This document shows, piece after piece, positions 1 through 64,000 of a DNA stretch of 64,000 nucleotides. Under the pieces are notes generated by a model. That model did not search any database and was not told the origin of the DNA. It worked only from the letters and a program-made list of their open reading frames with translations. Location: positions 537,663 through 601,662 of the forward strand of contig JAQTZB010000001.1 in assembly GCA_028688015.1 (NCBI GenBank), read 5' to 3'. Source of the stretch: Elusimicrobiales bacterium. GTDB lineage: Bacteria; Elusimicrobiota; Elusimicrobia; Elusimicrobiales; UBA9959. The first letter of the stretch is position 1. Each line of letters begins with the position of its first letter. The position numbers and the translations under genes were made by a program.

Positions 1-279
1 AACAATATCTCCAAGACCCGCAACGCCGAGACCGAGATCTCGTGCAAGACCTCCAAGGTGAAGGTGTTCGTGATCCCCACCGACGAGGAACGCGTGTTCG
101 TAGAGGACGTGGTGGGCCTGCTGAACGGTTCTTACGACATCCATACCCGCTTCGACTACACCTTCCAGCACGCCGGCTACCGCAACAAGCTGCGCGACGA
201 CGCCTTCGCCAAGCAGTGCGCGAAGAAGCCCGAGCTGGCCAAGGTGGCCGCTTCGCTGCCGGAAGGCGTAAAACCGTAA
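1..279 (+). CDS. ackA: Acetate kinase, C-terminal fragment (5' end outside window)
   Basis: The frame is open from base 1 to a TAA at 277-279, so only the last 92 residues are present. The stretch around S-K-V-K-V-F-V-I-P-T-D-E-E matches the conserved C-terminal end of acetate kinases, where S-K-V-x-V-x-V-I-P-T-N/D-E-E is typical. The enzyme converts acetyl phosphate and ADP to acetate and ATP in the cytoplasm. The tail continues about 60 residues past this motif, longer than the usual family end, and the extension is unexplained. A role in ATP formation fits the amino-acid fermentation genes further along. The K+ channel gene begins nine bases after the stop, so the two may share a transcript. 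A GTG at 58 is an internal codon, not the start. Confidence 0.8.
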   Translation, partial: NNISKTRNAETEISCKTSKVKVFVIPTDEERVFVEDVVGLLNGSYDIHTRFDYTFQHAGYRNKLRDDAFAKQCAKKPELAKVAASLPEGVKP

Positions 280-287
280 AGCCGCCC

Positions 288-1289
288 ATGCGGGACCTGA
301 AGAAAAAACTCCTGCATACCCTCGCGGTCCTGGTCGTGCTCTGCGCGGCCGGGACCGCGGGCTATGTGTTCATAGAGGGCTGGAATTTCCTGGACGGCCT
401 CTACATGACCATCATCACGCTGGCTACCATCGGGTACGGCGAGACCAACCCGCTGGATACCTCGGGCAGGATCTTCACGATCTTCCTGATCATCGGCGGC
501 ATCGGCGTGATGACCTATATCTTCACCAATATCGGGGAACTGCTGATGCAGGGCGGGCTTAGGGAAGCTTTCCGGAGGCTGAGAATGCAGGATAAAATTG
601 AAAAGTTAAGCGGGCATTTCATAGTATGCGGGGCTTCCAGGCCGGGCTTGAGCATCTGCGAGGAACTGTCGAAGACCAACCGCCCTTTCGTGCTGGTGGT
701 CCTCGAGGACGAGGAAGTAAAGAAATACATGAAGCAGGACTGGTGCGCCGTGGCCGGCGATGCGGCTTCCTGCGCCACGCTGGACGCCGCCGGCATAAAG
801 CGGGCGGCCGGCATCTTCTGCGCGCTGTCGAGCGACAAGGACAACGCCCTCGTGGCGCTGACCGCTCGCGGCTGCAACCAGCCGGTCAAGATCATCACCG
901 TGCAGAACGAACATGACGCCGAGATGCGGGACAAGCTGCTGCGGGCCGGCGCGGACATCGTGATAAACCCGTCGCATATCGGCGGGCTGCGCATGGCCTC
1001 AGAGATGGTGCGCCCCGCCACGGTGCAGTTTTTGGATTCAATGCTGCGCGGCCAGAAGTCCGGAGCGCGCTTCGAGGATATCGAGGCCGGCGCCGGCGCC
1101 GACGGGCGCGACCTGGCGGAGTTCAAGGGCGCCGATAGGAAGGGCGCGCTGGTGGTGGCCGTCCGTCAGCCCGGCGAGAACGCCTACGAGCTGAACCCGC
1201 TGCCCGGCCAGAAATTAAAAAAGGGCGACGTCCTGGTCGCCCTCGGCACTCCCGATCAGCTCAGGGAGCTTGCCGACCGGCTCGCCTGA
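288..1289 (+). CDS. Two-TM potassium channel with cytoplasmic RCK domains
   Basis: This is a 333-residue K+ channel subunit of the MthK/Kch type. A first membrane helix spans about residues 8-28. A pore loop carries the selectivity filter T-I-G-Y-G-E at 47-52, and a second helix spans about 62-86. A Rossmann-like RCK (TrkA-N) domain starts near residue 109, with the nucleotide-binding turn reading G-A-S-R-P-G, so the middle glycine of GxGxxG is a serine. A TrkA-C domain occupies the last 80 residues. Such channels conduct K+ and are gated by ligands bound to the RCK ring. I chose the ATG at 288, directly after the acetate kinase stop; the frame is open further upstream, but that part overlaps acetate kinase. 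The 3' end overlaps the convergent methyltransferase gene by 29 bp. Confidence 0.9.
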   Translation: MRDLKKKLLHTLAVLVVLCAAGTAGYVFIEGWNFLDGLYMTIITLATIGYGETNPLDTSGRIFTIFLIIGGIGVMTYIFTNIGELLMQGGLREAFRRLRMQDKIEKLSGHFIVCGASRPGLSICEELSKTNRPFVLVVLEDEEVKKYMKQDWCAVAGDAASCATLDAAGIKRAAGIFCALSSDKDNALVALTARGCNQPVKIITVQNEHDAEMRDKLLRAGADIVINPSHIGGLRMASEMVRPATVQFLDSMLRGQKSGARFEDIEAGAGADGRDLAEFKGADRKGALVVAVRQPGENAYELNPLPGQKLKKGDVLVALGTPDQLRELADRLA

Positions 1290-2052
1290 ACGGCGGCCTC
1301 CAAACCAGCACCGCCTTGCGCGCCAGCGTCCGCTGGCGCACCCTGCCTCCGTGCGTGAAGGGCCTGATCAGTCTCCTGGCGAGCCCTTCGTCCAGCCGGG
1401 CCCCGTTGACGGCCATGCTCACCGCCAGTTCCCGCAGCGTATCTCCCACTGAAGCCGTCTTGGTCCAGTTGTCGCGCACCCTGACCACGCGCGGGCGGCG
1501 CCCCAGGGCTTTGAGAAGGCGGAGCGTCCGCTCCTCGCCCTCCGGTGCCCTGTACTCCAGCCCGTGCGCGGCGTAGACCTTCTCCAGCAGGGCGTTGCGC
1601 CGCAGGCCGGCCCAGCCGATGTAGACGCACAGCGGGGCCGCGGCCTCCATCTTGAGGATATCCGCGCGGGTCTTCACCGCCGCGGTCATGGAGGCGAAAG
1701 CGATGTCGAAGCGCCCTTTTACCCTGGCCGCCGGCAGGCCGGCCCACTCGGCGCGCAGGCAGGGCGCGTTCTTTATTCCCCTGGCGCGCCGCTCGGTCCG
1801 GTAGACGGCCAGCATGGCCGCGGAGGAGTCCACTCCCAGCACGCTCGCGGCGGTCTTGGCCAGCGGCAGCGCGTAGACGCCTGTGCCGCAGCCTATGTCG
1901 AGCAATCGCCTCCCGGCGAAGTCGACGCCCAGGCCGGCCAGCAGCCGCAGCATGCGGCGGGTCTTGCCCGCGTTGGACCGCCCGAACGGCCTCGGATAGT
2001 TAGCCGCCCGGCTGTCCCAGTAGAGTTTCTCGTTCGCCCTTGTGCCTTTCAT
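1261..2052 (-). CDS. Class I SAM-dependent methyltransferase
   Basis: The protein has 263 residues. Motif I of Rossmann-fold methyltransferases is clear at residues 50-58 (L-L-D-I-G-C-G-T-G), followed by an acidic end of strand 2 (G-V-D-S-S). The first 30 residues include Y-W-D-S-R-A-A-N-Y, common in small-molecule methyltransferases. The substrate cannot be read from the sequence. I chose the ATG at 2052 because a purine-rich GAGGCGAGG lies just upstream; a TTG five codons earlier is also possible. The C-terminal third is very rich in Arg and Ala. The gene runs toward the K+ channel gene and overlaps its end, so the two are transcribed convergently. An AT-rich intergenic region separates it from the divergent sugar transporter operon. 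Confidence 0.8.
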   Translation of the reverse strand: MKGTRANEKLYWDSRAANYPRPFGRSNAGKTRRMLRLLAGLGVDFAGRRLLDIGCGTGVYALPLAKTAASVLGVDSSAAMLAVYRTERRARGIKNAPCLRAEWAGLPAARVKGRFDIAFASMTAAVKTRADILKMEAAAPLCVYIGWAGLRRNALLEKVYAAHGLEYRAPEGEERTLRLLKALGRRPRVVRVRDNWTKTASVGDTLRELAVSMAVNGARLDEGLARRLIRPFTHGGRVRQRTLARKAVLVWRPPFRRAGRQAP

Positions 2053-2069
2053 ATTGCCTCGCCTCAATT

Positions 2070-2075
2070 ATTATA
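2070..2075 (-). promoter_or_regulatory. Candidate -10 element for the methyltransferase gene
   Basis: The minus strand reads TATAAT here, 17 bases before the chosen ATG. It sits in the AT-rich 92-bp divergent region. The nearest -35-like hexamer, TTGAAG at 2095-2100, is 19 bp away, which is long, so this is only a candidate. Confidence 0.35.
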
Positions 2076-2144
2076 GTTTAATTTAAAAACGAGGCTTCAA
2101 CGATAAAATTCCTCGGTGAAAAATCAGCGATCAAAGAGGCAAGG

Positions 2145-3362
2145 GTGAAAAAAACATATCTCGTACCGTTGCTGCTGGCAACCCTGGCCGCCTGTTCCCG
2201 CCCGGCGGCCGACAACTCTAAAACCATAGTGGTCTGGGAGCAGGAAGACGCCCAGGTCGCCCCCTACATAGACTCCGTCTTCGCCGCCTTCAAGAAACTG
2301 CCCGGCAACGAGGGCATAGAGATCGTGCGCACCCATTACCAGACCGAGGACCTTCGCCAGCAGTTCCAGGCCGCGTCTCTCGCGGGCGTGCCCCCGGACC
2401 TGCTGCTGGGCCCCTCCGACACGGCCGGCCTTTACGCGATCTCCGGTTTCATCGTGCCGCTCGAGGGCATGTTCGATTTCTCCAGGTTCAACGGCCCGGT
2501 GGTGGAGGCGATCTCCCTCGACGGGCATATCTGGGGCGTGCCGGTCTCCAACGGCAACCACCTGATGATGTTCTACAACAAGCGGCTGGTGAAGACGGCC
2601 CCGAAAAACACCGACGAGCTGTTCGCCTACTGCGCCGGCGAGGCGAAGAAACTTAAACTGGAGCGCTGCATCGCCTTCGACATGGGCGAGCCGTTCTGGC
2701 TGATGCCGTGGCTGGGCGCTTTCGGCGGGTGGCCGATGGAAGGCAAGAAGCCGATGCTGGACACGCCGGAGATGCGGGCGACGCTGGAGTTCTACCTCGA
2801 CCTGAAGTACAATAAGAAGTTCGTGCCGATGGAATGCGACTATAACTGCATGGACTCCCTCTACAAGGAGAGCAAGGCCGCTTTTATCATCAACGGCGAT
2901 TGGGCCATCTCCGGCTACCAGAAGCACTTCGGCAAGGATTTCGGCCTGGCGGTGATCCCGAAGCTCTCCAAGACCGGCCTGTGGCCTTCGCCTATGGTCA
3001 GCGGCAAGTATTTCACCGTCAGCTCCGGCCTGAAGGCCGAGAAACTGGCGCTGGTGAAGCGGCTGCTGGAATTCTATACCTCGCGCGAGAACCAGATCAA
3101 GCAGTACCAGGCCCTCACCCGCCTGCCGGCCCTGAAGGAAGCGGGCCAGGCTAAAGAGATAACCTCCGACGAGGTTTCCAGGATCTCCCTGGAGCAGATC
3201 CTGAAAGGCCGCCCGATGCCCATGGCCATAGAGATGCGAGCGGTCTGGGACTCCGCCCGCAACTACATGGGCCTGGCCACCACCAAGAAGCTCTCCATCG
3301 AGGACGCGGTAAAGCGCATGCAGGAGAACACTGACAAGAAGATAGATGAGATGAACAGGTAA
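2145..3362 (+). CDS. Sugar ABC transporter substrate-binding lipoprotein
   Basis: This is a 405-residue extracellular solute-binding protein of family 1 (MalE/UgpB type). It starts with a lipoprotein signal: a hydrophobic stretch, then L-A-A-C with the lipidated cysteine at residue 17. The start is GTG at 2145, with GAGG at 2135-2138 as ribosome-binding site. The body shows the family's usual blocks, such as G-V-P-V-S-N-G-N near residue 130 and I-N-G-D-W-A-I in the second half. It should deliver a sugar or sugar-like ligand to the two permeases that follow at 2-bp spacing. Which sugar is bound cannot be told. It is the first gene of a complete four-gene importer operon. Confidence 0.88.
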   Translation: MKKTYLVPLLLATLAACSRPAADNSKTIVVWEQEDAQVAPYIDSVFAAFKKLPGNEGIEIVRTHYQTEDLRQQFQAASLAGVPPDLLLGPSDTAGLYAISGFIVPLEGMFDFSRFNGPVVEAISLDGHIWGVPVSNGNHLMMFYNKRLVKTAPKNTDELFAYCAGEAKKLKLERCIAFDMGEPFWLMPWLGAFGGWPMEGKKPMLDTPEMRATLEFYLDLKYNKKFVPMECDYNCMDSLYKESKAAFIINGDWAISGYQKHFGKDFGLAVIPKLSKTGLWPSPMVSGKYFTVSSGLKAEKLALVKRLLEFYTSRENQIKQYQALTRLPALKEAGQAKEITSDEVSRISLEQILKGRPMPMAIEMRAVWDSARNYMGLATTKKLSIEDAVKRMQENTDKKIDEMNR

Positions 3363-3364
3363 CC

Positions 3365-4552
3365 ATGGAAATCCTCCGCTCAATTTACGAGGTGGCCGGG
3401 TTCATAGTGCTGATCGCCCTGGGCGTAGCCGCACTGGAAGGGTACTTCTACTATCATTTCAAATACCACGACCGCCCCTGGTTCGTGCCGGTGGCTCTGG
3501 CGGCTTTCCCCGCCGCCGCGCTCGTCGCCGCCAGCGCCATAGCCGGCAGTTACGAATTTTCCCTATGGTTCTACTTCCTGCTGGCCGAGGCCCTGATCGC
3601 CGCCGCGTTCCGCTACGTGGTCAAGGGCCGGCATACGGTGCCGTACCTGCTGCTGGCCCCGGCCTTCGTCGGTCTGGCGCTGCTGCTGGTCTACCCCTTC
3701 GCGTTCGAGGTGTACCTCTCCTTTCACGACCTGAAGTTGAACACGATCATGATGTGGAAGAACACCGGCAAGATCCCCTTCGCCGGGCTCTCGCAGTACG
3801 TCAAGGTCTTCACCACGTCTCCGCTCTCCGAGGTCACGTTCTGGGCGCTGCTGGGCCGTACGCTGTTATGGACCTTCTCCAACGTTTTCTTTCACGTGCT
3901 GGGCGGCTTCGCGCTGGCCCTGCTGCTTAACAACGCCATCCGCTTCAAGGGCGCCTATCGCACGCTGCTGGTGATCCCTTGGGCCATGCCGCAGGTGGTG
4001 GCCGTTCTCGCGATGCGCGGCGAGTTCCACTCTCAGAACGGCTTCGTCAATATCGTCATCACCAAACTGCTGGCCGCGTTCCCCTTCCTGGCCTCGCTCG
4101 GAGTTGCCCCGGTGCAGTGGCTCAGCGACTACCCGCTGCTGACCTGCACGATCGTGAACATCTGGCTGGGCATTCCCTTCATGATGGTGGTGATCCTGGG
4201 CGGCCTCCAATCCATCTCCAGCTCTTACTACGACGCGGCCGATATAGACGGCGCCTCGTACCTCCAGAAGCTGCGCTTCATCACGGTGCCGCTGATTAAG
4301 CCCGTCCTGATGCCCGCCGTCACGCTGGGCACGGTGTGGACCTTTAATAATATCAACGTGATCTACCTGGTCACCGGCCAGGCCGGCGGCACCGAACAGG
4401 CCGACATCCTCGTGTCCGCGCTCTACAAGGCGGCCTTCACCTACAACCGCTACAGTTATTCCGCGGCCTTCGCCATCGTGGTGTTCGCGCTGCTGTTCTT
4501 TATCTCGGTCACCTACCTGCACGGTTTCGACGCGGCCAAGGAGGAGCGCTAA
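3365..4552 (+). CDS. Sugar ABC transporter permease (MalF type)
   Basis: The 395-residue protein is the first of two permease subunits. The MalF-like core begins near residue 88 (T-V-P-Y-L-L-L-A-P-A). Before it lie about three extra hydrophobic helices, so this subunit is longer than the usual 290-310 residues, as in enteric MalF. The cytoplasmic EAA loop that docks on the ATPase lies at about 288-312 and contains D-A-A-D-I-D-G-A-S and the downstream V-P-L-I-K-P. It starts two bases after the binding-protein stop and ends one base before the next permease start, which indicates translational coupling. It forms the import channel in the inner membrane together with the next gene. Confidence 0.88.
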   Translation: MEILRSIYEVAGFIVLIALGVAALEGYFYYHFKYHDRPWFVPVALAAFPAAALVAASAIAGSYEFSLWFYFLLAEALIAAAFRYVVKGRHTVPYLLLAPAFVGLALLLVYPFAFEVYLSFHDLKLNTIMMWKNTGKIPFAGLSQYVKVFTTSPLSEVTFWALLGRTLLWTFSNVFFHVLGGFALALLLNNAIRFKGAYRTLLVIPWAMPQVVAVLAMRGEFHSQNGFVNIVITKLLAAFPFLASLGVAPVQWLSDYPLLTCTIVNIWLGIPFMMVVILGGLQSISSSYYDAADIDGASYLQKLRFITVPLIKPVLMPAVTLGTVWTFNNINVIYLVTGQAGGTEQADILVSALYKAAFTYNRYSYSAAFAIVVFALLFFISVTYLHGFDAAKEER

Positions 4553-4553
4553 G

Positions 4554-5456
4554 ATGATAAAAAAAATATCGCTCTGGCTCTCCGGCCTGCGGGAGGACGC
4601 GGGCGCGGTGCTGCGCGACCCCATCCAGCGCGCGAAGTTCTTCAAATACCTGGCGATCCACGTCGTCATCATCGCGACGGCGGCCCTCTTCGTCTATCCC
4701 CTGCTGCGCATCTTCTCCGTCTCGCTGCGCCCAGGCGACAAGCTGTTCTCCACCGACCTGTCGCTCATCCCCGACGGGGCCACCTTCGTCGCGTACGCGA
4801 AGCTGCTCAAGGACACCATGTTCCTGCGCTGGCTCTGGAACTCGCTGCTGATCACGCTGGCCACCTCCTTCATCGGGGTGTCCCTGGCCTCCACGGCGGC
4901 TTACGCCTTCTCGCGCTTCCAGTTCCCGGGCAAGAAGGCCGGGCTGATCCTGCTGCTTTCGAGCCAGATGATCCCCGCCGGCATGCTGATCCTGCCGCTG
5001 TTCCTTATGATCATGAAGCTCAAGCTGATGAACACCTACCTCGGCATGATCATCGCCTACTCCGTCTCGTCCCTGCCGTTCAGCATCTGGATCCTGAAGG
5101 GCTACTACGACACCATCCCCCGCTCACTGGAGGAGGCCGCGCTCGTGGACGGCACCAGCCAGGTGGGCGCTTTCTGGCGCATCATCCTCCCCCTGTCCAC
5201 CCCGGCGCTAAGCATCGCCTTCCTGTTCAATTTCACCACGGCCTGGAACGAGTACCTGGTGGCGCGCGTGGTGCTGTTCAGCTCCCAGCAGTACACCTGG
5301 ACGCTCGGCCTCTTCGAGCTGCAGGGCCAGTACATCACCCAGTGGGGCATGTTCGCAGCCGGCTCGATGCTCGTCACCATCCCCGTTCTGTGCGTGTTTT
5401 TGTATTCTTCCAAGTGGCTGATCTCCGGCCTTACCCTCGGCAGCGTGAAAGGATAA
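4554..5456 (+). CDS. Sugar ABC transporter permease (MalG type)
   Basis: The second permease subunit has 300 residues, typical for the MalG family, with six predicted membrane helices. The EAA loop is visible at about 192-216 (L-E-E-A-A-L-V-D-G, then I-L-P-L-S-T-P). The N terminus is a cytoplasmic segment of about 30 residues before the first helix. The gene sits one base after the MalF-type permease and three bases before the ATPase. The protein should form the heterodimeric channel with the preceding subunit and import whatever the lipoprotein binds. Confidence 0.9.
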   Translation: MIKKISLWLSGLREDAGAVLRDPIQRAKFFKYLAIHVVIIATAALFVYPLLRIFSVSLRPGDKLFSTDLSLIPDGATFVAYAKLLKDTMFLRWLWNSLLITLATSFIGVSLASTAAYAFSRFQFPGKKAGLILLLSSQMIPAGMLILPLFLMIMKLKLMNTYLGMIIAYSVSSLPFSIWILKGYYDTIPRSLEEAALVDGTSQVGAFWRIILPLSTPALSIAFLFNFTTAWNEYLVARVVLFSSQQYTWTLGLFELQGQYITQWGMFAAGSMLVTIPVLCVFLYSSKWLISGLTLGSVKG

Positions 5457-5459
5457 CCT

Positions 5460-6557
<1,098 letters not shown>

Positions 6558-6560
6558 GGC

Positions 6561-6586
6561 AAAAGCTTTGCGGCTTTTAGTATAAT
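6561..6586 (+). promoter_or_regulatory. Weak hairpin and candidate -10 box before the ferredoxin gene
   Basis: Six bases (AAAAGC, 6561-6566) pair with GCTTTT (6573-6578). A TATAAT follows at 6581-6586. The hairpin may weakly end the sugar operon, and the TATAAT may start the ferredoxin transcript. No good -35 hexamer is seen at the normal distance. Confidence 0.35.
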
Positions 6587-6626
6587 TGAGTTGTCAGATT
6601 TTCGGCAAAAATAACGGAGGTATAAC

Positions 6627-6809
6627 ATGAAAGCTACCATAGACGCCGCTGCCTGCATAGGCTGCGGGCTTTGCGCCAACGACTGCCCTGAGGTTTTCGA
6701 GATGAACGGCGAGAAGGCCGTGTCCAAGGGCGCCGTGCCCGCCGGCAAGGAAGACGCCTGCAAGACCGCGGCGACCAACTGCCCCGTGCAGTGCATCAAG
6801 TGCGAATAG
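6627..6809 (+). CDS. Small [4Fe-4S] ferredoxin (Thermotoga-like)
   Basis: The 60-residue protein resembles the single-cluster ferredoxin of Thermotoga maritima in length and layout. By analogy Cys10, Cys13, Cys16 and Cys52 bind one [4Fe-4S] cluster, while Cys20 and Cys45 could form the disulfide seen in that protein. The protein ends in C-I-K-C-E, adding two cysteines (56 and 59) not expected in the family. It is a soluble low-potential electron carrier and a plausible partner of the oxidoreductase and hydrogenase encoded later in the window. A good ribosome-binding site (CGGAGGT) precedes the ATG. A strong terminator follows the gene, so it is probably transcribed alone. Confidence 0.88.
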   Translation: MKATIDAAACIGCGLCANDCPEVFEMNGEKAVSKGAVPAGKEDACKTAATNCPVQCIKCE

Positions 6810-6847
6810 ATTAGTCCTCTAAGCCGTCCCCACCGGGGGACGCACAG

Positions 6848-6893
6848 GCCCGCCTGGGTTTCTTAAAAAGGAATACAGGCGGGCTTTTATTTT
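6848..6893 (+). terminator. Intrinsic terminator after ferredoxin
   Basis: A perfect 9-bp stem (6848-6856 with 6876-6884) of G+C-rich sequence is followed by TTTTATTTT. This is a textbook rho-independent terminator on the plus strand. Confidence 0.85.
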
Positions 6894-6904
6894 ACGGAGC
6901 AGAA

Positions 6905-7858
6905 ATGAAGAACAACGCAGAGATGCTCAGGAAAAAGATCTGGGTGGTGAAGCTCTCGGTCGCCTCCAACACGGCTCTTGTCATTTTCAAGGTTATCGTG
7001 GGGTTCGCCATCGGTTCAGTTTCAGTTCTGTCGGAGGCGATACATTCCGGCATAGACCTGGTAGCGGCCCTGATCGCCTGGTTCGCGGTCCGCTCGGCCG
7101 GCAAGCCGGCCGACAAGGAGCACCGCTACGGGCACGGGAAATTCGAGAACGTATCGGGCTTCGTGGAGGCCCTGCTCATCTTCGGCGCCGCGGCCTGGAT
7201 AATCTACGAGGCGGCCCATAAACTGCGCAACCCGCAGCCTATAGGGACCATCGGCTGGGGTATCCTCGTCATGGCCCTGTCCTCTTTTGTTAATATGGCG
7301 GTCTCTTCCGCGCTCTTCAGGATCGGTAACGCTACCGATTCGGTGGCCATCAAGGCCGACGCCTGGCATCTGCGCACCGACGTTTACACCTCGCTGGGCG
7401 TAATGGCCGGGCTGGGGCTTATTTGGTTCTTCAGCTTCTTCTTCCACGACCATGACCTGCTCTGGATAGACCCCGTCGCGGCTATACTGGTGGCCCTGCT
7501 TATAATAAAAGCCGCCTATGACCTGACGGTGCAGTCCCTGGGAGACCTGCTGGACATTTCCCTGCCCGAGGCGGAAGCCGCCGAGATCGAAAAGGCCATC
7601 AAGTCCGAGCCGGGCGCAATCAGCTACAAGAACCTGCGCACGCGCAAGTCAGGCGCGGTAAAATTCGTGGATTTCGACCTGCTGGTGGACGGTTCCGTTA
7701 CCGTGGACGCCGCCCACGCCATCACCGACCGCATAACGGAAGCGCTGGAAGGCCGGCTGGGCACGGTCCACGCCACGATACATATAGAGCCCTGCAAGGG
7801 CGCCTGTCCCGAAGATTGCCTCCCCGCCTGCTCCTCGCCGGCGAAGAAAGCCTTATAA
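6905..7858 (+). CDS. Cation diffusion facilitator, zinc type, with Cys-rich tail
   Basis: The 317-residue membrane protein belongs to the CDF family, which exports divalent metals against protons. The TM2 metal site reads H-S-G-I-D and the TM5 site H-L-R-T-D. The H-x3-D form at both sites is typical of zinc-preferring members. The conserved H-R-Y-G-H-G-K loop follows TM2. A cytoplasmic ferredoxin-like domain occupies about residues 210-295. The last 21 residues hold four cysteines in perfectly even spacing (297, 301, 305, 309; C-x3-C-x3-C-x3-C), not a standard part of the family and suggestive of an added metal-binding site. The ATG at 6905 follows an ACGGAG ribosome-binding site. Confidence 0.88.
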   Translation: MKNNAEMLRKKIWVVKLSVASNTALVIFKVIVGFAIGSVSVLSEAIHSGIDLVAALIAWFAVRSAGKPADKEHRYGHGKFENVSGFVEALLIFGAAAWIIYEAAHKLRNPQPIGTIGWGILVMALSSFVNMAVSSALFRIGNATDSVAIKADAWHLRTDVYTSLGVMAGLGLIWFFSFFFHDHDLLWIDPVAAILVALLIIKAAYDLTVQSLGDLLDISLPEAEAAEIEKAIKSEPGAISYKNLRTRKSGAVKFVDFDLLVDGSVTVDAAHAITDRITEALEGRLGTVHATIHIEPCKGACPEDCLPACSSPAKKAL

Positions 7859-7863
7859 AAAAG

Positions 7864-7888
7864 AAAGGCCGGCTCCGAGCCGGCCTTT
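7864..7888. terminator. Bidirectional terminator between convergent genes
   Basis: A perfect 11-bp stem (7864-7874 with 7878-7888) with a 3-base loop is bounded by A and T runs. It lies between the ends of the CDF gene and the AmpG-like gene and can serve both strands. Confidence 0.8.
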
Positions 7889-7904
7889 CCATTGCGGCTG
7901 ACGC

Positions 7905-9173
7905 TCAGGCCGCTTTCGCCCCGTCCTTTATCTTCAGGAACGGGATCAGCAGCATGCCCGGGATGGTGGCGATGCAGACCGCTATGAAGAACTGCGGATA
8001 GCCCAGCACGGCCTGCAGTTTGCCGCTGACGAAGCCGGGCACCATCATGCCCAGGGCCATGATGCCGGTGGAGATGGCGAAATGGGCCGTCTTGTACTTC
8101 TCGCCGGTCAGCTGGATCATGTAGAACATGAAGGCCGTGGTGCCCAGGCCGTAGCCGAACTGCTCCACGGCCACCAGGGTGTAGATGAAGTCCGTCGGCA
8201 GGCCCTGGTGATAGGACATGTAGACATAGACCAGGTCCGGGGCGTTGAGCATGAAGGCCAGGGGCCAGATGGTGCGGCGCAGGCCGAACCTGGAGATGAT
8301 CCAGCCGCCCAGCAGGCCGCCTACTATAAGCGAGGCCAGGCCGATGGTGCCATAGGCCACGCCCACCTGGGAGGTGGTCAGCGCCATGCCGCCGGCCTCG
8401 GCCGTATCCAGCAGGAACGGGGCGGTCAGTTTGAGCAGCATCGCCTCGCCGAAGCGGTAAGTCAGGATGAACGCAAGGCCGATGCCGACGTTCTCCAGCT
8501 TGAAGTAGGCGGCGAAGATCTCGCCGAACTCGGCCAGCTGGCTGGCCTTGGCCTGGTCCGGCTTGTCGACGTCGGGGTAGGGCAGCCAGACCTTGTGGTA
8601 GACGAATAGCAGCCCCATGATGGCCGCGGCCAGCATCAGCACCGTGGTCCAGCTGTTCTGGATGTTGCCGGTGCTGGTCTCTATGCGGCCGGCAAGCATC
8701 ACCAGCACGCCCGAGCTGAACAGCATGGCGAGGCGGTAGCAGAAGGCCCTGATGCCTACGAAGAAAGCCTGTTTCTTGTCGTCCATCGACAGCATGTAGA
8801 AGCCGTCCACCGCTATGTCGTGCGTGGCCGACAGGAAGGCCACTCCCATGAAGCAGACCATGGAGACGTAGAGGAAATGCGGGGTCTTCAGGGACAGGGC
8901 CGCAGTAGCGATAGCCGCTGCCATCAGCGCCTGCGTCCAGGCGATCCAGCTGCGTTTGGTGGAGTACATGTCTATCAGCGGGCCCCACAGCATCTTAATG
9001 ACCCAGGGCAGGTACAGCCAACTGGTCCAGAAGGCTATCAGCGTGTTGGACACGCCCATCTTCTTGTAGATGATGACGGCCAGCGAGTTGACTATCATGT
9101 ACGGCAGGCCTTCGGCAAAGTAGGTGGTGGGCACGTAGGCCCAGGGGCTGCGGCTTTCTGCTTTGGGTATCAT
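7905..9173 (-). CDS. AmpG-like MFS transporter (PAT family)
   Basis: The 422-residue protein has about 12 predicted membrane helices. The N-terminal F-A-E-G-L-P-Y-M-I-V and the loop W-G-P-L-I-D-M-Y are hallmarks of the AmpG/PAT branch of the major facilitator superfamily. H-D-I-A-V-D-G in TM4 is also characteristic. Characterised AmpG imports muropeptides (anhydromuropeptides) for cell-wall recycling; other branch members carry acetyl-CoA or unknown ligands. No other wall-recycling gene lies nearby, so the substrate is open. A GGAGA ribosome-binding site lies eight bases before the ATG. The gene is transcribed divergently from the AspT-like carrier and convergently with the CDF gene. Confidence 0.78.
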   Translation of the reverse strand: MIPKAESRSPWAYVPTTYFAEGLPYMIVNSLAVIIYKKMGVSNTLIAFWTSWLYLPWVIKMLWGPLIDMYSTKRSWIAWTQALMAAAIATAALSLKTPHFLYVSMVCFMGVAFLSATHDIAVDGFYMLSMDDKKQAFFVGIRAFCYRLAMLFSSGVLVMLAGRIETSTGNIQNSWTTVLMLAAAIMGLLFVYHKVWLPYPDVDKPDQAKASQLAEFGEIFAAYFKLENVGIGLAFILTYRFGEAMLLKLTAPFLLDTAEAGGMALTTSQVGVAYGTIGLASLIVGGLLGGWIISRFGLRRTIWPLAFMLNAPDLVYVYMSYHQGLPTDFIYTLVAVEQFGYGLGTTAFMFYMIQLTGEKYKTAHFAISTGIMALGMMVPGFVSGKLQAVLGYPQFFIAVCIATIPGMLLIPFLKIKDGAKAA

Positions 9174-9264
9174 TTAAAGTCTCCTGACCGCTGAACTATC
9201 TTAATAATATGAAATTCACGCGGTTTATGGAAACCTGACGCCTGCGACGGGGGCGAGGATTTGA

Positions 9265-9270
9265 TAAAAT
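9265..9270 (+). promoter_or_regulatory. Candidate -10 box for a leaderless AspT-like mRNA
   Basis: TAAAAT at 9265-9270 ends six bases before the ATG at 9277. No ribosome-binding site lies in the last 15 bases before the ATG. If this is the -10 element, transcription would begin at or next to the start codon. Confidence 0.35.
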
Positions 9271-9276
9271 TATCCT

Positions 9277-10932
9277 ATGGACCTGCTCTCCCTGCTTTTC
9301 TCCCCCCAATCCGTGGCCTGGTCTGTGTTCGTCATCATGCTGGTGGCGGCCGGCGGCCTGGCTCTCGGCAACCTCCGGATAGCCGGCATCAACCTGGGCA
9401 TCGCCGGAGTTCTTTTCTCGGGAATCCTGGCCGGCCACTTCGGGGTGGCCATCAACCACGAGACGCTGGAGTTCCTGCGGGACTTCGGACTGATCCTCTT
9501 CGTCTATTCAATCGGCACGCAGGTGGGGCCGGGCTTTTTCTCCTCCTTCAAGAAGCAGGGGCTCACCCTTAACCTGCTGGCGGCGGGCATAGTACTGGGC
9601 GGCGTGGCCATGACGCTGGCCGTGGCCCGGCTGGCCGGCTTCGACATCGCTACCGCCGTGGGGATGTACTCCGGCGCGGTCACCAATACCCCCTCGCTGG
9701 CGGCGGCGCAGCAGTCGCTGGCGGCCGCCGGCGCCGAGGCCGCCGATGCGGCCTCCGTGGGCTACGCCCTGGCCTACCCAGGCGCCATCCTGGGCATCAT
9801 CCTGACCATGGTGCTGATACGCCGCCTGTTCAGGGCGCAAACCGAGCGGGACCTGGTGGACGTGCACGCCGACAAAGCAGCGGCGCCGCTGACCCACGCC
9901 AGCATAACGGTGGAGAACAGGAATCTCGAGGGTCTCCGGATCCGGGATATCCCGGCCATAGCCGAGCTGGGCGTAGTGGTGTCGCGCGTCTACCACGGAG
10001 GGCAGCTCGGCGTCGCCCACGACGACACGGTCGTGCACGCCGGCGACGGCCTGCTGGCCGTGGGCCTGGAAGAGAACCTTAAAAAATTCACGCTGGTCGT
10101 TGGCTCGAAGAGCGAGACCGACCTGAAGAAGCTTCCCAGCCGTATCCTGCACTCCCGCGTCATTGTCACGCACAAGGAAGTCATCGGCAAGACGCTGGAC
10201 GAACTTAACCTTGAGTCCCAATACGACGTGGTCGCCACCAGGGTGGCCCGCGCCGACGTGGAGTTTTTGGTCTCCGATTCTTACACCCTGCAGTTCGCCG
10301 ACAACCTGGTGATAGTGGGCGAGGCCGACGCCGTGGCCAAGGCTGCCGCCCTGCTGGGCAACTCCCCCAAGGACCTCAACCACCCGCAGCTTATCCCGGC
10401 CTTCATCGGCATCGCGGCGGGCGTGCTGCTGGGTTCCATCCCGCTGGCGCTGCCGGGCCTGTCGGCCCCTGTCAAGCTGGGGCTCGCCGGCGGGCCGCTG
10501 ATCATGGCCATACTATTGAGCTATGTCCAGCACATCGGCCCGCTGAACTGGTACCTGCCCCCGGCCGGCAACCTGATGCTGCGAGAGCTGGGCATCACGC
10601 TGTTCCTCGCTTGCGTGGGGCTCAAGGCGGGCGGCCGCTTCTTTGAGACGCTGCTCAACGGCAGCGGCGGGCTTATCGTGCTGCTGTCCTTCCTGATCAC
10701 GGTGACGCCGATCATGGTCATCGGCATTTTCGCCAAGGCCAGGCTGAAGCTGAACTACATGTCGCTGTGCGGCGCGCTGGCCGGCTCCATGACCGATCCC
10801 CCCGCGCTGGCCTTCGCCAACGCCATGAGCCCGTCGAACCAGTCCGCGATGTCCTACGCCACGGTCTACCCGCTGGTTATGATCCTGCGCGTGATCTCGG
10901 CCCAGGTGATGGTGCTGCTCTTCCTGAAATGA
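9277..10932 (+). CDS. AspT/YidE/YbjL-family carrier with two TrkA-C domains
   Basis: The 551-residue protein fits the aspartate:alanine exchanger (AAE) family. An N-terminal hydrophobic half of about five helices includes the conserved G-L-I-L-F-V-Y-S-I-G-T-Q-V-G-P-G. It is followed by two soluble TrkA-C (RCK-C) domains at about 200-280 and 285-365, then a second hydrophobic half that includes Y-S-G-A-V-T-N-T-P-like counterparts such as G-S-M-T-D-P-P-A-L-A-F-A. The family exchanges amino acids or dicarboxylates across the inner membrane; the substrate here is not known. Its stop overlaps the start of the AEC permease in an ATGA, so the two are translated together. Confidence 0.85.
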   Translation: MDLLSLLFSPQSVAWSVFVIMLVAAGGLALGNLRIAGINLGIAGVLFSGILAGHFGVAINHETLEFLRDFGLILFVYSIGTQVGPGFFSSFKKQGLTLNLLAAGIVLGGVAMTLAVARLAGFDIATAVGMYSGAVTNTPSLAAAQQSLAAAGAEAADAASVGYALAYPGAILGIILTMVLIRRLFRAQTERDLVDVHADKAAAPLTHASITVENRNLEGLRIRDIPAIAELGVVVSRVYHGGQLGVAHDDTVVHAGDGLLAVGLEENLKKFTLVVGSKSETDLKKLPSRILHSRVIVTHKEVIGKTLDELNLESQYDVVATRVARADVEFLVSDSYTLQFADNLVIVGEADAVAKAAALLGNSPKDLNHPQLIPAFIGIAAGVLLGSIPLALPGLSAPVKLGLAGGPLIMAILLSYVQHIGPLNWYLPPAGNLMLRELGITLFLACVGLKAGGRFFETLLNGSGGLIVLLSFLITVTPIMVIGIFAKARLKLNYMSLCGALAGSMTDPPALAFANAMSPSNQSAMSYATVYPLVMILRVISAQVMVLLFLK

Positions 10933-11840
10933 CGGTCATTATCGCCAACCTCGCCCTGGTCCTGGCGGCCGGCTGGCTGTTCAGGCGCTTCGGCGTGGTG
11001 CAGGAAGGCGCCGAGAAGGCCTTCAACCAGTATCTCTACTACCTGGCCCTGCCCGCCCTTATCATCCTGCGCATCGCCGAGACGCCGCTGGCGGGGCTGG
11101 GCTGGCGCTTCCTGGCGGCCAATACGCTGCCTCTGGCCGGCGTGATGCTGGCGGCCTGGGGGCTCTGGAGGGCCGGCAGGATAGACTGGCGGCTGGCGCG
11201 GCTGCTCATCATCGTCTCGGTCCTCGGTAATACCATTTATCTCGGTTTCCCGGTAGCGTCGATGCGGCTGGGAGAGGAAGCCATCGGCTACGCCGCGCTG
11301 GCCTCGTCGGTGCAGAACATCTTCATCTTCACTTTCGGCTTCCTGCTGATGACCTCCGTCTGCGAGCGCGACTGCCCGCCGGCGCGCTTCGCGCGGCTGA
11401 TAGGCGGCAACGTTGTGCTGTGGGCCTCGGTGGCGGGGCTGCTGCTGTCGGTCTCGGGGCTGCGGCTGCCGGAACTGCTGACCCGGGTACTTTCGGATAT
11501 CGGCAGGACCACGCTGCCGCTGTCGCTATTCACACTGGGCGTGGGGCTGTACGGCAAGCGGGTAGCGCATAACCTGCGGCGCATCGCGCTGGTGAGCGCC
11601 CTCAAGCTGCTGGCGCTGCCGCTGTTCTCGCTGCTGGCGGCCAAGGCCTTCGGCTATACGGGGTTCGTGTCCAAAGTGACCTTCCTGCAACTGGCCATGC
11701 CGGTGGCGGTGATGAACTACATCGTTGCCAAAGAGTTCGATTTCGACGAGGACCTCGTCGGGCAGAGCATCCTCCTCTCGACGCTGGCCTTCTTCCCCCT
11801 CCTCTACCTCTACGACCTGGCCCTCACGGCCTTCCTGTAA
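10929..11840 (+). CDS. Auxin efflux carrier (AEC) family permease
   Basis: The 303-residue protein has about ten predicted helices in the two-half layout of the AEC family. Family features include an N-terminal N-L-A-L-V-L-A-A-G-W-L-F and the C-terminal A-M-P-V-A-V-M-N-Y near residue 255. Bacterial members transport small organic acids such as malate or malonate. I chose the ATG at 10929, which overlaps the AspT-like stop (ATGA); the frame is open further upstream but only as an overlap with that gene. The coupled pair suggests a shared role in organic-acid or amino-acid exchange. No clear terminator follows; the repeat-rich stretch begins instead. Confidence 0.82.
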   Translation: MTVIIANLALVLAAGWLFRRFGVVQEGAEKAFNQYLYYLALPALIILRIAETPLAGLGWRFLAANTLPLAGVMLAAWGLWRAGRIDWRLARLLIIVSVLGNTIYLGFPVASMRLGEEAIGYAALASSVQNIFIFTFGFLLMTSVCERDCPPARFARLIGGNVVLWASVAGLLLSVSGLRLPELLTRVLSDIGRTTLPLSLFTLGVGLYGKRVAHNLRRIALVSALKLLALPLFSLLAAKAFGYTGFVSKVTFLQLAMPVAVMNYIVAKEFDFDEDLVGQSILLSTLAFFPLLYLYDLALTAFL

Positions 11841-11891
11841 CCTCCGTTTTTTCCTGCTATTTGCGGCCTGCCGCGAGATGCCCAATCGGGT

Positions 11892-12016
11892 GACGGGCGG
11901 GGAGGGGCCCCTGGCTCCTGGGCAGAGGGAAACCGTTGCGCGGTTTCCCCCCGCCTTTGGGAATTTAAGGCGGGGCCCCCTTCCCCAAAGTCGCCAGGAA
12001 CCCCTCCCCGCCCGTC
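11892..12016. repeat. Nested inverted-repeat element A (125 bp)
   Basis: The outer arms at 11892-11915 and 11993-12016 are 24 bases long and pair at 22 positions. Inside are two perfect 9-bp hairpins: 11927-11935 with 11941-11949 (loop TTGCG), and 11949-11957 with 11967-11975. The result is a cloverleaf-like fold possible in DNA or RNA. It is too elaborate for a simple terminator and has no U-tract. It could be a miniature mobile element, a structured RNA or a cruciform. Confidence 0.7.
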
Positions 12017-12064
12017 CCCTCCGTATGCTTGTCAGTACTACCCCAAGCGAGCCACCAGCGGAGA

Positions 12065-12182
12065 CCGCAGGGGGTAGGGTTAGCAAAACCCTCATGAGCC
12101 CGAGGCTTGCGTAGCGCCGAGGGCGAATGCGGAGCGAGGCCACGGTGTGGCCGAGCGCGTTTTGCGTTCCTACCCCCTGCGG
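12065..12182. repeat. Inverted-repeat element B (118 bp)
   Basis: Arms at 12065-12078 and 12169-12182 match perfectly over 14 bp. After a small bulge the pairing continues with GCAAAAC (12083-12089) and GTTTTGC (12159-12165). A perfect hairpin GGCCAC/GTGGCC lies inside (about 12138-12152). The size and terminal palindromy resemble a MITE- or REP-like element. No target-site duplication was seen by eye. Confidence 0.65.
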
Positions 12183-12232
12183 TAGGCCGCCAAACCACGA
12201 GCGTCCTTACCGGGTTGGCTCTCTGTAATGAT

Positions 12233-13447
12233 TTAAGACAGGTACTCGTCGATGATCCACTTGGTGAAGGGGAAGCTGCCGGTGAAGGCGGGGCTGACGG
12301 CGTTGAGGATGTGGGTGCTCTGCTTGTCGCCCTCGATCACGAAGTCCTGCACCAGCTCCAACGTCTCCTTGTTGAGCAGCTGGGCGCGGATGCCGGGGCG
12401 GGTCCAGTCGGTAAAGCCGGCCGCGTCCATGTCCTTGACCAGGCGGCGGCCGAGCCCGACGAAGAAGGGCTTGTAATACTTGCGCATCTCCTCGAAGGCG
12501 AGGCCGCGGAAGCCGAAGGCGTCGAGCAGGAACAGCTGCGCCTCGCGCGACAGCACTTCGGCCAGTTCCCCGGCCCTGAAGTTCTGCAGCCCTTCGTAAT
12601 TTTCGCGCCAGAAAGCGGGGATGGCCGTAGGGCCTATCTTAACGTGATTATCCGCGGTTACCGTGTAATGAACGCCGAGGAAGGGGTTCTTAAGGTTCGG
12701 GACCGGGTAGACGTTAGTCTTCACCGGCATGGCGCCGCCGGAGTATTTCAGATAGATGCCCTTGAAAGGGATGATGGTATAGTTTTTGGAATACCCGAAG
12801 TCCCGGGCTATCTTGTCCGCGTAGAGGCCGGCGGCGTTAATGATGCGCCCGGCCTCTATCACGCGGCCCTTGGACGTGATTACGGTGTTGCCCTCGCCCA
12901 GCCGCGCCCCGGGGCGGGCGTAGCCCTCGGAAAACAGGAATCTGGCGCCCGCCTTCAGCAAGGTCTCCTTCAGGGAGGCGCAAACCAGCGCCGGGTCGAC
13001 GGTGGCCGTAGTGGGCGAATGCAGGGCTTGGCGGAAAGTCCTGGCGTTGGGCTCTATGGCGGCCAGCTCGGCTTCGGTTATCAGCCTCACGTCCACCCCG
13101 TTGGCTTTGCCCCGGCGCTCCAGCTCGTAGAGGGCCGGCAGCTCGCCCTCGTCGGCGGCTACCACGACTTTCCCGCATTCGTTCAGCGGCAGGCCGTTCT
13201 CGCGGCAGTACCGCTTCATCGCGGCGTTGCCTTCGCGCGTGAAGCGGGCTTTCAGGGAATTGGCGGTGTAATAAAACCCGGCATGCAGCACCCCGCTGTT
13301 GCGGCCGCTGCTGTGGCGGGCCACGTCCGGCTCTTTCTCAAGCAGCACCACGCGCTTGCCCGGAAATTTCTCCAGGAGCTGCCTGGCGAGCGTCAGGCCG
13401 ATGATGCCGGCCCCGACTATAAGGTAATCCGTCTTCTCAGGCCGCAT
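12233..13447 (-). CDS. lhgO: L-2-hydroxyglutarate oxidase/dehydrogenase-like flavoprotein
   Basis: The 404-residue FAD protein belongs to the DAO superfamily. The N-terminal dinucleotide-binding motif reads D-Y-L-I-V-G-A-G-I-I-G-L at about residues 7-18. It continues with the LhgO-like H-S-S-G-R-N-S-G-V-L-H-A-G-F-Y-Y and a late F-R-G-L-A-F. The enzyme family oxidises L-2-hydroxyglutarate to 2-oxoglutarate and passes electrons to quinone or, in oxidase forms, to oxygen. I chose the ATG at 13447, which overlaps the end of the ABC exporter gene by 11 bp; a longer reading would overlap that gene further. How such an enzyme is used in an anaerobe, and its electron acceptor, cannot be read from the sequence. 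Confidence 0.82.
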   Translation of the reverse strand: MRPEKTDYLIVGAGIIGLTLARQLLEKFPGKRVVLLEKEPDVARHSSGRNSGVLHAGFYYTANSLKARFTREGNAAMKRYCRENGLPLNECGKVVVAADEGELPALYELERRGKANGVDVRLITEAELAAIEPNARTFRQALHSPTTATVDPALVCASLKETLLKAGARFLFSEGYARPGARLGEGNTVITSKGRVIEAGRIINAAGLYADKIARDFGYSKNYTIIPFKGIYLKYSGGAMPVKTNVYPVPNLKNPFLGVHYTVTADNHVKIGPTAIPAFWRENYEGLQNFRAGELAEVLSREAQLFLLDAFGFRGLAFEEMRKYYKPFFVGLGRRLVKDMDAAGFTDWTRPGIRAQLLNKETLELVQDFVIEGDKQSTHILNAVSPAFTGSFPFTKWIIDEYLS

Positions 13448-15209
13448 CTTTGCCCCCTCCGCTCCCGCCCAGTTCCTCTTCCAGCTTGCGGCGCTCATAG
13501 ATCTGCCGGTAGATCCCGTTCAGGGCCATCAGTTCGGCGTGGGTGCCCTTCTCCGCCAGGCGGCCCTCCTCCAGCACCAGGATCAGGTCCGAAGTCTCTA
13601 TGGTCTTTGACCGGTGGGTGACGGCCAGGCACAGCGCGTCCGGGTGCTCCCGGCGGAAGGCCTGCCAGAAATGGTGCTCGGTCTGCGCGTCCATCGCGCT
13701 GGTGGCGTCGTCGAGCAGCAGCACGTCGGGGCCGGTCAGCAGCGCGCGGGCGATGGCCACCCGCTGCTTCTGGCCTCCGGACAGGGCGAAGCCGCGCGTG
13801 CCGACCACCGTGTCCAGGCCTTTCGGGAACTTGTGGAGCTCTTTGGCGAGCTGCGCGGTTTCCAGGGCCTTTTCCAGCATCCCCGGCGCTACACCGAAAG
13901 TGCGGTCCATCAGGATGTTGTCGCGCAGCGTGCCGCTGAAGATGGAGGCTTCCTGCGAGGTGTAACCCACGCGCTCCCGGAAAAGGCGGAGGTTCCATTC
14001 GCGGATATCGGTGCCGTTAACCAGCATCTCCCCGGCGTCGTGCTCGGCGAGGCGCAGGGCCAGCGACAGCAGGGTGGACTTGCCGCAGCCTATCCTGCCT
14101 ACCACCGCCACGCGCTGGCCGCGGTCGGCCTTAAAGGTTATGTCGTGGACCAGCATGGCGTCGCCTTTGGGGCTCTTCAGGCCGGCCTTGCGGAATTCAA
14201 GCGTGGTGATATGGTCCGGCGTCGTCTTGTCTCCAAGGCCCGACTTCAGCGAGGACCGGGCGGTCAGCAGTTCGTTGACGCGGCCTATCGAGACGCCGGC
14301 GCGGTTGCCCGCCACCACGAACTGGCTGATGTCCATCAGGGGCTGCACGACCATGCCGGCGTAGAACTGGAAGGCTATCAGCTCGCCCAGCGTGGCGCGG
14401 CCGTTTATGACCATCAGGCCGCCCGCGGTGTAGAGCAGCGCTATGGAGACGAACCCCGCCTCGTGCCAGAAGTAGGAGAAGATGACCTGCAGTCTGGCGG
14501 TGGCGATCTCGGCCTCCCGCTGGGCGGCTGTCCGGGTCTTGAAGAACTCCAGCTGGGAGGGCTCCTTGGCGTTGGCCTTGATCACGCGGATGCCGGTAAA
14601 GCAGGTCTCCAGGAAGTCGAAAAGGTTGGTGATGGACTCCTGCAGTTCCTTGTACCTGCCGGTGAGGAGCCGCCCGGTCTTTATGGAGAACACCAGCACG
14701 AACGGCAGCGGCAGCAGCACGCAGAGCGAGAAAGCCGGGTTCACGTAGAACATCATGGCCACGGCCGCCGTCAGGGTGAAGCAGGCCTGCACGAAGCGGA
14801 AGACGCCAGAGCAGCCGAACCAGGAGATCTTTTCGGAAATGTCGTCGGAGAGGCGGGCCACCAGGTCGCCGGTGGTGAACTTGTGAAAGAAGTTGCGGTC
14901 CATCGCGACGACGTGGTCGAACGCGTCGCGGCGGATCTCCCATTCCAGTCTGACGTTCATCCAGGCCCTGTTGCGCTGCGCGATCAGGTTGGTTACGAAG
15001 AGCCCGAAGCCGACGCCGAGGATCAGCAGCACGTTATGGCGGAGGTAGTCCGGGTCTGGGGTGCCGCTGAGGCCGTTGACTATGTTCTTTATCAGCAGCG
15101 GGTTGTAGGCGTGCAGCGCCGCGCTGATCATGCCGAAGAGCACGATGAAGGTCATACGCACGGCGTGCCGGCGCCAGTAGGGCAACAGCCATTTGAGGGT
15201 GAAGATCAT
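13437..15209 (-). CDS. ABC exporter half-transporter, degenerate-site subunit
   Basis: The 590-residue protein has an N-terminal six-helix exporter domain and a C-terminal ATPase. Walker A reads V-V-G-R-I-G-C-G-K-S-T (near residue 370) and the signature L-S-G-G-Q-K-Q (near 475). Walker B is L-L-L-D-D-A-T-S, so the catalytic glutamate is an aspartate. The partner gene at 15206 has the normal glutamate but an unusual signature. This complementary pattern is that of asymmetric heterodimers such as TM287/288 and BmrCD. Its start overlaps the partner's stop by 4 bp (ATGA). The exported substrate is unknown; family members move drugs, lipids or peptides outward. Confidence 0.88.
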   Translation of the reverse strand: MIFTLKWLLPYWRRHAVRMTFIVLFGMISAALHAYNPLLIKNIVNGLSGTPDPDYLRHNVLLILGVGFGLFVTNLIAQRNRAWMNVRLEWEIRRDAFDHVVAMDRNFFHKFTTGDLVARLSDDISEKISWFGCSGVFRFVQACFTLTAAVAMMFYVNPAFSLCVLLPLPFVLVFSIKTGRLLTGRYKELQESITNLFDFLETCFTGIRVIKANAKEPSQLEFFKTRTAAQREAEIATARLQVIFSYFWHEAGFVSIALLYTAGGLMVINGRATLGELIAFQFYAGMVVQPLMDISQFVVAGNRAGVSIGRVNELLTARSSLKSGLGDKTTPDHITTLEFRKAGLKSPKGDAMLVHDITFKADRGQRVAVVGRIGCGKSTLLSLALRLAEHDAGEMLVNGTDIREWNLRLFRERVGYTSQEASIFSGTLRDNILMDRTFGVAPGMLEKALETAQLAKELHKFPKGLDTVVGTRGFALSGGQKQRVAIARALLTGPDVLLLDDATSAMDAQTEHHFWQAFRREHPDALCLAVTHRSKTIETSDLILVLEEGRLAEKGTHAELMALNGIYRQIYERRKLEEELGGSGGGKDAA

Positions 15210-16984
15210 TCGCCCTCCCCGAACTGCAGGCGGTAGTATTTGGCGTAGAGCCCGCCCGCTGCGAGCAGTTCGTCGTGCGTGCCGAGCTCCCTCACTTCCC
15301 CGCCCGAGATCATCATGACCCTGTCGGCGTTCCTGACGGTGGACAGCCGGTGCGCGATGATGATGACCGTCTTATGGCGCAGCAGGTTCTTTATGGCCGT
15401 GGTGATCAGCCGCTCGGTGTGCGGGTCCATGTTCGAGGTAGCCTCGTCAAGCACCAGCACTTCCTGGTCCAGCACCATCGCGCGTGCCAGCGAGATCACC
15501 TGCTTCTCGCCGATGGAGAGGTTGGCGCCCTTTTCCTTGACTACCTTGTCGAGCGGGTGCTTTTTGAAGAAGGCTTCTATGCCCATCAGCCGGATGGCGT
15601 CGTGCACGCGGCTGTCGGGGATTGAGGCGTCCATCAGCTTCAGGTTGTCCATCACCGTGCCGGGGAACAGGTAAATGTCCTGCTGCACCAGGCCTATGGC
15701 CGCGCGCAGGGAGCCCAGGCTCAGCTTGCGGATGTCGGTGCCGTCGATCTCGATATGGCCCTTCTGGAAGTCGTAGAAGCGGAAGAGCAGGCTGGTAACC
15801 GTGGTCTTGCCGCCGCCGGTCTCGCCGAGAATGGCCAGGCTTTTGCCGCGCGGGAGCGTGAAAGAGACGTCCTTGAGCACCCAGCCCGCGTCCTCCTTGT
15901 AGCGCATCCAGACGTTGCGGAAGTCTATGGAGTCGCGGACGCTGGTCAGGTAATGGGGCCGGTCAGGTTCGGTCAGGGTCGGCCTGAGCTCGAGCAGCTT
16001 CGATATCCGGTGCCCTGCCGAGAAAGAGCGCTGGATGATGCTCAGGTGCTCGGAGAAGCGGAAGATGGGCTCGAAGAGGTTGCCGAGGTACATGACGAAC
16101 AGCAGGATGACGCCCACCGTCATTTTGCCGCCCAGCACCATCCCCCCGCCGTAGTGGAAGACGGCCGCCGTGGCCGCCGGGTGCAGGAACACTATGCTGA
16201 GGAAGAAGACCACCGTGTAGATTTCGACGTTGATCTCAGCGGTGAATTTCTTCTGGTTCAGCGCCTCCATCTTGGCTGAGGCGTCCGCTTCCCGGCTGAA
16301 GGCCTGGAGCACGGAGATGCCGTTGAGCTGCTCGGTCAGGAAGCCGGGGATCTCCGCCGCTATCTTGCGGACCCTGACGAACATGGGGGAGGTCACCTTC
16401 ACGAAGATCCAGCCGAGGAGCGCCAGCACCGGGAACATCGGGATCAGCATCAGCGTCAGCTTCAGGTTAAAGAAAGCCATCACGCAGAAGACCACCGCGA
16501 ACATCAGGACGTCGTTGACGATGGTGATGACGGTGTTGGTGAAGAGGGCGTAAAGCGTGCTGGTGTCGGACTGCACGCGCGCATTAAGGCGGCCGACCGG
16601 AGTGGAGGAGTAGAACTCCAGGTCCAGCGACAGGATGTGGGCGAGGATGCGCTGCTTCAGGTCCACCATCAGGTCCTGCCCGGCCCGGGCCAGCTGCAGT
16701 ACCTGGAGGTAGTTGAAGTAGAGGAACAGCAGGGTCGTGAGGATATAGACCGCGGCGGCCAGCAGCAGCGCCCTCGGGTCCTTGGCCGGGAGCGCCGTGT
16801 CTATCACGTATTTAACTATATACGGGATAAAGAGGTTCAGCAGCGTGGCCGTGGTCATGTAGACGAAAGCGAGGAAGAACGGCCGCTTCCGCGTCTTTAT
16901 GAGGCCGTAGAGAAGGCGGAAGGTCGCCTTGTAGTTGATCTTTTCTTTCGGGTCCTGCCCGTCGTCGCCGAGCTCGTGGTGCAT
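15206..16984 (-). CDS. ABC exporter half-transporter, catalytic-site subunit
   Basis: The 592-residue protein has a six-helix exporter domain followed by an ATPase. Walker A is G-E-T-G-G-G-K-T-T (near residue 390). Walker B ends L-V-L-D-E-A-T-S with the catalytic glutamate intact. The signature reads L-S-I-G-E-K-Q instead of L-S-G-G-Q (near 490). In a heterodimer this deviant signature would face the aspartate-bearing Walker B of the partner, leaving one competent and one degenerate ATP site. It is the first gene of a three-gene operon with the second half-transporter and lhgO. No clear ribosome-binding site precedes the ATG. A TATAGA box about 16 bases upstream (17000-17005, minus strand) suggests a very short leader. 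Confidence 0.88.
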   Translation of the reverse strand: MHHELGDDGQDPKEKINYKATFRLLYGLIKTRKRPFFLAFVYMTTATLLNLFIPYIVKYVIDTALPAKDPRALLLAAAVYILTTLLFLYFNYLQVLQLARAGQDLMVDLKQRILAHILSLDLEFYSSTPVGRLNARVQSDTSTLYALFTNTVITIVNDVLMFAVVFCVMAFFNLKLTLMLIPMFPVLALLGWIFVKVTSPMFVRVRKIAAEIPGFLTEQLNGISVLQAFSREADASAKMEALNQKKFTAEINVEIYTVVFFLSIVFLHPAATAAVFHYGGGMVLGGKMTVGVILLFVMYLGNLFEPIFRFSEHLSIIQRSFSAGHRISKLLELRPTLTEPDRPHYLTSVRDSIDFRNVWMRYKEDAGWVLKDVSFTLPRGKSLAILGETGGGKTTVTSLLFRFYDFQKGHIEIDGTDIRKLSLGSLRAAIGLVQQDIYLFPGTVMDNLKLMDASIPDSRVHDAIRLMGIEAFFKKHPLDKVVKEKGANLSIGEKQVISLARAMVLDQEVLVLDEATSNMDPHTERLITTAIKNLLRHKTVIIIAHRLSTVRNADRVMMISGGEVRELGTHDELLAAGGLYAKYYRLQFGEGE

Positions 16985-17081
16985 TTGGTGTGCCTATATT
17001 CTATAAAATAGTTCACTTCCTCTGCTTGGGGCGGAGCAATTCCCGTGCCAATAGCCGGCCGGAGCGCTCTTCCCCCCTGGC

Positions 17082-17111
17082 AAAAAAAGGCCCGGGCTTG
17101 CGGCCCGGGCC
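17082..17111 (-). terminator. Terminator after the VOR operon
   Basis: A perfect 9-bp G+C stem (17089-17097 with 17103-17111, loop TTGCG) is followed on the minus strand by seven T residues. It lies 19 bp past the stop of the gamma-subunit gene. Confidence 0.85.
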
Positions 17112-17130
17112 CCTTCGGCGTACCGTGCGG

Positions 17131-17667
17131 TTAGCCTTTTATCTCTGCGCCGCGCTTCAGGGCCTTCACGTTGAGCTCTATGACTTCGGGCTTGAGCTTC
17201 TTGTAGACCTTGGGCAGGGCCTTGGCGATGCCGTCGATGGTGACGGCGCCGGTAGCCTGGGCGAAGGCGCCCATGGCCACCATGTTCATCACCTTCGGGT
17301 TGCCCAGCTCGGAGGCTATCTCGTTGCAGGGCACGTTGAGGATCTTTATGTCCGTGCGGGTGGGTTTGGAGTTCACCAGCGAGGTGTTGATGATCAGCAG
17401 CCCGCCCGGCTTCACCATCGGCTCGAACTTGGCCAGCGAGGGCTCGTTGAGCACGATGACGGTATCGGGTTGCAGCACGATCGGGGTGGTTACCTCTTCG
17501 GAGGCGACTACCACCGAGCAGTTGGCGGTGCCGCCGCGCATCTCTGCGCCGTAGGCCGGGAAGAAGCTGACTTCCCTGCCCTCCATCATGCCGGCCTGCG
17601 CCAGCAGGTAGCCGGCGGAGATCACGCCCTGGCCGCCGAATCCGGATATCCTTATGCCTTGGTACAT
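17131..17667 (-). CDS. 2-oxoacid:ferredoxin oxidoreductase, gamma subunit
   Basis: The 178-residue protein matches the gamma (catalytic core) subunit of pyruvate/2-oxoacid ferredoxin oxidoreductases. It begins with R-I-S-G-F-G-G-Q-G-V-I-S-A-G and includes Y-G-A-E-M-R-G-G-T-A-N, both typical. The complex oxidatively decarboxylates a 2-oxoacid with CoA, giving acyl-CoA, CO2 and reduced ferredoxin. It is the last gene of a four-gene operon in the order delta, alpha, beta, gamma, and it starts ten bases after the beta stop. A strong terminator follows. Confidence 0.9.
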   Translation of the reverse strand: MYQGIRISGFGGQGVISAGYLLAQAGMMEGREVSFFPAYGAEMRGGTANCSVVVASEEVTTPIVLQPDTVIVLNEPSLAKFEPMVKPGGLLIINTSLVNSKPTRTDIKILNVPCNEIASELGNPKVMNMVAMGAFAQATGAVTIDGIAKALPKVYKKLKPEVIELNVKALKRGAEIKG

Positions 17668-17677
17668 GGTAATCTCC

Positions 17678-18413
<736 letters not shown>

Positions 18414-18430
<17 letters not shown>

Positions 18431-19502
18431 ATTCTTTCGCCCCCTTTTTCACGATCTTTTCGATCACTTTGCAGACGTCCTCGGCGTTGATGACCGAGGC
18501 GCCGGGCTTGGCATACAGGTGCACTTCGGAGCGGCCGTTCAGGGCCAGCTGCACGTCCTCGACCATCTGGCCGAGGCTCATCTCTACGGCGATGAAGTGC
18601 TTGATGCGCTTGGACAGTTCCACGAGGCGGGCCTTAGGGAAGGGCCACAGCGTGATCGGGCGGAACAGGCCGACCTTGAGGCCCCGCTCGCGCGCCAGCT
18701 TCATGGCGGCCACTGAGACGCGCGCGGAGATGCCGTACGCCACGACGGCGATCTCGGCGTCCTCCAGCAGCTTCTCTTCGTACATCGTCTCGTTAAGCTC
18801 GATCTGCTTGTAGCGCTGCACGCGCTCGTTGACCATGATCTCCACGCCGCCCTCTTTGAGGTCGTAAGATTTCACGATGCGCTTGGCGCGGCCGTTGTTG
18901 AGGCCCAGGGCCCAGGCGGGTTCGGTGAGGGTCTTGGGATCCACTTCGGGGGTCTTGAACTCCACGGGCTCCATCATCTGGCCCAGGATGCCGTCGGCCA
19001 GCACCATCGACGGTATCCGGTACTTGAAGGAGACCTCGTAGCACTTGTGCGGGAAGTTGGCCAGTTCGGTGACGCTGTTGGGCGCCATCACGAAGACCCG
19101 GTAGTCTCCGTGGCCGCCGCCGCGGGTGGCCTGCCAGTAGTCGCCCTGGGCGCCGGCGATGTTGCCGAGGCCGGGGCCGCCGCGCATGATGTTGCCGATG
19201 AGGATCGGCAGGTCGGCGCCGGCGGCGTAAGAGATGCCTTCCTGCTTGAGGCTGATGCCGGGGCTGGAGGAGGAGGTCATGCAGCGCACGCCGGTGGCGC
19301 CCGCGCCGTAGACCATGTTTATGGCGGAGACTTCCGACTCCGCCTGCACGAACGCGCCGCCTACCTGAGGCAGGCGCCAGGACATGTATTCGGGGACCTC
19401 GTTCTGCGGGGTGATGGGGTAACCGGCGAAGAAGCGGCAGCCGGCGCGGATGGCGCCTTCGCTGAGGGCTTCATTGCCTTTCATCAGTTTCTTTTCGGCC
19501 AT
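18414..19502 (-). CDS. vorB: 2-oxoacid:ferredoxin oxidoreductase, alpha subunit (VorB-like)
   Basis: The 362-residue protein closely follows the VorB pattern: M-K-G-N-E-A near the start, G-Y-P-I-T-P-Q at about 28-34, Q-A-E-S-E-V-S-A-I-N-M-V-Y-G-A, and T-S-S-S-S-P-G-I-S-L-K-Q-E-G. VorB belongs to 3-methyl-2-oxobutanoate (2-ketoisovalerate) ferredoxin oxidoreductases, although several related enzymes accept other 2-oxoacids. The product would be isobutyryl-CoA or another acyl-CoA plus reduced ferredoxin. I chose the ATG at 19502, ten bases after the delta-subunit stop. The frame is open for 66 more codons upstream, but that part is antisense-like and overlaps the ferredoxin gene. Confidence 0.87.
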
Positions 19503-19512
19503 GATAAGCTCC

Positions 19513-19716
19513 TTATTTATAAACCCTGATAGCGAGGTCGGGACAGATGCGCGCGCAGCTCTGGCAGGCGATGCAGCAGCCCTCTTTCGAGTCCAGGGCC
19601 GGATAGTAGCCGGACTTGGAGAATTTGTCGGATTTTTCGATGCACTTTTTCGGGCAGACCTGTATGCACAGGTAGCAGCCCTTGCATTTGTCCACGTCAA
19701 CTTCCATCTTCGGCAT
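19513..19716 (-). CDS. 2-oxoacid:ferredoxin oxidoreductase, 2x[4Fe-4S] delta subunit
   Basis: The 67-residue protein is a bacterial-type two-cluster ferredoxin. The ligands are Cys11, 14, 17 and 21 for one cluster, and Cys48, 51, 54 and 58 for the other. It should carry electrons from the beta subunit to the soluble ferredoxin pool. It is the first gene of the VOR operon, preceded by CGGAGG seven bases before the ATG at 19716. An upstream extension of the frame is possible but has no family support. The 113-base leader between the glycosyltransferase terminator and this ATG probably holds the operon promoter, but I could not assign its boxes. Confidence 0.88.
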   Translation of the reverse strand: MPKMEVDVDKCKGCYLCIQVCPKKCIEKSDKFSKSGYYPALDSKEGCCIACQSCARICPDLAIRVYK

Positions 19717-19828
19717 AGAACCTCCGGTTTGTTGTCTGCGGCGCGGCTGGCGTGGCTCGGCGGGAGAGACTGCTGTCGAACTGCCTGGTGTCGCGCGTGG
19801 TGTTAAGATCCTGTATAAAAAGTATAAC

Positions 19829-19859
19829 AAAAAAAACCGGGCAAGCATACCCGGTTTTT
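19829..19859 (-). terminator. Terminator after glycosyltransferase gene
   Basis: A 10-bp stem (19832-19841 with 19850-19859) with an A run on one side and T run on the other follows the glycosyltransferase stop. On the minus strand it ends in eight T residues. It also separates that gene from the VOR operon. Confidence 0.82.
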
Positions 19860-19876
19860 CAGCGGCTTGACCGCGG

Positions 19877-21067
19877 TCAGTCCTCCGGTTTCCCCCTGGC
19901 GGCCAGCGCTTCCGCGTAGAAAGCTTTCAGCTTCGCGTTCATGCTGTCGGCGCCGAAGCGCGCAAAGCCGGTCTCGTCGGCGGCGAGGGTCCACGCCTTG
20001 GCCGCGGCGCCCATTCGCTCGCGCAGGGCTTTATCCATTACCAGCCGCTCCAGGGCGCCGGCCAGCGCTTCAGGGTCCGCCGGCGGCACGGCGAAGCCGG
20101 TTTCCCCCTCCTTTATGACGTCCGGCAGGCCGCAGACTCGGGTTACTACCGCCGGCACGCCGAGCGCCTGCGCCTCGAGCGGCGCGCGCCCCATGGCTTC
20201 GTTGAGCGAGGGCTGCGCATAAATATCCAACGCGGCCATTAAGGCCGCGGCGTCGGCGCGGAATCCGGTGAAGATAAGATCGTCCCCCAGCCCGAGGCCG
20301 CCGGCGAGGCCGCGCAGTCCGGCCTCCAGCGCGCCGCCGCCGATAACCACGAACTTCAGCTTGAGGCCCGGCCTGCGGCGCTTCAGGATCGCGGCCGCCT
20401 TGATGAAGTATTCCACGCCTTTGACCGGCTCCAGTCTTGCCACCGTGCCGACGGCTATTTCATCTTCTGCGACGCCCAGCGTCCGCTTATGCGCCGGCAC
20501 TGCGGGCGGCCTGAGGTCCACGCCGCTGTGTACGACGCGCCATCTGCGGGGGGCGCCGATGCCGGCCGCGGAGGTTTCACGCAGCTCCCCCGGCGTGAGG
20601 GCTATGAGGTAGTCCGTAAAAAGGGCCAGGATGCGTTCGACAGTTTTAAATAGAAAGGTCCGCAGCGGCCCGTAATAGCCGTAGAGCAGGTGGCCGTGGG
20701 GAGTGTGGATGACTATCGCTTTGCGCTTCTTGCCGAAGCCGGCCAGGGCCGCGGCCAGCCGGCCGAGCGCCCCGGCCTTGGAGGTGTGCGTGTGTATTAT
20801 ATCCGGCTCCAGGCGGGAGAGTTCCCGCCTGAGCTCAAGGAGCGCCGAAAAGTCCCGGAACAGGTCGACCTCGCGCTGGAGACCCTTCACTTCTATATAG
20901 TTCACCGCCGGGGTAAGCTTCAGGAGGGCCGCTGCGTCACGGTGCGGTCCGGCTATGAGCACGACGTCGTACTCGGCCGCCTGTGCGGCGCAGGAGTCCA
21001 GGGTATTGCGGCTCGACCCACCCGCCTCCAGGCGGGTGATGATGTGGACTACTACGGGCTTAGCCAT
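19877..21067 (-). CDS. Glycosyltransferase family 4 protein
   Basis: The 396-residue protein has the GT-B layout. The N-terminal half starts V-V-H-I-I-T-R-L-E-A-G-G-S, and I-H-T-H-T-S-K-A-G-A-L-G-R appears near residue 90. The C-terminal half contains the E-x7-E motif (N-E-A-M-G-R-A-P-L-E) near residue 292, which binds the sugar nucleotide in GT4 retaining enzymes. It probably adds a sugar to a cell-surface glycan or glycolipid; donor and acceptor are unknown. Its start overlaps the end of the YihY-like gene by 8 bp. A clear terminator follows. Confidence 0.85.
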   Translation of the reverse strand: MAKPVVVHIITRLEAGGSSRNTLDSCAAQAAEYDVVLIAGPHRDAAALLKLTPAVNYIEVKGLQREVDLFRDFSALLELRRELSRLEPDIIHTHTSKAGALGRLAAALAGFGKKRKAIVIHTPHGHLLYGYYGPLRTFLFKTVERILALFTDYLIALTPGELRETSAAGIGAPRRWRVVHSGVDLRPPAVPAHKRTLGVAEDEIAVGTVARLEPVKGVEYFIKAAAILKRRRPGLKLKFVVIGGGALEAGLRGLAGGLGLGDDLIFTGFRADAAALMAALDIYAQPSLNEAMGRAPLEAQALGVPAVVTRVCGLPDVIKEGETGFAVPPADPEALAGALERLVMDKALRERMGAAAKAWTLAADETGFARFGADSMNAKLKAFYAEALAARGKPED

Positions 21068-21908
21068 GGCGCTGCCCCTTTGCCGCGGCCTGGGCCGCGC
21101 CCAAACAGGCGCAGAAGATGAAGATGGCGCCGGAGAGGTACAGCCACAGCAACAGGGCCATCAGGCCGCCGAAAGCCCCGTAGACCGCGTTCAGCGCGGC
21201 GAAATGGGTGAGGTACAGCACGAACAGGCTCTGCGCCAGGTACAGCAGCAGCGAGGCGCACAGGGCGGAAAACCAGACCTCGGAATACGTGGTGCGGCGG
21301 TGCGGGGCCAGCTTGTAGAAGAACATCAGGCTCAGGAAAAGGGCCAGCCAGGGCACGAAGTACAGCGCCAGCTTATGGGCTGCCGGCAGGATGTACCGGG
21401 AGTGGAGCGCGCCGGCAGCCAGTTTGGCCAGCATCGGTATGCCCAGACCCGCCACTACCGAAAGCGTTACCACGCCCAGGAGCGCCAGGCTCTTGAGGGG
21501 CATCTTCCACCAGCGGCTGCCGGCGGTATCCCAAGCACGGTTAGCGGCCTGTATCAGCGTGGTAAAGAACTGGGCGGACAGCCAGACCAGCATCAGCAGC
21601 GCCACCGAACCGGCCCGGCCGCGGGCCTTGATCACGCGTGCCACCGCCTCGAAGACATAGTCGCGCACGTCGGAACTGGCCGGGATAAAGCCTTCCGCGT
21701 AGGTTATTATCATCGCCGCGGCGTCCCCCTTATCCATGAAGAACGAGGCGGCTGTGACGAAGAGGATGATGGCCGGGAACAGGGCGAACAGGGCGCTGTA
21801 GGAGAAGGCGGCGGCCCGCTGGCCGCCGTCGATCCTGTTGAACTTCTGTGCGGCCAGGGCAAGCGTGCCCCAGGCGCCGCTGGCGCGGTTCTTGAGTCTC
21901 TCGTGCAT
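21060..21908 (-). CDS. YihY/BrkB-family inner-membrane protein
   Basis: The 282-residue protein has about six membrane helices and the family's blocks: A-A-A-F-S-Y-S-A-L-F-A-L-F-P near residue 32, and the C-terminal G-A-F-G-G-L-M-A-L-L-L-W-L-Y-L-S-G. YihY proteins are sometimes annotated ribonuclease BN by mistake, and their function is not established. The gene is coupled to the glycosyltransferase and lies 41 bp after the lysine operon's last gene. It may therefore be read through from that operon, although a hairpin stands between. Confidence 0.82.
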   Translation of the reverse strand: MHERLKNRASGAWGTLALAAQKFNRIDGGQRAAAFSYSALFALFPAIILFVTAASFFMDKGDAAAMIITYAEGFIPASSDVRDYVFEAVARVIKARGRAGSVALLMLVWLSAQFFTTLIQAANRAWDTAGSRWWKMPLKSLALLGVVTLSVVAGLGIPMLAKLAAGALHSRYILPAAHKLALYFVPWLALFLSLMFFYKLAPHRRTTYSEVWFSALCASLLLYLAQSLFVLYLTHFAALNAVYGAFGGLMALLLWLYLSGAIFIFCACLGAAQAAAKGQRHG

Positions 21909-21915
21909 GTGTCTG

Positions 21916-21941
21916 GCCGGCGGTGGCCCCTCCCCGCCGGC
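21916..21941 (-). other. Hairpin at the end of the lysine operon
   Basis: A perfect 8-bp G+C stem (21916-21923 with 21934-21941) lies in the 41-bp gap after the aminotransferase stop. No T-run follows on the minus strand, so it may stabilise the upstream mRNA 3' end or slow polymerase rather than terminate fully. Confidence 0.5.
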
Positions 21942-21949
21942 GCTGTCCC

Positions 21950-23194
21950 TTAAAGCCCCTTCTTTACTTCTGCCAGCGACTCGGCTATCATGTCGGCGGC
22001 GTAGCCCAGGTCCTTCGCGGAATGCCGGTAGGCCACGTAGCCGTGGTGATAGGGCTGCAGGAACACCTTGCGGCGGATCAGCTCGGTGTAGAACTTAACG
22101 CGGTTCTTCTTGTACGCGCCGGTCTCGTCTTTGTCGAAGGTGATATAGGGCATCCACGGCTCGCCGGTGAACTTGACGGCCAGGCCGCTGGCCTTCACGT
22201 GTTTGCGGACCTTGTTGCAGAAGGCCTGGCCGCGCTTGGCGATGACCTCGAGCATGTTGTCGCGCTCGAGCAGCTCTATGGTCTTGAGCGAAGCCACCAT
22301 GGGCAGCGTGTTATTGAAGTAGGTGGACGAGACGAAGGCCTTGCTGACCAAGACGTCCATGATGTCTTTGCGGCCGGCCACCATGCTGATCTCGTAGCCG
22401 TTCGCCATGGCCTTGCCGAACACGCTCATGTGCGGCGTCACGCCGAAGAGCTTCTGCGCGCCGCCCAGGCTCACGCGGAAGCCGGTGCGGATCTCGTCGA
22501 AGCAGAGCACGGCGCCGTACTGCTCGGCGAGCTTTTTGCAGCCCTCGAGGAAGCCTGGCTTGGGCATTTCCACCTCGTGGGCGTTCGGGTGCCCGAGCGG
22601 GGTCATTATGATGCAGGCCACGCTGTCGCCGTGGGCCTTCATCAGGTCTTCGAGCTGTTGCAGGTTGTTGTACTCGAACTCGAGCACGTCCTCGTAGCTC
22701 TTGGGCAGCACGCCGCCCTTGTTCTCCACGCACCAGTCGGCCCAGCCGTGGTAGCCGCAGCGGATGGTCTTGGCCTTGCCGGTGAAGGCGCGGGCTATGC
22801 GCCCGGCCAGTGTGGTGGAGTCGGAACCGGTCTTGGTGAATACTACTTTCTCGGCGGAAGGCACCAGCGAGATGACTTTCTTAGCCAGGGTGTTCTGTAC
22901 TTCCTGCACGATGGACATGCAGAAGCCCTTATTCTTGATCTGGTCAATGACGGCCTTGTCTATCTCCTTCTCGCGGTGGCCTATGATGATGGGGCCGTAG
23001 GCGCAGAGCATGTCTATGTACTCGTTGCCGTCCGCGTCGGTGACCTTGCCGCCCTTGGCGGAGTCGAAGAAGATGGGGTATTCGCCCGGGACGAAGTTGT
23101 ACGGGCGGCGGATGCCCATCATGCCGCCGGGAATCAGCTCCTGCGCTTCTTTGTAGAGCCTGTCGGAATTGTCGAGTTTGAGATGTTCAGCCAT
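21950..23194 (-). CDS. kat: Class III aminotransferase, probable 3-aminobutyryl-CoA transaminase
   Basis: The 414-residue protein is of the glutamate-1-semialdehyde aminomutase/class III aminotransferase fold. The PLP lysine is Lys261 (S-V-F-G-K-A-M-A-N-G), and the cofactor-ring aspartate is Asp233 (F-D-E-I-R-T-G-F-R). G-S-D-S-T-T near 123 binds phosphate. The gene ends the lysine-fermentation operon, ten bases after kamE. The operon lacks Kal, which normally deaminates 3-aminobutyryl-CoA. A class III acyl-CoA beta-transaminase replacing Kal has been described from a Cloacimonas-type lysine cluster. By position I infer the same role here: moving the amino group to 2-oxoglutarate or pyruvate and giving acetoacetyl-CoA. 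A haem-pathway aminomutase is a weaker alternative. Confidence 0.7.
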   Translation of the reverse strand: MAEHLKLDNSDRLYKEAQELIPGGMMGIRRPYNFVPGEYPIFFDSAKGGKVTDADGNEYIDMLCAYGPIIIGHREKEIDKAVIDQIKNKGFCMSIVQEVQNTLAKKVISLVPSAEKVVFTKTGSDSTTLAGRIARAFTGKAKTIRCGYHGWADWCVENKGGVLPKSYEDVLEFEYNNLQQLEDLMKAHGDSVACIIMTPLGHPNAHEVEMPKPGFLEGCKKLAEQYGAVLCFDEIRTGFRVSLGGAQKLFGVTPHMSVFGKAMANGYEISMVAGRKDIMDVLVSKAFVSSTYFNNTLPMVASLKTIELLERDNMLEVIAKRGQAFCNKVRKHVKASGLAVKFTGEPWMPYITFDKDETGAYKKNRVKFYTELIRRKVFLQPYHHGYVAYRHSAKDLGYAADMIAESLAEVKKGL

Positions 23195-23204
23195 GGTATT
23201 CTCC

Positions 23205-23942
23205 TTATTTCCTGCTCGTCATGCGCTCGTAAAGTTTCTTGACCACGAAGGTGGCCACGTGCTCGGCGTAGGTGCCCGAGCCGAAGCCCGCGTCGTAGCC
23301 CAGCTCCTTGGCCAGCTTGTTGTTGACGCGCGGGCCGCCCATCACCAGCAGGAGCTTGCCGCGCACCTTCTCCGCCTCGGCCAGCTCTATGAGTTCGGTG
23401 AGGTTCTTGATGTGCACGTCCTTCTGCGTAACGATCTGCGACACCAGCACGGCGTCTGCCTTAAGTTCCTTCGCCTTGGCGAGGATCTTCTCGTTGGGCA
23501 CCTGGGAACCCATGTTCAGAGCCTCTATCATGGGGTAGCGCTCCAGGCCGAAGTGGTGGTTGTAGCCCTTCATGTTCATGATGGCGTCTATGCCCACGGT
23601 GTGGGCGTCGGTGCCGGTGCAGGCGCCGACGATGACCAGCTTGCGCTTGAAGTGGGTCTTGATGAAGTCGTTGACCTCGTCCATGGACATGTATTTGTCC
23701 ACGGCCTCGGCGTATTCCACCTTGTCGTAGTCCAGGGAGATGTCGGTCTTGCCGTAGGCCACGAAGAAGGTGAAGTCCTCGGAGAGGGCGGCCGCGTGCA
23801 CCACGTCCACCTTCTTGAAGCCCAGCTTCTGCACGTACTGCCTGGCGGCCTCCTTGGCGCGGCCCGAGTTCTTGACCGGGAGCGTGAAGGAGAGCTGCAC
23901 CGCGCCGTCGTCCGAAGTGTCGCCGTAAGGTTTAATGAACAT
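23205..23942 (-). CDS. kamE: Lysine 5,6-aminomutase, cobalamin-binding beta subunit
   Basis: The 245-residue protein carries the base-off B12 motif D-A-H-T-V-G, with His114 as the cobalt ligand. Lys125, eleven residues later, matches the spacing of the clostridial lysine that holds PLP as an internal aldimine. The N-terminal 100 residues form the small dimerisation domain and the rest is the Rossmann-like B12 domain. With KamD it moves the terminal amino group of beta-lysine (or D-lysine) to carbon 5, giving 3,5-diaminohexanoate. It lies ten bases after kamD in the lysine operon. The enzyme needs adenosylcobalamin and PLP. Confidence 0.93.
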   Translation of the reverse strand: MFIKPYGDTSDDGAVQLSFTLPVKNSGRAKEAARQYVQKLGFKKVDVVHAAALSEDFTFFVAYGKTDISLDYDKVEYAEAVDKYMSMDEVNDFIKTHFKRKLVIVGACTGTDAHTVGIDAIMNMKGYNHHFGLERYPMIEALNMGSQVPNEKILAKAKELKADAVLVSQIVTQKDVHIKNLTELIELAEAEKVRGKLLLVMGGPRVNNKLAKELGYDAGFGSGTYAEHVATFVVKKLYERMTSRK

Positions 23943-23952
23943 AGCGGTCTCC

Positions 23953-25521
23953 TTATTTCCCCACCTTGAGCTTTTTCTTGAGGTATGCCTCGGCCGGGTT
24001 GTAGTAGCCGGGGGCCTTCTCGTAGACGCCGTCGAGGCCCTTGCCGCCGTCGCGCGGGCGCTTGATCTCGGCGAACATGCCGGTCTCGATGGCGGTGAAC
24101 AGGCCGCGCTTTTTGACCTCGCCCAGCATCTCGATGGTCTCGTCGAGTACCAGCTGGGCGCGCTTCTGGATGACGCCGCCCTTCTTGAACTCGATCTCGT
24201 CGGCGAAGCCCTCCATGGTATTATGCACGTACAGCGCGTTGTCTATGGCCAGGGCGCGGTCCTGGAGGTACGGCGTGTGGATGGCCTCCGTCAGCATGCC
24301 GAGCAGGTGGATGCCCTGCCCGGTGGCCTTGCTGACGAAGTTGAACAGCGTGTTCATTGCGTAGCCCTTGAAGATGTCTCCCGTCATGAACTTCGTCGGG
24401 GGCATGTACTTGAGCGGGTGCTCCGGGAAGATCTCCCGCGCCATCAGCGCCTGCGCGTATTCGTAGAGGAAGCCGTTCTTGAGGTCCGGGTTCATCTCAA
24501 AGGCGTGGCCGAGGCCCATCAGGCGGTTGGGCATGCCGGCGCAGGCGGCGAAGCGCTCGTTGAGGAACTGGCTCGCGAGCACGGTGTGCGCCTTCTCCAC
24601 GGCGTCGGACGTGGTCAGGTAGTTGTCCTCACCGGTATTGATGATGATGTCCGCCGCGGTGTTGATCATGCGGCTGAAGAACTGGTCCGTGAAGGTGCGG
24701 TACATGTTGATGTCGCGGAACAGGATGCCGTACATGGAATCGTTGAGCATCATGTCCAGGCGCTCCAGCGCGCCCATGGCGGCGATCTCGGGCATGCAGA
24801 GCCCGGAGCAGTAGTTGACCAGCTTTATGTAGCGCCCCTCTTTCTCAACCACCTCGTCGAGCGCGGCGCGCATGATGCGGAAATTCTCCTGCGTGGCGTA
24901 GGTGCCGCCGAAGCCTTCCGTGGTGGCGCCGTAGGGCACGTAGTCCAGCAGGCTCTGGCCGGTGGTGCGGATGACGGCGATGATGTCGGCACCCCGCAGG
25001 GCGGCCGCCTGGGCCTGCTTAACGTCCTCGTAAATATTGCCGGTGGCCACGATGACGTAGATCTGCGGGGACTTGAACTTGTCCTTGTAAGCTTTCAGCT
25101 TGGCGTTGCGGTGGGCCACGTTGCCGGCTATGCGGGCGTCGAGGCCTTTGACAAGTTCGTCGGCCTTCTTCTGCACTCGTTTCTGGTCGGTGAAGGGGAT
25201 CTCGCAGATGTTAAGCCCCTTCTCTATCTCCTTGTTGAGCGCGGCCGGGGTTTTGTCCAGCTTTACCAGAGCGTTGAGGTAGAAGGAGGCCGCGCCGCCG
25301 GAAAGCTTGTCGCCGCACTGGGCGGCTATGAGGTTAGGGACCGGTACGCCGTCGGCGTTTGCGCCGTCGGCGCCCAGCAGGCGCAGCGTGGCGCGTTCTA
25401 CCGTAACGGTCGTATGCGCGCCTATGTATTCCTGCACGGGCGCCGTTATCTCGGCGGCCAGTTCGCGCGCCGCTTCTATCTTCGGCCTGGAAAGGCCCAG
25501 CTTGCTTTTCACCGGTGTCAT
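23953..25521 (-). CDS. kamD: Lysine 5,6-aminomutase, alpha subunit
   Basis: The 522-residue protein matches the alpha subunit in length (about 515 residues in clostridia) and in conserved blocks, such as R-G-A-D-I-I-A-V-I-R-T-T-G-Q-S-L-L-D-Y-V-P and G-T-Y-A-T-Q-E-N-F-R-I-M-R. It forms the TIM-barrel that holds adenosylcobalamin and PLP together with KamE. Its start overlaps the stop of the MutS-like kamC gene in an ATGA, which ties enzyme and reactivator translation together. The operon order kamA-kamB-kamC-kamD-kamE is as in other lysine fermenters. Confidence 0.93.
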   Translation of the reverse strand: MTPVKSKLGLSRPKIEAARELAAEITAPVQEYIGAHTTVTVERATLRLLGADGANADGVPVPNLIAAQCGDKLSGGAASFYLNALVKLDKTPAALNKEIEKGLNICEIPFTDQKRVQKKADELVKGLDARIAGNVAHRNAKLKAYKDKFKSPQIYVIVATGNIYEDVKQAQAAALRGADIIAVIRTTGQSLLDYVPYGATTEGFGGTYATQENFRIMRAALDEVVEKEGRYIKLVNYCSGLCMPEIAAMGALERLDMMLNDSMYGILFRDINMYRTFTDQFFSRMINTAADIIINTGEDNYLTTSDAVEKAHTVLASQFLNERFAACAGMPNRLMGLGHAFEMNPDLKNGFLYEYAQALMAREIFPEHPLKYMPPTKFMTGDIFKGYAMNTLFNFVSKATGQGIHLLGMLTEAIHTPYLQDRALAIDNALYVHNTMEGFADEIEFKKGGVIQKRAQLVLDETIEMLGEVKKRGLFTAIETGMFAEIKRPRDGGKGLDGVYEKAPGYYNPAEAYLKKKLKVGK

Positions 25522-27113
25522 TTGGTCTCCTCCATGAATTCCCTGGCCCGCCGGACGATGCTCTTGGCCACGCCCAGGATGCCCGCGATCTTGATGGCGT
25601 CGCGGGCCTCTTCGCCCTCTGCGCCTTCAAGCAGCTCGTAGCGCATGAACCTGTTGATCATCTTCAGTTTCTCGTCCAGACCGCAGGCGCCACGGCCCGA
25701 AAAATAGTCGTTGAAGGCCGCGGTGTCAAAGCCGCGCATCTTGAAGGCGGCGGCGGACTTGCCAGTCTTCAGGCCGGAAAAATGGGTGGCCAGGAAGGCG
25801 GCGGCCGCCGGGTTGGCGCCCAGGTCCTCCAGGATGGCGCCCAGCAGCGCCGCGGCCTCCTCAGAATTGGTGGTGCGGGCGAACTCGTCCATCAGCAGCA
25901 GCAGGCTGCCGCTTTTCAGGCGCGCGTGCGCGTTCACGAAATCGTTCATCTCCAGGCCGAAGCTGCTCAGCCCCCCCGCCGTCTCCATCTCGGCGCCGCC
26001 TATGAAGGCCGCCCCGTCGAAGACGCAGGTCTCGAAGGCGGCCGCTGGCACGAAGAAGCCGCTCTGCGCCAGCAGCTGCGCGAAAGCCAGGGTCTTGAGC
26101 GCCACTGTCTTGCCGCCCATGTTGGAGCCGTAGATCACGTTGACGCGGCGGCTGAAAGCGGCCGTCAGCGGGGTGTACTTCAGCCCGGCGGCGCAGAGCC
26201 GCTCTTCGAGCGGCAGGAAACGGACTTTCTCCAGCCTGATGGGCGCCGGGCACTTCTTGAGCGCCGGCCGCACCAGCTTCAGCTCGGAGGCCAGCCTGGC
26301 GCGCTCCGCCGCAACGTCGAGCTTCTGCAGCGCCGCCGCGTAGGCTTCGAAATTCTTCTTCTCCGCGAGGACGGCCCCGGCCAGTTTCTTGATGGCGGCG
26401 GCCTCCAGCTCGGCCTCGCGGCCGCGCCGGCGGTCGCGCTCGGCCGCTACCTCCATGTAGTCCTGCCCGTAGACCGGCTTCACCGTGACGCGCGTGCCGT
26501 CGAACGGCTCGGCGAAAAGGTCCTGGGCGCCGCTCAGCCGGGCGGCGGCCTTCTCGTCCACCACCAGGAAATCCCGCTCGCTGAAATCCAGGCCCCAGCG
26601 CTCGCGCAGGGTCTTCAGGCGCCTCTCGCGCAGTCCTTTGAGGGCCTTGTCGCAGGCGGCTATGGCGGCGCGCTCTCCGGCGAGCTCTTCGGAGTAGGCG
26701 CCGGAAATGTGGAAGGCCTCGCCGGCGCCCCCCTTGTTAAGGAGGGCCAGCAGCGCGGCGGACTCCCACCTGGCGCCGAACTTCGCGCGCAGGGCGGCGG
26801 GCAGCAGCTTGAAGATCTCCGCCGTGTTGAAAAGGAATTTCCGGGCCAGGAACAGCCCGGCCGCGCTCCCCAGCGCTTCAGGGGTGAGGTCCGCGGCGGG
26901 CAGGCTGCGCAGGTGGAAGCGCAGCTTGTCGGCCTTGTGGCGGCTGGCGTCCAGGAAAGCGCCGGCGGCTTCGGCCAGGTCATACTCGGTTTTCAGCTCC
27001 GCCGCCGAGGCATAGAAGCGGCGGGCTTCCCTGGCCAGGCGGCCATAGGGGGTCAGCGGCCTGAACAGCGCGTAAAAGGTCTCAAATTCGGCGAACGCTC
27101 TGAATTTTTCCAT
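25518..27113 (-). CDS. kamC: MutS-like ATPase of the lysine aminomutase system
   Basis: The 531-residue protein has a C-terminal MutS-type ATPase. Walker A reads Y-G-S-N-M-G-G-K-T near residue 330, and Walker B ends L-L-L-L-M-D-E-F-A-R-T-T-N. There is no mismatch-recognition domain. Proteins of this kind sit beside kamDE in lysine-fermenting bacteria and are thought to be part of the reactivating factor that exchanges inactivated cobalamin. I chose the ATG at 27113, which overlaps the kamB stop by one base (TGATG). The frame is open for another 103 codons, but only inside kamB. It overlaps kamD by 4 bp. Confidence 0.85.
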   Translation of the reverse strand: MEKFRAFAEFETFYALFRPLTPYGRLAREARRFYASAAELKTEYDLAEAAGAFLDASRHKADKLRFHLRSLPAADLTPEALGSAAGLFLARKFLFNTAEIFKLLPAALRAKFGARWESAALLALLNKGGAGEAFHISGAYSEELAGERAAIAACDKALKGLRERRLKTLRERWGLDFSERDFLVVDEKAAARLSGAQDLFAEPFDGTRVTVKPVYGQDYMEVAAERDRRRGREAELEAAAIKKLAGAVLAEKKNFEAYAAALQKLDVAAERARLASELKLVRPALKKCPAPIRLEKVRFLPLEERLCAAGLKYTPLTAAFSRRVNVIYGSNMGGKTVALKTLAFAQLLAQSGFFVPAAAFETCVFDGAAFIGGAEMETAGGLSSFGLEMNDFVNAHARLKSGSLLLLMDEFARTTNSEEAAALLGAILEDLGANPAAAAFLATHFSGLKTGKSAAAFKMRGFDTAAFNDYFSGRGACGLDEKLKMINRFMRYELLEGAEGEEARDAIKIAGILGVAKSIVRRAREFMEETK

Positions 27114-27979
27114 CAGCGGGTCACTTCGTAAGGGTTGTAGATTATCCTGTCGGCCAGCCCGGGGCTGGCCAGCTTTTTCTCGAAATCCGCGCGGTTTACA
27201 TTGACCAGGTTGACGACGAAGGCCGCCAGGTCCGGCTTGGCCCCGAAGCGCAGTTCGAAGCGGGCCCGGAGGTCGACCCACTGCTGCCAGCCCAGGAACA
27301 CCTTGGTAAAATCCTCTATGACCAGCGTGCCGCGCTTCACTTCCCTGCCCGGTATCCGGCCCTGAGTCAGCGCGCCGTCGATAATAATGACCGGCTCCGG
27401 CAGCTTTTCCCCGGCCCGGCACAGCGGCACGCCGCAGGCAGCCCAGACCAGCTTGAGCGCGGCCGCCGCGGAGTCCAGGTTGTCGGGTTCTACGCGGGCG
27501 ACGTAGACGAAGGCGGCCTTGCCGATCGCCGCGGCCTGGGTGATCCGGTCCACCGCGCCGTCCACGAAGACTGTGCCTGCGCCGTGGCGGCGCATGTCGG
27601 CCAGGATCTCTCCCAACTGTTCATTGTTCTCGGGGCCGGAGATCTCCGCCCGGCCTGCGCGAAGCGCTCGCACCAGCACCGGGCGGCCTATCGCCGTGCG
27701 GAACGGATAGACGTTGAGTATCTCGTAATGCAGGTCCGCGTGCGCGAGCGCGGTTTCCGCGCAGAGCAGCAGGTCGCCTTTCTCCGCGCGGACCTGCGGC
27801 TTGGGGCTGCCGAACACCAGGTCCTGGCTCTCGCCGTCCACTCCCACGCTCAGGGTTCCCAGCGGCCCGCTGCCGCGCAGGCGGTTCAGGGCATAGTTCA
27901 GGAACGTCGTCTTGCCGGCGTTCTTTTTTGAACCGACTATAAAGACGGTCCTGTCCCTGAGGCCCTTGATGAAGTCCAT
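27113..27979 (-). CDS. kamB: P-loop protein of the lysine aminomutase reactivation system
   Basis: The 288-residue protein starts with a P-loop, G-S-K-K-N-A-G-K-T-T at residues 16-25, followed by a conserved G-E-S-Q-D near 50. It lies between kamA and the MutS-like kamC. Homologous small P-loop proteins accompany lysine 5,6-aminomutase genes and are assigned to the same reactivation system. The direct biochemical role is less well known than for kamA, D and E. It starts ten bases after the kamA stop and shares a base with the kamC start. Confidence 0.8.
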   Translation of the reverse strand: MDFIKGLRDRTVFIVGSKKNAGKTTFLNYALNRLRGSGPLGTLSVGVDGESQDLVFGSPKPQVRAEKGDLLLCAETALAHADLHYEILNVYPFRTAIGRPVLVRALRAGRAEISGPENNEQLGEILADMRRHGAGTVFVDGAVDRITQAAAIGKAAFVYVARVEPDNLDSAAAALKLVWAACGVPLCRAGEKLPEPVIIIDGALTQGRIPGREVKRGTLVIEDFTKVFLGWQQWVDLRARFELRFGAKPDLAAFVVNLVNVNRADFEKKLASPGLADRIIYNPYEVTR

Positions 27980-27988
27980 TCCGGCCGC

Positions 27989-29257
27989 TTACTTCCTGTG
28001 TCTGCGCGTGCGCATCAGGTTGGCCGGCTCCAGCGTCAGCTTGCCGCCGTTGAGCAGCTTGGCCACTCCGTCTATGGGTTTATAGTGGTCGTCGCCGCAG
28101 TACCAGCAGTTCTCGTGCGACGCCACGTAGCCCTCGGGCTCGGTGTAGGTGGTCACCACGCCCTCGTAGTTTCGCAGCACCACGCGCTTGTCCGACATCG
28201 AGATCAGGTAGTTGGGCATCACGGGCGTCTTGCCTCCGCCGCCGGGGGCGTCGACGACGAAGGTCGGGACCGCCATGCCGGAGGTATGGCCGCGCAGGTT
28301 CTCCACTATCTCTATACCCTTGGACACCGAGGTGCGGAAGTGGCTGATGCCGACCGAGAGGTCGCACTGGTAGATGTAATACGGCTTCACGCGCGCCATC
28401 AGCAGCTCGTGGACGAGCTTCTTCATCGTCTGGGGGCAGTCGTTAACGCCCTTGAGCAGCACGCTCTGGTTCCCGAGCGGGATACCCGCGTCGGCGAGTT
28501 TCCGGCAGGCTTCCCGCGCTTCGGCGGTCAGTTCCTTGGGGTGGTTGAAATGCGTATTGACGTAGATCGGGTGGTACTTCTTCAGCATGTTCACCAGCTT
28601 GTCGGTGATTCGCATCGGCATCACCACCGGCGTGCGGGTGCCCAGGCGGATGATCTCCACGTGGTCAATGGCGCGGATCTTCTTTATGATGCCTTCCAGC
28701 ATCTCGTCGGTCAGCACCAGCGGGTCGCCGCCGGAGATCAGCACGTCGCGCACCTCGGGGGTCTTGCGGATGTATTCGATGGCCTTATCGATGTTGGCCG
28801 ACGACATGTGCACGTCCTCGAAGCCCACCAGTCGGCGGCGCGTGCAGTGGCGGCAGTTCATCGAGCAGATGTTGGTGACCAGCAGCAGCACGCGGTCGGG
28901 GTAGCGGTGGGTCAGGCCGGGGACCGGGGAGTCGACGTCCTCGTGGAGCGGGTCGGAGAGGTCGGAGTCGTCGGTGGTGAGCTCCAGGCCGCGGGGGATG
29001 GCCTGCAGGCGCACCGGGCAGCCCTTGTCCTTCTTGTCCATCAGCGCTGCGTAATAGGGCGTGATGGCCATGGTGAACTTTTTCAGGCAGGCCTGCAGGT
29101 CTTTCTTCTCCTGCGGCGTGAGCACGGCCACCTTCTCCAGCGTGGGAATGTCCTTGATGACGTTCTTCAACTGCCACTGGTAGTCGTGCCAGCTGCTCTC
29201 GGGCACGTTCTTCCAGAGCGGGATCTTGTTGTAATGGACCTTGGGGTAATCGCGCAT
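27989..29257 (-). CDS. kamA: L-lysine 2,3-aminomutase
   Basis: The 422-residue radical SAM enzyme has the C-x3-C-x2-C cluster motif in I-C-S-M-N-C-R-H-C-T-R-R-R. It also has the G-G-D-P-L motif and the PLP lysine region of clostridial KamA (G-Q-S-V-L-L-K-G-V-N-D). C-terminal cysteines (N-C-W-Y-C-G-D) match the structural zinc site. It isomerises L-lysine to L-beta-lysine and is the first committed enzyme of lysine fermentation, using SAM, PLP and a [4Fe-4S] cluster. A true EpmB is excluded by length and by the operon. The ATG at 29257 is 19 bases after the first kdd copy. Confidence 0.93.
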   Translation of the reverse strand: MRDYPKVHYNKIPLWKNVPESSWHDYQWQLKNVIKDIPTLEKVAVLTPQEKKDLQACLKKFTMAITPYYAALMDKKDKGCPVRLQAIPRGLELTTDDSDLSDPLHEDVDSPVPGLTHRYPDRVLLLVTNICSMNCRHCTRRRLVGFEDVHMSSANIDKAIEYIRKTPEVRDVLISGGDPLVLTDEMLEGIIKKIRAIDHVEIIRLGTRTPVVMPMRITDKLVNMLKKYHPIYVNTHFNHPKELTAEAREACRKLADAGIPLGNQSVLLKGVNDCPQTMKKLVHELLMARVKPYYIYQCDLSVGISHFRTSVSKGIEIVENLRGHTSGMAVPTFVVDAPGGGGKTPVMPNYLISMSDKRVVLRNYEGVVTTYTEPEGYVASHENCWYCGDDHYKPIDGVAKLLNGGKLTLEPANLMRTRRHRK

Positions 29258-29276
29258 GTTGTTGTTCCTCCGGCTG

Positions 29277-30341
29277 TTAAGCGTAAAGTTTTTCGTAGGC
29301 CTTGCGTATCACCGGGCTTTCCCGCAGTATGTTCAGCGTGGTTTCGGCGTGGTGGCGCGTGTAGCCGTTGCCCACCAGCATCACGATGTCCTTGCCCACG
29401 CCCTCCGCGCCCAGCGCGGCTTTGGTGAAAGAGGTGGCCATGCTGAAGAAGTAGACTGTGCCCTCGTGGGCGCACATCAGGATGGAGGCCATCTCGGTAT
29501 TGGGGATGTTGACGCAGTTTATCACCACGTCGGCCAGTTTCCCGCCGGTGGCCGCCAGCAGTTTGGCGTGGCAGTCCAGCGCGTCTGTGGCGTTGGCCTG
29601 GATCACGTGGTCGCAGAAGCCGAATTCTTTTACCTTGTCGCAGGCCTCTTTTGAATATTCCAGCCCCACCACTATGCCGGCCACGCCGGCTATCTTGCTG
29701 GCCTCGTAGGCGCACAGCAGGCCGGATTTGCCGCCCGCGCCTATGATGGCCACCACCTGGTTGGGCCGCACCAACTTGGCCGTCTGCGCCGGGGCGCCGG
29801 CCACGTCGAGAATGGCCAGGGCCAGCTTCTCGGGGATGTCGGTCGGGATCTTGGCGTAGATGCCGCTTTCGAAGAGGATGGCTTTGGCCTGCACGCTCAC
29901 CTGTTCGGTGCCTTTCTTGAGGCCGAAGATCTTTTCTATCTTCAGCGGGGTCAGCGACAGCGAGACGAGGCTCGCGATCTTGTCGCCGGGTTTCAGGTCC
30001 GTTTTGCCTTTGAGCCCGGGGCCCACGGCCGCCACGTGGCCGAAGAACATGCCGCCGGAGCCGGTCACGGGGTTCTGCATCTTGCCGCGCTCGCCCACGA
30101 TGGCCAGTATCTTGGCTTTTATTTTCTCCTCATCGCCGCCGGCCTCGGCCTTTATCTGCGTGAAGCTGGCGGAGTCGATATTGAGCGTGTCCACGTCGAC
30201 GAGGAGCTCGTTGTCGTAGAGGTAGTCCATGCAGTTGTCCAGCCTGAGGGCGGGCTGGGGCAGCCCCCCCTTCGGTTCAAGCACGCGGTGCGAACCGAAG
30301 GGGTTGCCGTCCTTGCGGAGCTCGGGGGATGCGTTGGTCAT
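29277..30341 (-). CDS. kdd: 3,5-diaminohexanoate dehydrogenase, downstream copy
   Basis: The 354-residue NAD(P)-dependent enzyme oxidises L-erythro-3,5-diaminohexanoate to 3-keto-5-aminohexanoate with release of ammonia. The Rossmann turn reads I-I-G-A-G-G-K-S-G near residue 193. Family blocks include G-S-H-R-V-L-E-P-K-G near the start, G-S-G-G-M-F and I-N-C-V-N-I-P-N-T-E. It is one of two tandem copies, the other lying 18 bp upstream. Long blocks are shared, but the middle section after the Rossmann turn differs (for example V-V-G-L-E-Y-S-K here). Both copies keep the same catalytic-looking residues, so both may be active. Confidence 0.88.
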   Translation of the reverse strand: MTNASPELRKDGNPFGSHRVLEPKGGLPQPALRLDNCMDYLYDNELLVDVDTLNIDSASFTQIKAEAGGDEEKIKAKILAIVGERGKMQNPVTGSGGMFFGHVAAVGPGLKGKTDLKPGDKIASLVSLSLTPLKIEKIFGLKKGTEQVSVQAKAILFESGIYAKIPTDIPEKLALAILDVAGAPAQTAKLVRPNQVVAIIGAGGKSGLLCAYEASKIAGVAGIVVGLEYSKEACDKVKEFGFCDHVIQANATDALDCHAKLLAATGGKLADVVINCVNIPNTEMASILMCAHEGTVYFFSMATSFTKAALGAEGVGKDIVMLVGNGYTRHHAETTLNILRESPVIRKAYEKLYA

Positions 30342-30359
30342 GTGCTCCGGGTCGCCGCT

Positions 30360-31427
30360 TTACGCGTACAGCTTCTCGTAGATGTCGCGCAGCTGCTTGG
30401 ATTCGCGCAGCAGGTTCAGCGTGATCTCGGCGTGGTCCTTGCAGTAGCCGTTGCCGATGATCATGTCCACGTCCTTGCCCACGCCCTCCGCGCCCAGCGC
30501 GGCCTTGGTGAACGAGGTAGCCATCGTGAAGAAGTACACTATGCCGCCGTCGCGGCACATCAGGATGGAGGCCATCTCGGTGTTGGGGATGTTGACGCAG
30601 TTGATGATCACGTCGGCCATCTTGCCGCCGGTGACCTTGTGGATGGTCTCGTAGCAGGCCAGCGCGTCGGTGGCGCTGAGCTTGAAGGACTCATGGCAGA
30701 AACCCTGCTCCTTCATCTTGGCCAGGCCGCTGTCGGAGCTGGTGATGCCGATGATCTTGCCCATGATGCCGGCGCGCTTGCGGGCCTCGTAGGCGCACAG
30801 GACGCCGGATTTGCCGGCGGCGCCGATGATGACCACGGTATTGCCGGGGCGCACCAGCTTGGCGGTCTGCGCGGGGGCTCCGGCCACGTCGAGCACGGCC
30901 AGGGCCAGAGTTTCGGGCATGTCCTTGGGGAGCTTGGCGTAGATGCCGCTCTCGAAGATGATGGCCTTGGCCACGACGTTGACCTGCTCGGTGCCGGGCT
31001 TGATGCCTATGATCTTCTCTATTTTGAGGGGCGTGAGGGAGAGGGAGACGAGGCTGGCTATCTTGTCGCCTTCTTTAAGGTCGATCTTGCCGGCCAGCTT
31101 GGGCCCTATCTTGAGCACCTTGCCGCGGAACATGCCGCCCGAGCCGGTGACGGGGTTCTGCATCTTGCCCCGCTCGCCGACGATCTTCGTGATCATGGCC
31201 TTTATCTTCTCTTCGTCGTTGTTGCACTCTTTCTTGATCTGGGTGAAGCTGGCGGAGTCTATGTTAAGGGTCTCGACCTCGAGCAGCAGCTCGTTGTCGT
31301 AGATGTAGTCCATGTTGTTATCCACGCGCTGGGCGGGCTGGGGCAGCACGCCCTTGGGTTCCAGCACGCGGTGCGAGCCGAAAGGGTTACCGTTGGCTTT
31401 GATCTCTACCTGGGTCTGTGTGGGCAT
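30360..31427 (-). CDS. kdd: 3,5-diaminohexanoate dehydrogenase, upstream copy
   Basis: The 355-residue protein is the tandem paralogue of the next gene downstream. It has the same N-terminal G-S-H-R-V-L-E-P-K-G, the same G-S-G-G-M-F block and a Rossmann turn I-I-G-A-A-G-K-S-G near residue 194. It differs in charged surface segments and in the segment after the nucleotide site (I-I-G-I-T-S-S-D). It could be the main Kdd, a partner in a mixed oligomer, or an enzyme for a related diamino acid. It follows kce by 25 bp in the same operon. Confidence 0.88.
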   Translation of the reverse strand: MPTQTQVEIKANGNPFGSHRVLEPKGVLPQPAQRVDNNMDYIYDNELLLEVETLNIDSASFTQIKKECNNDEEKIKAMITKIVGERGKMQNPVTGSGGMFRGKVLKIGPKLAGKIDLKEGDKIASLVSLSLTPLKIEKIIGIKPGTEQVNVVAKAIIFESGIYAKLPKDMPETLALAVLDVAGAPAQTAKLVRPGNTVVIIGAAGKSGVLCAYEARKRAGIMGKIIGITSSDSGLAKMKEQGFCHESFKLSATDALACYETIHKVTGGKMADVIINCVNIPNTEMASILMCRDGGIVYFFTMATSFTKAALGAEGVGKDVDMIIGNGYCKDHAEITLNLLRESKQLRDIYEKLYA

Positions 31428-31452
31428 TGTTTTCTCCTTGGTTTATGCTGGG

Positions 31453-32268
31453 TTATTTAAGCTTGAAGAGCTCTCTTACGTCGGACGGCTTGGCTATCTC
31501 CAGGCCCGCTTCCTTTGAGAAGCGCACGGCCCGCTCCACGAACTCGGCGTTGGACTTGGCCAGCCGGCCCTTGGAGTAGTAAATGTTGTCTTCGAAGCCG
31601 ACGCGGATGAAGCCGCCCGCGGCGATGGCGCCGCAGATGCCGGGGATATGCGCGCGGCCTATGCCCATCACGGTGAAGTAGCTCTCCGGGGGCATCTGGT
31701 CCATCATGTAGGACAGCGTCTTGACGCTGAGACTGAGGGCGGCCGGCACCTGCATCACGAAGCCGTAATGGTAGGGCGGCTTTATCAGGCCTTCCTTGAT
31801 GAGGATATGCGAGGACTGCACGTGGGAGACGTCGAAGCATTCCAGCGTGGGATGCACGCCGTGCTTGTTCATCTCGGAGGCGAACTGGCGCATGATGGGC
31901 AGGGTGTTGACGATGTACTCGTCGCCGAAGTTCACGGTGCCGCAGTCCAGCGAGGCCATGTCGGGCTTGAGCGAGACGGGGGCGATGCGCTCTTCGGGCG
32001 TCATGCCTACGGCGCCGCCGGTGGTGATCTCCACCACCACGTCGGTCTTCTTGCGGATGAGGTCTATGGCCTTCTTGAAGACCTTCAGGTCGGCGGTGGG
32101 CGTGCCGTCGTCGTGGCGGGCGTGCAGGTGGATGATGGCCGCGCCGGCCAGGCAGGCTTCGGCCGCCGCGTCGGCCAGCTCTTCCGGGGTCACCGGCAGG
32201 GCGGGCTGCTGCTGCTTGGTGGTCTCGGCGCCGGTCAGCGCGCAGGTTATTACCATTTTGTTCGCCAT
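31453..32268 (-). CDS. kce: 3-keto-5-aminohexanoate cleavage enzyme
   Basis: The 271-residue protein belongs to the BKACE (DUF849) family of zinc enzymes. The metal ligands are in I-H-L-H-A-R (His47 and His49), and a later glutamate in V-G-F-E-D-N-I-Y-Y completes the site. Kce condenses and cleaves 3-keto-5-aminohexanoate with acetyl-CoA to acetoacetate and 3-aminobutyryl-CoA. Length and operon position support Kce rather than another BKACE. It starts nine bases after the CoA-transferase B subunit gene. Confidence 0.92.
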   Translation of the reverse strand: MANKMVITCALTGAETTKQQQPALPVTPEELADAAAEACLAGAAIIHLHARHDDGTPTADLKVFKKAIDLIRKKTDVVVEITTGGAVGMTPEERIAPVSLKPDMASLDCGTVNFGDEYIVNTLPIMRQFASEMNKHGVHPTLECFDVSHVQSSHILIKEGLIKPPYHYGFVMQVPAALSLSVKTLSYMMDQMPPESYFTVMGIGRAHIPGICGAIAAGGFIRVGFEDNIYYSKGRLAKSNAEFVERAVRFSKEAGLEIAKPSDVRELFKLK

Positions 32269-32277
32269 GATAGCTCC

Positions 32278-32937
32278 TTAGAAAGTTCCCAGTTTGCCGG
32301 CCACGTGCAGCGGGGCTTCAGTGGCCTTTATCACTTCTTCTACGGTGACGCCCTCGGCTATCTCCTCGAGCACCAAGCCCTTCTTGGTGACGCGGATGAA
32401 GGCCATATCGGTGACGATGAGGTCCACCTCGCCCTTGGCGGTAAGCGGCAGCGAGCACTTCTTGAGGATCTTGGGCGCGCCGTTCTTGTTGACGTGTTCC
32501 ATCGCCACGATGACGTTCTTGGCGCCGGCGACGAGGTCCATGGCGCCGCCCATGCCGGGCACCATCTTGCCGGGGATCATATAGTTGGCCAGGTTGCCTT
32601 CCATGTCCACCTCCAGCGCGCCGAGTACGGTGTAGTCCACGTGGCCGCCGCGGATGATGGCGAAAGACATCGCGGAATCGAAGAACGCGCCGCCCGGCAC
32701 TATGGTGACAGGCTGGCCGCCGGCGTTGACGACGCTCTGGTTGACGGCGTCCTTCGGGGCCGCGGGCCCGAGGCCGGTGAAGCCGTTCTCGGAATGCAGC
32801 AGGATAGTGCGGTCCTTGGGGATGTAATTGGCGACCATCGTGGGCATGCCGATGCCGAGGTTTACCAGCGCGCCGTCGGGCAGTTCCTGTGCTATGCGCT
32901 TGATCAGCCGCTCTCTCTTAAGTTCTTTGGGGTCCAT
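32278..32937 (-). CDS. atoA: 3-oxoacid CoA-transferase, subunit B
   Basis: The 219-residue protein has the active-site glutamate in L-H-S-E-N-G-F-T-G-L-G near residue 45, which forms the enzyme-CoA thioester in class I CoA-transferases. Another family block is G-G-A-F-F-D-S-A-M-S-F-A-I-I-R-G-G-H. With subunit A it should transfer CoA between butyryl-CoA (or acetyl-CoA) and acetoacetate, recycling the acetoacetate made by Kce. It lies 12 bp after the A-subunit gene. AtoA, CtfB and ScoB are equivalent names for this fold; the exact acyl partner is inferred from the pathway. Confidence 0.88.
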   Translation of the reverse strand: MDPKELKRERLIKRIAQELPDGALVNLGIGMPTMVANYIPKDRTILLHSENGFTGLGPAAPKDAVNQSVVNAGGQPVTIVPGGAFFDSAMSFAIIRGGHVDYTVLGALEVDMEGNLANYMIPGKMVPGMGGAMDLVAGAKNVIVAMEHVNKNGAPKILKKCSLPLTAKGEVDLIVTDMAFIRVTKKGLVLEEIAEGVTVEEVIKATEAPLHVAGKLGTF

Positions 32938-32949
32938 ATAGTTTCTCCC

Positions 32950-33630
32950 TTAGGGCTTCACCTGCACGTTCGAAGCGGGCAGGACGGCTTTCACGAGGGC
33001 GCTGACGAACACGCCGGGGATGGTGACTTTCTCGGGATCCAGTTCGCCGGGCTCCACGATCCGCTCGGCCTCCAGGATGACGTGGTCGGCGGCCATGGCC
33101 ATGGCGACGGCCATGTTCTTGGTGGCGCCGGGCAGGAAGGCGTTGCCGTACTTGTCGGCGACTTCGGCCTTGATGAAGGCGAAGTCGGCGCCGAGCGGCA
33201 GTTCCAGCAGGTAGTCCCTGCCGGCTATGTTGAGCTTCTGTTTCCCCTCCTCCACGGCAGTGGCGACGCCGGTGGGTGTCAGGACGCCGCCCAGGCCCGC
33301 GCCCTTGGCGCGCATGCGCTCGGCCAGAGTGCCCTGGGGCACCAGCGTGACCTTGAGCTCGCCGGAGTTCATCTTGGCCCCGGACACGGGGTTGGTGCCG
33401 ATATGCGAAGCGGTGAGGGTGGCGGCGCGGTTCTGGCAGATGATGCGGCCCACGCCCACTTCGGGGTAGGCGGTGTCGCTGGTTATGAGGTTGATGCTCT
33501 TGGTGCCCTTGTTGATGAGGGCGTCTATCAGTGTGAAGGCGTTGCCGCAGCCCATAAAGCCGGCCACCATGAGCGAGCAGCCGTCATTGATGTTCTCTAC
33601 AGCCTTGTCCGCGGTGAGAATTGGTTTCAT
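32950..33630 (-). CDS. atoD: 3-oxoacid CoA-transferase, subunit A
   Basis: The 226-residue protein shows the class I CoA-transferase A-subunit signature, with G-C-S-L-M-V-A-G-F-M-G-C-G-N near residue 17 and P-Q-G-T-L-A-E-R-M-R-A near 98. It is the first gene of the lysine-fermentation operon, which runs uninterrupted through eleven genes to 21950 with gaps of 25 bp or less. Placing the CoA-transferase first suggests acetoacetate activation is needed at the same level as lysine entry. An AT-rich promoter region lies between it and the divergent mrp gene. Confidence 0.88.
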   Translation of the reverse strand: MKPILTADKAVENINDGCSLMVAGFMGCGNAFTLIDALINKGTKSINLITSDTAYPEVGVGRIICQNRAATLTASHIGTNPVSGAKMNSGELKVTLVPQGTLAERMRAKGAGLGGVLTPTGVATAVEEGKQKLNIAGRDYLLELPLGADFAFIKAEVADKYGNAFLPGATKNMAVAMAMAADHVILEAERIVEPGELDPEKVTIPGVFVSALVKAVLPASNVQVKP

Positions 33631-33680
33631 GCCTGACTCCTTTGGAATGCCGCCTGAAAACCGTATAACGAATTTTCCAT

Positions 33681-33686
33681 ATTATA
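33681..33686 (-). promoter_or_regulatory. Candidate -10 box for the lysine operon
   Basis: The minus strand reads TATAAT here, 51 bases before the atoD start, inside the most AT-rich part of the divergent region. The matching -35 position is poor. An alternative pair on the same strand is TTGTTA with TATACG at 17-bp spacing just downstream. No B12 or lysine riboswitch was recognised in the 128-bp gap. Confidence 0.4.
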
Positions 33687-33758
33687 ACAAAATTAATATA
33701 GTATGGAGGCAAGGCCGCGCGCTGGGAGGGGCCGGCCGGGTGTTATATCTGGAGAATT

Positions 33759-34574
33759 ATGCATAAAGTCCATATCGATCACCGGGAGTCCATGATAAAA
33801 GAGAACATGGCGCGCATCAAGCGCAAGATCCTGGTGATGAGCAATAAGGGCGGGGTAGGCAAGAGCACGGTCGCGATCAACTTCGCCGCGTTGCTGGCGG
33901 CGCGCGGCCAGCGTACCGGCCTGCTCGACATCGACATTCACGGCCCGTCCGTGGCGCGCATGGCCGGGGTCGAAGGCCGCGGGCACGCTTCGAGCGGCCA
34001 GCTGATAGAGCCGCTCCAGGCGGCGCCTAACCTCAAGCTGGTCTCGATGGGCTCCGTCATGCGGGACTGTGACGCCCCGGTGATCTGGCGCGGCCCGCTC
34101 AAGTTTTCCGTGCTCAGGCAGTTCCTATCCGACGTGAACTGGGGCGACCTGGACGCGCTGGTGATAGACGCCCCCCCCGGCACCGGCGACGAACCGCTGA
34201 CCATCTGCCGGCTGATCCCCGAGCTGAGCGGCGCCGTGGTCGTGACTACCGGCCAGGCCGTAGCACTGCTGGATTCGCGCAAGGCCGTAAATTTCTTGAA
34301 GGCCGTCGGCGTGCCGGTGCTGGGCATACTGGAGAACATGACCGCTTTCGATTGCCCGCATTGCGCGAAGCAAATCGATCTGTTCAAGACCGGCGGCGGC
34401 GCGCAGGCCGCGCGGGAACTGGGCGTGCCTTTCCTGGGCTCGGTGCCTTTCGATCCGGCCATGGTTGACGCGGGGGATGCCGGCCGCTTCTACGCGGTGG
34501 AGCGCCCCGAAGCCCCGCCAGCGGCGGCCCTCGGGGCGGCGCTGGATGCGGCGTTGGGAGCGATAACGAAATGA
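33759..34574 (+). CDS. Mrp/NBP35-family Fe-S cluster carrier ATPase
   Basis: The 271-residue protein has the deviant Walker A K-G-G-V-G-K-S-T at residues 30-37, the D-I-D-I-H-G-P-S switch at 58-65 and a late C-P-H-C motif near residue 197. The C-x2-C binds a bridging [4Fe-4S] cluster at the dimer interface. Such ATPases (ApbC/Mrp/Ind1) hand clusters to client proteins, which fits a genome region full of Fe-S enzymes. There is no N-terminal MIP18-like domain. A GGAG ribosome-binding site precedes the ATG, and the gene is divergent from the lysine operon. Its stop overlaps the next start in an ATGA. Confidence 0.88.
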   Translation: MHKVHIDHRESMIKENMARIKRKILVMSNKGGVGKSTVAINFAALLAARGQRTGLLDIDIHGPSVARMAGVEGRGHASSGQLIEPLQAAPNLKLVSMGSVMRDCDAPVIWRGPLKFSVLRQFLSDVNWGDLDALVIDAPPGTGDEPLTICRLIPELSGAVVVTTGQAVALLDSRKAVNFLKAVGVPVLGILENMTAFDCPHCAKQIDLFKTGGGAQAARELGVPFLGSVPFDPAMVDAGDAGRFYAVERPEAPPAAALGAALDAALGAITK

Positions 34575-35419
34575 TAAAACTGCTCCTGCTGCTGTCCCTC
34601 GCGGCTCCCGCCGCCGCCCAGTTCCGCGCCTTTAACGCCGGGGAACAGCCAGAGGCGCCGGCCATTAACTTCTGCGCCTCCGGCAAGTTCGTGATCTTCG
34701 CGGGCAGCTGCATGCCGGGCGGCAAGCATAAAGATGTCATCAGCGCCAAGGCCTGCAACGACGCGGTCCAGGGCCTCTATGCCGGGCTCAGCTACCTTTA
34801 TCCCAACGCTACGGTGGAATACCAGCAGTATCCCACCCCGGACGACATCGTGGAGAAGCTGATGCGCCCGCTGATACTGGGTTTCGTCTTTGTCGGAGAG
34901 GGCGACGCTAAGGGCGGCTTCGTCACCAATCCCGAGGGCCAGAAATTCTACCCGAACATGTCGGTCTGCCAGGCCGGCGGGTACGACCTCTTCGCGGGTT
35001 TTACCTCGCACAGCAAGTACTCCCCCGAAGCCCCGGCCAGGAAGGCCGACACCGCCAAGGTCATCAGCCGCCAGCAGCTGCTTTACGGCGGCGCAGGGGC
35101 TATGCCGGGCTCGTGGAGCCAGCTCTGCAAGCCGCGCCTCAGCCTGGTCTATCCCACGCGCACCTTCGCCGGGCGGGTCAAGGACGACGTCAAGAAGCTG
35201 CTGGGCGCGCTGCAGGACGAGAAACGCAAGCACGTCCTGAAGACGCTCGCCACCATCTGCGACAACTGCCCCGGCCACGTGGCGGCGGGAGACAGCCTGG
35301 CCCAGCTCTGCCCGCCCAATTCCAGCGTTTGCAAGCTGCGCAAGATCGTGCCCGGCTCCGAGGAGCTCATCCTTAAAAATTACTGCAGCGCCCTGTCGCC
35401 CATGCCGGCCCGCCAATAA
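34571..35419 (+). CDS. Secreted cysteine-rich protein of unknown function
   Basis: The 282-residue protein was not recognised. It has a classical signal peptide (hydrophobic Leu-rich core, then A-P-A-A-A with likely cleavage near residue 16). The mature part contains ten cysteines spread along its length, an even number that suggests disulfides, including a C-x2-C pair near residue 228. There is no lipobox, membrane helix or low-complexity region. The gene is translationally coupled to mrp by an ATGA overlap. That is odd, because one product is cytoplasmic and the other should be exported. A terminator follows directly. Confidence 0.7.
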   Translation: MIKLLLLLSLAAPAAAQFRAFNAGEQPEAPAINFCASGKFVIFAGSCMPGGKHKDVISAKACNDAVQGLYAGLSYLYPNATVEYQQYPTPDDIVEKLMRPLILGFVFVGEGDAKGGFVTNPEGQKFYPNMSVCQAGGYDLFAGFTSHSKYSPEAPARKADTAKVISRQQLLYGGAGAMPGSWSQLCKPRLSLVYPTRTFAGRVKDDVKKLLGALQDEKRKHVLKTLATICDNCPGHVAAGDSLAQLCPPNSSVCKLRKIVPGSEELILKNYCSALSPMPARQ

Positions 35420-35438
35420 ACGCCGCCCCAAAGAAAAA

Positions 35439-35466
35439 GGGCCGCCCTTCGGCGGCTCTTTTTTTT
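35439..35466 (+). terminator. Terminator after the mrp operon
   Basis: An 8-bp stem (35439-35446 with 35451-35458, one G-T pair, loop CTTC) is followed by eight T residues. This is a typical intrinsic terminator on the plus strand. Confidence 0.85.
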
Positions 35467-35558
35467 GCGGTTGTTAATTCTTCTTCGGCAGGGGCTTGCC
35501 GGCAGGCAGACCGCGGGCAGCGCCGGTATCACAGTTCTTTTTGTTTTCCTCCCGGCGT

Positions 35559-37196
35559 CTAATTGGAAAGCCTCTTTATCATGTCCTCGGCGTCGGTGAA
35601 GATGCGCCCGAGGTGTTCTTCGCCGCGGAAACTCTCAGCGTAGATCTTGTAGACGTCCTCGGTGCCCGACGGCCGCGCCGCGAACCAGCCGCCCGCGGTG
35701 TTGACCTTCACGCCGCCCAGCGCTTCGTCGTTGGAGGGCGCCCTGTTCAGCACGCTCTCTATCTTTTCGCCTGCCAGTTCCTTGAAGGGAAATTTCTCCG
35801 GGGTGAGGCTCTTCAGCAGCTTCTTCATCTCCGGGGTGGCCGGGGCGTCCTGCCTGCGGTAGAACGGCTCGCCGTACTTCGCCGTCAGACCCCGGTAGAG
35901 CTGCGCCGGATCTTTGCCGGTCCTGGCGGTGATCTCCGCCGACAGCAGCGACAGGATGATGGCGTCCTTGTCCGTGCTCCACGGCCCGCCGTCGAAGCGC
36001 AGGAACGACGCCCCGGCGCTCTCCTCGCCGCCGAAGCCGAAGCTGCCGTCGAGGAGCCCGTCCACGAACCATTTGAAGCCTACCGGCACCTCGCACAGCC
36101 GGCGGCCCAGTCCGGCCGCCACGCGGTCTATCATGCTGCTCGAGACGGCCGTCTTGCCTACGGCGGCGTCGGGGCGCCAGCCAGGCCTGTTCTGGAAGAG
36201 GTACTGGATGGCCGCGGACAGGTAATGGTTGGGCGGCAGCAGGCCTGCGGGCGTCACGATGCCGTGGCGGTCGTAGTCGGTGTCGCAGCCGAAGGCCACG
36301 TCATAGCGGTCCTTCAGCCCGATGAGGCGCTGCATGGCGTAGGGCGACGACGGGTCCATGCGGATCTTGCCGTCCCAGTCGGCCGTCATGAAAGCGAAGG
36401 TCTTGTCCACCTTGTCGCTTACGATGGTGAGGTCCAGGCCGTACCGCTCGGCGATAGGGGCCCAGTAGGCCACCCCGGAGCCGCCCAGAGGGTCGACGCC
36501 TATCTTCACGCCCGCGGCCTTGATGGCGGGCAGGTCGATAACGCCCGCGAGGCCTTTGACGTATTCGCCGGTGTAATCGTAGGGCTGGGTGGTAGGGGCT
36601 TTTTTTGCCGCCGCGAGGGGCAGGCGCCTGACCCCGGCCAGGTCCGCGGCCAACAGCGCGTTGGCCAGGTCCTGGATGACCCCGGTTATCTCCGGGCCGG
36701 CGGGGCCGCCGCTGGGCGGGTTGTACTTGAACCCCCCGTCGGCTGGCGGGTTATGCGAAGGGGTGATCAGGATGCCGTCGGCCAAACCCGAGGTCCGCCC
36801 GGCGTTGTGCCCCAGGATGGCGCGCGAGACCGCGGGCGTGGGCGTGTAGCCGCCGGCGGCGTCTATCAGGACGGTCACGCCGTTGCCGGCCAGTACTTCC
36901 AGCGCGGTCCCGAAGGCCGGCTCCGACAGCGCGTGGGTATCCATCCCCATGAACACCGGCCCGTCCACCCCCGCCTTGCGGCGGTAGTCGCAGATGGCCT
37001 GCGTTACGGCCAGGATGTGCCGCTCATTGAAGGTGCGCGCGAACGAGCTGCCGCGGTGGCCCGAAGTGCCGAACGAGACGCGCTGGGAGGCCGCGCCCGG
37101 GTCCGGGGCGAGGTCGTAATAATCCCCTATCAGCCTGGGGAGGTCGGTGAGCAGTTCCTTGGGCAGCGTATGTCCGGCGTAAGAGTTTATGGCCAT
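35559..37196 (-). CDS. pgm: Phosphoglucomutase (alpha-D-glucose specific)
   Basis: The 545-residue protein matches the E. coli Pgm type (546 residues) rather than the shorter PMM/PGM group. The N-terminal F-G-T-S-G-H-R-G-S-S is typical. The phosphoserine loop is T-P-S-H-N-P-P near residue 145, the Mg site is D-T-D-Y-D-R near 306, and the sugar-binding loop is G-G-E-E-S-A-G. R-P-S-G-T-E-D near the C terminus holds the phosphate. It interconverts glucose 1-phosphate and glucose 6-phosphate for glycogen or surface sugars. It is transcribed alone, with no partner gene on either side. Confidence 0.92.
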   Translation of the reverse strand: MAINSYAGHTLPKELLTDLPRLIGDYYDLAPDPGAASQRVSFGTSGHRGSSFARTFNERHILAVTQAICDYRRKAGVDGPVFMGMDTHALSEPAFGTALEVLAGNGVTVLIDAAGGYTPTPAVSRAILGHNAGRTSGLADGILITPSHNPPADGGFKYNPPSGGPAGPEITGVIQDLANALLAADLAGVRRLPLAAAKKAPTTQPYDYTGEYVKGLAGVIDLPAIKAAGVKIGVDPLGGSGVAYWAPIAERYGLDLTIVSDKVDKTFAFMTADWDGKIRMDPSSPYAMQRLIGLKDRYDVAFGCDTDYDRHGIVTPAGLLPPNHYLSAAIQYLFQNRPGWRPDAAVGKTAVSSSMIDRVAAGLGRRLCEVPVGFKWFVDGLLDGSFGFGGEESAGASFLRFDGGPWSTDKDAIILSLLSAEITARTGKDPAQLYRGLTAKYGEPFYRRQDAPATPEMKKLLKSLTPEKFPFKELAGEKIESVLNRAPSNDEALGGVKVNTAGGWFAARPSGTEDVYKIYAESFRGEEHLGRIFTDAEDMIKRLSN

Positions 37197-37269
37197 GTGT
37201 GTCCCTCTCTGGTGTCGTTGCTAGATTGTATTATTCCCCGGCGCCGCTGTTCAACCGGCCGGCGGGCCG

Positions 37270-37833
37270 CTACTTCTTTTCTTCTCCGGTATAGGTTATG
37301 GTCAGGGCCGCCTTGTCGCTCGTGCCGGAGGCTTTGGCGCGGTAGGGGCGGGTATTGCTGTTTATGTATTTTTCGAAGGCTTTGGCGGTATCCAGCGCCG
37401 TCTGGCCCGGCTTCAGCGCCAGGGCGATATTCCAGCCTGCGACGTGGTTGATGGTCCCGTCGGGCCGCATATAGCGGAAGATGGAAAGCCAGAGATTCAT
37501 GGTGCCTTCTATCCCCTCGCCCTTGCCGGTCGCCTCTCCGGTGAATTCCGCTCTGCCGGGCTTTCCGCCCAGCGTCACCTTGCCGCCCGGCACGTCCGCG
37601 CCCTGCGTCTTGTCGTAAGAAGAGGCCGTCAGCTCCGCGCCTTTAGCCAGTTCTACTTCCGGATTGTAGGTTCCCTTTTTCACAACTCCCCCTTGTTCCC
37701 CGCCCGGTTCAAACCCTGTAAAAAGTCTACAAATTCCGCGCGGGAAAGCAAAAGCCTCCGGCGGCCCGGCTTCACCGCAGCGTCCCGTCGCCGCGCAGAG
37801 CGGCAGGGTCAGTATCAGCAGATAGCGGCGCAT
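37270..37833 (-). CDS. Small secreted protein of unknown function
   Basis: The 187-residue protein was not recognised. It has a short signal peptide (R-R-Y-L-L-I-L-T-L-P-L-C-A-A) with no proper lipobox. The mature part begins with a Gly- and Pro-rich segment, followed by an all-beta-looking region with alternating polar and hydrophobic residues. Three cysteines occur, all within the first 35 residues. The final K-K and the Thr-rich end (A-L-T-I-T-Y-T-G-E) suggest a small beta-barrel or sandwich. It stands between two genes on its own; no operon partner is evident. Confidence 0.6.
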   Translation of the reverse strand: MRRYLLILTLPLCAATGRCGEAGPPEAFAFPRGICRLFTGFEPGGEQGGVVKKGTYNPEVELAKGAELTASSYDKTQGADVPGGKVTLGGKPGRAEFTGEATGKGEGIEGTMNLWLSIFRYMRPDGTINHVAGWNIALALKPGQTALDTAKAFEKYINSNTRPYRAKASGTSDKAALTITYTGEEKK

Positions 37834-37978
37834 CTATCCCACCCCCGCAATAGTCTAGCAGGCGGACCCGACAAGGGCCTGTCGCGGCGGCTGGTCCCGG
37901 AGGCAGCGCGCCGCCGGCGGGGCGCCGTGCAATTTAGCGGGCGGCCGGAGCGCTGAGCCGCGGCCTTAAGGTTTTAAG

Positions 37979-37984
37979 TATAAT
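37979..37984 (+). promoter_or_regulatory. Candidate -10 box for the YhaO/YhaN pair
   Basis: TATAAT at 37979-37984 would place the start site near 37991, exactly where the GGAGGG ribosome-binding site begins. The mRNA leader would then be only about nine bases. No clear -35 hexamer is seen. Confidence 0.4.
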
Positions 37985-37999
37985 TACAGCGGAGGGACC

Positions 38000-39097
38000 G
38001 TGGCCAAGATCATACATACAGCGGACCTGCACCTCAGGGCGGACGAGAAGGTTTACTGCTACGCCGTGCTCGACGAGATCATAGAGCTGGCTAAAACGGA
38101 GAAGGCGGATTTCCTCGTCATCGCCGGCGACCTGTTCGACTCTTTCGCGGATTTCGAAGCGCTGCGCAAAGAGGTGCGGCACAAGCTTTTTCACCTGCAC
38201 GAAGCGGGCTGCCGCGTCATCTATATCCCCGGCAACCACGAGACGCGCGGCGCCCCCGCCGACCTTTCAGCCTACAGCCTGGACCCGGTGCAGTTCTACG
38301 CCCGGGGGCCCTTCGTCTTCTTCGAGGCCGCGGGGGTGGAATTCATCTGCGTGCCGCACGCGGAGAACTACGACGGCTACCGCGACTGGAAAGTCCCCCC
38401 CAAGCGCGAGGGCGTCACCCGCGTGGCCGTGCTGCACGCCCTTAATTCCACCATCTACACCGGCCCCGACGAGGAGGCCGACTCGAAGACCGGCGTCATA
38501 GAGGACGATTTTTTCAGGCGCTTCTCCGTTGACTACGCCGCCCTGGGCCACGTGCACGCCGGCAGGCAGCAGCGCCTGGGCGGGGCCACGGCCTGCTACC
38601 CGGGCTCTCCCCGGGTCTGGCGCGCCCACCCCAAAGAAGCCGGGTTGAAGACCGTCTGCGTGGTGGAAACCGGCGGCGCCCCGGTCACCACGCGCCTGGC
38701 CGAGATCAGGGCCGCCGGGCAGTACAAGGAATATACCCTGCCGTTGGGGCCCGACGGCGAGCCCGGCCTGCCGGAGATACAGAAGATAGAGGCCGGGCTC
38801 ACCGGCCGCGACCTGGTGTGCGTAAAGCTGACCGGCCTGGTGGAGAACGAGCCCGCCTCAGAGGCCGCCGCGGCCGCGCTGCGCGAGCGCCTGCTCAAGC
38901 GCGCCCGCGCCGCCAGCGTCGAACTGGAAACCACCGTGGCGGAAGCCCTCTATTCCAGCGAGCTCACCAAATCCTTCCTGGCCGAACTGGAGGCGCTGCG
39001 CCCCGAGGACGAAACAGGGGCCGAGTACCGCCGCTGGCTCCTGGCCCGGCAATACGGCCTGCTGGAGATAGCCGAGCGTTCCGGGGAGGACAAATGA
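38000..39097 (+). CDS. SbcD/Mre11-type DNA exonuclease subunit (YhaO-like)
   Basis: The 365-residue metallophosphoesterase has the full set of Mre11 motifs: D-L-H-L near residue 9, G-D-L-F-D at 47-51, G-N-H-E near 78, and paired histidines in G-H-V-H near 187. It should cut DNA with two Mn ions. The start is GTG at 38000 with GGAGG nine bases before it. Its stop overlaps the ATPase gene start (ATGA). The pairing with an ATPase that has a membrane segment makes it closer to Bacillus YhaO than to classical SbcD. Confidence 0.88.
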   Translation: MAKIIHTADLHLRADEKVYCYAVLDEIIELAKTEKADFLVIAGDLFDSFADFEALRKEVRHKLFHLHEAGCRVIYIPGNHETRGAPADLSAYSLDPVQFYARGPFVFFEAAGVEFICVPHAENYDGYRDWKVPPKREGVTRVAVLHALNSTIYTGPDEEADSKTGVIEDDFFRRFSVDYAALGHVHAGRQQRLGGATACYPGSPRVWRAHPKEAGLKTVCVVETGGAPVTTRLAEIRAAGQYKEYTLPLGPDGEPGLPEIQKIEAGLTGRDLVCVKLTGLVENEPASEAAAAALRERLLKRARAASVELETTVAEALYSSELTKSFLAELEALRPEDETGAEYRRWLLARQYGLLEIAERSGEDK

Positions 39098-41376
39098 TCA
39101 CGCGCCTCGACCTGGAGGAATACGGCAAGTTCGCGAAGCGCGCTCTGGAGTTCGGCCCCTTTACCGTAGTGCTGGGCCCGAACGAGGCTGGCAAGACCAC
39201 CGTCTTCGACGCGCTGTTCGACGCGCTCTGCGCGGAATCCCGCCACGAGAGCCACCCGGCCTGGAAGAACCTGGCCGGGCGGTACGGGGCGCTGCGCAAA
39301 GCCGTGCTCACCTGGGAGGGTGAACCTTTCTCTTTTACCGACGAGGAATTTCTGGAGCTGTTCGCTATCCGCGCCGGCGAGGCCAGCGTACACGCCGTGA
39401 AGGGCAAGAGCTGGAAGGCTGTGGCCGAAGCCAGGCTGCTGAACTCCGGCCTGAACCCGGCGGGGCTGGCCTCAGCGCTGGCCGCCAAGGCTAAAACCGA
39501 GAAGGGCGGCTCGGTTAAGGCTCAGATAGCCGGGCTCAGGAAGCTTATAGACGAGCATGGCCCCGCGCTGGAAGAGCTCAGGCGCCAGCGGGACACGATT
39601 TTCTCCGGCGAAGCCGAGACCGCCAGGCTCGACGCCGAACTGAAGGAGAAGGCCGCGGCGGCGGAGGTTCAGAAGGCGGAGCTGCGCGCGCTCAACTCCC
39701 GGATAGAAGGGCTGGCCGACGCCTGCCGCATGGCGGCCGCCCTGGAAGGGATCAAAGCCCTGCGCACCCTCGCCGAAACGGAAGAGGCGCTGGGGGCGCT
39801 GAAGAATTACGGCCGCAGCGAGCTGCCCGCGTACCGGGCGCTGGTCGCCGCCCGGCAGGAGCGCGACCGCGCGGCCGCCTCGGCCGAAGCCGCGCTGGGC
39901 GAGCGCCGCGCCGCGGGTGAGGCGGCCCGCGCCGCCGCCGCCCAGCTGGCGGAGCGCGATCCCGGGCTGCGCCGCCAGGTGGAAAAGGCTTCCGAACTTT
40001 CGGCCAAGCTCGCGGCTTTCACCTCCGCGCCGCAGAAGGAAGTCCTTACGGTGCTCAAGCCGATGCGGTACGGCATCTGGGGCGGCGCCGCGGCGCTGGC
40101 TCTCTTCGTAGCCCTCAGCGCCCGCAATCTGCCCGGCTATATCGCCGCATTGGCCATCGCAGGGGCCGGCGCGTGGGTGGGGCTGAGGCTTTCAATCAAG
40201 CAGACGCTCGTCGGTCGCACTCCGGAGGAAACCAAGGCTTTCCTGGACGGGCTGGCCGCCGAGTGGGCGCTGGTCGGTGAGACTCCCCTCCCTGCGGCCG
40301 TGGAGGAAGTTTACGCAGCTTTGGCCCAGCCCGCCGCCGACCACGCCGCCCTGACCGAGGCCTACAACGCCAAGGCCGCAGAGATAGCCGATACCGAGGC
40401 CGCGCTGGCGGCGATGGCGCAGACCGCGGAGGAACTGAAGCGCGCGGCAACCGCCGCCGCGCAGACCGCGGAGAACTGGCTGAAGGACCGCGGCTGCGCC
40501 GCCGAGGACGATTACCAGGCCAAGGTGACCGAACACGAGAAGCTGGCCGCCAGGGCCGCGGACCTGCGCGAGCGGGTGAAAGTCTTCATGAACCGCCACA
40601 GCTGCTCCGCGGCGGAGACGCTTAAAGACAGGCTGTATACCGAGCGCGAGGCTCTGGACCGCAAAGGTGTGGACCCGGCCAAGGCCGACGAGCCGGAGCT
40701 CGAGCGCCTGAAGCAGCGCGCCGGCGCCCTGGGCAAGGCCGTCCACGCGCTGGAGGCCGAGGCCGCGGCCATAGACTCGCGGCTGGGCAACGCCAGGGCG
40801 CGCGCCGAAGCCAAGCTCGAAGGTCTCCCTGGCCGCATCAACCAGCTGGAGACCGAACAGGCCGACGCGGCGGCCAAGATACTGGAGCTGGAGCTGCAGC
40901 TCCAGGCCTATGCCCTGGCCGCCGAGGTCTTTAACAAGCTGGCCGAAAAATCCACCGTCGCTTTCGAGCTGCTCGCGAAAGAGGTGGCCGCCACGCTGGG
41001 CACGGTGCTGCCGGGGACGGAGGCCAGGTTCGACAGTTTCGACGCCGCCGAGGCCAAGCTCAAGGACGCCGGCGGCAAGCTGCGCAAGATCAGGCATTTG
41101 TCTTCGGGCCTGCAGGACCTGTTCATGCTGGCGGCCAGGCTGATAATGGCCCGCAAGGCGCGGATGGACGCGGAGGGCAAGGTGGCCCCCGCCCTGCTGG
41201 TGTTGGACGAGCCCTTCTACACCCTGGACCCGGAGCGGGAGCGCGCGGCGCTGCAGCTGCTGGGCGCTTTCCAGCGGGAAACCGGCTGGCAGATGATCCT
41301 CTTCACCAAGGACGAAAAGCTGGCCAGGGCCGCCCTGGCCTACGCGTTGCAGGTGAAAATAATAGAACTTAAGTAG
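39094..41376 (+). CDS. Rad50/SbcC-like ATPase with central membrane segment (YhaN-like)
   Basis: The 760-residue protein has a split ABC-type ATPase. Walker A G-P-N-E-A-G-K-T is at residues 28-35. The signature-like L-S-S-G-L-Q-D is near 670 and Walker B L-L-V-L-D-E-P near 703. Long Ala/Glu/Lys-rich coiled coils run between them. Instead of a zinc hook, residues about 322-365 form two hydrophobic helices, as in YhaN proteins, so the coiled coils would meet at the membrane. No C-x2-C hook was found. The ATG at 39094 overlaps the nuclease stop; a longer upstream reading lies inside the nuclease gene. Confidence 0.82.
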   Translation: MITRLDLEEYGKFAKRALEFGPFTVVLGPNEAGKTTVFDALFDALCAESRHESHPAWKNLAGRYGALRKAVLTWEGEPFSFTDEEFLELFAIRAGEASVHAVKGKSWKAVAEARLLNSGLNPAGLASALAAKAKTEKGGSVKAQIAGLRKLIDEHGPALEELRRQRDTIFSGEAETARLDAELKEKAAAAEVQKAELRALNSRIEGLADACRMAAALEGIKALRTLAETEEALGALKNYGRSELPAYRALVAARQERDRAAASAEAALGERRAAGEAARAAAAQLAERDPGLRRQVEKASELSAKLAAFTSAPQKEVLTVLKPMRYGIWGGAAALALFVALSARNLPGYIAALAIAGAGAWVGLRLSIKQTLVGRTPEETKAFLDGLAAEWALVGETPLPAAVEEVYAALAQPAADHAALTEAYNAKAAEIADTEAALAAMAQTAEELKRAATAAAQTAENWLKDRGCAAEDDYQAKVTEHEKLAARAADLRERVKVFMNRHSCSAAETLKDRLYTEREALDRKGVDPAKADEPELERLKQRAGALGKAVHALEAEAAAIDSRLGNARARAEAKLEGLPGRINQLETEQADAAAKILELELQLQAYALAAEVFNKLAEKSTVAFELLAKEVAATLGTVLPGTEARFDSFDAAEAKLKDAGGKLRKIRHLSSGLQDLFMLAARLIMARKARMDAEGKVAPALLVLDEPFYTLDPERERAALQLLGAFQRETGWQMILFTKDEKLARAALAYALQVKIIELK

Positions 41377-41398
41377 CTGCGCCGGCGGCGCGGAGGAG

Positions 41399-41421
41399 GC
41401 GGCCCGGTCAGACCGGGCCGC
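41399..41421 (+). terminator. Hairpin between the converging yhaN-like and hydF genes
   Basis: A perfect 10-bp stem (41399-41408 with 41412-41421) with loop CAG follows the ATPase stop and overlaps the hydF end. On the plus strand a weak T-tract (TATCTTTT) follows. It may end both transcripts. Confidence 0.55.
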
Positions 41422-42679
41422 TATCTTTTGCTGGTCCGGCGGCGGCTTTGGCTGCGCGGTAAGCCGTCAGAGCCTCCGGAAAGGGGCTCAGCACCCGCTC
41501 GAGCACGCCTTTGCACTCGGAGATGGCCGTGCCGTAGTTGGTGATGGGGATGCCGGCCGCGGCGGCCTTGCCCATGCGGTTGAGGATCTCGGCGCGGCCC
41601 AGCATGCAGCCGCCGCACTGCACGGCCAGCTTGTAGCCGCCCAGGTCGGCGGGCAGGTCGTGTCCGGCGAAAGTGTCGATCCGCAACTCTCCCCCCGCCG
41701 TCTCGCGCAGCCAGCGCGGCAGTTTTACCCTGCCGATGTCGTCCTCTATGGCGTGGTGGGAGCAGGCCTCCAGCACGGCCAGTTTGTCGCCGGGGCGCAG
41801 GGCGCGTATGGCGGCGGCGCCGGCGGCGTAGGCGGGCAGATCCCCCTTCAGGCGGGCGAACAGGATGGAGAAGGTGGTGCAGGGCACGCCTTCCGGCGTG
41901 TGGCGCACCATGAAGTCCACCACCTGCGAGTCGCAGACCACCAGGGCCGGCGGCGCTTTGAGGGCGGCCAGGGCCGCGGGGTATTCGTGCTCGCGGCAGG
42001 TGAGGAAGAAGACTCCGTGGTCCAGCAGATCGCGCATGGCCTGCACCTGCGGCAGGATGATGCGCCCTTTGGGCGCTTCCTTGTCTATCGGGATTATGAA
42101 CACGACCGTCTGGCCGGGCGCGACCAGGTCGCCCAGTATGGCGCCGGGGGCGCCGACAGGCCGTGCCAGCTTAAGCAGTCGGTCTTTAACGGCTGAGACG
42201 GCGGCTTCGCGCAGGCCGGCGGTGACGGCGGAGCAGAGTATGGGCTCCAGCCCCCTGGCGGCCAGGACAGCCGCCAGCTCCGGGGAAGGGCCGGCGATGT
42301 CGGTCTTGTTGACCAAGACTATCAGCGGAATCTTCTTCTCCAAGGCGGCCGCGGCGATCTCGTCCTCGCAGGCGCCCCAGCCGGAGGGTTCCACCACCAG
42401 CAGCGCCACGTCGGCGCGGTCAAACACTTTCCTGGCGCGCTCCGTGCGCAGGGCGCCCAGGCGGCTGCTGTCGTCCAGGCCGGCGGTGTCGAGGAAGACT
42501 ACGGGGCCGACCGGGAGCAGCTCCATGCTCTTCTCCACCACGTCGGTGGTGGTGCCGGGCACCGGGGAGGTGATGGCGACGTCCTGGCCGGCCAGCATGT
42601 TGAGCACGCTGGACTTGCCGACATTGGTGCGGCCGAAGATGGCTATCTGCAGGCGCAGGGATTTTGGCGTAGTGTTCAT
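41408..42679 (-). CDS. hydF: [FeFe] hydrogenase maturation GTPase HydF
   Basis: The 423-residue protein has an N-terminal GTPase domain: P-loop G-R-T-N-V-G-K-S near residue 16, D-T-A-G near 62, and N-K-T-D. A dimerisation domain and a C-terminal Fe-S domain follow. The Fe-S motif begins E-A-C-S-H-H. The usual H-C-x2-C reads Q-C-G-G-C, so the histidine often found before the C-x2-C is a glutamine. HydF is the scaffold on which the 2Fe subcluster made by HydE and HydG is assembled and delivered to HydA. I chose the ATG at 42679, 20 bases after the hydE stop; the longer frame overlaps hydE. Confidence 0.92.
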   Translation of the reverse strand: MNTTPKSLRLQIAIFGRTNVGKSSVLNMLAGQDVAITSPVPGTTTDVVEKSMELLPVGPVVFLDTAGLDDSSRLGALRTERARKVFDRADVALLVVEPSGWGACEDEIAAAALEKKIPLIVLVNKTDIAGPSPELAAVLAARGLEPILCSAVTAGLREAAVSAVKDRLLKLARPVGAPGAILGDLVAPGQTVVFIIPIDKEAPKGRIILPQVQAMRDLLDHGVFFLTCREHEYPAALAALKAPPALVVCDSQVVDFMVRHTPEGVPCTTFSILFARLKGDLPAYAAGAAAIRALRPGDKLAVLEACSHHAIEDDIGRVKLPRWLRETAGGELRIDTFAGHDLPADLGGYKLAVQCGGCMLGRAEILNRMGKAAAAGIPITNYGTAISECKGVLERVLSPFPEALTAYRAAKAAAGPAKDSGPV

Positions 42680-42699
42680 AGTCTGGACCTCACGATCGG

Positions 42700-43692
42700 C
42701 TAGACCGTTTTCATAGAATGCCCGAAGCCTTCGGCGCGCTCGCGGCCGAGGGCGCCGAGCATGGCGTCGACGCAGCCGGCGCACTGCTCGGGGGCTTCGC
42801 CGGTGCAGATCTTGCCGGGATAGAGGCTGTAATCCACGCGGTGTTCCGTAGGGCTGATATTGGGCATCAGCACGTTGGCGCCGCAGCGCAGAGCTTTCTG
42901 GCGGCCCTGGGGGTCTATGCTGCCCATGGCAGTGGTGGCGGGGATATGGGCGTTTTTGGTCAGGATGCGGGTGAGGGCCACCATGCGCAGGGCGGCGTCG
43001 AGGGTTCCGCTAACGGCGCCGGCCAGGGGTGTGTCGGGGTTGGCGATGAAGGGGCCGATGCCCACCATATCCAGGTCCAGCCGCTTGAAGAGCAGCAGGT
43101 CGTCAGCCAGGCTCTCCAGGCTCTGGCCGGGCAGGCCGGCCATGACGCCGGACCCCACCTGGAAGCCGGCGTCCTTGAGCCAGGCGAGGCAGCGGAAGCG
43201 GTTGTCGTAGTCTGAGTCGGGCTTGAGCATGGTGAACAGCTTGCGGTCGGAGGTCTCGAAGCGCAGCAGAAAGCGGTCGGCCCCGGCGGCGCGCAGCATT
43301 CTGTAGTCTTCGGCAGAGTGTTCACCTACGGACAGGGTGATGGCGAGGCCGGTTTCTGTCTTTACCCGCTCTACGATGGCGGCCAGGGACCTGGCGGAGA
43401 GGTAGGGGTCCTCGCCGGACTGCATGACGACGGTCTTGTAGTTCAGTTGCACGGCCGTGCGGGCGCAGGCCAGTATTTCTTCGGGGGTGAGGCGGTAGCG
43501 GCGCACTTTGGGATTGCCGGCGCGTATGCCGCAGTAGTAGCAGCGGCGGCTGCAGTAGTTGGAGAACTCTACGAGCCCGCGCAGGTGCACCCCGTCGCCC
43601 ACGGTCTCGCGGCGCACTTTGTCCGCCAGGTCGAAATAGGGCGCCGGGTCAGTATCAGGGGAGAGGGCTTTAACCAGTTCTTCGCGTTGCAT
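42700..43692 (-). CDS. hydE: [FeFe] hydrogenase maturation radical SAM enzyme HydE
   Basis: The 330-residue radical SAM protein has its cluster cysteines at 47, 51 and 54 (C-S-R-R-C-Y-Y-C-G), followed by the HydE-type G-I-R-A-G-N. Other blocks include M-Q-S-G-E-D near 90 and M-P-N-I-S-P-T near 280. HydE acts on the HydG-derived iron complex to help form the dithiomethylamine bridge. It lies six bases after hydG and 20 bases before hydF. Late cysteines (C-A-G-C) near residue 305 may bind a second, non-essential cluster. Confidence 0.92.
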   Translation of the reverse strand: MQREELVKALSPDTDPAPYFDLADKVRRETVGDGVHLRGLVEFSNYCSRRCYYCGIRAGNPKVRRYRLTPEEILACARTAVQLNYKTVVMQSGEDPYLSARSLAAIVERVKTETGLAITLSVGEHSAEDYRMLRAAGADRFLLRFETSDRKLFTMLKPDSDYDNRFRCLAWLKDAGFQVGSGVMAGLPGQSLESLADDLLLFKRLDLDMVGIGPFIANPDTPLAGAVSGTLDAALRMVALTRILTKNAHIPATTAMGSIDPQGRQKALRCGANVLMPNISPTEHRVDYSLYPGKICTGEAPEQCAGCVDAMLGALGRERAEGFGHSMKTV

Positions 43693-43698
43693 AGGGCC

Positions 43699-45177
43699 TC
43701 AGAAGCACAAGTCGCGCTCCCCGCCTTCGATGCGGGCGTAGTAGGCCTCGAGCAGCTTCAGCGTCTCGGGCGGGAAGTGGGCGCCGCGCTCGCGGATCTC
43801 GTTGATCTCGCGGCGTATCAGTTTCTCCCCCTTCGCCCTGGTGGCGTCGGAGGCGAAGTCGTCGAGCCACTCGCGGAAGGTCAGCACCGCGTTGAGCTTG
43901 CAGAAACGGCTCTCATGGCCGCTCTTGAGCAGCTTCATGATATGGTCGCCGGTGCGGCCGCAGCGGTAGCCCGAGGTGCAGAAGGAGGTGATGTGCCCCA
44001 GGTCGGCGAGCTCGCCTATGACCTCGTCGAGGGAGCGGGTGTCGCCCAGCATGAACTGCTGGCGGTCGGCCTCCTGCGAGCCGTAGCGCTCGGAGTAGGC
44101 ACCGATGCCTATGCGGGTGCTGGCGTCGCGCTGGGTGCACATCCCGATGACCTCGCGGATAGTCTCCGGGCGCTCGCGGGCGGTAACTATCATGCCGGCG
44201 TAGGGCACCGACAGGCGCAGCACGGCCACCAGCTTTTTAAAGTCGGCGTCCGACACGTTCTTAAGGCTCTCCGCGGGCAGGCTGGTGCCGTCGGCGTTCT
44301 CGAGGCGCGGAAAGGAGATGGTGTGCGGGCCTATGCCGAAGCGGGCTTCAAGCTCGCGGGCGTGGGCCACGAGGCCCAGCACCTCGAACTTCCAGTCCGG
44401 GTTCAGGCCGAAGAGCGCCCCGAGGGCCACGTCGTCGATGCCGGCCGCGAAGGCCCGGTGCATGACGTAGAGGCGCCAGCGGTAGTCGGCCTTGGGTGTC
44501 TCGCCGGGGTGCAGCTTGGCGTACAGCTCCCGGTCATAGGTTTCCTGGAACACCTGGTAGGTGCCGATGCCGGCCGCTTTCAGGGTTTCCAGGTCCGGCA
44601 CGTTCATCGGGGCGGCGTTGACGTTCACGCGGCGGATCTGGCCGAAGCCGCGGCGGGTGGGCACCTTCACGGCATAGATGGTCTTCATGGCCTCGGCGAT
44701 ATATTGGGCGCCGGTGGCCGGGTGCTCGCCGGTGACGAAGATCAGGCGCTTATGGCCGATGCGGCCTGCCAGGGCCTCGGTCTCGGCCCGGATCTCTTCC
44801 ATAGAGAGTTTTCTGCGCACCGCTCCGGCGTTGCCGGTGCGGAAGCCGCAGTAGAGGCAGTTGTTTACGCAGAAGTTGGAGGCGTAGAGCGGGGCGAAGG
44901 TGACGACGCGGTTGTCGTACACCTTGCGCTTCACGTCGCGGGCCGCCTCGAAGATCTCTTCGAGCAGGGCCGGGTCCTCCACGGCCAGCAGGGCGGCGGT
45001 GTCTTCGGGCGGCAGGGCCTCGGAGACCCGCAGCGAGCGGGCGATGATCTCCCGCACGCGCTCCGCCGCGGGGGCCGGCGCGGCCAGGGCGGCCTTCAGC
45101 GTGGCGTCGTCTATGAAGTCCTTGCCGTCTTCGAGGTAATCCGAGTAAGTGTCAGCGTTGACTGCAACGGTCTGCAT
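43699..45177 (-). CDS. hydG: [FeFe] hydrogenase maturation radical SAM enzyme HydG
   Basis: The 492-residue protein is the tyrosine lyase that makes the CO and CN ligands. The SAM cluster cysteines are 103, 107 and 110 (F-C-V-N-N-C-L-Y-C-G-F). The C-terminal auxiliary-cluster region reads F-C-T-S-G-Y-R-C-G-R-T-G, then F-C-K-L-N-A some 20 residues later. Many HydG proteins have C-T-A-C-Y-R there, so the C-x2-C is here a C-x5-C. The rest of the family pattern is intact. It is the first of three clustered maturation genes, 18 bases after the REC-kinase gene. Confidence 0.92.
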   Translation of the reverse strand: MQTVAVNADTYSDYLEDGKDFIDDATLKAALAAPAPAAERVREIIARSLRVSEALPPEDTAALLAVEDPALLEEIFEAARDVKRKVYDNRVVTFAPLYASNFCVNNCLYCGFRTGNAGAVRRKLSMEEIRAETEALAGRIGHKRLIFVTGEHPATGAQYIAEAMKTIYAVKVPTRRGFGQIRRVNVNAAPMNVPDLETLKAAGIGTYQVFQETYDRELYAKLHPGETPKADYRWRLYVMHRAFAAGIDDVALGALFGLNPDWKFEVLGLVAHARELEARFGIGPHTISFPRLENADGTSLPAESLKNVSDADFKKLVAVLRLSVPYAGMIVTARERPETIREVIGMCTQRDASTRIGIGAYSERYGSQEADRQQFMLGDTRSLDEVIGELADLGHITSFCTSGYRCGRTGDHIMKLLKSGHESRFCKLNAVLTFREWLDDFASDATRAKGEKLIRREINEIRERGAHFPPETLKLLEAYYARIEGGERDLCF

Positions 45178-45195
45178 AAGACCTCCCGAAGGCCG

Positions 45196-46365
45196 TCAGG
45201 CCTTCAGCGCTTCGATGGGCGCCGGCAGCGGCGCGTCCTTCAGAGCCAGCTCGAAGGAAGTCCCCTCCCCGTACTTCGACTTCACTTTTATCTCCCCTCC
45301 GTAAAGCTTGACCACCTTTTTGAGGATGGACAGGCCGAGGCCGCTGCCGTCGATGTTGCGGGTGTGCTCGTTCTTCATGCGGACGAACTCCCCGAACAGC
45401 TTGGCCAGCTCTTCCTCGGTCATGCCGATGCCGGTATCGGAGCAGCGTATGGTGACCGCGCTTCCGGCGCGCCCCAGCTCCAGCGTGGCGCGGCCGCCCG
45501 GCTTGTTGTATTTGACGGCGTTGGTGAGCAGGTTGGTCAGGATCATGTCCACCTCGCCGGGGTCTGCGGTCATGCTCAACTGGGCCGGGGCCTTGAGTTC
45601 TACTGTCACCTGCCTGCTCCCGGCGAGGGCGGCCACGCCCTCCGCCGCCAGGCCGGCGGCCTTTACCAGGTCCACCGGCTCGATGGCGCGCTTCTTCTTG
45701 CCGGATTCCAGCCGGGTGAGGTCCAGCAGGTCCATCACCAGCTTGCGCATGCCGCCGATGCGCGTGACCGAGCGCTCTATCATGGAATCGTAGGCCTGCA
45801 GCTCGGGGCCTTTCAGGCGCTCCTTCATCAGGTGCATGTAGCCCTCCACGGCGGCGAGCGGCGACTTGAGTTCATGCGCGAGCACCGAGATGAATTCGAA
45901 GCGCACCTGGCGCTTTTCCTCTTCCAGCCGGCGGGCTTTGCGGTGCAGGTAGATGCTGCGGGCGGCCTTGGAGATGGTGGCGCGCAATTCCTCGGGGGTG
46001 AACGGTTTGGCCAGGAAGTCGAAGGCGCCGCGCTTGGTAGCGGTGACGGCTACCTCGAGCGAGGCGAAAGCGGTGATCATGATGGTCAGGAAGTCGCCCG
46101 AAGAGGAGGCGGCCAGCACGTCTATACCGGTCATGTCCGGCAGCTTATAGTCCAGCAGCAGTATATCCGGGGTCTTGGCCTTCAGCTGGGCCAGGGCCTC
46201 TTCGCCGGTGGCTGCGGAGCGCACGGCGAAGGCTACGGTTTCGCTGAATTCGGGCAGCGGCACGGAGAAGCCCTCAAGAGAGCGCTCGGCGCCGGCGCGC
46301 ATGCCGGCTTCGTCGTCTACGATCAGCACGTCCAGCTCGTGGACGGGCAGCGGGTCATCAGTCAT
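45196..46365 (-). CDS. Hybrid protein: receiver domain plus histidine kinase
   Basis: The 389-residue soluble protein starts with a receiver domain (I-V-D-D-E near 15, phospho-acceptor aspartate in L-L-L-D-Y-K-L-P near residue 72, switch lysine in A-K-P-F). A short coiled coil follows, then a HisKA domain (L-A-H-E-L-K-S-P-L near 164) and an HATPase (N-L-L-T-N-A-V-K-Y-N, D-T-G-I-G, G-S-G-L-G-L). No membrane helix is present. Such REC-HK proteins take phosphate from one kinase and signal on. It overlaps the preceding response-regulator gene by 8 bp and lies inside the hydrogenase operon. I infer it belongs to the sensor-hydrogenase pathway. Confidence 0.85.
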   Translation of the reverse strand: MTDDPLPVHELDVLIVDDEAGMRAGAERSLEGFSVPLPEFSETVAFAVRSAATGEEALAQLKAKTPDILLLDYKLPDMTGIDVLAASSSGDFLTIMITAFASLEVAVTATKRGAFDFLAKPFTPEELRATISKAARSIYLHRKARRLEEEKRQVRFEFISVLAHELKSPLAAVEGYMHLMKERLKGPELQAYDSMIERSVTRIGGMRKLVMDLLDLTRLESGKKKRAIEPVDLVKAAGLAAEGVAALAGSRQVTVELKAPAQLSMTADPGEVDMILTNLLTNAVKYNKPGGRATLELGRAGSAVTIRCSDTGIGMTEEELAKLFGEFVRMKNEHTRNIDGSGLGLSILKKVVKLYGGEIKVKSKYGEGTSFELALKDAPLPAPIEALKA

Positions 46366-46768
46366 GGCCGCCCCCCGCGCCCAGCAGGCGCTTGAGCTCG
46401 GCCTTGAGCTGCTCGAAGCGCAGTTCCTTGTGGATGATGGCGTCGGCCTTGATCCAGGCCTTGGGGTCGTGGGCCTTGTCGAAGTAGAAGCCGGTTTCCT
46501 TGGTGACGGAGGTGACGATGACGACGGGTATCTTCGGGTCCAGCTTCTTGATCTTGTGGCTGAGCACGAAGCCGGAGTCCGGGTTTTCCATCATCAGGTC
46601 CAGCACGGCTGCGCCGAACGCGCCGGGCCTGATGAGGGGCTCGGCCTCTTTCTGAGTAGAGGCGGCCACCACCTCGTAACTTTCGCTTTCGAGGTAGACC
46701 TTCATCTGCTCCATCATGTCGGGGTCGTCTTCCACCACGAGGATCCTGATCTTGCTGTTGTCGCTCAT
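46358..46768 (-). CDS. Stand-alone response regulator (receiver only)
   Basis: The 136-residue protein is a single receiver domain, with the acidic pair E-D-D-P near residue 13, the phospho-acceptor in V-L-D-L-M near 56, and a threonine/valine switch in V-I-V-T-S. The expected late K-P pair is not obvious; the C-terminal part is charged and helical instead (K-A-D-A-I-I-H-K-E). There is no DNA-binding domain, so it must act by protein contact. It sits between the hydrogenase-type kinase and the REC-kinase, overlapping the latter by 8 bp, and could be the relay between them. Confidence 0.78.
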   Translation of the reverse strand: MSDNSKIRILVVEDDPDMMEQMKVYLESESYEVVAASTQKEAEPLIRPGAFGAAVLDLMMENPDSGFVLSHKIKKLDPKIPVVIVTSVTKETGFYFDKAHDPKAWIKADAIIHKELRFEQLKAELKRLLGAGGGHD

Positions 46769-46781
46769 AGTATTCTCCTGA

Positions 46782-48815
46782 TCACTTCTTGGCCGGTTCT
46801 GCTTTCATTTTTATTGCGCCGGCGTCCTTGGCGACGCGCGGCAGCTTTACCGTGAAAGTGGTGCCAGTGGGGCCGGCCGCGGCGTCGGAACTGCTCTCGA
46901 CGGTGATACTGCCGCGGTGGACCTTGATGATGCCGTAAGAGACGGCCAGGCCGAGGCCGGTGCCCTTGCCTATCTGCTTGGTGGTGAAAAAGGGCTCGAA
47001 GACCTTCTTGAAGTTCTCCGGCTTGATGCCGCAGCCGGTGTCGGTGACGCTGAAGCACACGTTATTGCCCTCGGCGAAGGTGCGGATGGTCAGCTCTCCG
47101 GCCCCGCCCATGGCCTCCAGCGCGTTGGTGACCAGGTTAGTGAGCACCTGCACCAACTGGTCCGGGTCCATCTCGGCCTGCAGATCCTCGCCGGAGCGGT
47201 TGATGGTGATGCGCAGGGCCGGGGGCAGCGGCGCGGTTCTGAAATAGTTATCTACGAGCTTGACCAGGCTGGTCTGGCGGAAGAAGGGCTTGTTCTTGCG
47301 GGCGAAGTTCAGCAGCCCGCCCACTATCTTCTTGCAGCGGTCGGCCTGCTCGGTGATCATCTTGGCGTCGGCGAAAGTGCGGGAGCCCTTCTCGCACTGT
47401 TCGGCCAGCAGGTGCGCGTAGAGCAGCACCACGCCGAGCGGGTTATTGAGCTCGTGCGCCACGCCCGCGGCCAGCTGGCCCATGCTGGCCAGCTTCTCGC
47501 TCTGCATCAGCGCCTGCTTGGTCTTGGCCAGCTGGTTGTAGGACACCGTCAGCTCGTCGGCGGTGGTCTTGAGGCGGTCGATGGTGTAAGGCAGGCACAT
47601 CTCGCTCTCGGCGATACCGCGGATGATGGCTACGGCGTGCTCCACGCAGGTTGAGTAGCCGCAGGCCCCGCAGTTCAGCTCGTCTTCGGGATTGCGTTTG
47701 CCCAGTTTCTCGAGGACGGCCTTAAGGGCGTCGGCGCCGGGCAGGCCCATGCGGCGGTCCTCGGCGGCGAAGGAGGCGGAGTAATCCAGAGAGCGGAAGC
47801 GGCGCACGCTCTCTTCCCAGTCGCTGAACTTGATGCTGAAATAGCTCTTGCGGGCGTAGCGGCGCAGGGCGGCCTCGCGGGCGTGCTTGGAGGTCTTCAC
47901 GCTGATGCCGGGGCCCATGATGCAGCCGTTGCAGCAGAGCAGGTCGATGAAGTCCGAGTCGATGTCCCCGTGCTCGAGGTTCTTGAGCACTTCGGGAAAG
48001 CTCTCCAGGCCTTCGGCCGACAGGAAGCGCCCGCTGAGCAGGTCCTCTTCCAGCTCGGCGGAGTTCAGCAGGCCACCGCCCATCGGGTAAAGCACGCCCT
48101 TGGCCGGGTACGGCGGGTCGAACTGGGCGTCGAGGGCGCTGTTGCGGTCCACGCCGGCGGCCTCGAAGAGGGCACGCAGCTCCGTGAAGGTGATGGATTC
48201 GTCCAGGTCGCCGACGCTGCGGGCCGTCTCTCCCTTCTTTGCCACGCAGGGGCCGATGAAGACCACTTTGACTTCCGGCCCGTAGAGCTCGTGGATGACG
48301 CGGGCCTCCGCCACCATGGGCGAAACTATCGGGGCCAGGCTGGGCACCAGGGCCGGGTGGTATTTCTCCACAAAAGAGACCACGGCGGGGCAGGCGGTGC
48401 TGATGAATTTCTTGCCGGGATTCTCGTTGAGCAGCTTGCGGTACTGCAGGGAGACCATGTCGGCTCCGAAAGCCACTTCGCAGACGTACTTGAAGCCGAT
48501 GGCCCTGAGCATCCCGGCGAAGCGCAGCGGATCTACGCTGCCGAATTCCACGGGGAAGCTGGGGGCCAGCGCCGCGGCTACGGGCGCGCCGGACTTGAGC
48601 AGGGTCGCGACGGCCTCGACGGACTGCTTGGTCTCCTTGGCGCCGCGGCTGCACATCAGCACGCAGTTGGCGCAGCCGATGCAGCGTTCCTTGATGACCT
48701 CGGCCTGTCCTCCGGAGATGCGGATGGCCTTGGCGGGGCACCCGCGGACGCAGGTATAGCACGCCTTGCAGCGTTCTTTGATGGTCCTGACCAGCTGTCC
48801 GTCTTCGTAAGTCAT
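46782..48815 (-). CDS. Sensory [FeFe] hydrogenase fused to a histidine kinase
   Basis: The 677-residue protein has four parts. Two [4Fe-4S] sites come first (Cys16, 19, 22, 26 and Cys45, 48, 51, 55). A hydrogenase-like domain follows with the three H-cluster loops recognisable: T-A-C-P at 140-143, G-P-C-V-A-K-K at 188-194, and C-C-N-G-C at 294-298. A further Fe-S motif holds Cys382, 385, 390 and 407 (C-G-A-C-G-Y-S-T-C). A HisKA (His454 in A-H-E-L-N-N-P) and HATPase end the protein. Loops differ from the catalytic HydA next door, as in sensory hydrogenases. I infer it reports H2 to the adjacent regulators. The ATG at 48815 is preferred; an ATG 14 codons upstream is possible. Confidence 0.85.
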
Positions 48816-48845
48816 ATCGTTGCCTGCACTCGGAGTCTTACCGCC

Positions 48846-48864
48846 GCCCGGGCGCACCCCGGGC
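48846..48864 (-). other. Hairpin between hydA and the sensor-hydrogenase gene
   Basis: A perfect 7-bp G+C stem (48846-48852 with 48858-48864) lies in the 66-bp gap, the longest gap inside the hydrogenase operon. No T-run follows on the minus strand. It may set the relative amount of enzyme and regulator mRNA. Confidence 0.5.
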
Positions 48865-48881
48865 TAATGTTATGAATGTAT

Positions 48882-50606
48882 TCAGACGATATCCGCCGCC
48901 TTGCGTCTGGCATACTTGGTATGGAGGAGGTGGTGGCTCTTCTCCCCCAGCGGCTTGCCGAGGAAGTCTTTGTAGAGCTGCTGCACCGCCTTGTTGCTGT
49001 GGGAGGTGCGGAGTTTCTCGGCGGCGTCTATGGCGTAGAGGGCGCGCATGCGCTCGACGACCGCCGCCTTGTTCCTGGCCAGGGGCTGCCCGCCGCCGTT
49101 GATGCAGCCGCCGGGGCAGGTCATGACCTCTATGAAGTGCAGGTCCTTGCGGCCGTTCTTGACCTCCTCGAGCAGCTTGCGGGCGTTGCCCAGGCCGCTG
49201 ACGGCGGCCACGCCGGCCTCGAGGGCGCCGATCCTGAGCTTCGCCTCCTTCAGGCCGTTCTGCCCGCGGACGGCGTCCACCTTGAGGTTGCCCAGTTCCT
49301 TGCCGGTGAGCAGGAAGTGGGCGGTCCGCAGGGCGGCTTCCAAGACGCCGCCGGAGGCGCCGAACAGCTTGCCGGCGGTGCTGCGGTCGCCGAATGGCAG
49401 GTCGGGCTCTTCGGGCTTCAGGGTTCTGAGGTCGATGCCGTGGATGCGCAGCAACTGGGCGAGTTCGCGGGTGGTGAGCACGGCGTCGATGTCGGGGAAG
49501 CCGTCGCGGCCCATCTCGGGCCGGGTGACCTCGAACTTCTTGGCGGTGCAGGGCATGACCGAGACGCTGTAGATCTTGCCCGGGGGCAGGCCCTGCTTCT
49601 TGGCGTAGTAGGTCTTGATCATGGCGCCGAGCATCTGCTGCGGGCTCTTGCAGGTGGAGAGGTGGGGCAGCATTTCGGGATAGAAGGTCTCCACGAACTT
49701 GATCCACCCGGGCGAGCAAGAGGTGAACATGGGCAGCGCGCCGCCGGTCTTGATGCGGTGGGCGAGCTCCGAGGCCTCCTCCATGATGGTCAGGTCGGCG
49801 GCGAAGGAGGTGTCGAAGACCGCCTTGAAGCCCATCTTTCGGAAGGCGGCCGTCATGACGCCGTTGACGTCGGTGCCGGCCGGCAGGCCGAACTCCTCGG
49901 CGAGCGATACCGAGATGGACGGAGCGTGCTGCACCACGACGTAGTTTTCCTTGCCGGCCAAGGCCTCCATTACGGGCTCTATGTCGCTCTTCTCTACCAG
50001 GGCGCCGGTGGGACAGACGTTGATGCACTGGCCGCAGTTGACGCAGGAAGAGACGTTGAGACTGCTGTCGAAGGCGCAACCGATGAAGGCGTCGGAGCCG
50101 CGCTTGACGAAGTCTATGCACGCCACGCTCTGCGTCTCCTCGCAGACACGCACGCACTTGCCGCAGAGGATGCACTTGTCCGGATCGCGGGAGATGGAGG
50201 GGCTGGAGATATCGAGGGGCTTCTTTTTGCGGGCCACCGGGAAGCGGCGGCTGGTGACGCCGTAGTCGCGGCTGAGACGGTTCAGGTCGCAGGTGGGCTG
50301 CTTGGCGCAATAGAGGCAGTCGTCGGGGTGGCTGCCCAGCAGCAGCTCCACCACGGTCTTGCGGGCGTTGATGACGCGCGGGCTGTTGCTGAGCACCTTC
50401 ATGCCCTCGGCGGCCGGGAAGGAGCAGCTGGGGATCAGGTTGTTCTGGCCTTCCACCTCCACCACGCAGATGCGGCAGGCGCCCGACGGCAGCATGCCCT
50501 CCATGTGGCAGAGCGTGGGCACGTGCACGCCCTCGCGGCGCAGCACGGTGAGCAGGGTTTCCCCCGCCTGGGCCTCCACGGCTTTTCCGTTGATGGTCAG
50601 TTTCAT
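48882..50606 (-). CDS. hydA: NADH/ferredoxin-linked [FeFe] hydrogenase catalytic subunit HydA
   Basis: The 574-residue protein begins with a [2Fe-2S] domain (Cys33, 44, 47, 61). A His-liganded [4Fe-4S] site follows (His93, Cys97, 100, 106), then two more [4Fe-4S] clusters (Cys145, 148, 151, 155 and Cys188, 191, 194, 198). The H-cluster loops are T-S-C-S-P-G-W near 295, M-P-C-T-A-K-K at 351-357 and C-P-G-G-C-I-N-G-G-G near 500. It lacks the extra C-terminal [2Fe-2S] domain of the Thermotoga protein. With HydB and HydC it should couple NADH and ferredoxin oxidation to H2 formation. I chose the ATG at 50606; the longer frame only overlaps hydB. Confidence 0.93.
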   Translation of the reverse strand: MKLTINGKAVEAQAGETLLTVLRREGVHVPTLCHMEGMLPSGACRICVVEVEGQNNLIPSCSFPAAEGMKVLSNSPRVINARKTVVELLLGSHPDDCLYCAKQPTCDLNRLSRDYGVTSRRFPVARKKKPLDISSPSISRDPDKCILCGKCVRVCEETQSVACIDFVKRGSDAFIGCAFDSSLNVSSCVNCGQCINVCPTGALVEKSDIEPVMEALAGKENYVVVQHAPSISVSLAEEFGLPAGTDVNGVMTAAFRKMGFKAVFDTSFAADLTIMEEASELAHRIKTGGALPMFTSCSPGWIKFVETFYPEMLPHLSTCKSPQQMLGAMIKTYYAKKQGLPPGKIYSVSVMPCTAKKFEVTRPEMGRDGFPDIDAVLTTRELAQLLRIHGIDLRTLKPEEPDLPFGDRSTAGKLFGASGGVLEAALRTAHFLLTGKELGNLKVDAVRGQNGLKEAKLRIGALEAGVAAVSGLGNARKLLEEVKNGRKDLHFIEVMTCPGGCINGGGQPLARNKAAVVERMRALYAIDAAEKLRTSHSNKAVQQLYKDFLGKPLGEKSHHLLHTKYARRKAADIV

Positions 50607-50620
50607 GATGTGTTTCCTCG

Positions 50621-52579
50621 TTAGGCGGCGGCGACGGCCTTGAACTTGCAGACGGTCCTGCACGAACCGCAGGAGATGCACTTTTCGGCGATGATATAAT
50701 GGGGCGCCTTGGGCTTGCCCACTATGGCTTGCGTCGGGCAGCCCTTCAGGCAGAGGGTACAGCCCTTGCACCTGCCGGCGTCGATGGAGAATTCCAGCAT
50801 CTCGGTACAGGCCCCGGCCGGGCACTTGCGCTCGAAGATATGGGCCTCGTACTCGTCGCGGAACCAGCGCAGCGTGCTGAGCACCGGGTTCGGGGCGCTC
50901 TGGCCCAGGCCGCACAGGCTGGTCTCGCGGATGACCTGGGAGAGGTTCTCGAGGTGCATGATGCCCGAGAAGCGGGCCAGGGCGTCGGCGTCCTTCTCGC
51001 CGCGGCGGTGGCGGGTGATGGCCTTGAGGATCTCGAGCATGCGCAGCGTGCCCTCGCGGCACGGGATGCACTTGCCGCAGCTTTCGCGCTTGATGAAGTC
51101 CATGAAGTACTTGGCCACGTCCACCATGCAGGTGGTCTCGTCCATGACGACGAGGCCGCCGGAGCCCATCATGGCGCCGACGGTCTTGAGGGATTCGTAA
51201 TCCACCTGGATGGTCATGTGGCTCATCGGGATGCAGCCGCCCGACGGGCCTCCTATCTGCACGGCCTTGAAGCCCAGGCCTCCCTCTATGCCGCCGCCGA
51301 TGTCGAAGACTATCTCCTTGAGCGTGGTGCCCATCGGGATCTCTACGAGGCCGGTGCGGTTGACCTTGCCGGAGAGCGCGAACACTTTGGTGCCCTTGCT
51401 GCCCTTGGTCCCGACGGCCGCGAAGGCCGCCGGGCCCTGGGAGATGATCTCTGGGACGTTGGCGAAAGTCTCCACATTATTGATGACGGTGGGCTTGCCG
51501 AACAGGCCCTTCACCGCCGGGTACGGAGGGCGGGGCTTGGGCATGCCGCGGCGCCCCTCGATGCTGTTCATCAGGGCGGTCTCCTCGCCGCAGACGAAGG
51601 CGCCGGCGCCCATCTTGATGATGACGTCGAGGTCGAAGCCGCTGCCGTAGATGTTCTCGCCCAGCAGGCCGTAGGCCTTGGCGTCGGCTATGGCCTTTTT
51701 AAGGTTCTTGATGGCCAGCGGGTACTCGGCGCGGATATAGACATAGGCCTTGGAGGCGTGGATGGCGTAGGCGCCGATGGCGATGCCCTCCAGCACGCGG
51801 TGCGGGTCGCCCTCAATGACGGAGCGGTCCATGAAGGCGCCGGGGTCGCCCTCGTCGGCATTGCAGACGATGTATTTCTGGTCGGCGTCGCTGGCGAGTG
51901 CTATCTTCCACTTCTTGCCCGTCGGAAAGCCGCCGCCGCCTCGGCCGCGCAGGCCGGAGGCCTCCACGGCGTCGCAGGCCTGGGCCGGGGTCATGGTGTG
52001 TATCACTTTAAGAAAGGCGCCGTAGCCGCCGCGTGCAACGTGCTCCTGCAGCGAAAGCGGGTCGACGATGCCGACGTGCTTGAGAACGAAGCGCAGCTGC
52101 TTGGAGAAAAAGGGATGCTCGGAGAGGAGCGGCACTTTGGGCCACTTCTTGCCCCCGTCCCCGAACTGGCCCAGGAGGTGGTCCTTCAGCGGGGCCTTGT
52201 CCTTGAAGACGGAGTCGAGCAGGGAGGGCACCGCGTCGCCGGTGGCGCGCTCGAAGCCGACCCGCGCGTGGCCGGGCAGCTGCACGTCCAGCAGGGGCTC
52301 GGAGGCGCAGAGCCCGATGCAGCCCACTTCCAGAACGTCGGCCTCTAACTTGTTGTCCTTGATATACTTCTTTGCCGCCTCCAGGGTCTTGGCGGCGCCG
52401 GCGGCCAGGCCGCAGGTGCCAGCGCCCACGTAGATGACGGCGCGGGAGAGGCCTTCGCGGCGCAGGGTCGCGGCTTTTGCGGCGTAGTCCTCGGCCCCGA
52501 AGACCCTGGTCAGGAAATCCCTGCGCGCGGAGGCGGTGAGCCCGGAGAGGTTGCGGTCCAGCATGTCGTTATTTGCCAT
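50621..52579 (-). CDS. hydB: Hydrogenase diaphorase subunit HydB (NuoF-like)
   Basis: The 652-residue protein has an N-terminal thioredoxin-like [2Fe-2S] domain. A NuoF-type flavin and NADH site follows (G-L-R-G-R-G-G-G-G-F-P-T-G and N-A-D-E-G-D-P-G-A-F near 230-275, then C-G-E-E-T-A-L). An N-terminal-type [4Fe-4S] site sits in S-C-G-K-C-I-P-C-R-E-G-T. The C-terminal ferredoxin domain has two clusters (C-K-G-C-T-L-C-L-K-G-C-P and C-I-S-C-G-S-C-R-T-V-C). It takes electrons from NADH and ferredoxin and passes them to HydA. It overlaps hydC by 11 bp and lies 14 bp before hydA. Confidence 0.93.
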   Translation of the reverse strand: MANNDMLDRNLSGLTASARRDFLTRVFGAEDYAAKAATLRREGLSRAVIYVGAGTCGLAAGAAKTLEAAKKYIKDNKLEADVLEVGCIGLCASEPLLDVQLPGHARVGFERATGDAVPSLLDSVFKDKAPLKDHLLGQFGDGGKKWPKVPLLSEHPFFSKQLRFVLKHVGIVDPLSLQEHVARGGYGAFLKVIHTMTPAQACDAVEASGLRGRGGGGFPTGKKWKIALASDADQKYIVCNADEGDPGAFMDRSVIEGDPHRVLEGIAIGAYAIHASKAYVYIRAEYPLAIKNLKKAIADAKAYGLLGENIYGSGFDLDVIIKMGAGAFVCGEETALMNSIEGRRGMPKPRPPYPAVKGLFGKPTVINNVETFANVPEIISQGPAAFAAVGTKGSKGTKVFALSGKVNRTGLVEIPMGTTLKEIVFDIGGGIEGGLGFKAVQIGGPSGGCIPMSHMTIQVDYESLKTVGAMMGSGGLVVMDETTCMVDVAKYFMDFIKRESCGKCIPCREGTLRMLEILKAITRHRRGEKDADALARFSGIMHLENLSQVIRETSLCGLGQSAPNPVLSTLRWFRDEYEAHIFERKCPAGACTEMLEFSIDAGRCKGCTLCLKGCPTQAIVGKPKAPHYIIAEKCISCGSCRTVCKFKAVAAA

Positions 52580-53051
52580 TGGAGTTCTCCGCCTTCTTTA
52601 AATCTTCTACCAGCTTGCGCAGCTTGTCGGCGTTGACCTTGGCGTGGAACTCGCCGTTGATGCTGATGACCGGGGCCAGGCCGCAGGCGCCTATGCAGGA
52701 GACCACTTCTATACTGAACAGCCCGTCGCGGGTGGTGTCGCCTGCCTTTATGCCGAGGACTTCCTCGCACATCTTGAGCACGGCGGCGGAGCCCTTTACG
52801 TGGCAGGCGGTGCCGCGGCAGATCATGACGTGGTACTTGCCCACCGGCTTGAACCGGAACTGGTTGTAGAAAGTTGCCACGCCGTACACCTTGCTGGCGG
52901 GGATGTTGAGGTGCCTGGCCACTTTGAGAGCGGCCGGCTTGGAGATGAAGCCTTCGGCCGCCTGCACGTCCTGCAGGATGGGGATCAGCTTGTCGCGCTT
53001 GGCGAAGCTGTAGTTCTCCAGGACCTTGTCGACTTTGCTGGGGGCGCTCAT
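52569..53051 (-). CDS. hydC: Hydrogenase [2Fe-2S] subunit HydC (NuoE-like)
   Basis: The 160-residue protein is of the thioredoxin-like NuoE family. The [2Fe-2S] ligands are Cys78, Cys83, Cys119 and Cys123 (C-R-G-T-A-C and C-I-G-A-C-G). The N-terminal helical part (P-I-L-Q-D-V-Q-A-A-E-G-F-I) is typical. It completes the HydABC core. It starts four bases after the rex stop and its own end overlaps hydB, so hydC and hydB are tightly coupled. Confidence 0.92.
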   Translation of the reverse strand: MSAPSKVDKVLENYSFAKRDKLIPILQDVQAAEGFISKPAALKVARHLNIPASKVYGVATFYNQFRFKPVGKYHVMICRGTACHVKGSAAVLKMCEEVLGIKAGDTTRDGLFSIEVVSCIGACGLAPVISINGEFHAKVNADKLRKLVEDLKKAENSNGK

Positions 53052-53055
53052 GATG

Positions 53056-53688
53056 TCACTCCTTCGACTTGTTCTTGCGGGCGAAATACGCGACCTTCTC
53101 TATGGACAGGGTTATGTCGAGCTGCTCCAGGAAGATGCCGGGCGGCACCTTGAGCTGCACCGGGGCGAAGTTAACGATGCCCCGCACGCCGGCGCGCACC
53201 AGCGCGTCGGCCGCCTCCTGGGCGGTGGAGGCGGGCACCGTGATGATGCCCACCGCCGCCTTCTCCCGCGCCACGGTCTTTTCCAGCTGGCCTATATGGT
53301 GAACCTGGCAGCCGGAGTAGACCCGGTTGACCTTCTCCGGGTCCTGGTCGAACGCCGCCACGATGCTGAGGTTGGGCCTGCGCTTGAGGAAGTAGGAAAG
53401 TATGGCCTTGCCGAGGTTGCCCACCCCCACCAGCACCATCTTGGTCAGCGACGAGGATTCCAGGTGCGCGTAGAGCTCGGCCATGAACTCCTTGATGGGG
53501 TAGCCCCGCTGGGGGGTGCCCTTCAGCCTGAAGTTCATGAGGTCGCGCCGGACCTGCTCCGGCGAAACCCCCACCGCGGCCGCCAGTTCGTGAGAGAAGA
53601 CGTACTCGGAACCGGCTTCAAGCCTGTTGTGCAGGAACTGGCAGTAGCGGAAGAACCTCTCTACGGTGCGCTGGGGGATCCTTGTCAT
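53056..53688 (-). CDS. rex: Redox-sensing transcriptional repressor Rex
   Basis: The 210-residue protein has the Rex layout. The N-terminal winged helix includes A-A-A-V-G-V-S-P-E-Q-V-R-R-D-L near residue 45. A Rossmann NAD(H) domain carries V-G-V-G-N-L-G-K-A-I at about 87-96. A C-terminal swapped helix completes it. Rex releases DNA when NADH rises. The gene lies second in the hydrogenase operon, between a response regulator and hydC. The 8-4-8 palindrome just downstream of the operon promoter is the natural candidate for its operator, so the operon would be autoregulated. Confidence 0.93.
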   Translation of the reverse strand: MTRIPQRTVERFFRYCQFLHNRLEAGSEYVFSHELAAAVGVSPEQVRRDLMNFRLKGTPQRGYPIKEFMAELYAHLESSSLTKMVLVGVGNLGKAILSYFLKRRPNLSIVAAFDQDPEKVNRVYSGCQVHHIGQLEKTVAREKAAVGIITVPASTAQEAADALVRAGVRGIVNFAPVQLKVPPGIFLEQLDITLSIEKVAYFARKNKSKE

Positions 53689-53696
53689 AGTGCTCC

Positions 53697-54113
53697 TTAC
53701 CTGGTGCGGCCTTCAACGTTGACCTGGTCTTTCTTCAGGGCCAGCAGCTCTTTGACCTTGGCCAGGAACTCCTTGGGTTTTATGGGCTTTTCCATAAATG
53801 CGTCCACGGGCAGGAACTCGCCGTCTTTTTCCCCGAACTTCTGGGGCGAGGTCTCGTTGACCGAGGTGAGCATCATGATCGGGACGTACTTGAGGGCCTC
53901 GGCGCGGCGGAGCTTCTGCGCGGTGGCGAAGCCTTCTGTCGAGTCGTCCATCATGACATCGAGGACTATCAGCGCGGGCTTCTCCTTGGAGGCCTTTTCG
54001 AACCCCTCTTTGCCGTTGGTCGCCGTCACAACGGTGTGGCCGACCCCCTGCAGCACCACTTCGCAGGTGTCCAGGATGTCCTTGTCGTCGTCTATGCAGA
54101 GTATCTTTGCCAT
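53697..54113 (-). CDS. Response regulator at the head of the hydrogenase operon
   Basis: The 138-residue protein is a single receiver domain. The acidic pocket is D-D-D near residue 8, the phospho-acceptor is in L-D-V-M-M near 51, the switch is M-L-T-S, and K-P follows near 105. No output domain is present. It is the first gene of the operon, with a strong GGAGGA ribosome-binding site seven bases before the ATG and a leader of about 85 bases. It may receive phosphate from the sensor hydrogenase encoded six genes downstream. Its position ahead of rex hints at regulation of the operon itself. Confidence 0.85.
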   Translation of the reverse strand: MAKILCIDDDKDILDTCEVVLQGVGHTVVTATNGKEGFEKASKEKPALIVLDVMMDDSTEGFATAQKLRRAEALKYVPIMMLTSVNETSPQKFGEKDGEFLPVDAFMEKPIKPKEFLAKVKELLALKKDQVNVEGRTR

Positions 54114-54144
54114 ACTTTCCTCCGGTTGCCTATCGTTCAGAATG

Positions 54145-54167
54145 TAACGATGGTAGCCGCATCGTTA
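54145..54167. promoter_or_regulatory. Inverted repeat TAACGATG-N7-CATCGTTA
   Basis: Perfect 8-bp arms (54145-54152 and 54160-54167) lie within the leader of the hydrogenase operon, just downstream of the 8-4-8 palindrome. Its core resembles that palindrome but has wider spacing. It may be a second, weaker operator. Confidence 0.55.
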
Positions 54168-54173
54168 TTTAAT

Positions 54174-54193
54174 AACGTTAATCTATTAACGTT
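54174..54193. promoter_or_regulatory. Candidate Rex operator, perfect 8-4-8 palindrome
   Basis: The sequence is AACGTTAA-TCTA-TTAACGTT. Its GTTAA-N4-TTAAC core matches the spacing of known Rex sites, whose classical form is TTGTGAA-N4-TTCACAA. It begins about six bases after the predicted start site, where a bound repressor would block initiation or early elongation. Confidence 0.65.
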
Positions 54194-54205
54194 GACTACA
54201 GAAAT

Positions 54206-54234
54206 AGTATACGTCATCGTTTTAGTTTTGTCAA
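54206..54234 (-). promoter_or_regulatory. Sigma-70-type promoter of the hydrogenase operon
   Basis: On the minus strand a perfect TTGACA (54229-54234) is followed after exactly 17 bases by TATACT (54206-54211). This is the best promoter match in the window. It points at the response regulator-rex-hyd operon, with a predicted start near 54199. Confidence 0.8.
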
Positions 54235-54318
54235 TACCTATTTAAATCAACTCTGTTCACGTCGGGATAGCAACGTTACCACCGCGTTACGCTTTAAAGG
54301 CTACGCGTAAAATACCAG

Positions 54319-54364
54319 CGTTACATACTAGTACGGCCGCGTTATCGCGTAACAGTATGTAACG
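54319..54364. repeat. 11-bp inverted repeat CGTTACATACT/AGTATGTAACG
   Basis: Perfect 11-bp arms (54319-54329 and 54354-54364) are separated by 24 bases that themselves contain GCGTTATCGCGTAAC. The site lies about 90-130 bases upstream of the -35 box, a place where activators or looping repressors bind. Confidence 0.6.
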
Positions 54365-54409
54365 GTGCCCGCATGGGTATTGTTGGCCGGGACTTCCCCT
54401 TCCGCGCGT

Positions 54410-54508
54410 CCCTGGCAGGCCCCCTGTGAGCGATTTTAGCGGGCCTCTTCGGCCGCGCACGCTTCTGAGCGAACAGGGGGCCTGCCAGGGGCCTTTGGTG
54501 AGGCCCCT
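54410..54508. repeat. Inverted-repeat element C with adjoining hairpin
   Basis: Perfect 18-bp arms (54410-54427 and 54473-54490) enclose 45 bases. The right arm overlaps a second perfect 8-bp hairpin (54487-54494 with 54501-54508). It lies 34 bases after the dioxygenase stop. On the minus strand no T-run follows, so a simple terminator is unlikely. Its build is like elements A and B at 11892-12182. Confidence 0.65.
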
Positions 54509-54541
54509 GCTTGATTTTTGTTGCTGAGAAGGATGGGCTGC

Positions 54542-55309
54542 TTAACCGAAAAGGACCGCGCGCATGGAGAGGGTGGCGTGGTGGTAGCCTTCGTAGGGGT
54601 AGGAGGCCTTGTCCTCAAGGCCGGCCCCCAACGCCGCGAGGAAGGGCCAGTAATGGTCGGGGGTGGGCACGGCCAGCCTCCCCCCCGGCAGCGCGGCGTA
54701 ATCCGCCAGGTCCGCCCTGCGCCCTTTATCTATATATTCCTTTACCTTCAGGTCGAAATCCAGGTTCCACTGCACCGGCGGGCCGTCCTGCTCGGGCGAC
54801 ATCAGCGCCAGGTTGTGCACTATGTTGCCGCTGCCCGCTATCAGCACGCCCTGATCGCGCAGCGCTGACAGCCGGCGTCCCAGCGCGTAATGAAAACTGC
54901 CGGGCGCAGCGTAATCCACGCTGAGCTGGAACACCGGGACATCCGCTTCGGGATATAACATGCGCAGCACGGTCCAGGCGCCGTGATCCAGCCCCCTGCC
55001 TTCGATGGCCGGCGCCGGCGTCAGCAGGGCCGCCGCGGCCCGGGCCTTGTCGAGGGCCGGTGGCGGTGCGTAGGTTATGCGGTAAAGCTCGTCGGGGAAG
55101 CCGTGGAAGTCGTGGATGGTCTCGAACGGGGCGCTCCCGTTGAGCCGGAGTTCCCCTTCTGTCAGCCAGTGGGCCGAGACGCACAGGATAGCCTCCGGGC
55201 GCGGCAGGCTTTCGCCCAGCGCCGCCATGGCCCTCGTGAAAGGGTTGTCCAGGGCAGCGTTCATCGGCGACCCGTGGCCGATGAAGAGCACCGGAAGTTT
55301 CTTCTTCAT
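54542..55309 (-). CDS. LigB-family extradiol dioxygenase (YgiD-like)
   Basis: The 255-residue protein matches the DODA/YgiD group of class III extradiol dioxygenases. The N-terminal F-I-G-H-G-S-P-M-N-A holds a metal histidine (His12). Further blocks are V-S-A-H-W near residue 46, L-D-H-G-A-W-T-V-L near 108 and G-S-G-N-I-V-H-N-L near 160. E. coli YgiD opens the ring of 4,5-DOPA using Fe or Zn and O2. In an anaerobe the true substrate or need for O2 is unclear. Its start shares one base with the stop of the TIGR03545-like gene. Confidence 0.82.
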   Translation of the reverse strand: MKKKLPVLFIGHGSPMNAALDNPFTRAMAALGESLPRPEAILCVSAHWLTEGELRLNGSAPFETIHDFHGFPDELYRITYAPPPALDKARAAAALLTPAPAIEGRGLDHGAWTVLRMLYPEADVPVFQLSVDYAAPGSFHYALGRRLSALRDQGVLIAGSGNIVHNLALMSPEQDGPPVQWNLDFDLKVKEYIDKGRRADLADYAALPGGRLAVPTPDHYWPFLAALGAGLEDKASYPYEGYHHATLSMRAVLFG

Positions 55310-57081
55310 TAAATTTTGAACTTGGGGAGCTTCACCTTGCCGGGCAGCACGGACTGCTTCAGCTTCTGCTCCAGGTCGCCGGCGAAGCCGCCTACCGACT
55401 TCTCGCCCATGCCCAGCTTCTCTCTGATCTTGGCTTCGTTGGAGGCGGTCAGCTTGTCGAGCTTGTTTTTATAGGGCTCCAGCGCGGCGTCCACCTTTTT
55501 GGCGGCCTCGTCCTGGGCCTTCTTCACCTCGGCGCCCAGCGCCTTGGAGAAGCCCGCCGACAGAGCGCCGGCCAGGTCGGTATCGACGGAGAACTTCGGC
55601 GCCTTGAGGGTGCCGCCGATATCCGTCCAGAGCGAAGCGGACTTCAGGGAATCGAAAGCCCCCAGCAGGGCGCTCCTGACCTGCGGCGTCTTTACCGCGT
55701 CTGCCTTGGGCGAGAAAGAGGCCCCTGCGACGTTGAAGACCGCCTTGCCGGAGAGGTTCCCCCCCCGCACTTCCGCTTTGCCGTCGAAATTGCCGGTGCC
55801 CTTGATATCCACCAGGAAAGAATTCTCGGACCCGAGGCGCAGGTCTTTGACGGCCATGCCGGTATAGGTCAGCAGCGCGCGGGCCGCCAGCGCGTCGCCG
55901 GTGGCGTCCACCAGGGCGTTGGCCTGCAGCGATCGGGCTCCCTTGGCGCCCTTGATATCGGCCACCAGCGGCTTGCCGTAGATCTTGGGCTGGGTAGTGA
56001 TGCCCTCGATGCGGCCGGAGTAGTCCAGGGGCTCTCCGAGGTCCAGTTCGCCGGAGACTTCCAGCTCGCGGATAAGGAACGAGGGCCAGGCCTTTTCTTT
56101 CGGGAAATGCACGACGCGGCCGCGCGCCGACTCGGCGGCCAGCGTCTTGGCGCTGGCGCTCTGGGGCATATAGCGGCGGGCGATGGCCAGCCATTTCATG
56201 GCCTTCTCGGTCTTGGAGGCGATGGCGGGGCCCGCCAGCATCCGGGCCAGCGAGGCCTTGTCCAGCGACGGCAGCTTCAGCCGGGCCAGGACGCCGGCGG
56301 TGTCCCTTCTGCGGGCCTCTTCAAGGGCCTTCATCGCAGACCTGGCCTCGTCGAGGGCCTTCTGCACCTCTTCCTTATCTTTCTTGAAATCGGCGGTGAG
56401 CTTCTTCAGTTCCTTGCCGGCGGCGGCGTAATCTTTGGCCTGCTTGGCGATATTGCTCTCGCCCTTGGCCTTCTCGTAATCGGCTTTCAGCGCGTCCATG
56501 CGGGCCTGGTAGCGGGCGACGTCGGCCTGCTCGAAGAGCTTCTTGTAATCTTCCTCGTACTTGCGCTCCAGCTCCTTCGCCAGTTTAATCGACTCCAGCG
56601 AGTCCGGCTCCACCTTGTACGAGTCCACGGCGCCGCTCTTGACGTCGGCGGCGCGGTCCAGGGCGAAGTTCCTGGAGGTATCCTGCACCTCTTTGGCGAA
56701 TTCGGAGGGCGGCTCCTCCTTGGCGAGCGGCAGGCGCGCGGAAGTCTTCCTGGGCGTGCCGAACTTCAGCCCGGCCAGCGCGGCGCGGTCTATAACGAAC
56801 TTCTTCTCCAGCAGCGGGCGGCCCTCCAGCCTGAACTCCAGCGAAGAGAATTCGCAAAGATTCGTGAACTCGGAGGCTGCGTCGCCCACCGCCAGGCCCT
56901 TCACGGACAGGGAGGGCGGCAGCACCGTGGTCCGCACCGACGCGATCTCGGTCCTGGCCTTGGCGCCTTTCTCTATGCCTTTGATCAGGCCCCACTTGAG
57001 CAGCGGGTCGAAGGCGAAGAAGAAGAAGGCCCAGACGAGGACTATCAGGGCAAGACGGGGAGCTATGTAGGACCAGCGCAT
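55309..57081 (-). CDS. TIGR03545-like membrane-anchored protein
   Basis: The 590-residue protein has one N-terminal membrane helix (about 8-26), then a soluble region. Residues about 150-270 form Lys/Glu/Ala-rich coiled coil. The C-terminal half is beta-rich (G-T-G-N-F-D-G-K-A-E-V-R-G-G-N-L-S-G-K-A-type repeats) and resembles AsmA/TamB-like proteins. I recall this pairing with a TIGR03546 protein in proteobacteria; its function is unknown. The short C-terminal end is basic (K-V-K-L-P-K-F-K-I). It is placed one base after the TIGR03546-like gene. Confidence 0.65.
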   Translation of the reverse strand: MRWSYIAPRLALIVLVWAFFFFAFDPLLKWGLIKGIEKGAKARTEIASVRTTVLPPSLSVKGLAVGDAASEFTNLCEFSSLEFRLEGRPLLEKKFVIDRAALAGLKFGTPRKTSARLPLAKEEPPSEFAKEVQDTSRNFALDRAADVKSGAVDSYKVEPDSLESIKLAKELERKYEEDYKKLFEQADVARYQARMDALKADYEKAKGESNIAKQAKDYAAAGKELKKLTADFKKDKEEVQKALDEARSAMKALEEARRRDTAGVLARLKLPSLDKASLARMLAGPAIASKTEKAMKWLAIARRYMPQSASAKTLAAESARGRVVHFPKEKAWPSFLIRELEVSGELDLGEPLDYSGRIEGITTQPKIYGKPLVADIKGAKGARSLQANALVDATGDALAARALLTYTGMAVKDLRLGSENSFLVDIKGTGNFDGKAEVRGGNLSGKAVFNVAGASFSPKADAVKTPQVRSALLGAFDSLKSASLWTDIGGTLKAPKFSVDTDLAGALSAGFSKALGAEVKKAQDEAAKKVDAALEPYKNKLDKLTASNEAKIREKLGMGEKSVGGFAGDLEQKLKQSVLPGKVKLPKFKI

Positions 57082-57082
57082 C

Positions 57083-57595
57083 TTACACCCCCCCTTTGAA
57101 GTACCAATCGAAGAGGAAGGAGGCCTTCAGCCCTTTTACGAATTTAGAGTTCATCACGCGCTCGCGGAACTTCTCGTTGTAGAAGATGCCGAAACGTCGC
57201 CCTGCGAAATACACCGGAACGAGCAGCGCGGCGCCCAGGAGCAGCCCGCCCAGCAGCACGGTGTTGTTGAAGCCGGTCCACGGCACTACGGGCATGTTGT
57301 AGAGGGCCGTCCAGAGCGGGGCCAGCGCGTCCGAAGTGAGCAGCGCGTAACCGACCGGGTCCGTAAGCCTGTCAAAGAGCGGGTTGACGAAAGAGACCAG
57401 GAACATGGCGATGAGGCCCATCGGGATATTCACCTTCAGCGCCATCAGCAGCACCAGCAGCAGCTGGGCGGTGAGGTTGGCCTTGGGGATGAGCCCGATG
57501 ACGAAGCCCAGGGCGATGCCCCACCCTATCTGCGACGGGTCTGTGTCCGAAGTGAGGCCCTTTATGAATTGTCTTAAAATGCTCAATGGGTTCAT
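57083..57595 (-). CDS. TIGR03546-like (DUF2062-type) membrane protein
   Basis: The 170-residue protein has about three membrane helices. The first is in I-G-W-G-I-A-L-G-F-V-I-G-L-I-P-K, which is the DUF2062-like pattern, and S-F-V-N-P-L-F-D-R-L is also conserved. It precedes the TIGR03545-like gene by one base, the same order known elsewhere. Function is unknown; the pair probably forms one envelope complex. The gene is divergent from mntP. Confidence 0.7.
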   Translation of the reverse strand: MNPLSILRQFIKGLTSDTDPSQIGWGIALGFVIGLIPKANLTAQLLLVLLMALKVNIPMGLIAMFLVSFVNPLFDRLTDPVGYALLTSDALAPLWTALYNMPVVPWTGFNNTVLLGGLLLGAALLVPVYFAGRRFGIFYNEKFRERVMNSKFVKGLKASFLFDWYFKGGV

Positions 57596-57649
57596 AACCT
57601 TAATATATAAAACATCCTCCCTTTCTTCAAGCCGCGGGCCGCGGATTGG

Positions 57650-57655
57650 TATAAT
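57650..57655 (+). promoter_or_regulatory. Candidate -10 box for a leaderless mntP mRNA
   Basis: TATAAT at 57650-57655 ends six bases before the ATG at 57662, and no ribosome-binding site intervenes. If used, transcription starts at the ATG. The 66-bp gap is too short for the Mn-sensing yybP-ykoY riboswitch. Confidence 0.45.
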
Positions 57656-57661
57656 TCAACT

Positions 57662-58237
57662 ATGCAAACCCCGGAACTCCTGTTGATCGCGCTCGGGCTC
57701 TCGATGGACGCCTTCGCCGTGGCGGTGGCCAGCGGCGCCACGATGAAGCGGCTCCATCTGCCCAACGCGCTGAAAATGGGGCTGTTCTTCGGCGGCTTTC
57801 AGGCCCTGATGCCCGTGCTGGGCTGGCTGGCGGGGCTGAGCCTCAAGGGCTTTATCTCCGGCGTGGACCACTGGATCGCCTTCGGCCTGCTGAGCGCCAT
57901 AGGCGGCAAGATGCTCTACGAGGCCTTCAAGATAAAGGAAGAGGAGGAGTGCGGCGGGACCAAGACCTGCCCCTTCGACACCGGCACGCTTACGGTACTG
58001 GCCATCGCCACCAGCATAGACGCGCTGGCGGTGGGCGTGACTTTCGCCGCGCTGGCCGTGTCCATCGTGACGCCGGTACTGGTGATAGGCGCCGTCACCT
58101 TCGCCATGTCGGTGGCCGGGGTGCGGCTGGGCTCTTCGGGCGGGCACTTCTTCGAGCACAAGATGGAGGCCGCGGGCGGCCTCATCCTGATCGCCATCGG
58201 CCTGAAGATCCTGGCCGGCCACCTCGGCCTGCTCTGA
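57662..58237 (+). CDS. mntP: Manganese efflux pump MntP
   Basis: The 191-residue protein has six membrane helices in two repeats. Each repeat has the family's aspartate: L-S-M-D-A-F-A-V-A near residue 16 and T-S-I-D-A-L-A-V-G near 120. The length agrees with E. coli MntP (188 residues). It exports Mn2+. A short cytoplasmic loop E-E-E-E-C-G-G-T-K-T-C lies between repeats and may bind metal. It converges with the GAF-protein gene, with only three bases between stops. Confidence 0.9.
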   Translation: MQTPELLLIALGLSMDAFAVAVASGATMKRLHLPNALKMGLFFGGFQALMPVLGWLAGLSLKGFISGVDHWIAFGLLSAIGGKMLYEAFKIKEEEECGGTKTCPFDTGTLTVLAIATSIDALAVGVTFAALAVSIVTPVLVIGAVTFAMSVAGVRLGSSGGHFFEHKMEAAGGLILIAIGLKILAGHLGLL

Positions 58238-58240
58238 CGC

Positions 58241-58933
58241 TTACTTGCCGTCTTTTTCCTTGAACCACTTCTCGTGGCCGTAGAGCTTCTGCATGCAGTC
58301 CTCGCAGAGGCCGTGCGTGAAACGGGCCTTGGAGTGGCTCTCCAGGTACACTTCCACCTTCTGCCAGAACCCCTTGTCGTCGCGGATCTTCTTGCACTGC
58401 GCGCAGATCGGGATCAGCCCCTGCAGGGCGCGCACTTCCTTGAGGGCTTCTTCCAGCTGCGTGTTCTTCAGGATCAGCGAGAGGTGGGCGCTCACGATCT
58501 CGCTGAATTCCTCCATCAGCTTGATGACCGGCCCCTTGAACTCGTTGGGCTTGCGGTCGAAGAGGCAGATGCTGCCGAAGATCTCGCCGTCCTGCTGCAG
58601 GATCGGCACGCCGGCGTAGGCGATATAACCGGCCTTGGCGCCGGCGCTGTCGCGCCAGAACTCGCTCTTGGTGGCGTCAGAAATGATCAGTTTGTCGCGG
58701 GCCTGGATCACCGCCGCGCAGTACATCTTCAGCCCGGGCTTGAGGGCGATCGTGGCCCCCTCGCTGAAGGGGCGGTCGGCCCCCTGGCTGGTGCCGATCA
58801 CGCGGATGGAGTCCTCCTCCAGTATGTTGATGGTGGCCGCCGGCACGCTGGCCACCTCGGCCAGCAGGTCGGCGATGTTCCGCCATTTCAGGATGGCTAT
58901 GTCGGGGATGCGGAGTTTGTGGATGTCAGCCAT
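58241..58933 (-). CDS. GAF-domain signalling protein with zinc-like C terminus
   Basis: The 230-residue protein has a GAF domain over about residues 15-165, a helix that looks like a coiled coil (L-K-N-T-Q-L-E-E-A-L-K-E-V), then a C-terminal cysteine motif (I-P-I-C-A-Q-C-K-K-I-R-D-D, later G-L-C-E-D-C). This C-terminal module is common at the end of bacterial receiver and PAS proteins and likely binds zinc. No enzymatic output is present. The gene is eight bases after a response-regulator gene and belongs to a signalling operon running from 64000. Confidence 0.78.
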   Translation of the reverse strand: MADIHKLRIPDIAILKWRNIADLLAEVASVPAATINILEEDSIRVIGTSQGADRPFSEGATIALKPGLKMYCAAVIQARDKLIISDATKSEFWRDSAGAKAGYIAYAGVPILQQDGEIFGSICLFDRKPNEFKGPVIKLMEEFSEIVSAHLSLILKNTQLEEALKEVRALQGLIPICAQCKKIRDDKGFWQKVEVYLESHSKARFTHGLCEDCMQKLYGHEKWFKEKDGK

Positions 58934-58941
58934 GTTGCCTC

Positions 58942-59385
58942 TCAGACGGGTAGTTTGGACACGGAAACCCAGTACATTTCGAATTTGCGGGCCAGCTCCA
59001 GGAACTCGTCGAGCGAGGCCGGCTTGGTAATATAGGAGGCGGCGCCGTTCTCGTAGCTGCGCAGGATATCCTCGTGGCGCGACGAGGTGGTCAGCATCAC
59101 CACCGGGATGGCCCGCAGCGAAGAGTCGGCCTTGAGCCGCCTCAGCAGCGCTATGCCGTCCATCAGCGGCAGCGTGATGTCCAGCAGGATTATCGACGGG
59201 CGCAGCGGCTTCTGGCCGGCGCGGGTGCCGGAAGCCGACAACAGGTCCAGCGCCTCCTGGCCGTCGCGGGCCACGTGCACCGCCGAGATGAACTTGAATT
59301 CTTTAAAGGCCCGCTGGGCTATCAGGACGTCGTCCTCGTTGTCCTCCACCAGCAGCACGCTGAGTTTTTCGTTTGCGTTCGTCAT
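58942..59385 (-). CDS. Response regulator (Rcp1-like receiver)
   Basis: The 147-residue protein is a stand-alone receiver with E-D-N-E-D-D near residue 15, phospho-acceptor in L-L-D-I-T-L-P and K-P near 122. The long insert between strands is typical of Rcp1-like receivers paired with phytochrome-type kinases. The ATG at 59385 is preferred because GGGAGGA lies just before it; a GTG five codons earlier is less likely. It is 11 bases from the histidine kinase stop and is probably its partner. Confidence 0.82.
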   Translation of the reverse strand: MTNANEKLSVLLVEDNEDDVLIAQRAFKEFKFISAVHVARDGQEALDLLSASGTRAGQKPLRPSIILLDITLPLMDGIALLRRLKADSSLRAIPVVMLTTSSRHEDILRSYENGAASYITKPASLDEFLELARKFEMYWVSVSKLPV

Positions 59386-59396
59386 CGTTCCTCCCG

Positions 59397-61241
59397 TCAC
59401 GGCTTCTTGCGTACGTCCGCGGGTATCAGTATAAAAAAGGTGGAGCCCTCGCCCTCAACCGACTCCACCCAGATCTTGCCGCCGTGCTCCTCGGCTATTT
59501 TCTTCACTATCGCCAGCCCGGCGCCGGTGCCCCCGCCGTATTCCTGGCGCGAGTGGAGCCGCTTGAACATGCGGAAGATCTCCTCGAAATACTGGCTGGG
59601 GATGCCGATGCCGTTGTCCTTGACCATGAACTTCCAGTAGTATTCCCCGAATTTCTCGGCGCTGATGTCCACCCGCGGGGCCGGCTTATCGTTATATTTG
59701 AGGGCGTTGGTGATAAGGTTGTGAAAGAGCTGCTGGATCTTGACCGGGTCGCAGAAGAGCTCCGGCAGCGTCTCCTGGATGTTGACCGAGGCCTTTCGCT
59801 CCTCGATAAGGGCCGCGAGGCCGGCGGCCGCCTCGGCGGCCAGTTTTGCCGTGGAGGCGTTCTCGTAGGGGTTGCGGACCCGGGCCACCCGCGCGTAGCT
59901 CAGCAGGTCGTCTATCAGGCGGCGCATGCGCCCGGAGGCCTTGACCACGCGGCCCAGGTAGTCGGCGGCCTGGGGGTCCATCTTGGGGGCGTAGTCGGTC
60001 AGCAGCATGCCGGAGAACATCTCGATGCCCCGCAGGGGCTCTTTCAGGTCGTGCGACACGGTGTGCGCGAACGCGTCCAGTTCGTTGTTGACCGTCTCCA
60101 CTTCCTTTACGTACTGGGCCAGGCGGGCCTCGGATTCTTTGTGCTGGGAGGTATCCTTGAGCACCGTCACTACCTGGCGGCGGCCTTCCCTGCCTATGAA
60201 GGCGGCCGAGAGCATGGCGGGCAGGCGGCGGCCGTCCTTGCCCTTGAACCACAGGTCCAGCTCCTTGATGCGCCCGCTCCAGGAGAGCAGGCCGAAGGGC
60301 TCCGCCGCCCCGCCGGCCTGGGCCTCCAGCAGGTCGCGCAGGTTCAGCGCGCCGGGCGGCTGGAAATCGTAGCCGGAAAATTCCTGCGCGGCCTTGTTAG
60401 CCGTTAAGATCACGCCGGATTCGTCGGTGATGAACAGCGGGTCCGGCATGCTCTCCAGCACCGAGTCCAGATATTTCTTGGACACCGTAGTCTCGGAGAG
60501 GCTGCCGCTGAGGCTGTTGAAGCTCTCGGCCACTTCTCCCAGTTCGTCTTTCGAGATCACCTTGACGGAAAAACTGTAATCGCCCTCGCGCGCCTTTTTT
60601 ATGCCCTCCCCCAGCAGGGCGACCTGCCGCAGGATCACGCGGGCGAACAGGGCGGAGAGGGCCGCGGCCGCCGCCGCTATGAACAGGGCCACCAGCAGCA
60701 GGTTAAGGATGATGGTGGTTTCCGCCTTCCGGGCGGAAGTCAGCGGCAATCCGACGCGCAGGTAGCCCGCGACGGCGCCCGTCACGGCGAGGCCTTCCAG
60801 TAGCAGGTCCTCGCCGGAAGCCCGCAACTGCGGCACCGGTATGACGGCGTCCACCACCTGCTCTCCGTTATGGTAGACGCGCCGCGAGACCGGGGCGGCC
60901 GAGCGCAGGCCCTTCACCATCAGCGGGTCGCGCAGGGCGCTGCCCGTCAGGGCCACGTTGGTATGGGCTATGACCATGCCTTCCGGGGAGACCATGCCCG
61001 CGTACACGGCCCCGGTTTTGCGGGTGAATGCGTGCAGGGTCTTGATGCCTTCCAGTTCCTTGCCGGAGGCGATGGCGGCGCGGAAGTCAGGGGCCAGGTC
61101 CTGCGCCGCCGCGGCCGCCGAGTCCGTTATCTGGCCGCTCATCCCCTCTGCCACCGCCCGCCGGGAGAAATAGATGTTCGCCGACAGGGCGGTCCCTATG
61201 ATGACGAAAACGAACAGCATGACCTTTAGGAAGAGTTTCAT
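59397..61241 (-). CDS. Membrane histidine kinase with periplasmic sensor, HAMP and PAS
   Basis: The 614-residue protein has a first helix at about 7-25, a periplasmic domain of some 160 residues, and a second helix near 190-215. A HAMP segment follows, then a PAS domain (residues about 280-390), HisKA (V-S-H-D-L-K-E-P-L near 405) and HATPase (D-N-G-I-G-I, G-A-G-L). The H-D-L-K-E-P-L box is the bacteriophytochrome-like type that goes with Rcp1 receivers. The ATG at 61241 overlaps the binding-protein stop (ATGA), suggesting that protein supplies the signal. Confidence 0.85.
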   Translation of the reverse strand: MKLFLKVMLFVFVIIGTALSANIYFSRRAVAEGMSGQITDSAAAAAQDLAPDFRAAIASGKELEGIKTLHAFTRKTGAVYAGMVSPEGMVIAHTNVALTGSALRDPLMVKGLRSAAPVSRRVYHNGEQVVDAVIPVPQLRASGEDLLLEGLAVTGAVAGYLRVGLPLTSARKAETTIILNLLLVALFIAAAAAALSALFARVILRQVALLGEGIKKAREGDYSFSVKVISKDELGEVAESFNSLSGSLSETTVSKKYLDSVLESMPDPLFITDESGVILTANKAAQEFSGYDFQPPGALNLRDLLEAQAGGAAEPFGLLSWSGRIKELDLWFKGKDGRRLPAMLSAAFIGREGRRQVVTVLKDTSQHKESEARLAQYVKEVETVNNELDAFAHTVSHDLKEPLRGIEMFSGMLLTDYAPKMDPQAADYLGRVVKASGRMRRLIDDLLSYARVARVRNPYENASTAKLAAEAAAGLAALIEERKASVNIQETLPELFCDPVKIQQLFHNLITNALKYNDKPAPRVDISAEKFGEYYWKFMVKDNGIGIPSQYFEEIFRMFKRLHSRQEYGGGTGAGLAIVKKIAEEHGGKIWVESVEGEGSTFFILIPADVRKKP

Positions 61242-62116
61242 GGGAAAAGGTAGGCGGCCTCGCGCAGGAGCTCGGGCGAAAAGCGCAGGTTGCAGCGCTT
61301 GGCGGACGAAGCGTTCAGCGTGATCTCTATCCTGGACGGGTAGACCAGGTCCGGAAGCTGTTCTCCCGCCCACAGGGCTTTCGCGGCGCCTGCGGCGGTC
61401 GCGCCGGACTCCGCGAAACTGATCCCGACGGAGGCGCAGGCGCCGTCCCGGACCATCCCCTTGGTGGTCGCGTACATCGGCACGCCGTTGCCCAGGGAGA
61501 ATTCCGTAAAGATCAGCAGCGTCTCGGGGGAGATCAGCAGCGGGTCCGGCGGCAGCCAGAAAGCGTCGGCTTCCCCCAGGGTCTTGCGCAACAGGGCGGG
61601 CAGGTCGGCCGACTTGGTGACCTTAAACGTGGTGATCCTGACGCCGGCGGCCGTTCCCGCCTCCTGCATGGGCCCGACGAAAGGCGAGAAGGCGGGCGCA
61701 GACCAGAAGACGGCCAGCCTGGCGAGGGAAGGCTGTATCTGCCTGAGTTTGGCCAGCAGCACCTTAAAATCCGGCACCATGCTGACCTTAATCTCCCGCC
61801 CGCCGCCCGGGCGGGGCTTTGCGAAGAAGCCGGGCGCCATGGCATTGACCAGGTTCACGCCTTCCGGGTAATCCAGCGAGGCCGCCTTGTTGCCGATCGT
61901 GACCACGGTCGTAATTCCGGGCGGCAGAACGGGTTTGTCTGCCGACGCGTCGAAGTAGGGCACCTCCGAACCATAGGCGGCCTGGAAGGCCGAGAAAGCT
62001 TGCAGGTAGGCGCCGCCCGGGGCGGAGAGGACCACTGCGACCTTGTCCGCGGCCCGCAGCGGCGCGGCGGCAAGCAGCAGGACCGCGGTCAGGCGGGGCA
62101 GGGCTTTAGAATTCAT
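61238..62116 (-). CDS. Periplasmic binding protein (ABC_sub_bind-like, PF04392 type)
   Basis: The 292-residue protein has an N-terminal signal peptide (L-T-A-V-L-L-L-A-A-A-P-L-R-A-A) and a two-lobed binding fold. Blocks such as F-W-L-P-P-D-P-L-L-I-S-P and G-V-P-M-Y-A-T-T-K-G-M-V resemble PF04392 binding proteins, often annotated as ABC components. No ABC permease or ATPase lies nearby. The gene is tightly overlapped by a TonB receptor (11 bp) and a histidine kinase (4 bp). It could be a sensory binding protein that hands its ligand state to the kinase. Confidence 0.75.
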   Translation of the reverse strand: MNSKALPRLTAVLLLAAAPLRAADKVAVVLSAPGGAYLQAFSAFQAAYGSEVPYFDASADKPVLPPGITTVVTIGNKAASLDYPEGVNLVNAMAPGFFAKPRPGGGREIKVSMVPDFKVLLAKLRQIQPSLARLAVFWSAPAFSPFVGPMQEAGTAAGVRITTFKVTKSADLPALLRKTLGEADAFWLPPDPLLISPETLLIFTEFSLGNGVPMYATTKGMVRDGACASVGISFAESGATAAGAAKALWAGEQLPDLVYPSRIEITLNASSAKRCNLRFSPELLREAAYLFP

Positions 62117-64000
62117 AGGCCGCCTTCAGGAACAGCTCCCGCGCGGGCGCAGGGAGCGGGGCGTGGCCGCCGTCGTAGGGCTGCAGGTAGCTGTAATTGG
62201 AGTTAAAGATATCGCGCACGCCCAGGTTCAGCGTCAGCCGCTTCAGCGGCCTGTCCTTCAGCTGCAGGTTTAAATTGGCCGTGGTCCTCTCCCCGAACGC
62301 CTTAAGCGCCCCGTCCCCGCCGTAGGCGTAGCGCTTGGAGACATGGACGGCCGACGGGTTCAGGCTGAGGCCCGCGGCCAGCGGCAGCGAGGAGTTCAGC
62401 GTGACCTTATGGAGTGGGAACCCCAGCAGGACCGAAGCGTGGCCGGGCACGCTGTATACGTCCACCCGGTTGCAGTGGGTGTTCTGGTACAGGTAGTTCA
62501 GGTCGGCACGGAGGCTTTCCCGCTTGTACTTTAAGCCGAAGCCGGCCCCGGAGGTGCCGGTGCGATCGTAATTCAGGTAGGTCTCGGCGTTATTGACTAC
62601 GCTGAAAATTATCGGGTGCTTTATTGCGGTGTGGAAGAGAGTGCCGGAGAAGAAGAAAGTGTCGGAGGCTTTGTAACCGGCCTCCAGCTCGGCGGAGACC
62701 GCCCGCTCCGGGGCTATGCCCGGATTGAGCCGGATATTTTCTATGGACGGGGCGCGGAAAGCCTGGCTGTAGATGGCCTTGAAGTTAAAATCGTTCCAGA
62801 GTTTGGTAACGGCTACGCGCGGTACCAGCGAGGCCCCGTACTGGCTGTGCCTGTCGTAGCGCGCCCCGGCGATCAATTTGGCGAAGTCAAGATCGAAAGA
62901 GGCCTGCCCGAAGAAGGCGTGGTTGTCGTAGTGGACGCTGTCGCGGCCGTCCGGGTAGCCGTTAGCGGCGGAGGTAAGCCCCCCTATTTCAGCGGTATCG
63001 TGGGAGAATTCGCCGCCGCCGAGCAGGTCCAGGGAGCCGCGCCGGCGCGAGGCGGTAAGGCCCAGCATAAGGCGGCTGGCGCGCTTGTCGAAAGGGAAAT
63101 GATCGTCGTTCTCATACCAGGCGCGCGAGCGCATGTAGCTGACTACGGGCTCGAGCGTCACCCCCCCAGGCAGTTTAACGCTCTGCCTGATCTCGGCGAA
63201 GAGGGAGGGAAACTCCAGGCGGGTGCTGCCTGTAGAGATGAGCGCTGTGTACTGATCCCGCTCCCTCAGGGAAAAGGAATCCAGGATCAGCCTGGCGCTG
63301 GTGCCGCCGGCGGCAGCGTAGAGGTTTACATTCTTCGGCCTCAGGTCCGAATTGCCCGCCATGTTGTAGGAAGAGCCTGCGAAGTCCGTGTAGCGGCGCC
63401 CGCTGCGGCGGCTCTCGCCCCAGAAGGCGTTGGCCGAGAATTCCGCGTTCCTGCCCGCTGAGCCGAAGGAATACCCGGCGTAGGCGGAATCGCTGCCGCC
63501 CAGCCCGCGGGCCGCGAAAAGCGCGGAACCGTCCAGGCTCTTAGGCGAGCGGGTCCTGATGTCTATCACGGCCAATTCCGCGAAGCCGCCGTAAACGGCG
63601 GAGCCCGGCCCCTTGACTATCTGGATCTCTTCTATCTGGTCTACCGGGAAGCGGTCGAACTGTATGGTGGAGTAAAGGATCTCGTTGTAGGTCTGGCCGT
63701 CCCACAGCAGCAGCACCTTGCCCTCGTTGGCCCAGTTGCCGCGCACCCCGAGGCCCAGGTTGCCCTGCACGTCCACGCCGAATTCGAATTCCGGCAGCAG
63801 CGAGAGCACGTCGACAAGGTTGCGGGCGCCCGAGGCCTGGATCTCTTCGCGGGTGATGACCGTGACCAGGCCCGGGGTTTCCCGCAGTTTCATGCCGCTG
63901 CGCGAGGCGACGGTGGTCTTGATATCCAGGAGTTCCTCGAGCGAGGCCCGCTCGAAGCTGAAAAATTCTTCCTCCTCGGTGAGGGCGCGCGGGGCGTCCG
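62106..64000 (-). CDS. TonB-dependent outer-membrane receptor (5' end outside window)
   Basis: The frame is open to the window edge, giving 631 residues without the N terminus. The first visible part is L-E-E-L-L-D-I-K-T-T-V-A-S-R-S-G, a conserved lead-in to the plug, and the plug follows (T-P-G-L-V-T-V-I-T-R-E-E-I). The rest is a beta barrel ending in an aromatic residue (A-Y-E-F). An ATG at 63893 is internal and not the likely start. It imports a scarce ligand using TonB. Its ligand is unknown; iron chelates, cobalamin or sugars are all possible. It heads the operon with the binding protein and kinase. Confidence 0.88.
   Translation of the reverse strand, partial: DAPRALTEEEEFFSFERASLEELLDIKTTVASRSGMKLRETPGLVTVITREEIQASGARNLVDVLSLLPEFEFGVDVQGNLGLGVRGNWANEGKVLLLWDGQTYNEILYSTIQFDRFPVDQIEEIQIVKGPGSAVYGGFAELAVIDIRTRSPKSLDGSALFAARGLGGSDSAYAGYSFGSAGRNAEFSANAFWGESRRSGRRYTDFAGSSYNMAGNSDLRPKNVNLYAAAGGTSARLILDSFSLRERDQYTALISTGSTRLEFPSLFAEIRQSVKLPGGVTLEPVVSYMRSRAWYENDDHFPFDKRASRLMLGLTASRRRGSLDLLGGGEFSHDTAEIGGLTSAANGYPDGRDSVHYDNHAFFGQASFDLDFAKLIAGARYDRHSQYGASLVPRVAVTKLWNDFNFKAIYSQAFRAPSIENIRLNPGIAPERAVSAELEAGYKASDTFFFSGTLFHTAIKHPIIFSVVNNAETYLNYDRTGTSGAGFGLKYKRESLRADLNYLYQNTHCNRVDVYSVPGHASVLLGFPLHKVTLNSSLPLAAGLSLNPSAVHVSKRYAYGGDGALKAFGERTTANLNLQLKDRPLKRLTLNLGVRDIFNSNYSYLQPYDGGHAPLPAPARELFLKAAYEF

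Follow-up and report, generated by a model that had tools for sequence, protein, structure and literature searches.

A conserved CGTTA/TAACG array in front of a Rex-encoding [FeFe] hydrogenase operon of Elusimicrobiales: a candidate Rex operator

The control region of the hydrogenase operon in the 64-kb window (the whole stretch of DNA that was analysed) is, with a probability that we put at roughly 0.8, an operator array for Rex, a sensor of the NADH/NAD+ ratio. Since Rex, the proposed binder of the array, is encoded by the second gene of the operon, the operon would be autoregulated, and it would be repressed when NADH is low. Control of hydrogenases by Rex is already known; what is new here is the CGTTA code of the sites, the combination of several dyads, two of them overlapping, in one array, and the phasing of the upstream half.

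The hydrogenase operon and its control region

The operon runs on the minus strand from 54113 to 41408. Its first gene (53697..54113) encodes a receiver-only, CheY-like response regulator (Response_reg, 59.3 bits) and its second (53056..53688) the redox-sensing transcriptional repressor Rex (NF003995; PDB Rex structures, best E 1e-34). They are followed by a NuoE/HydC-like [2Fe-2S] subunit (52569..53051; TIGR01958, 145.6 against a cut-off of 142.4), a NuoF/HydB-like FMN and NADH subunit (50621..52579; Pfam Complex1_51K, 161.6 against 31.2, the NuoF model TIGR01959 scoring 480, below its cut-off of 559) and the catalytic subunit of a group A6-type [FeFe] hydrogenase (48882..50603, start approximate; NF040763, 802.7 bits, cut-off 765). 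With a catalytic subunit above cut-off and NuoE- and NuoF-like partners, the enzyme was classified as an NADH-dependent [FeFe] hydrogenase of group A6 (HydABC). Next come a HydS-like histidine kinase with a hydrogenase domain (46782..48857; Fe_hyd_lg_C, FeS, HisKA, HATPase_c) and, from the domain scan, a second receiver-only response regulator (46358..46768) and a receiver-histidine kinase protein (45196..46365). The maturation genes close the operon: HydG (43699..45177) and the GTPase HydF (41408..42784) by profile match, and between them a radical SAM protein (42700..43692; Radical_SAM match only) which from its position and size is presumably HydE. All of these genes are on the minus strand. 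Among the proteins of the operon, the scans found a DNA-binding domain above cut-off only in Rex. The hydrogenase-domain kinase is co-encoded with two receiver-only regulators and a receiver-kinase, in an operon without a DNA-binding response regulator. The close relatives are Elusimicrobia MAGs, several of them from groundwater. In four loci (L084, L089, L090 and L092) about 1.3 kb of extra DNA separates the NuoF and HydA match starts and the HydA matches are lower (62%); these probably represent a variant operon with an extra gene between NuoF and HydA.

The operon is preceded by a sigma-70-type promoter on the minus strand, TTGACA-17-TATACT (54206..54234), with 11 of 12 consensus bases. The position tables cover 18 of 21 loci, L086, L087 and L088 not being anchored by the promoter and start patterns. 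Because the anchoring pattern itself requires TTGACA, conservation of the promoter was taken from an alignment of 16 of these 18 loci, the window's own included (L015 and L020 had no match to the start pattern); TTGACA is present in 16/16 and TATACT in 14/16. Transcription would start near 54199, about +35 when counted, as are all half-site positions below, on the operon strand from the first base of the −35 element. On the far side of the array, inverted repeats at 54410..54509 are likely to be the terminator or terminators between it and the upstream gene.

Downstream of the promoter the half-sites are kept at fixed places. In the 18 anchored loci, again including the window's own, CGTTA occurs at +43 in all 18, TAACG at +54 in 16, CGTTA at +57 in 14 and TAACG at +67 in 16; a further CGTTA stands at +85 in 17 loci and at +84 in the remaining one. 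They build three dyads, all of which would lie in the leader since the start is placed near +35. Dyad 1, ACGTTAATAGATTAACGT (also written CGTTAATAGATTAACG; 54175..54192), lies just downstream of the presumed start. It is a CGTTA-N6-TAACG dyad with Rex-box spacing and the only exact CGTTAN6TAACG in the window's genome; at its place in loci L075-L094, GTTAN6TAAC is found in 20/20 and the full CGTTAN6TAACG in 18/20. Dyad 2, CGTTATTAAATAACG (54163..54177), has a gap of 5 between its half-sites at +57 and +67, is offset from dyad 1 by 14 bp and shares two bases with it. Dyad 3, CGTTACATTCTGAACG (54134..54149), lies near the ribosome-binding site; its CGTTA is kept and its second arm is degenerate, an exact TAACG at +96 being present in 2/18 loci, both of them relatives. 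The mean information per column is 1.35 bits from 0 to +100 (promoter included) and 0.29 bits upstream, and the half-sites stay fixed relative to the −35 element while the upstream flanks drift. A fourth, degenerate dyad over the −35 element (TTGACA...AACGA) was considered and dropped: only three pairs, the outer ones, match, and the −35 element is under a constraint of its own. The promoter spacer carries AACGATG (54215-54221, minus strand), exact in 14/18 loci and above the spacer expectation, perhaps as a further half-site.

The upstream half of the array (54274..54364) is made up of TAACG, on the operon strand, at 54274, 54285, 54319 and 54340, and of CGTTA at 54360-54364, and it includes an imperfect dyad, TGTTACGCGATAACG (54340-54354). 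Its conservation is partial. Among the 18 anchored loci TAACG is found at −55 (within two bases) in 14, at −44 (within two) in 7, at −88/−89 in 7 and at −109/−110 in 6; CGTTA recurs near −130 in part of the loci, and five loci (L089-L093) have none or one upstream half-site. Distances between upstream half-sites of the same orientation peak at 11, 21, 34, 45 and 55-56 (49 distances, which are not independent). The window's own upstream half has 5 half-sites against a shuffle mean of 1.65, a modest excess that 6/300 shuffles equal. Cooperative binding or looping, which an earlier note on this DNA had proposed, is only suggested by the tandem dyads together with the phasing of the upstream half-sites at about 11 bp.

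The upstream array may consist of extra Rex sites, serving affinity, activation or looping, or it may be the site of a second factor. In the latter case two regulators would share the region: Rex would bind the downstream dyads, and the upstream direct repeats would be occupied by a different protein acting as activator, such as a response regulator of the OmpR/PhoB type under the control of the hydrogenase-type kinase. OmpR/PhoB regulators have 11-bp direct repeats; the upstream TAACG repeats are about 11 bp or multiples of it apart and 41/60 half-sites share one orientation, a direct-repeat layout that is atypical for Rex. L090, L092 and others keep the downstream dyads with the upstream array missing or nearly so, and the operon does encode a histidine kinase with a hydrogenase domain. 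However, two unrelated proteins would then have to read one and the same pentamer, and the two small response regulators that the operon encodes consist of a receiver only. In addition, upstream Rex sites have a precedent, because for Caldicellulosiruptor bescii the passages of PMC8579813 concerned propose that one operator located before the transcription start is an activator site for Rex. A second regulator of this kind is conceivable, though we regard it as rather unlikely.

Another possibility is that the inverted repeats act in the RNA, as 5' leader hairpins that control expression of the operon. Two stem-loops can indeed be drawn in the leader, but its fold is no better than that of shuffled sequences (z −0.78; 42/200 as good), and half of the array sits upstream of the promoter. 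Furthermore, pairs outside the pentamers often break, the few that are compensated being next to the pentamers, while the pentamers themselves are almost invariant in sequence. The leader had no match in Rfam up to E 1. On the fold, the Rfam search and the scarcity of compensation, RNA control was rejected as very improbable.

The earlier note had described, in front of a 12.7-kb operon, roughly a dozen CGTTA/TAACG pentamers and at least four inverted repeats around one strong promoter, at a density without equal in the window. The length of the operon and the promoter amid the repeats agree with the coordinates given above; the pentamers amount to ten exact copies within 220 bp (54145-54364), out of 51 in the whole window, and three pairs of inverted-repeat arms were located (54316-54335/54348-54367, 54174-54182/54185-54193 and 54145-54152/54160-54167), with further weaker ones. 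The density was measured in sliding segments of 234 bp over 424 kb of the 3.34-Mb genome (the window and, in addition, 18 sampled stretches of 20 kb, of which 13 come from the window's own contig and 5 from one other). The control region holds 10 pentamers and the runner-up, the rest of the window included, 4, with a mean of 0.19. In this sample an equal density in other AT-rich regions, which the note had named as counter-evidence, was not found, since the 140 overlapping segments with less than 50% GC average 0.41 and reach 3 at most. None of 2000 dinucleotide shuffles of the control region reached 10 (mean 2.9, largest 9), and CGTTA is its top pentamer (10 found, 0.19 expected). In whole-genome searches, all three CGTTA..TAACG..TAACG triples and three of the five TAACG x3 hits fell in the control region. 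The cluster is also common to those relatives that have the operon. A compositional accident of AT-rich intergenic DNA, to which the 40% GC of the region in a GC-rich genome might point, can be dismissed on the shuffles and the low-GC segments, and is already refuted by the fixed pentamer positions in the relatives.

Rex and the proposed variant Rex box

The protein of the second gene has both domains of Rex, the winged helix (Put_DNA-bind_N, 51.8 bits, cut-off 27) and the Rossmann domain (CoA_binding, 76.8, cut-off 22.3). Three NCBIfam models score above cut-off (NF003995, 196/126; NF003996, 185/138; NF003994, 176/130), six other Rex submodels below theirs. In the NAD-binding motif GxGNLG the residues G88, G90, N91, L92 and G93 are invariant in 18 aligned Rex sequences. 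By domains, models and motif the protein is assigned to Rex.

A tree was made of the Rex proteins of 80 of 176 confirmed loci; the loci had been picked out with two peptide patterns, so the tree does not survey all Rex. The window's own Rex, which is not in the tree, is 97% identical to that of L075. A branch with 100/100 support separates the Rex of the 20 loci L075-L094, together with 21 from other lineages, a Caldithrix MAG (L103) among them, from 39 other Rex. In all 20 loci L075-L094 NuoE follows rex. The link between this Rex group and a Rex-type box extends across phyla. Among the 21 hydrogenase-Rex loci from other lineages, GTKAN6TMAC lies within 150 bp of rex in 14, which have 24 such dyads where the remaining sequence of these loci would predict 0.045. 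In L095 and L096 the dyad is farther away, at 348 and 506 bp before rex, and in L096 it precedes a CheY-like gene, so that 16/21 bear the box; the other 5/21 had no GTKAN6TMAC box. The 39 other Rex loci include 5 with GTKAN6TMAC (0.16 expected). Tandem boxes are exactly 17 bp apart in 7 loci and 16 bp in one more; dyads 1 and 2 here are 14 bp apart. Two loci with a Rex of the hydrogenase group, L097 and L100, have rex followed by a CheY-like gene, near-canonical Rex boxes (13/14 positions) in front of rex and no hydrogenase match in the stretch compared.

The Rex box has the form TTGTTAANNNNTTAACAA, and no characterised box is known to us with a gap other than 6, from which a gap of 5 differs. 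Written as GTTAA-N4-TTAAC, dyad 1 (54175-54192, an 18-bp dyad) has the half-site spacing of the Rex box GTGAA-N4-TTCAC; dyad 2 is one base short of it. Against the published consensus TTGTGAANNNNTTCACAA (as given in the parts of PMC5317091 and PMC6391272 concerned), the dyad matches 8 of the 14 specified positions, and 10/14 when TTGTTAAN4TTAACAA is taken. The canonical outer bases TTG...CAA are not present. Because AC/GT stands here in place of TT/AA, we call the dyads variant and not canonical Rex boxes. Within the same Rex group the arms read TCGTTA...TAACGA in L095, TCGTGA...TAACGA in L105 and canonical TTGTGA...TCACAA in L113, and the letters of the box grade from TTGTGAAATGATTCACAA (L113) through TCGTGAGCTTCGTAACGA (L105) and TCGTTAGTTTATTAACGA (L095) to the letters of dyad 1 here. 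CGTTA is most readily understood as a Rex half-site in shifted form.

The wing of the protein may be connected with this shift. In every one of the 22 loci L075-L096 the motif GTPQ[RK]GY occurs together with one or more CGTTA arms; it is absent from L097-L115 save L099, which carries it without a detected dyad; since this amounts to one evolutionary change, the association is only a lead. The Rex structures of Thermotoga maritima and Bacillus subtilis, as described in the passages of PMC6125430 concerned, have the same winged helix and Rossmann domain and can be aligned over nearly the full length. Their wing reads GKRGVGY or GKKGYGY in place of GTPQ[RK]GY.

Rex, hydrogenases and the wider set of sites

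The genus set consisted of 32 genomes, the window's own included, of which 17 have this Rex (Rex+) and 15 do not (Rex−). None of the 15 Rex− genomes showed an orthologue of the hydrogenase subunit; its best matches had E values of 4e-39 to 3e-5 and covered the N-terminal part only in 14 genomes, and the last gave none. Since the genomes compared are MAGs of different completeness (63-100%), these absences are soft.

The Rex+ genomes together contain 41 copies of CGTTAN5TAACG, where the reversed pattern, used as control, gives 11; the Rex− genomes contain 4, where the control gives 15. The window's genome by itself has 3 with gap 5 (control 2) and 1 exact CGTTAN6TAACG (control 1), and relaxed Rex-type boxes number 13 against 8, an enrichment that is not clear. 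As none of these single-genome counts clearly exceeds its control, a wider regulon rests on the gap-5 dyads summed over genomes. Fifteen of the 41 belong to the rex promoter; the other 26 comprise 8 in front of a [NiFe] hydrogenase operon, 4 in front of aconitase and 14 at neither. Other gap-5 groups are at a DUF4912 gene and at an inosine/guanosine kinase beside a beta-helix gene. A regulon with a single target, which the unique gap-6 dyad had suggested, was dropped after the gap-5 search. There is good support for a regulator that uses many sites to act on the hydrogenase operon, with Rex as the likely candidate; the sites are not confined to this operon, given the CGTTA-N5-TAACG dyads before the [NiFe] operon and, more weakly supported, before aconitase.

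The [NiFe] operon is of the sulfhydrogenase type with the gene order beta, gamma, delta, alpha; its large subunit scores 119 bits with NiFeSe_Hases (cut-off 25.8) and does not reach the cut-offs of the sulfhydrogenase equivalogs. In the window's genome the dyad precedes the beta subunit gene (G000:C12:83944-83958). L258 (G020, partial beta gene), L270 (G001, aconitase cut by the contig end) and, for aconitase, the weaker homologues L286-L288 were left out of the comparisons. The upstream [NiFe] dyad is found in 8/17 Rex+ and 0/11 Rex− genomes compared; the Fisher p of 0.0097 overcounts because a single clade of 10 genomes accounts for all of these dyads. Another, weaker dyad, CGTTA-N5..8-AACG joined to the GGAGG of the beta gene, is found in 13/17 Rex+ and 1/11 Rex− genomes, or in 15/17 and 3/11 if TGTTA is allowed. 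The Rex− genomes are scattered over the [NiFe] gene tree (the best tree has 5 changes, of which well-supported branches force 2), although relatedness still inflates the test of the weaker dyad. Two of the 11 Rex− [NiFe] genes compared are diverged (62% identity). The gap-5 sites of aconitase, in 4/14 Rex+ and 1/12 Rex− genomes, give its place in the regulon weaker support than that of the [NiFe] operon.

Several other repeats were noted. In many genomes, Rex+ and Rex− alike, the [NiFe] beta promoters (L230-L253) have retained repeats resembling TATTAATTCTTCTAATC and TATTAG...CTAATA, which suggests that the [NiFe] operon has another regulator. CGTTAN5TAACG stands near a G-rich run and a AAATTTGCTA-like stretch in L199, L205, L213, L216 and L220 (Rex+) and in L222 (Rex−); the gene adjoining the dyad of L199 encodes DUF4912, and the intergenic regions of the other five are similar. 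The sole other CGTTAAN{2,6}TTAACG hit in the window's genome is CGTTAACGTTAACG (L001 1501-1514; G000:C50:229858-229871), whose neighbours do not match the proteins of the operon. CGTTACATTTGTAACG in the Rex− genome G002 (L194) was set aside, as no relative of the operon's proteins is nearby.

Known systems and the proposed switch

The nearest parallel is Caldithrix abyssi, in which, according to the passages of PMC5317091 concerned, rex likewise stands directly before the genes of a bifurcating-type [FeFe] hydrogenase. Its rex-hydABC genes (Cabys_3675-3679) have a predicted Rex box 38 bp upstream of rex and are predicted to be repressed at low NADH/NAD+. There, a single near-canonical box, cTGTGAATCAATTCACAt, is described, unlike the locus studied here with its CGTTA half-sites, three dyads, upstream array and receiver gene before rex. 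In C. bescii, in the parts of PMC6391272 and PMC8579813 concerned, Rex is reported to control the [FeFe] and [NiFe] hydrogenases, HydG and its own gene, with gel shifts on hydrogenase genes in PMC6391272. Repression is ascribed there to sites over or downstream of promoters, whereas one upstream site may serve activation; the operators are the canonical TTGTGAAN4TTCACAA, and those passages report no dense array. A part in the control of such hydrogenases has been proposed for Rex and also for the HydS hydrogenase (passages of PMC10084766). Among the literature matches listed, titles and beginnings of abstracts contained no report of Rex in Elusimicrobia.

By analogy, the downstream dyads would be repressor sites that are released by NADH. 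In the proposed mechanism, Rex dimers would sit on the CGTTA-N5/6-TAACG dyads, a variant Rex box, at about +7 to +66 from the transcription start. When NADH is low, bound Rex would keep the genes for the hydrogenase, its maturation and the sensors from being transcribed, by stopping initiation or, the dyads being in the leader, early elongation. When NADH accumulates, Rex would let go, the hydrogenase would be made and reductant would be disposed of as H2. The phased upstream half-sites would probably add affinity or range by allowing additional Rex, or a partner, to bind along one face of the helix. A more elaborate version is speculative, and we think it unlikely: the code of Rex would have changed from TTGTGA to CGTTA along with the changed wing GTPQ[RK]GY, and the overlapping downstream dyads with the helix-phased upstream half-sites would form a looped or filament-like nucleoprotein switch. 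This switch would couple the sensing of NADH to that of H2 by the hydrogenase kinase and would have both hydrogenases of the cell under its control.

The array offers a testable redox switch for hydrogen metabolism in a little-cultured phylum, and it raises the question why so many sites serve one operon. In the natural series TTGTGA, TCGTTA and ACGTTA, repressor and operator appear to have drifted together, and such a series would be suited to working out how Rex reads DNA.
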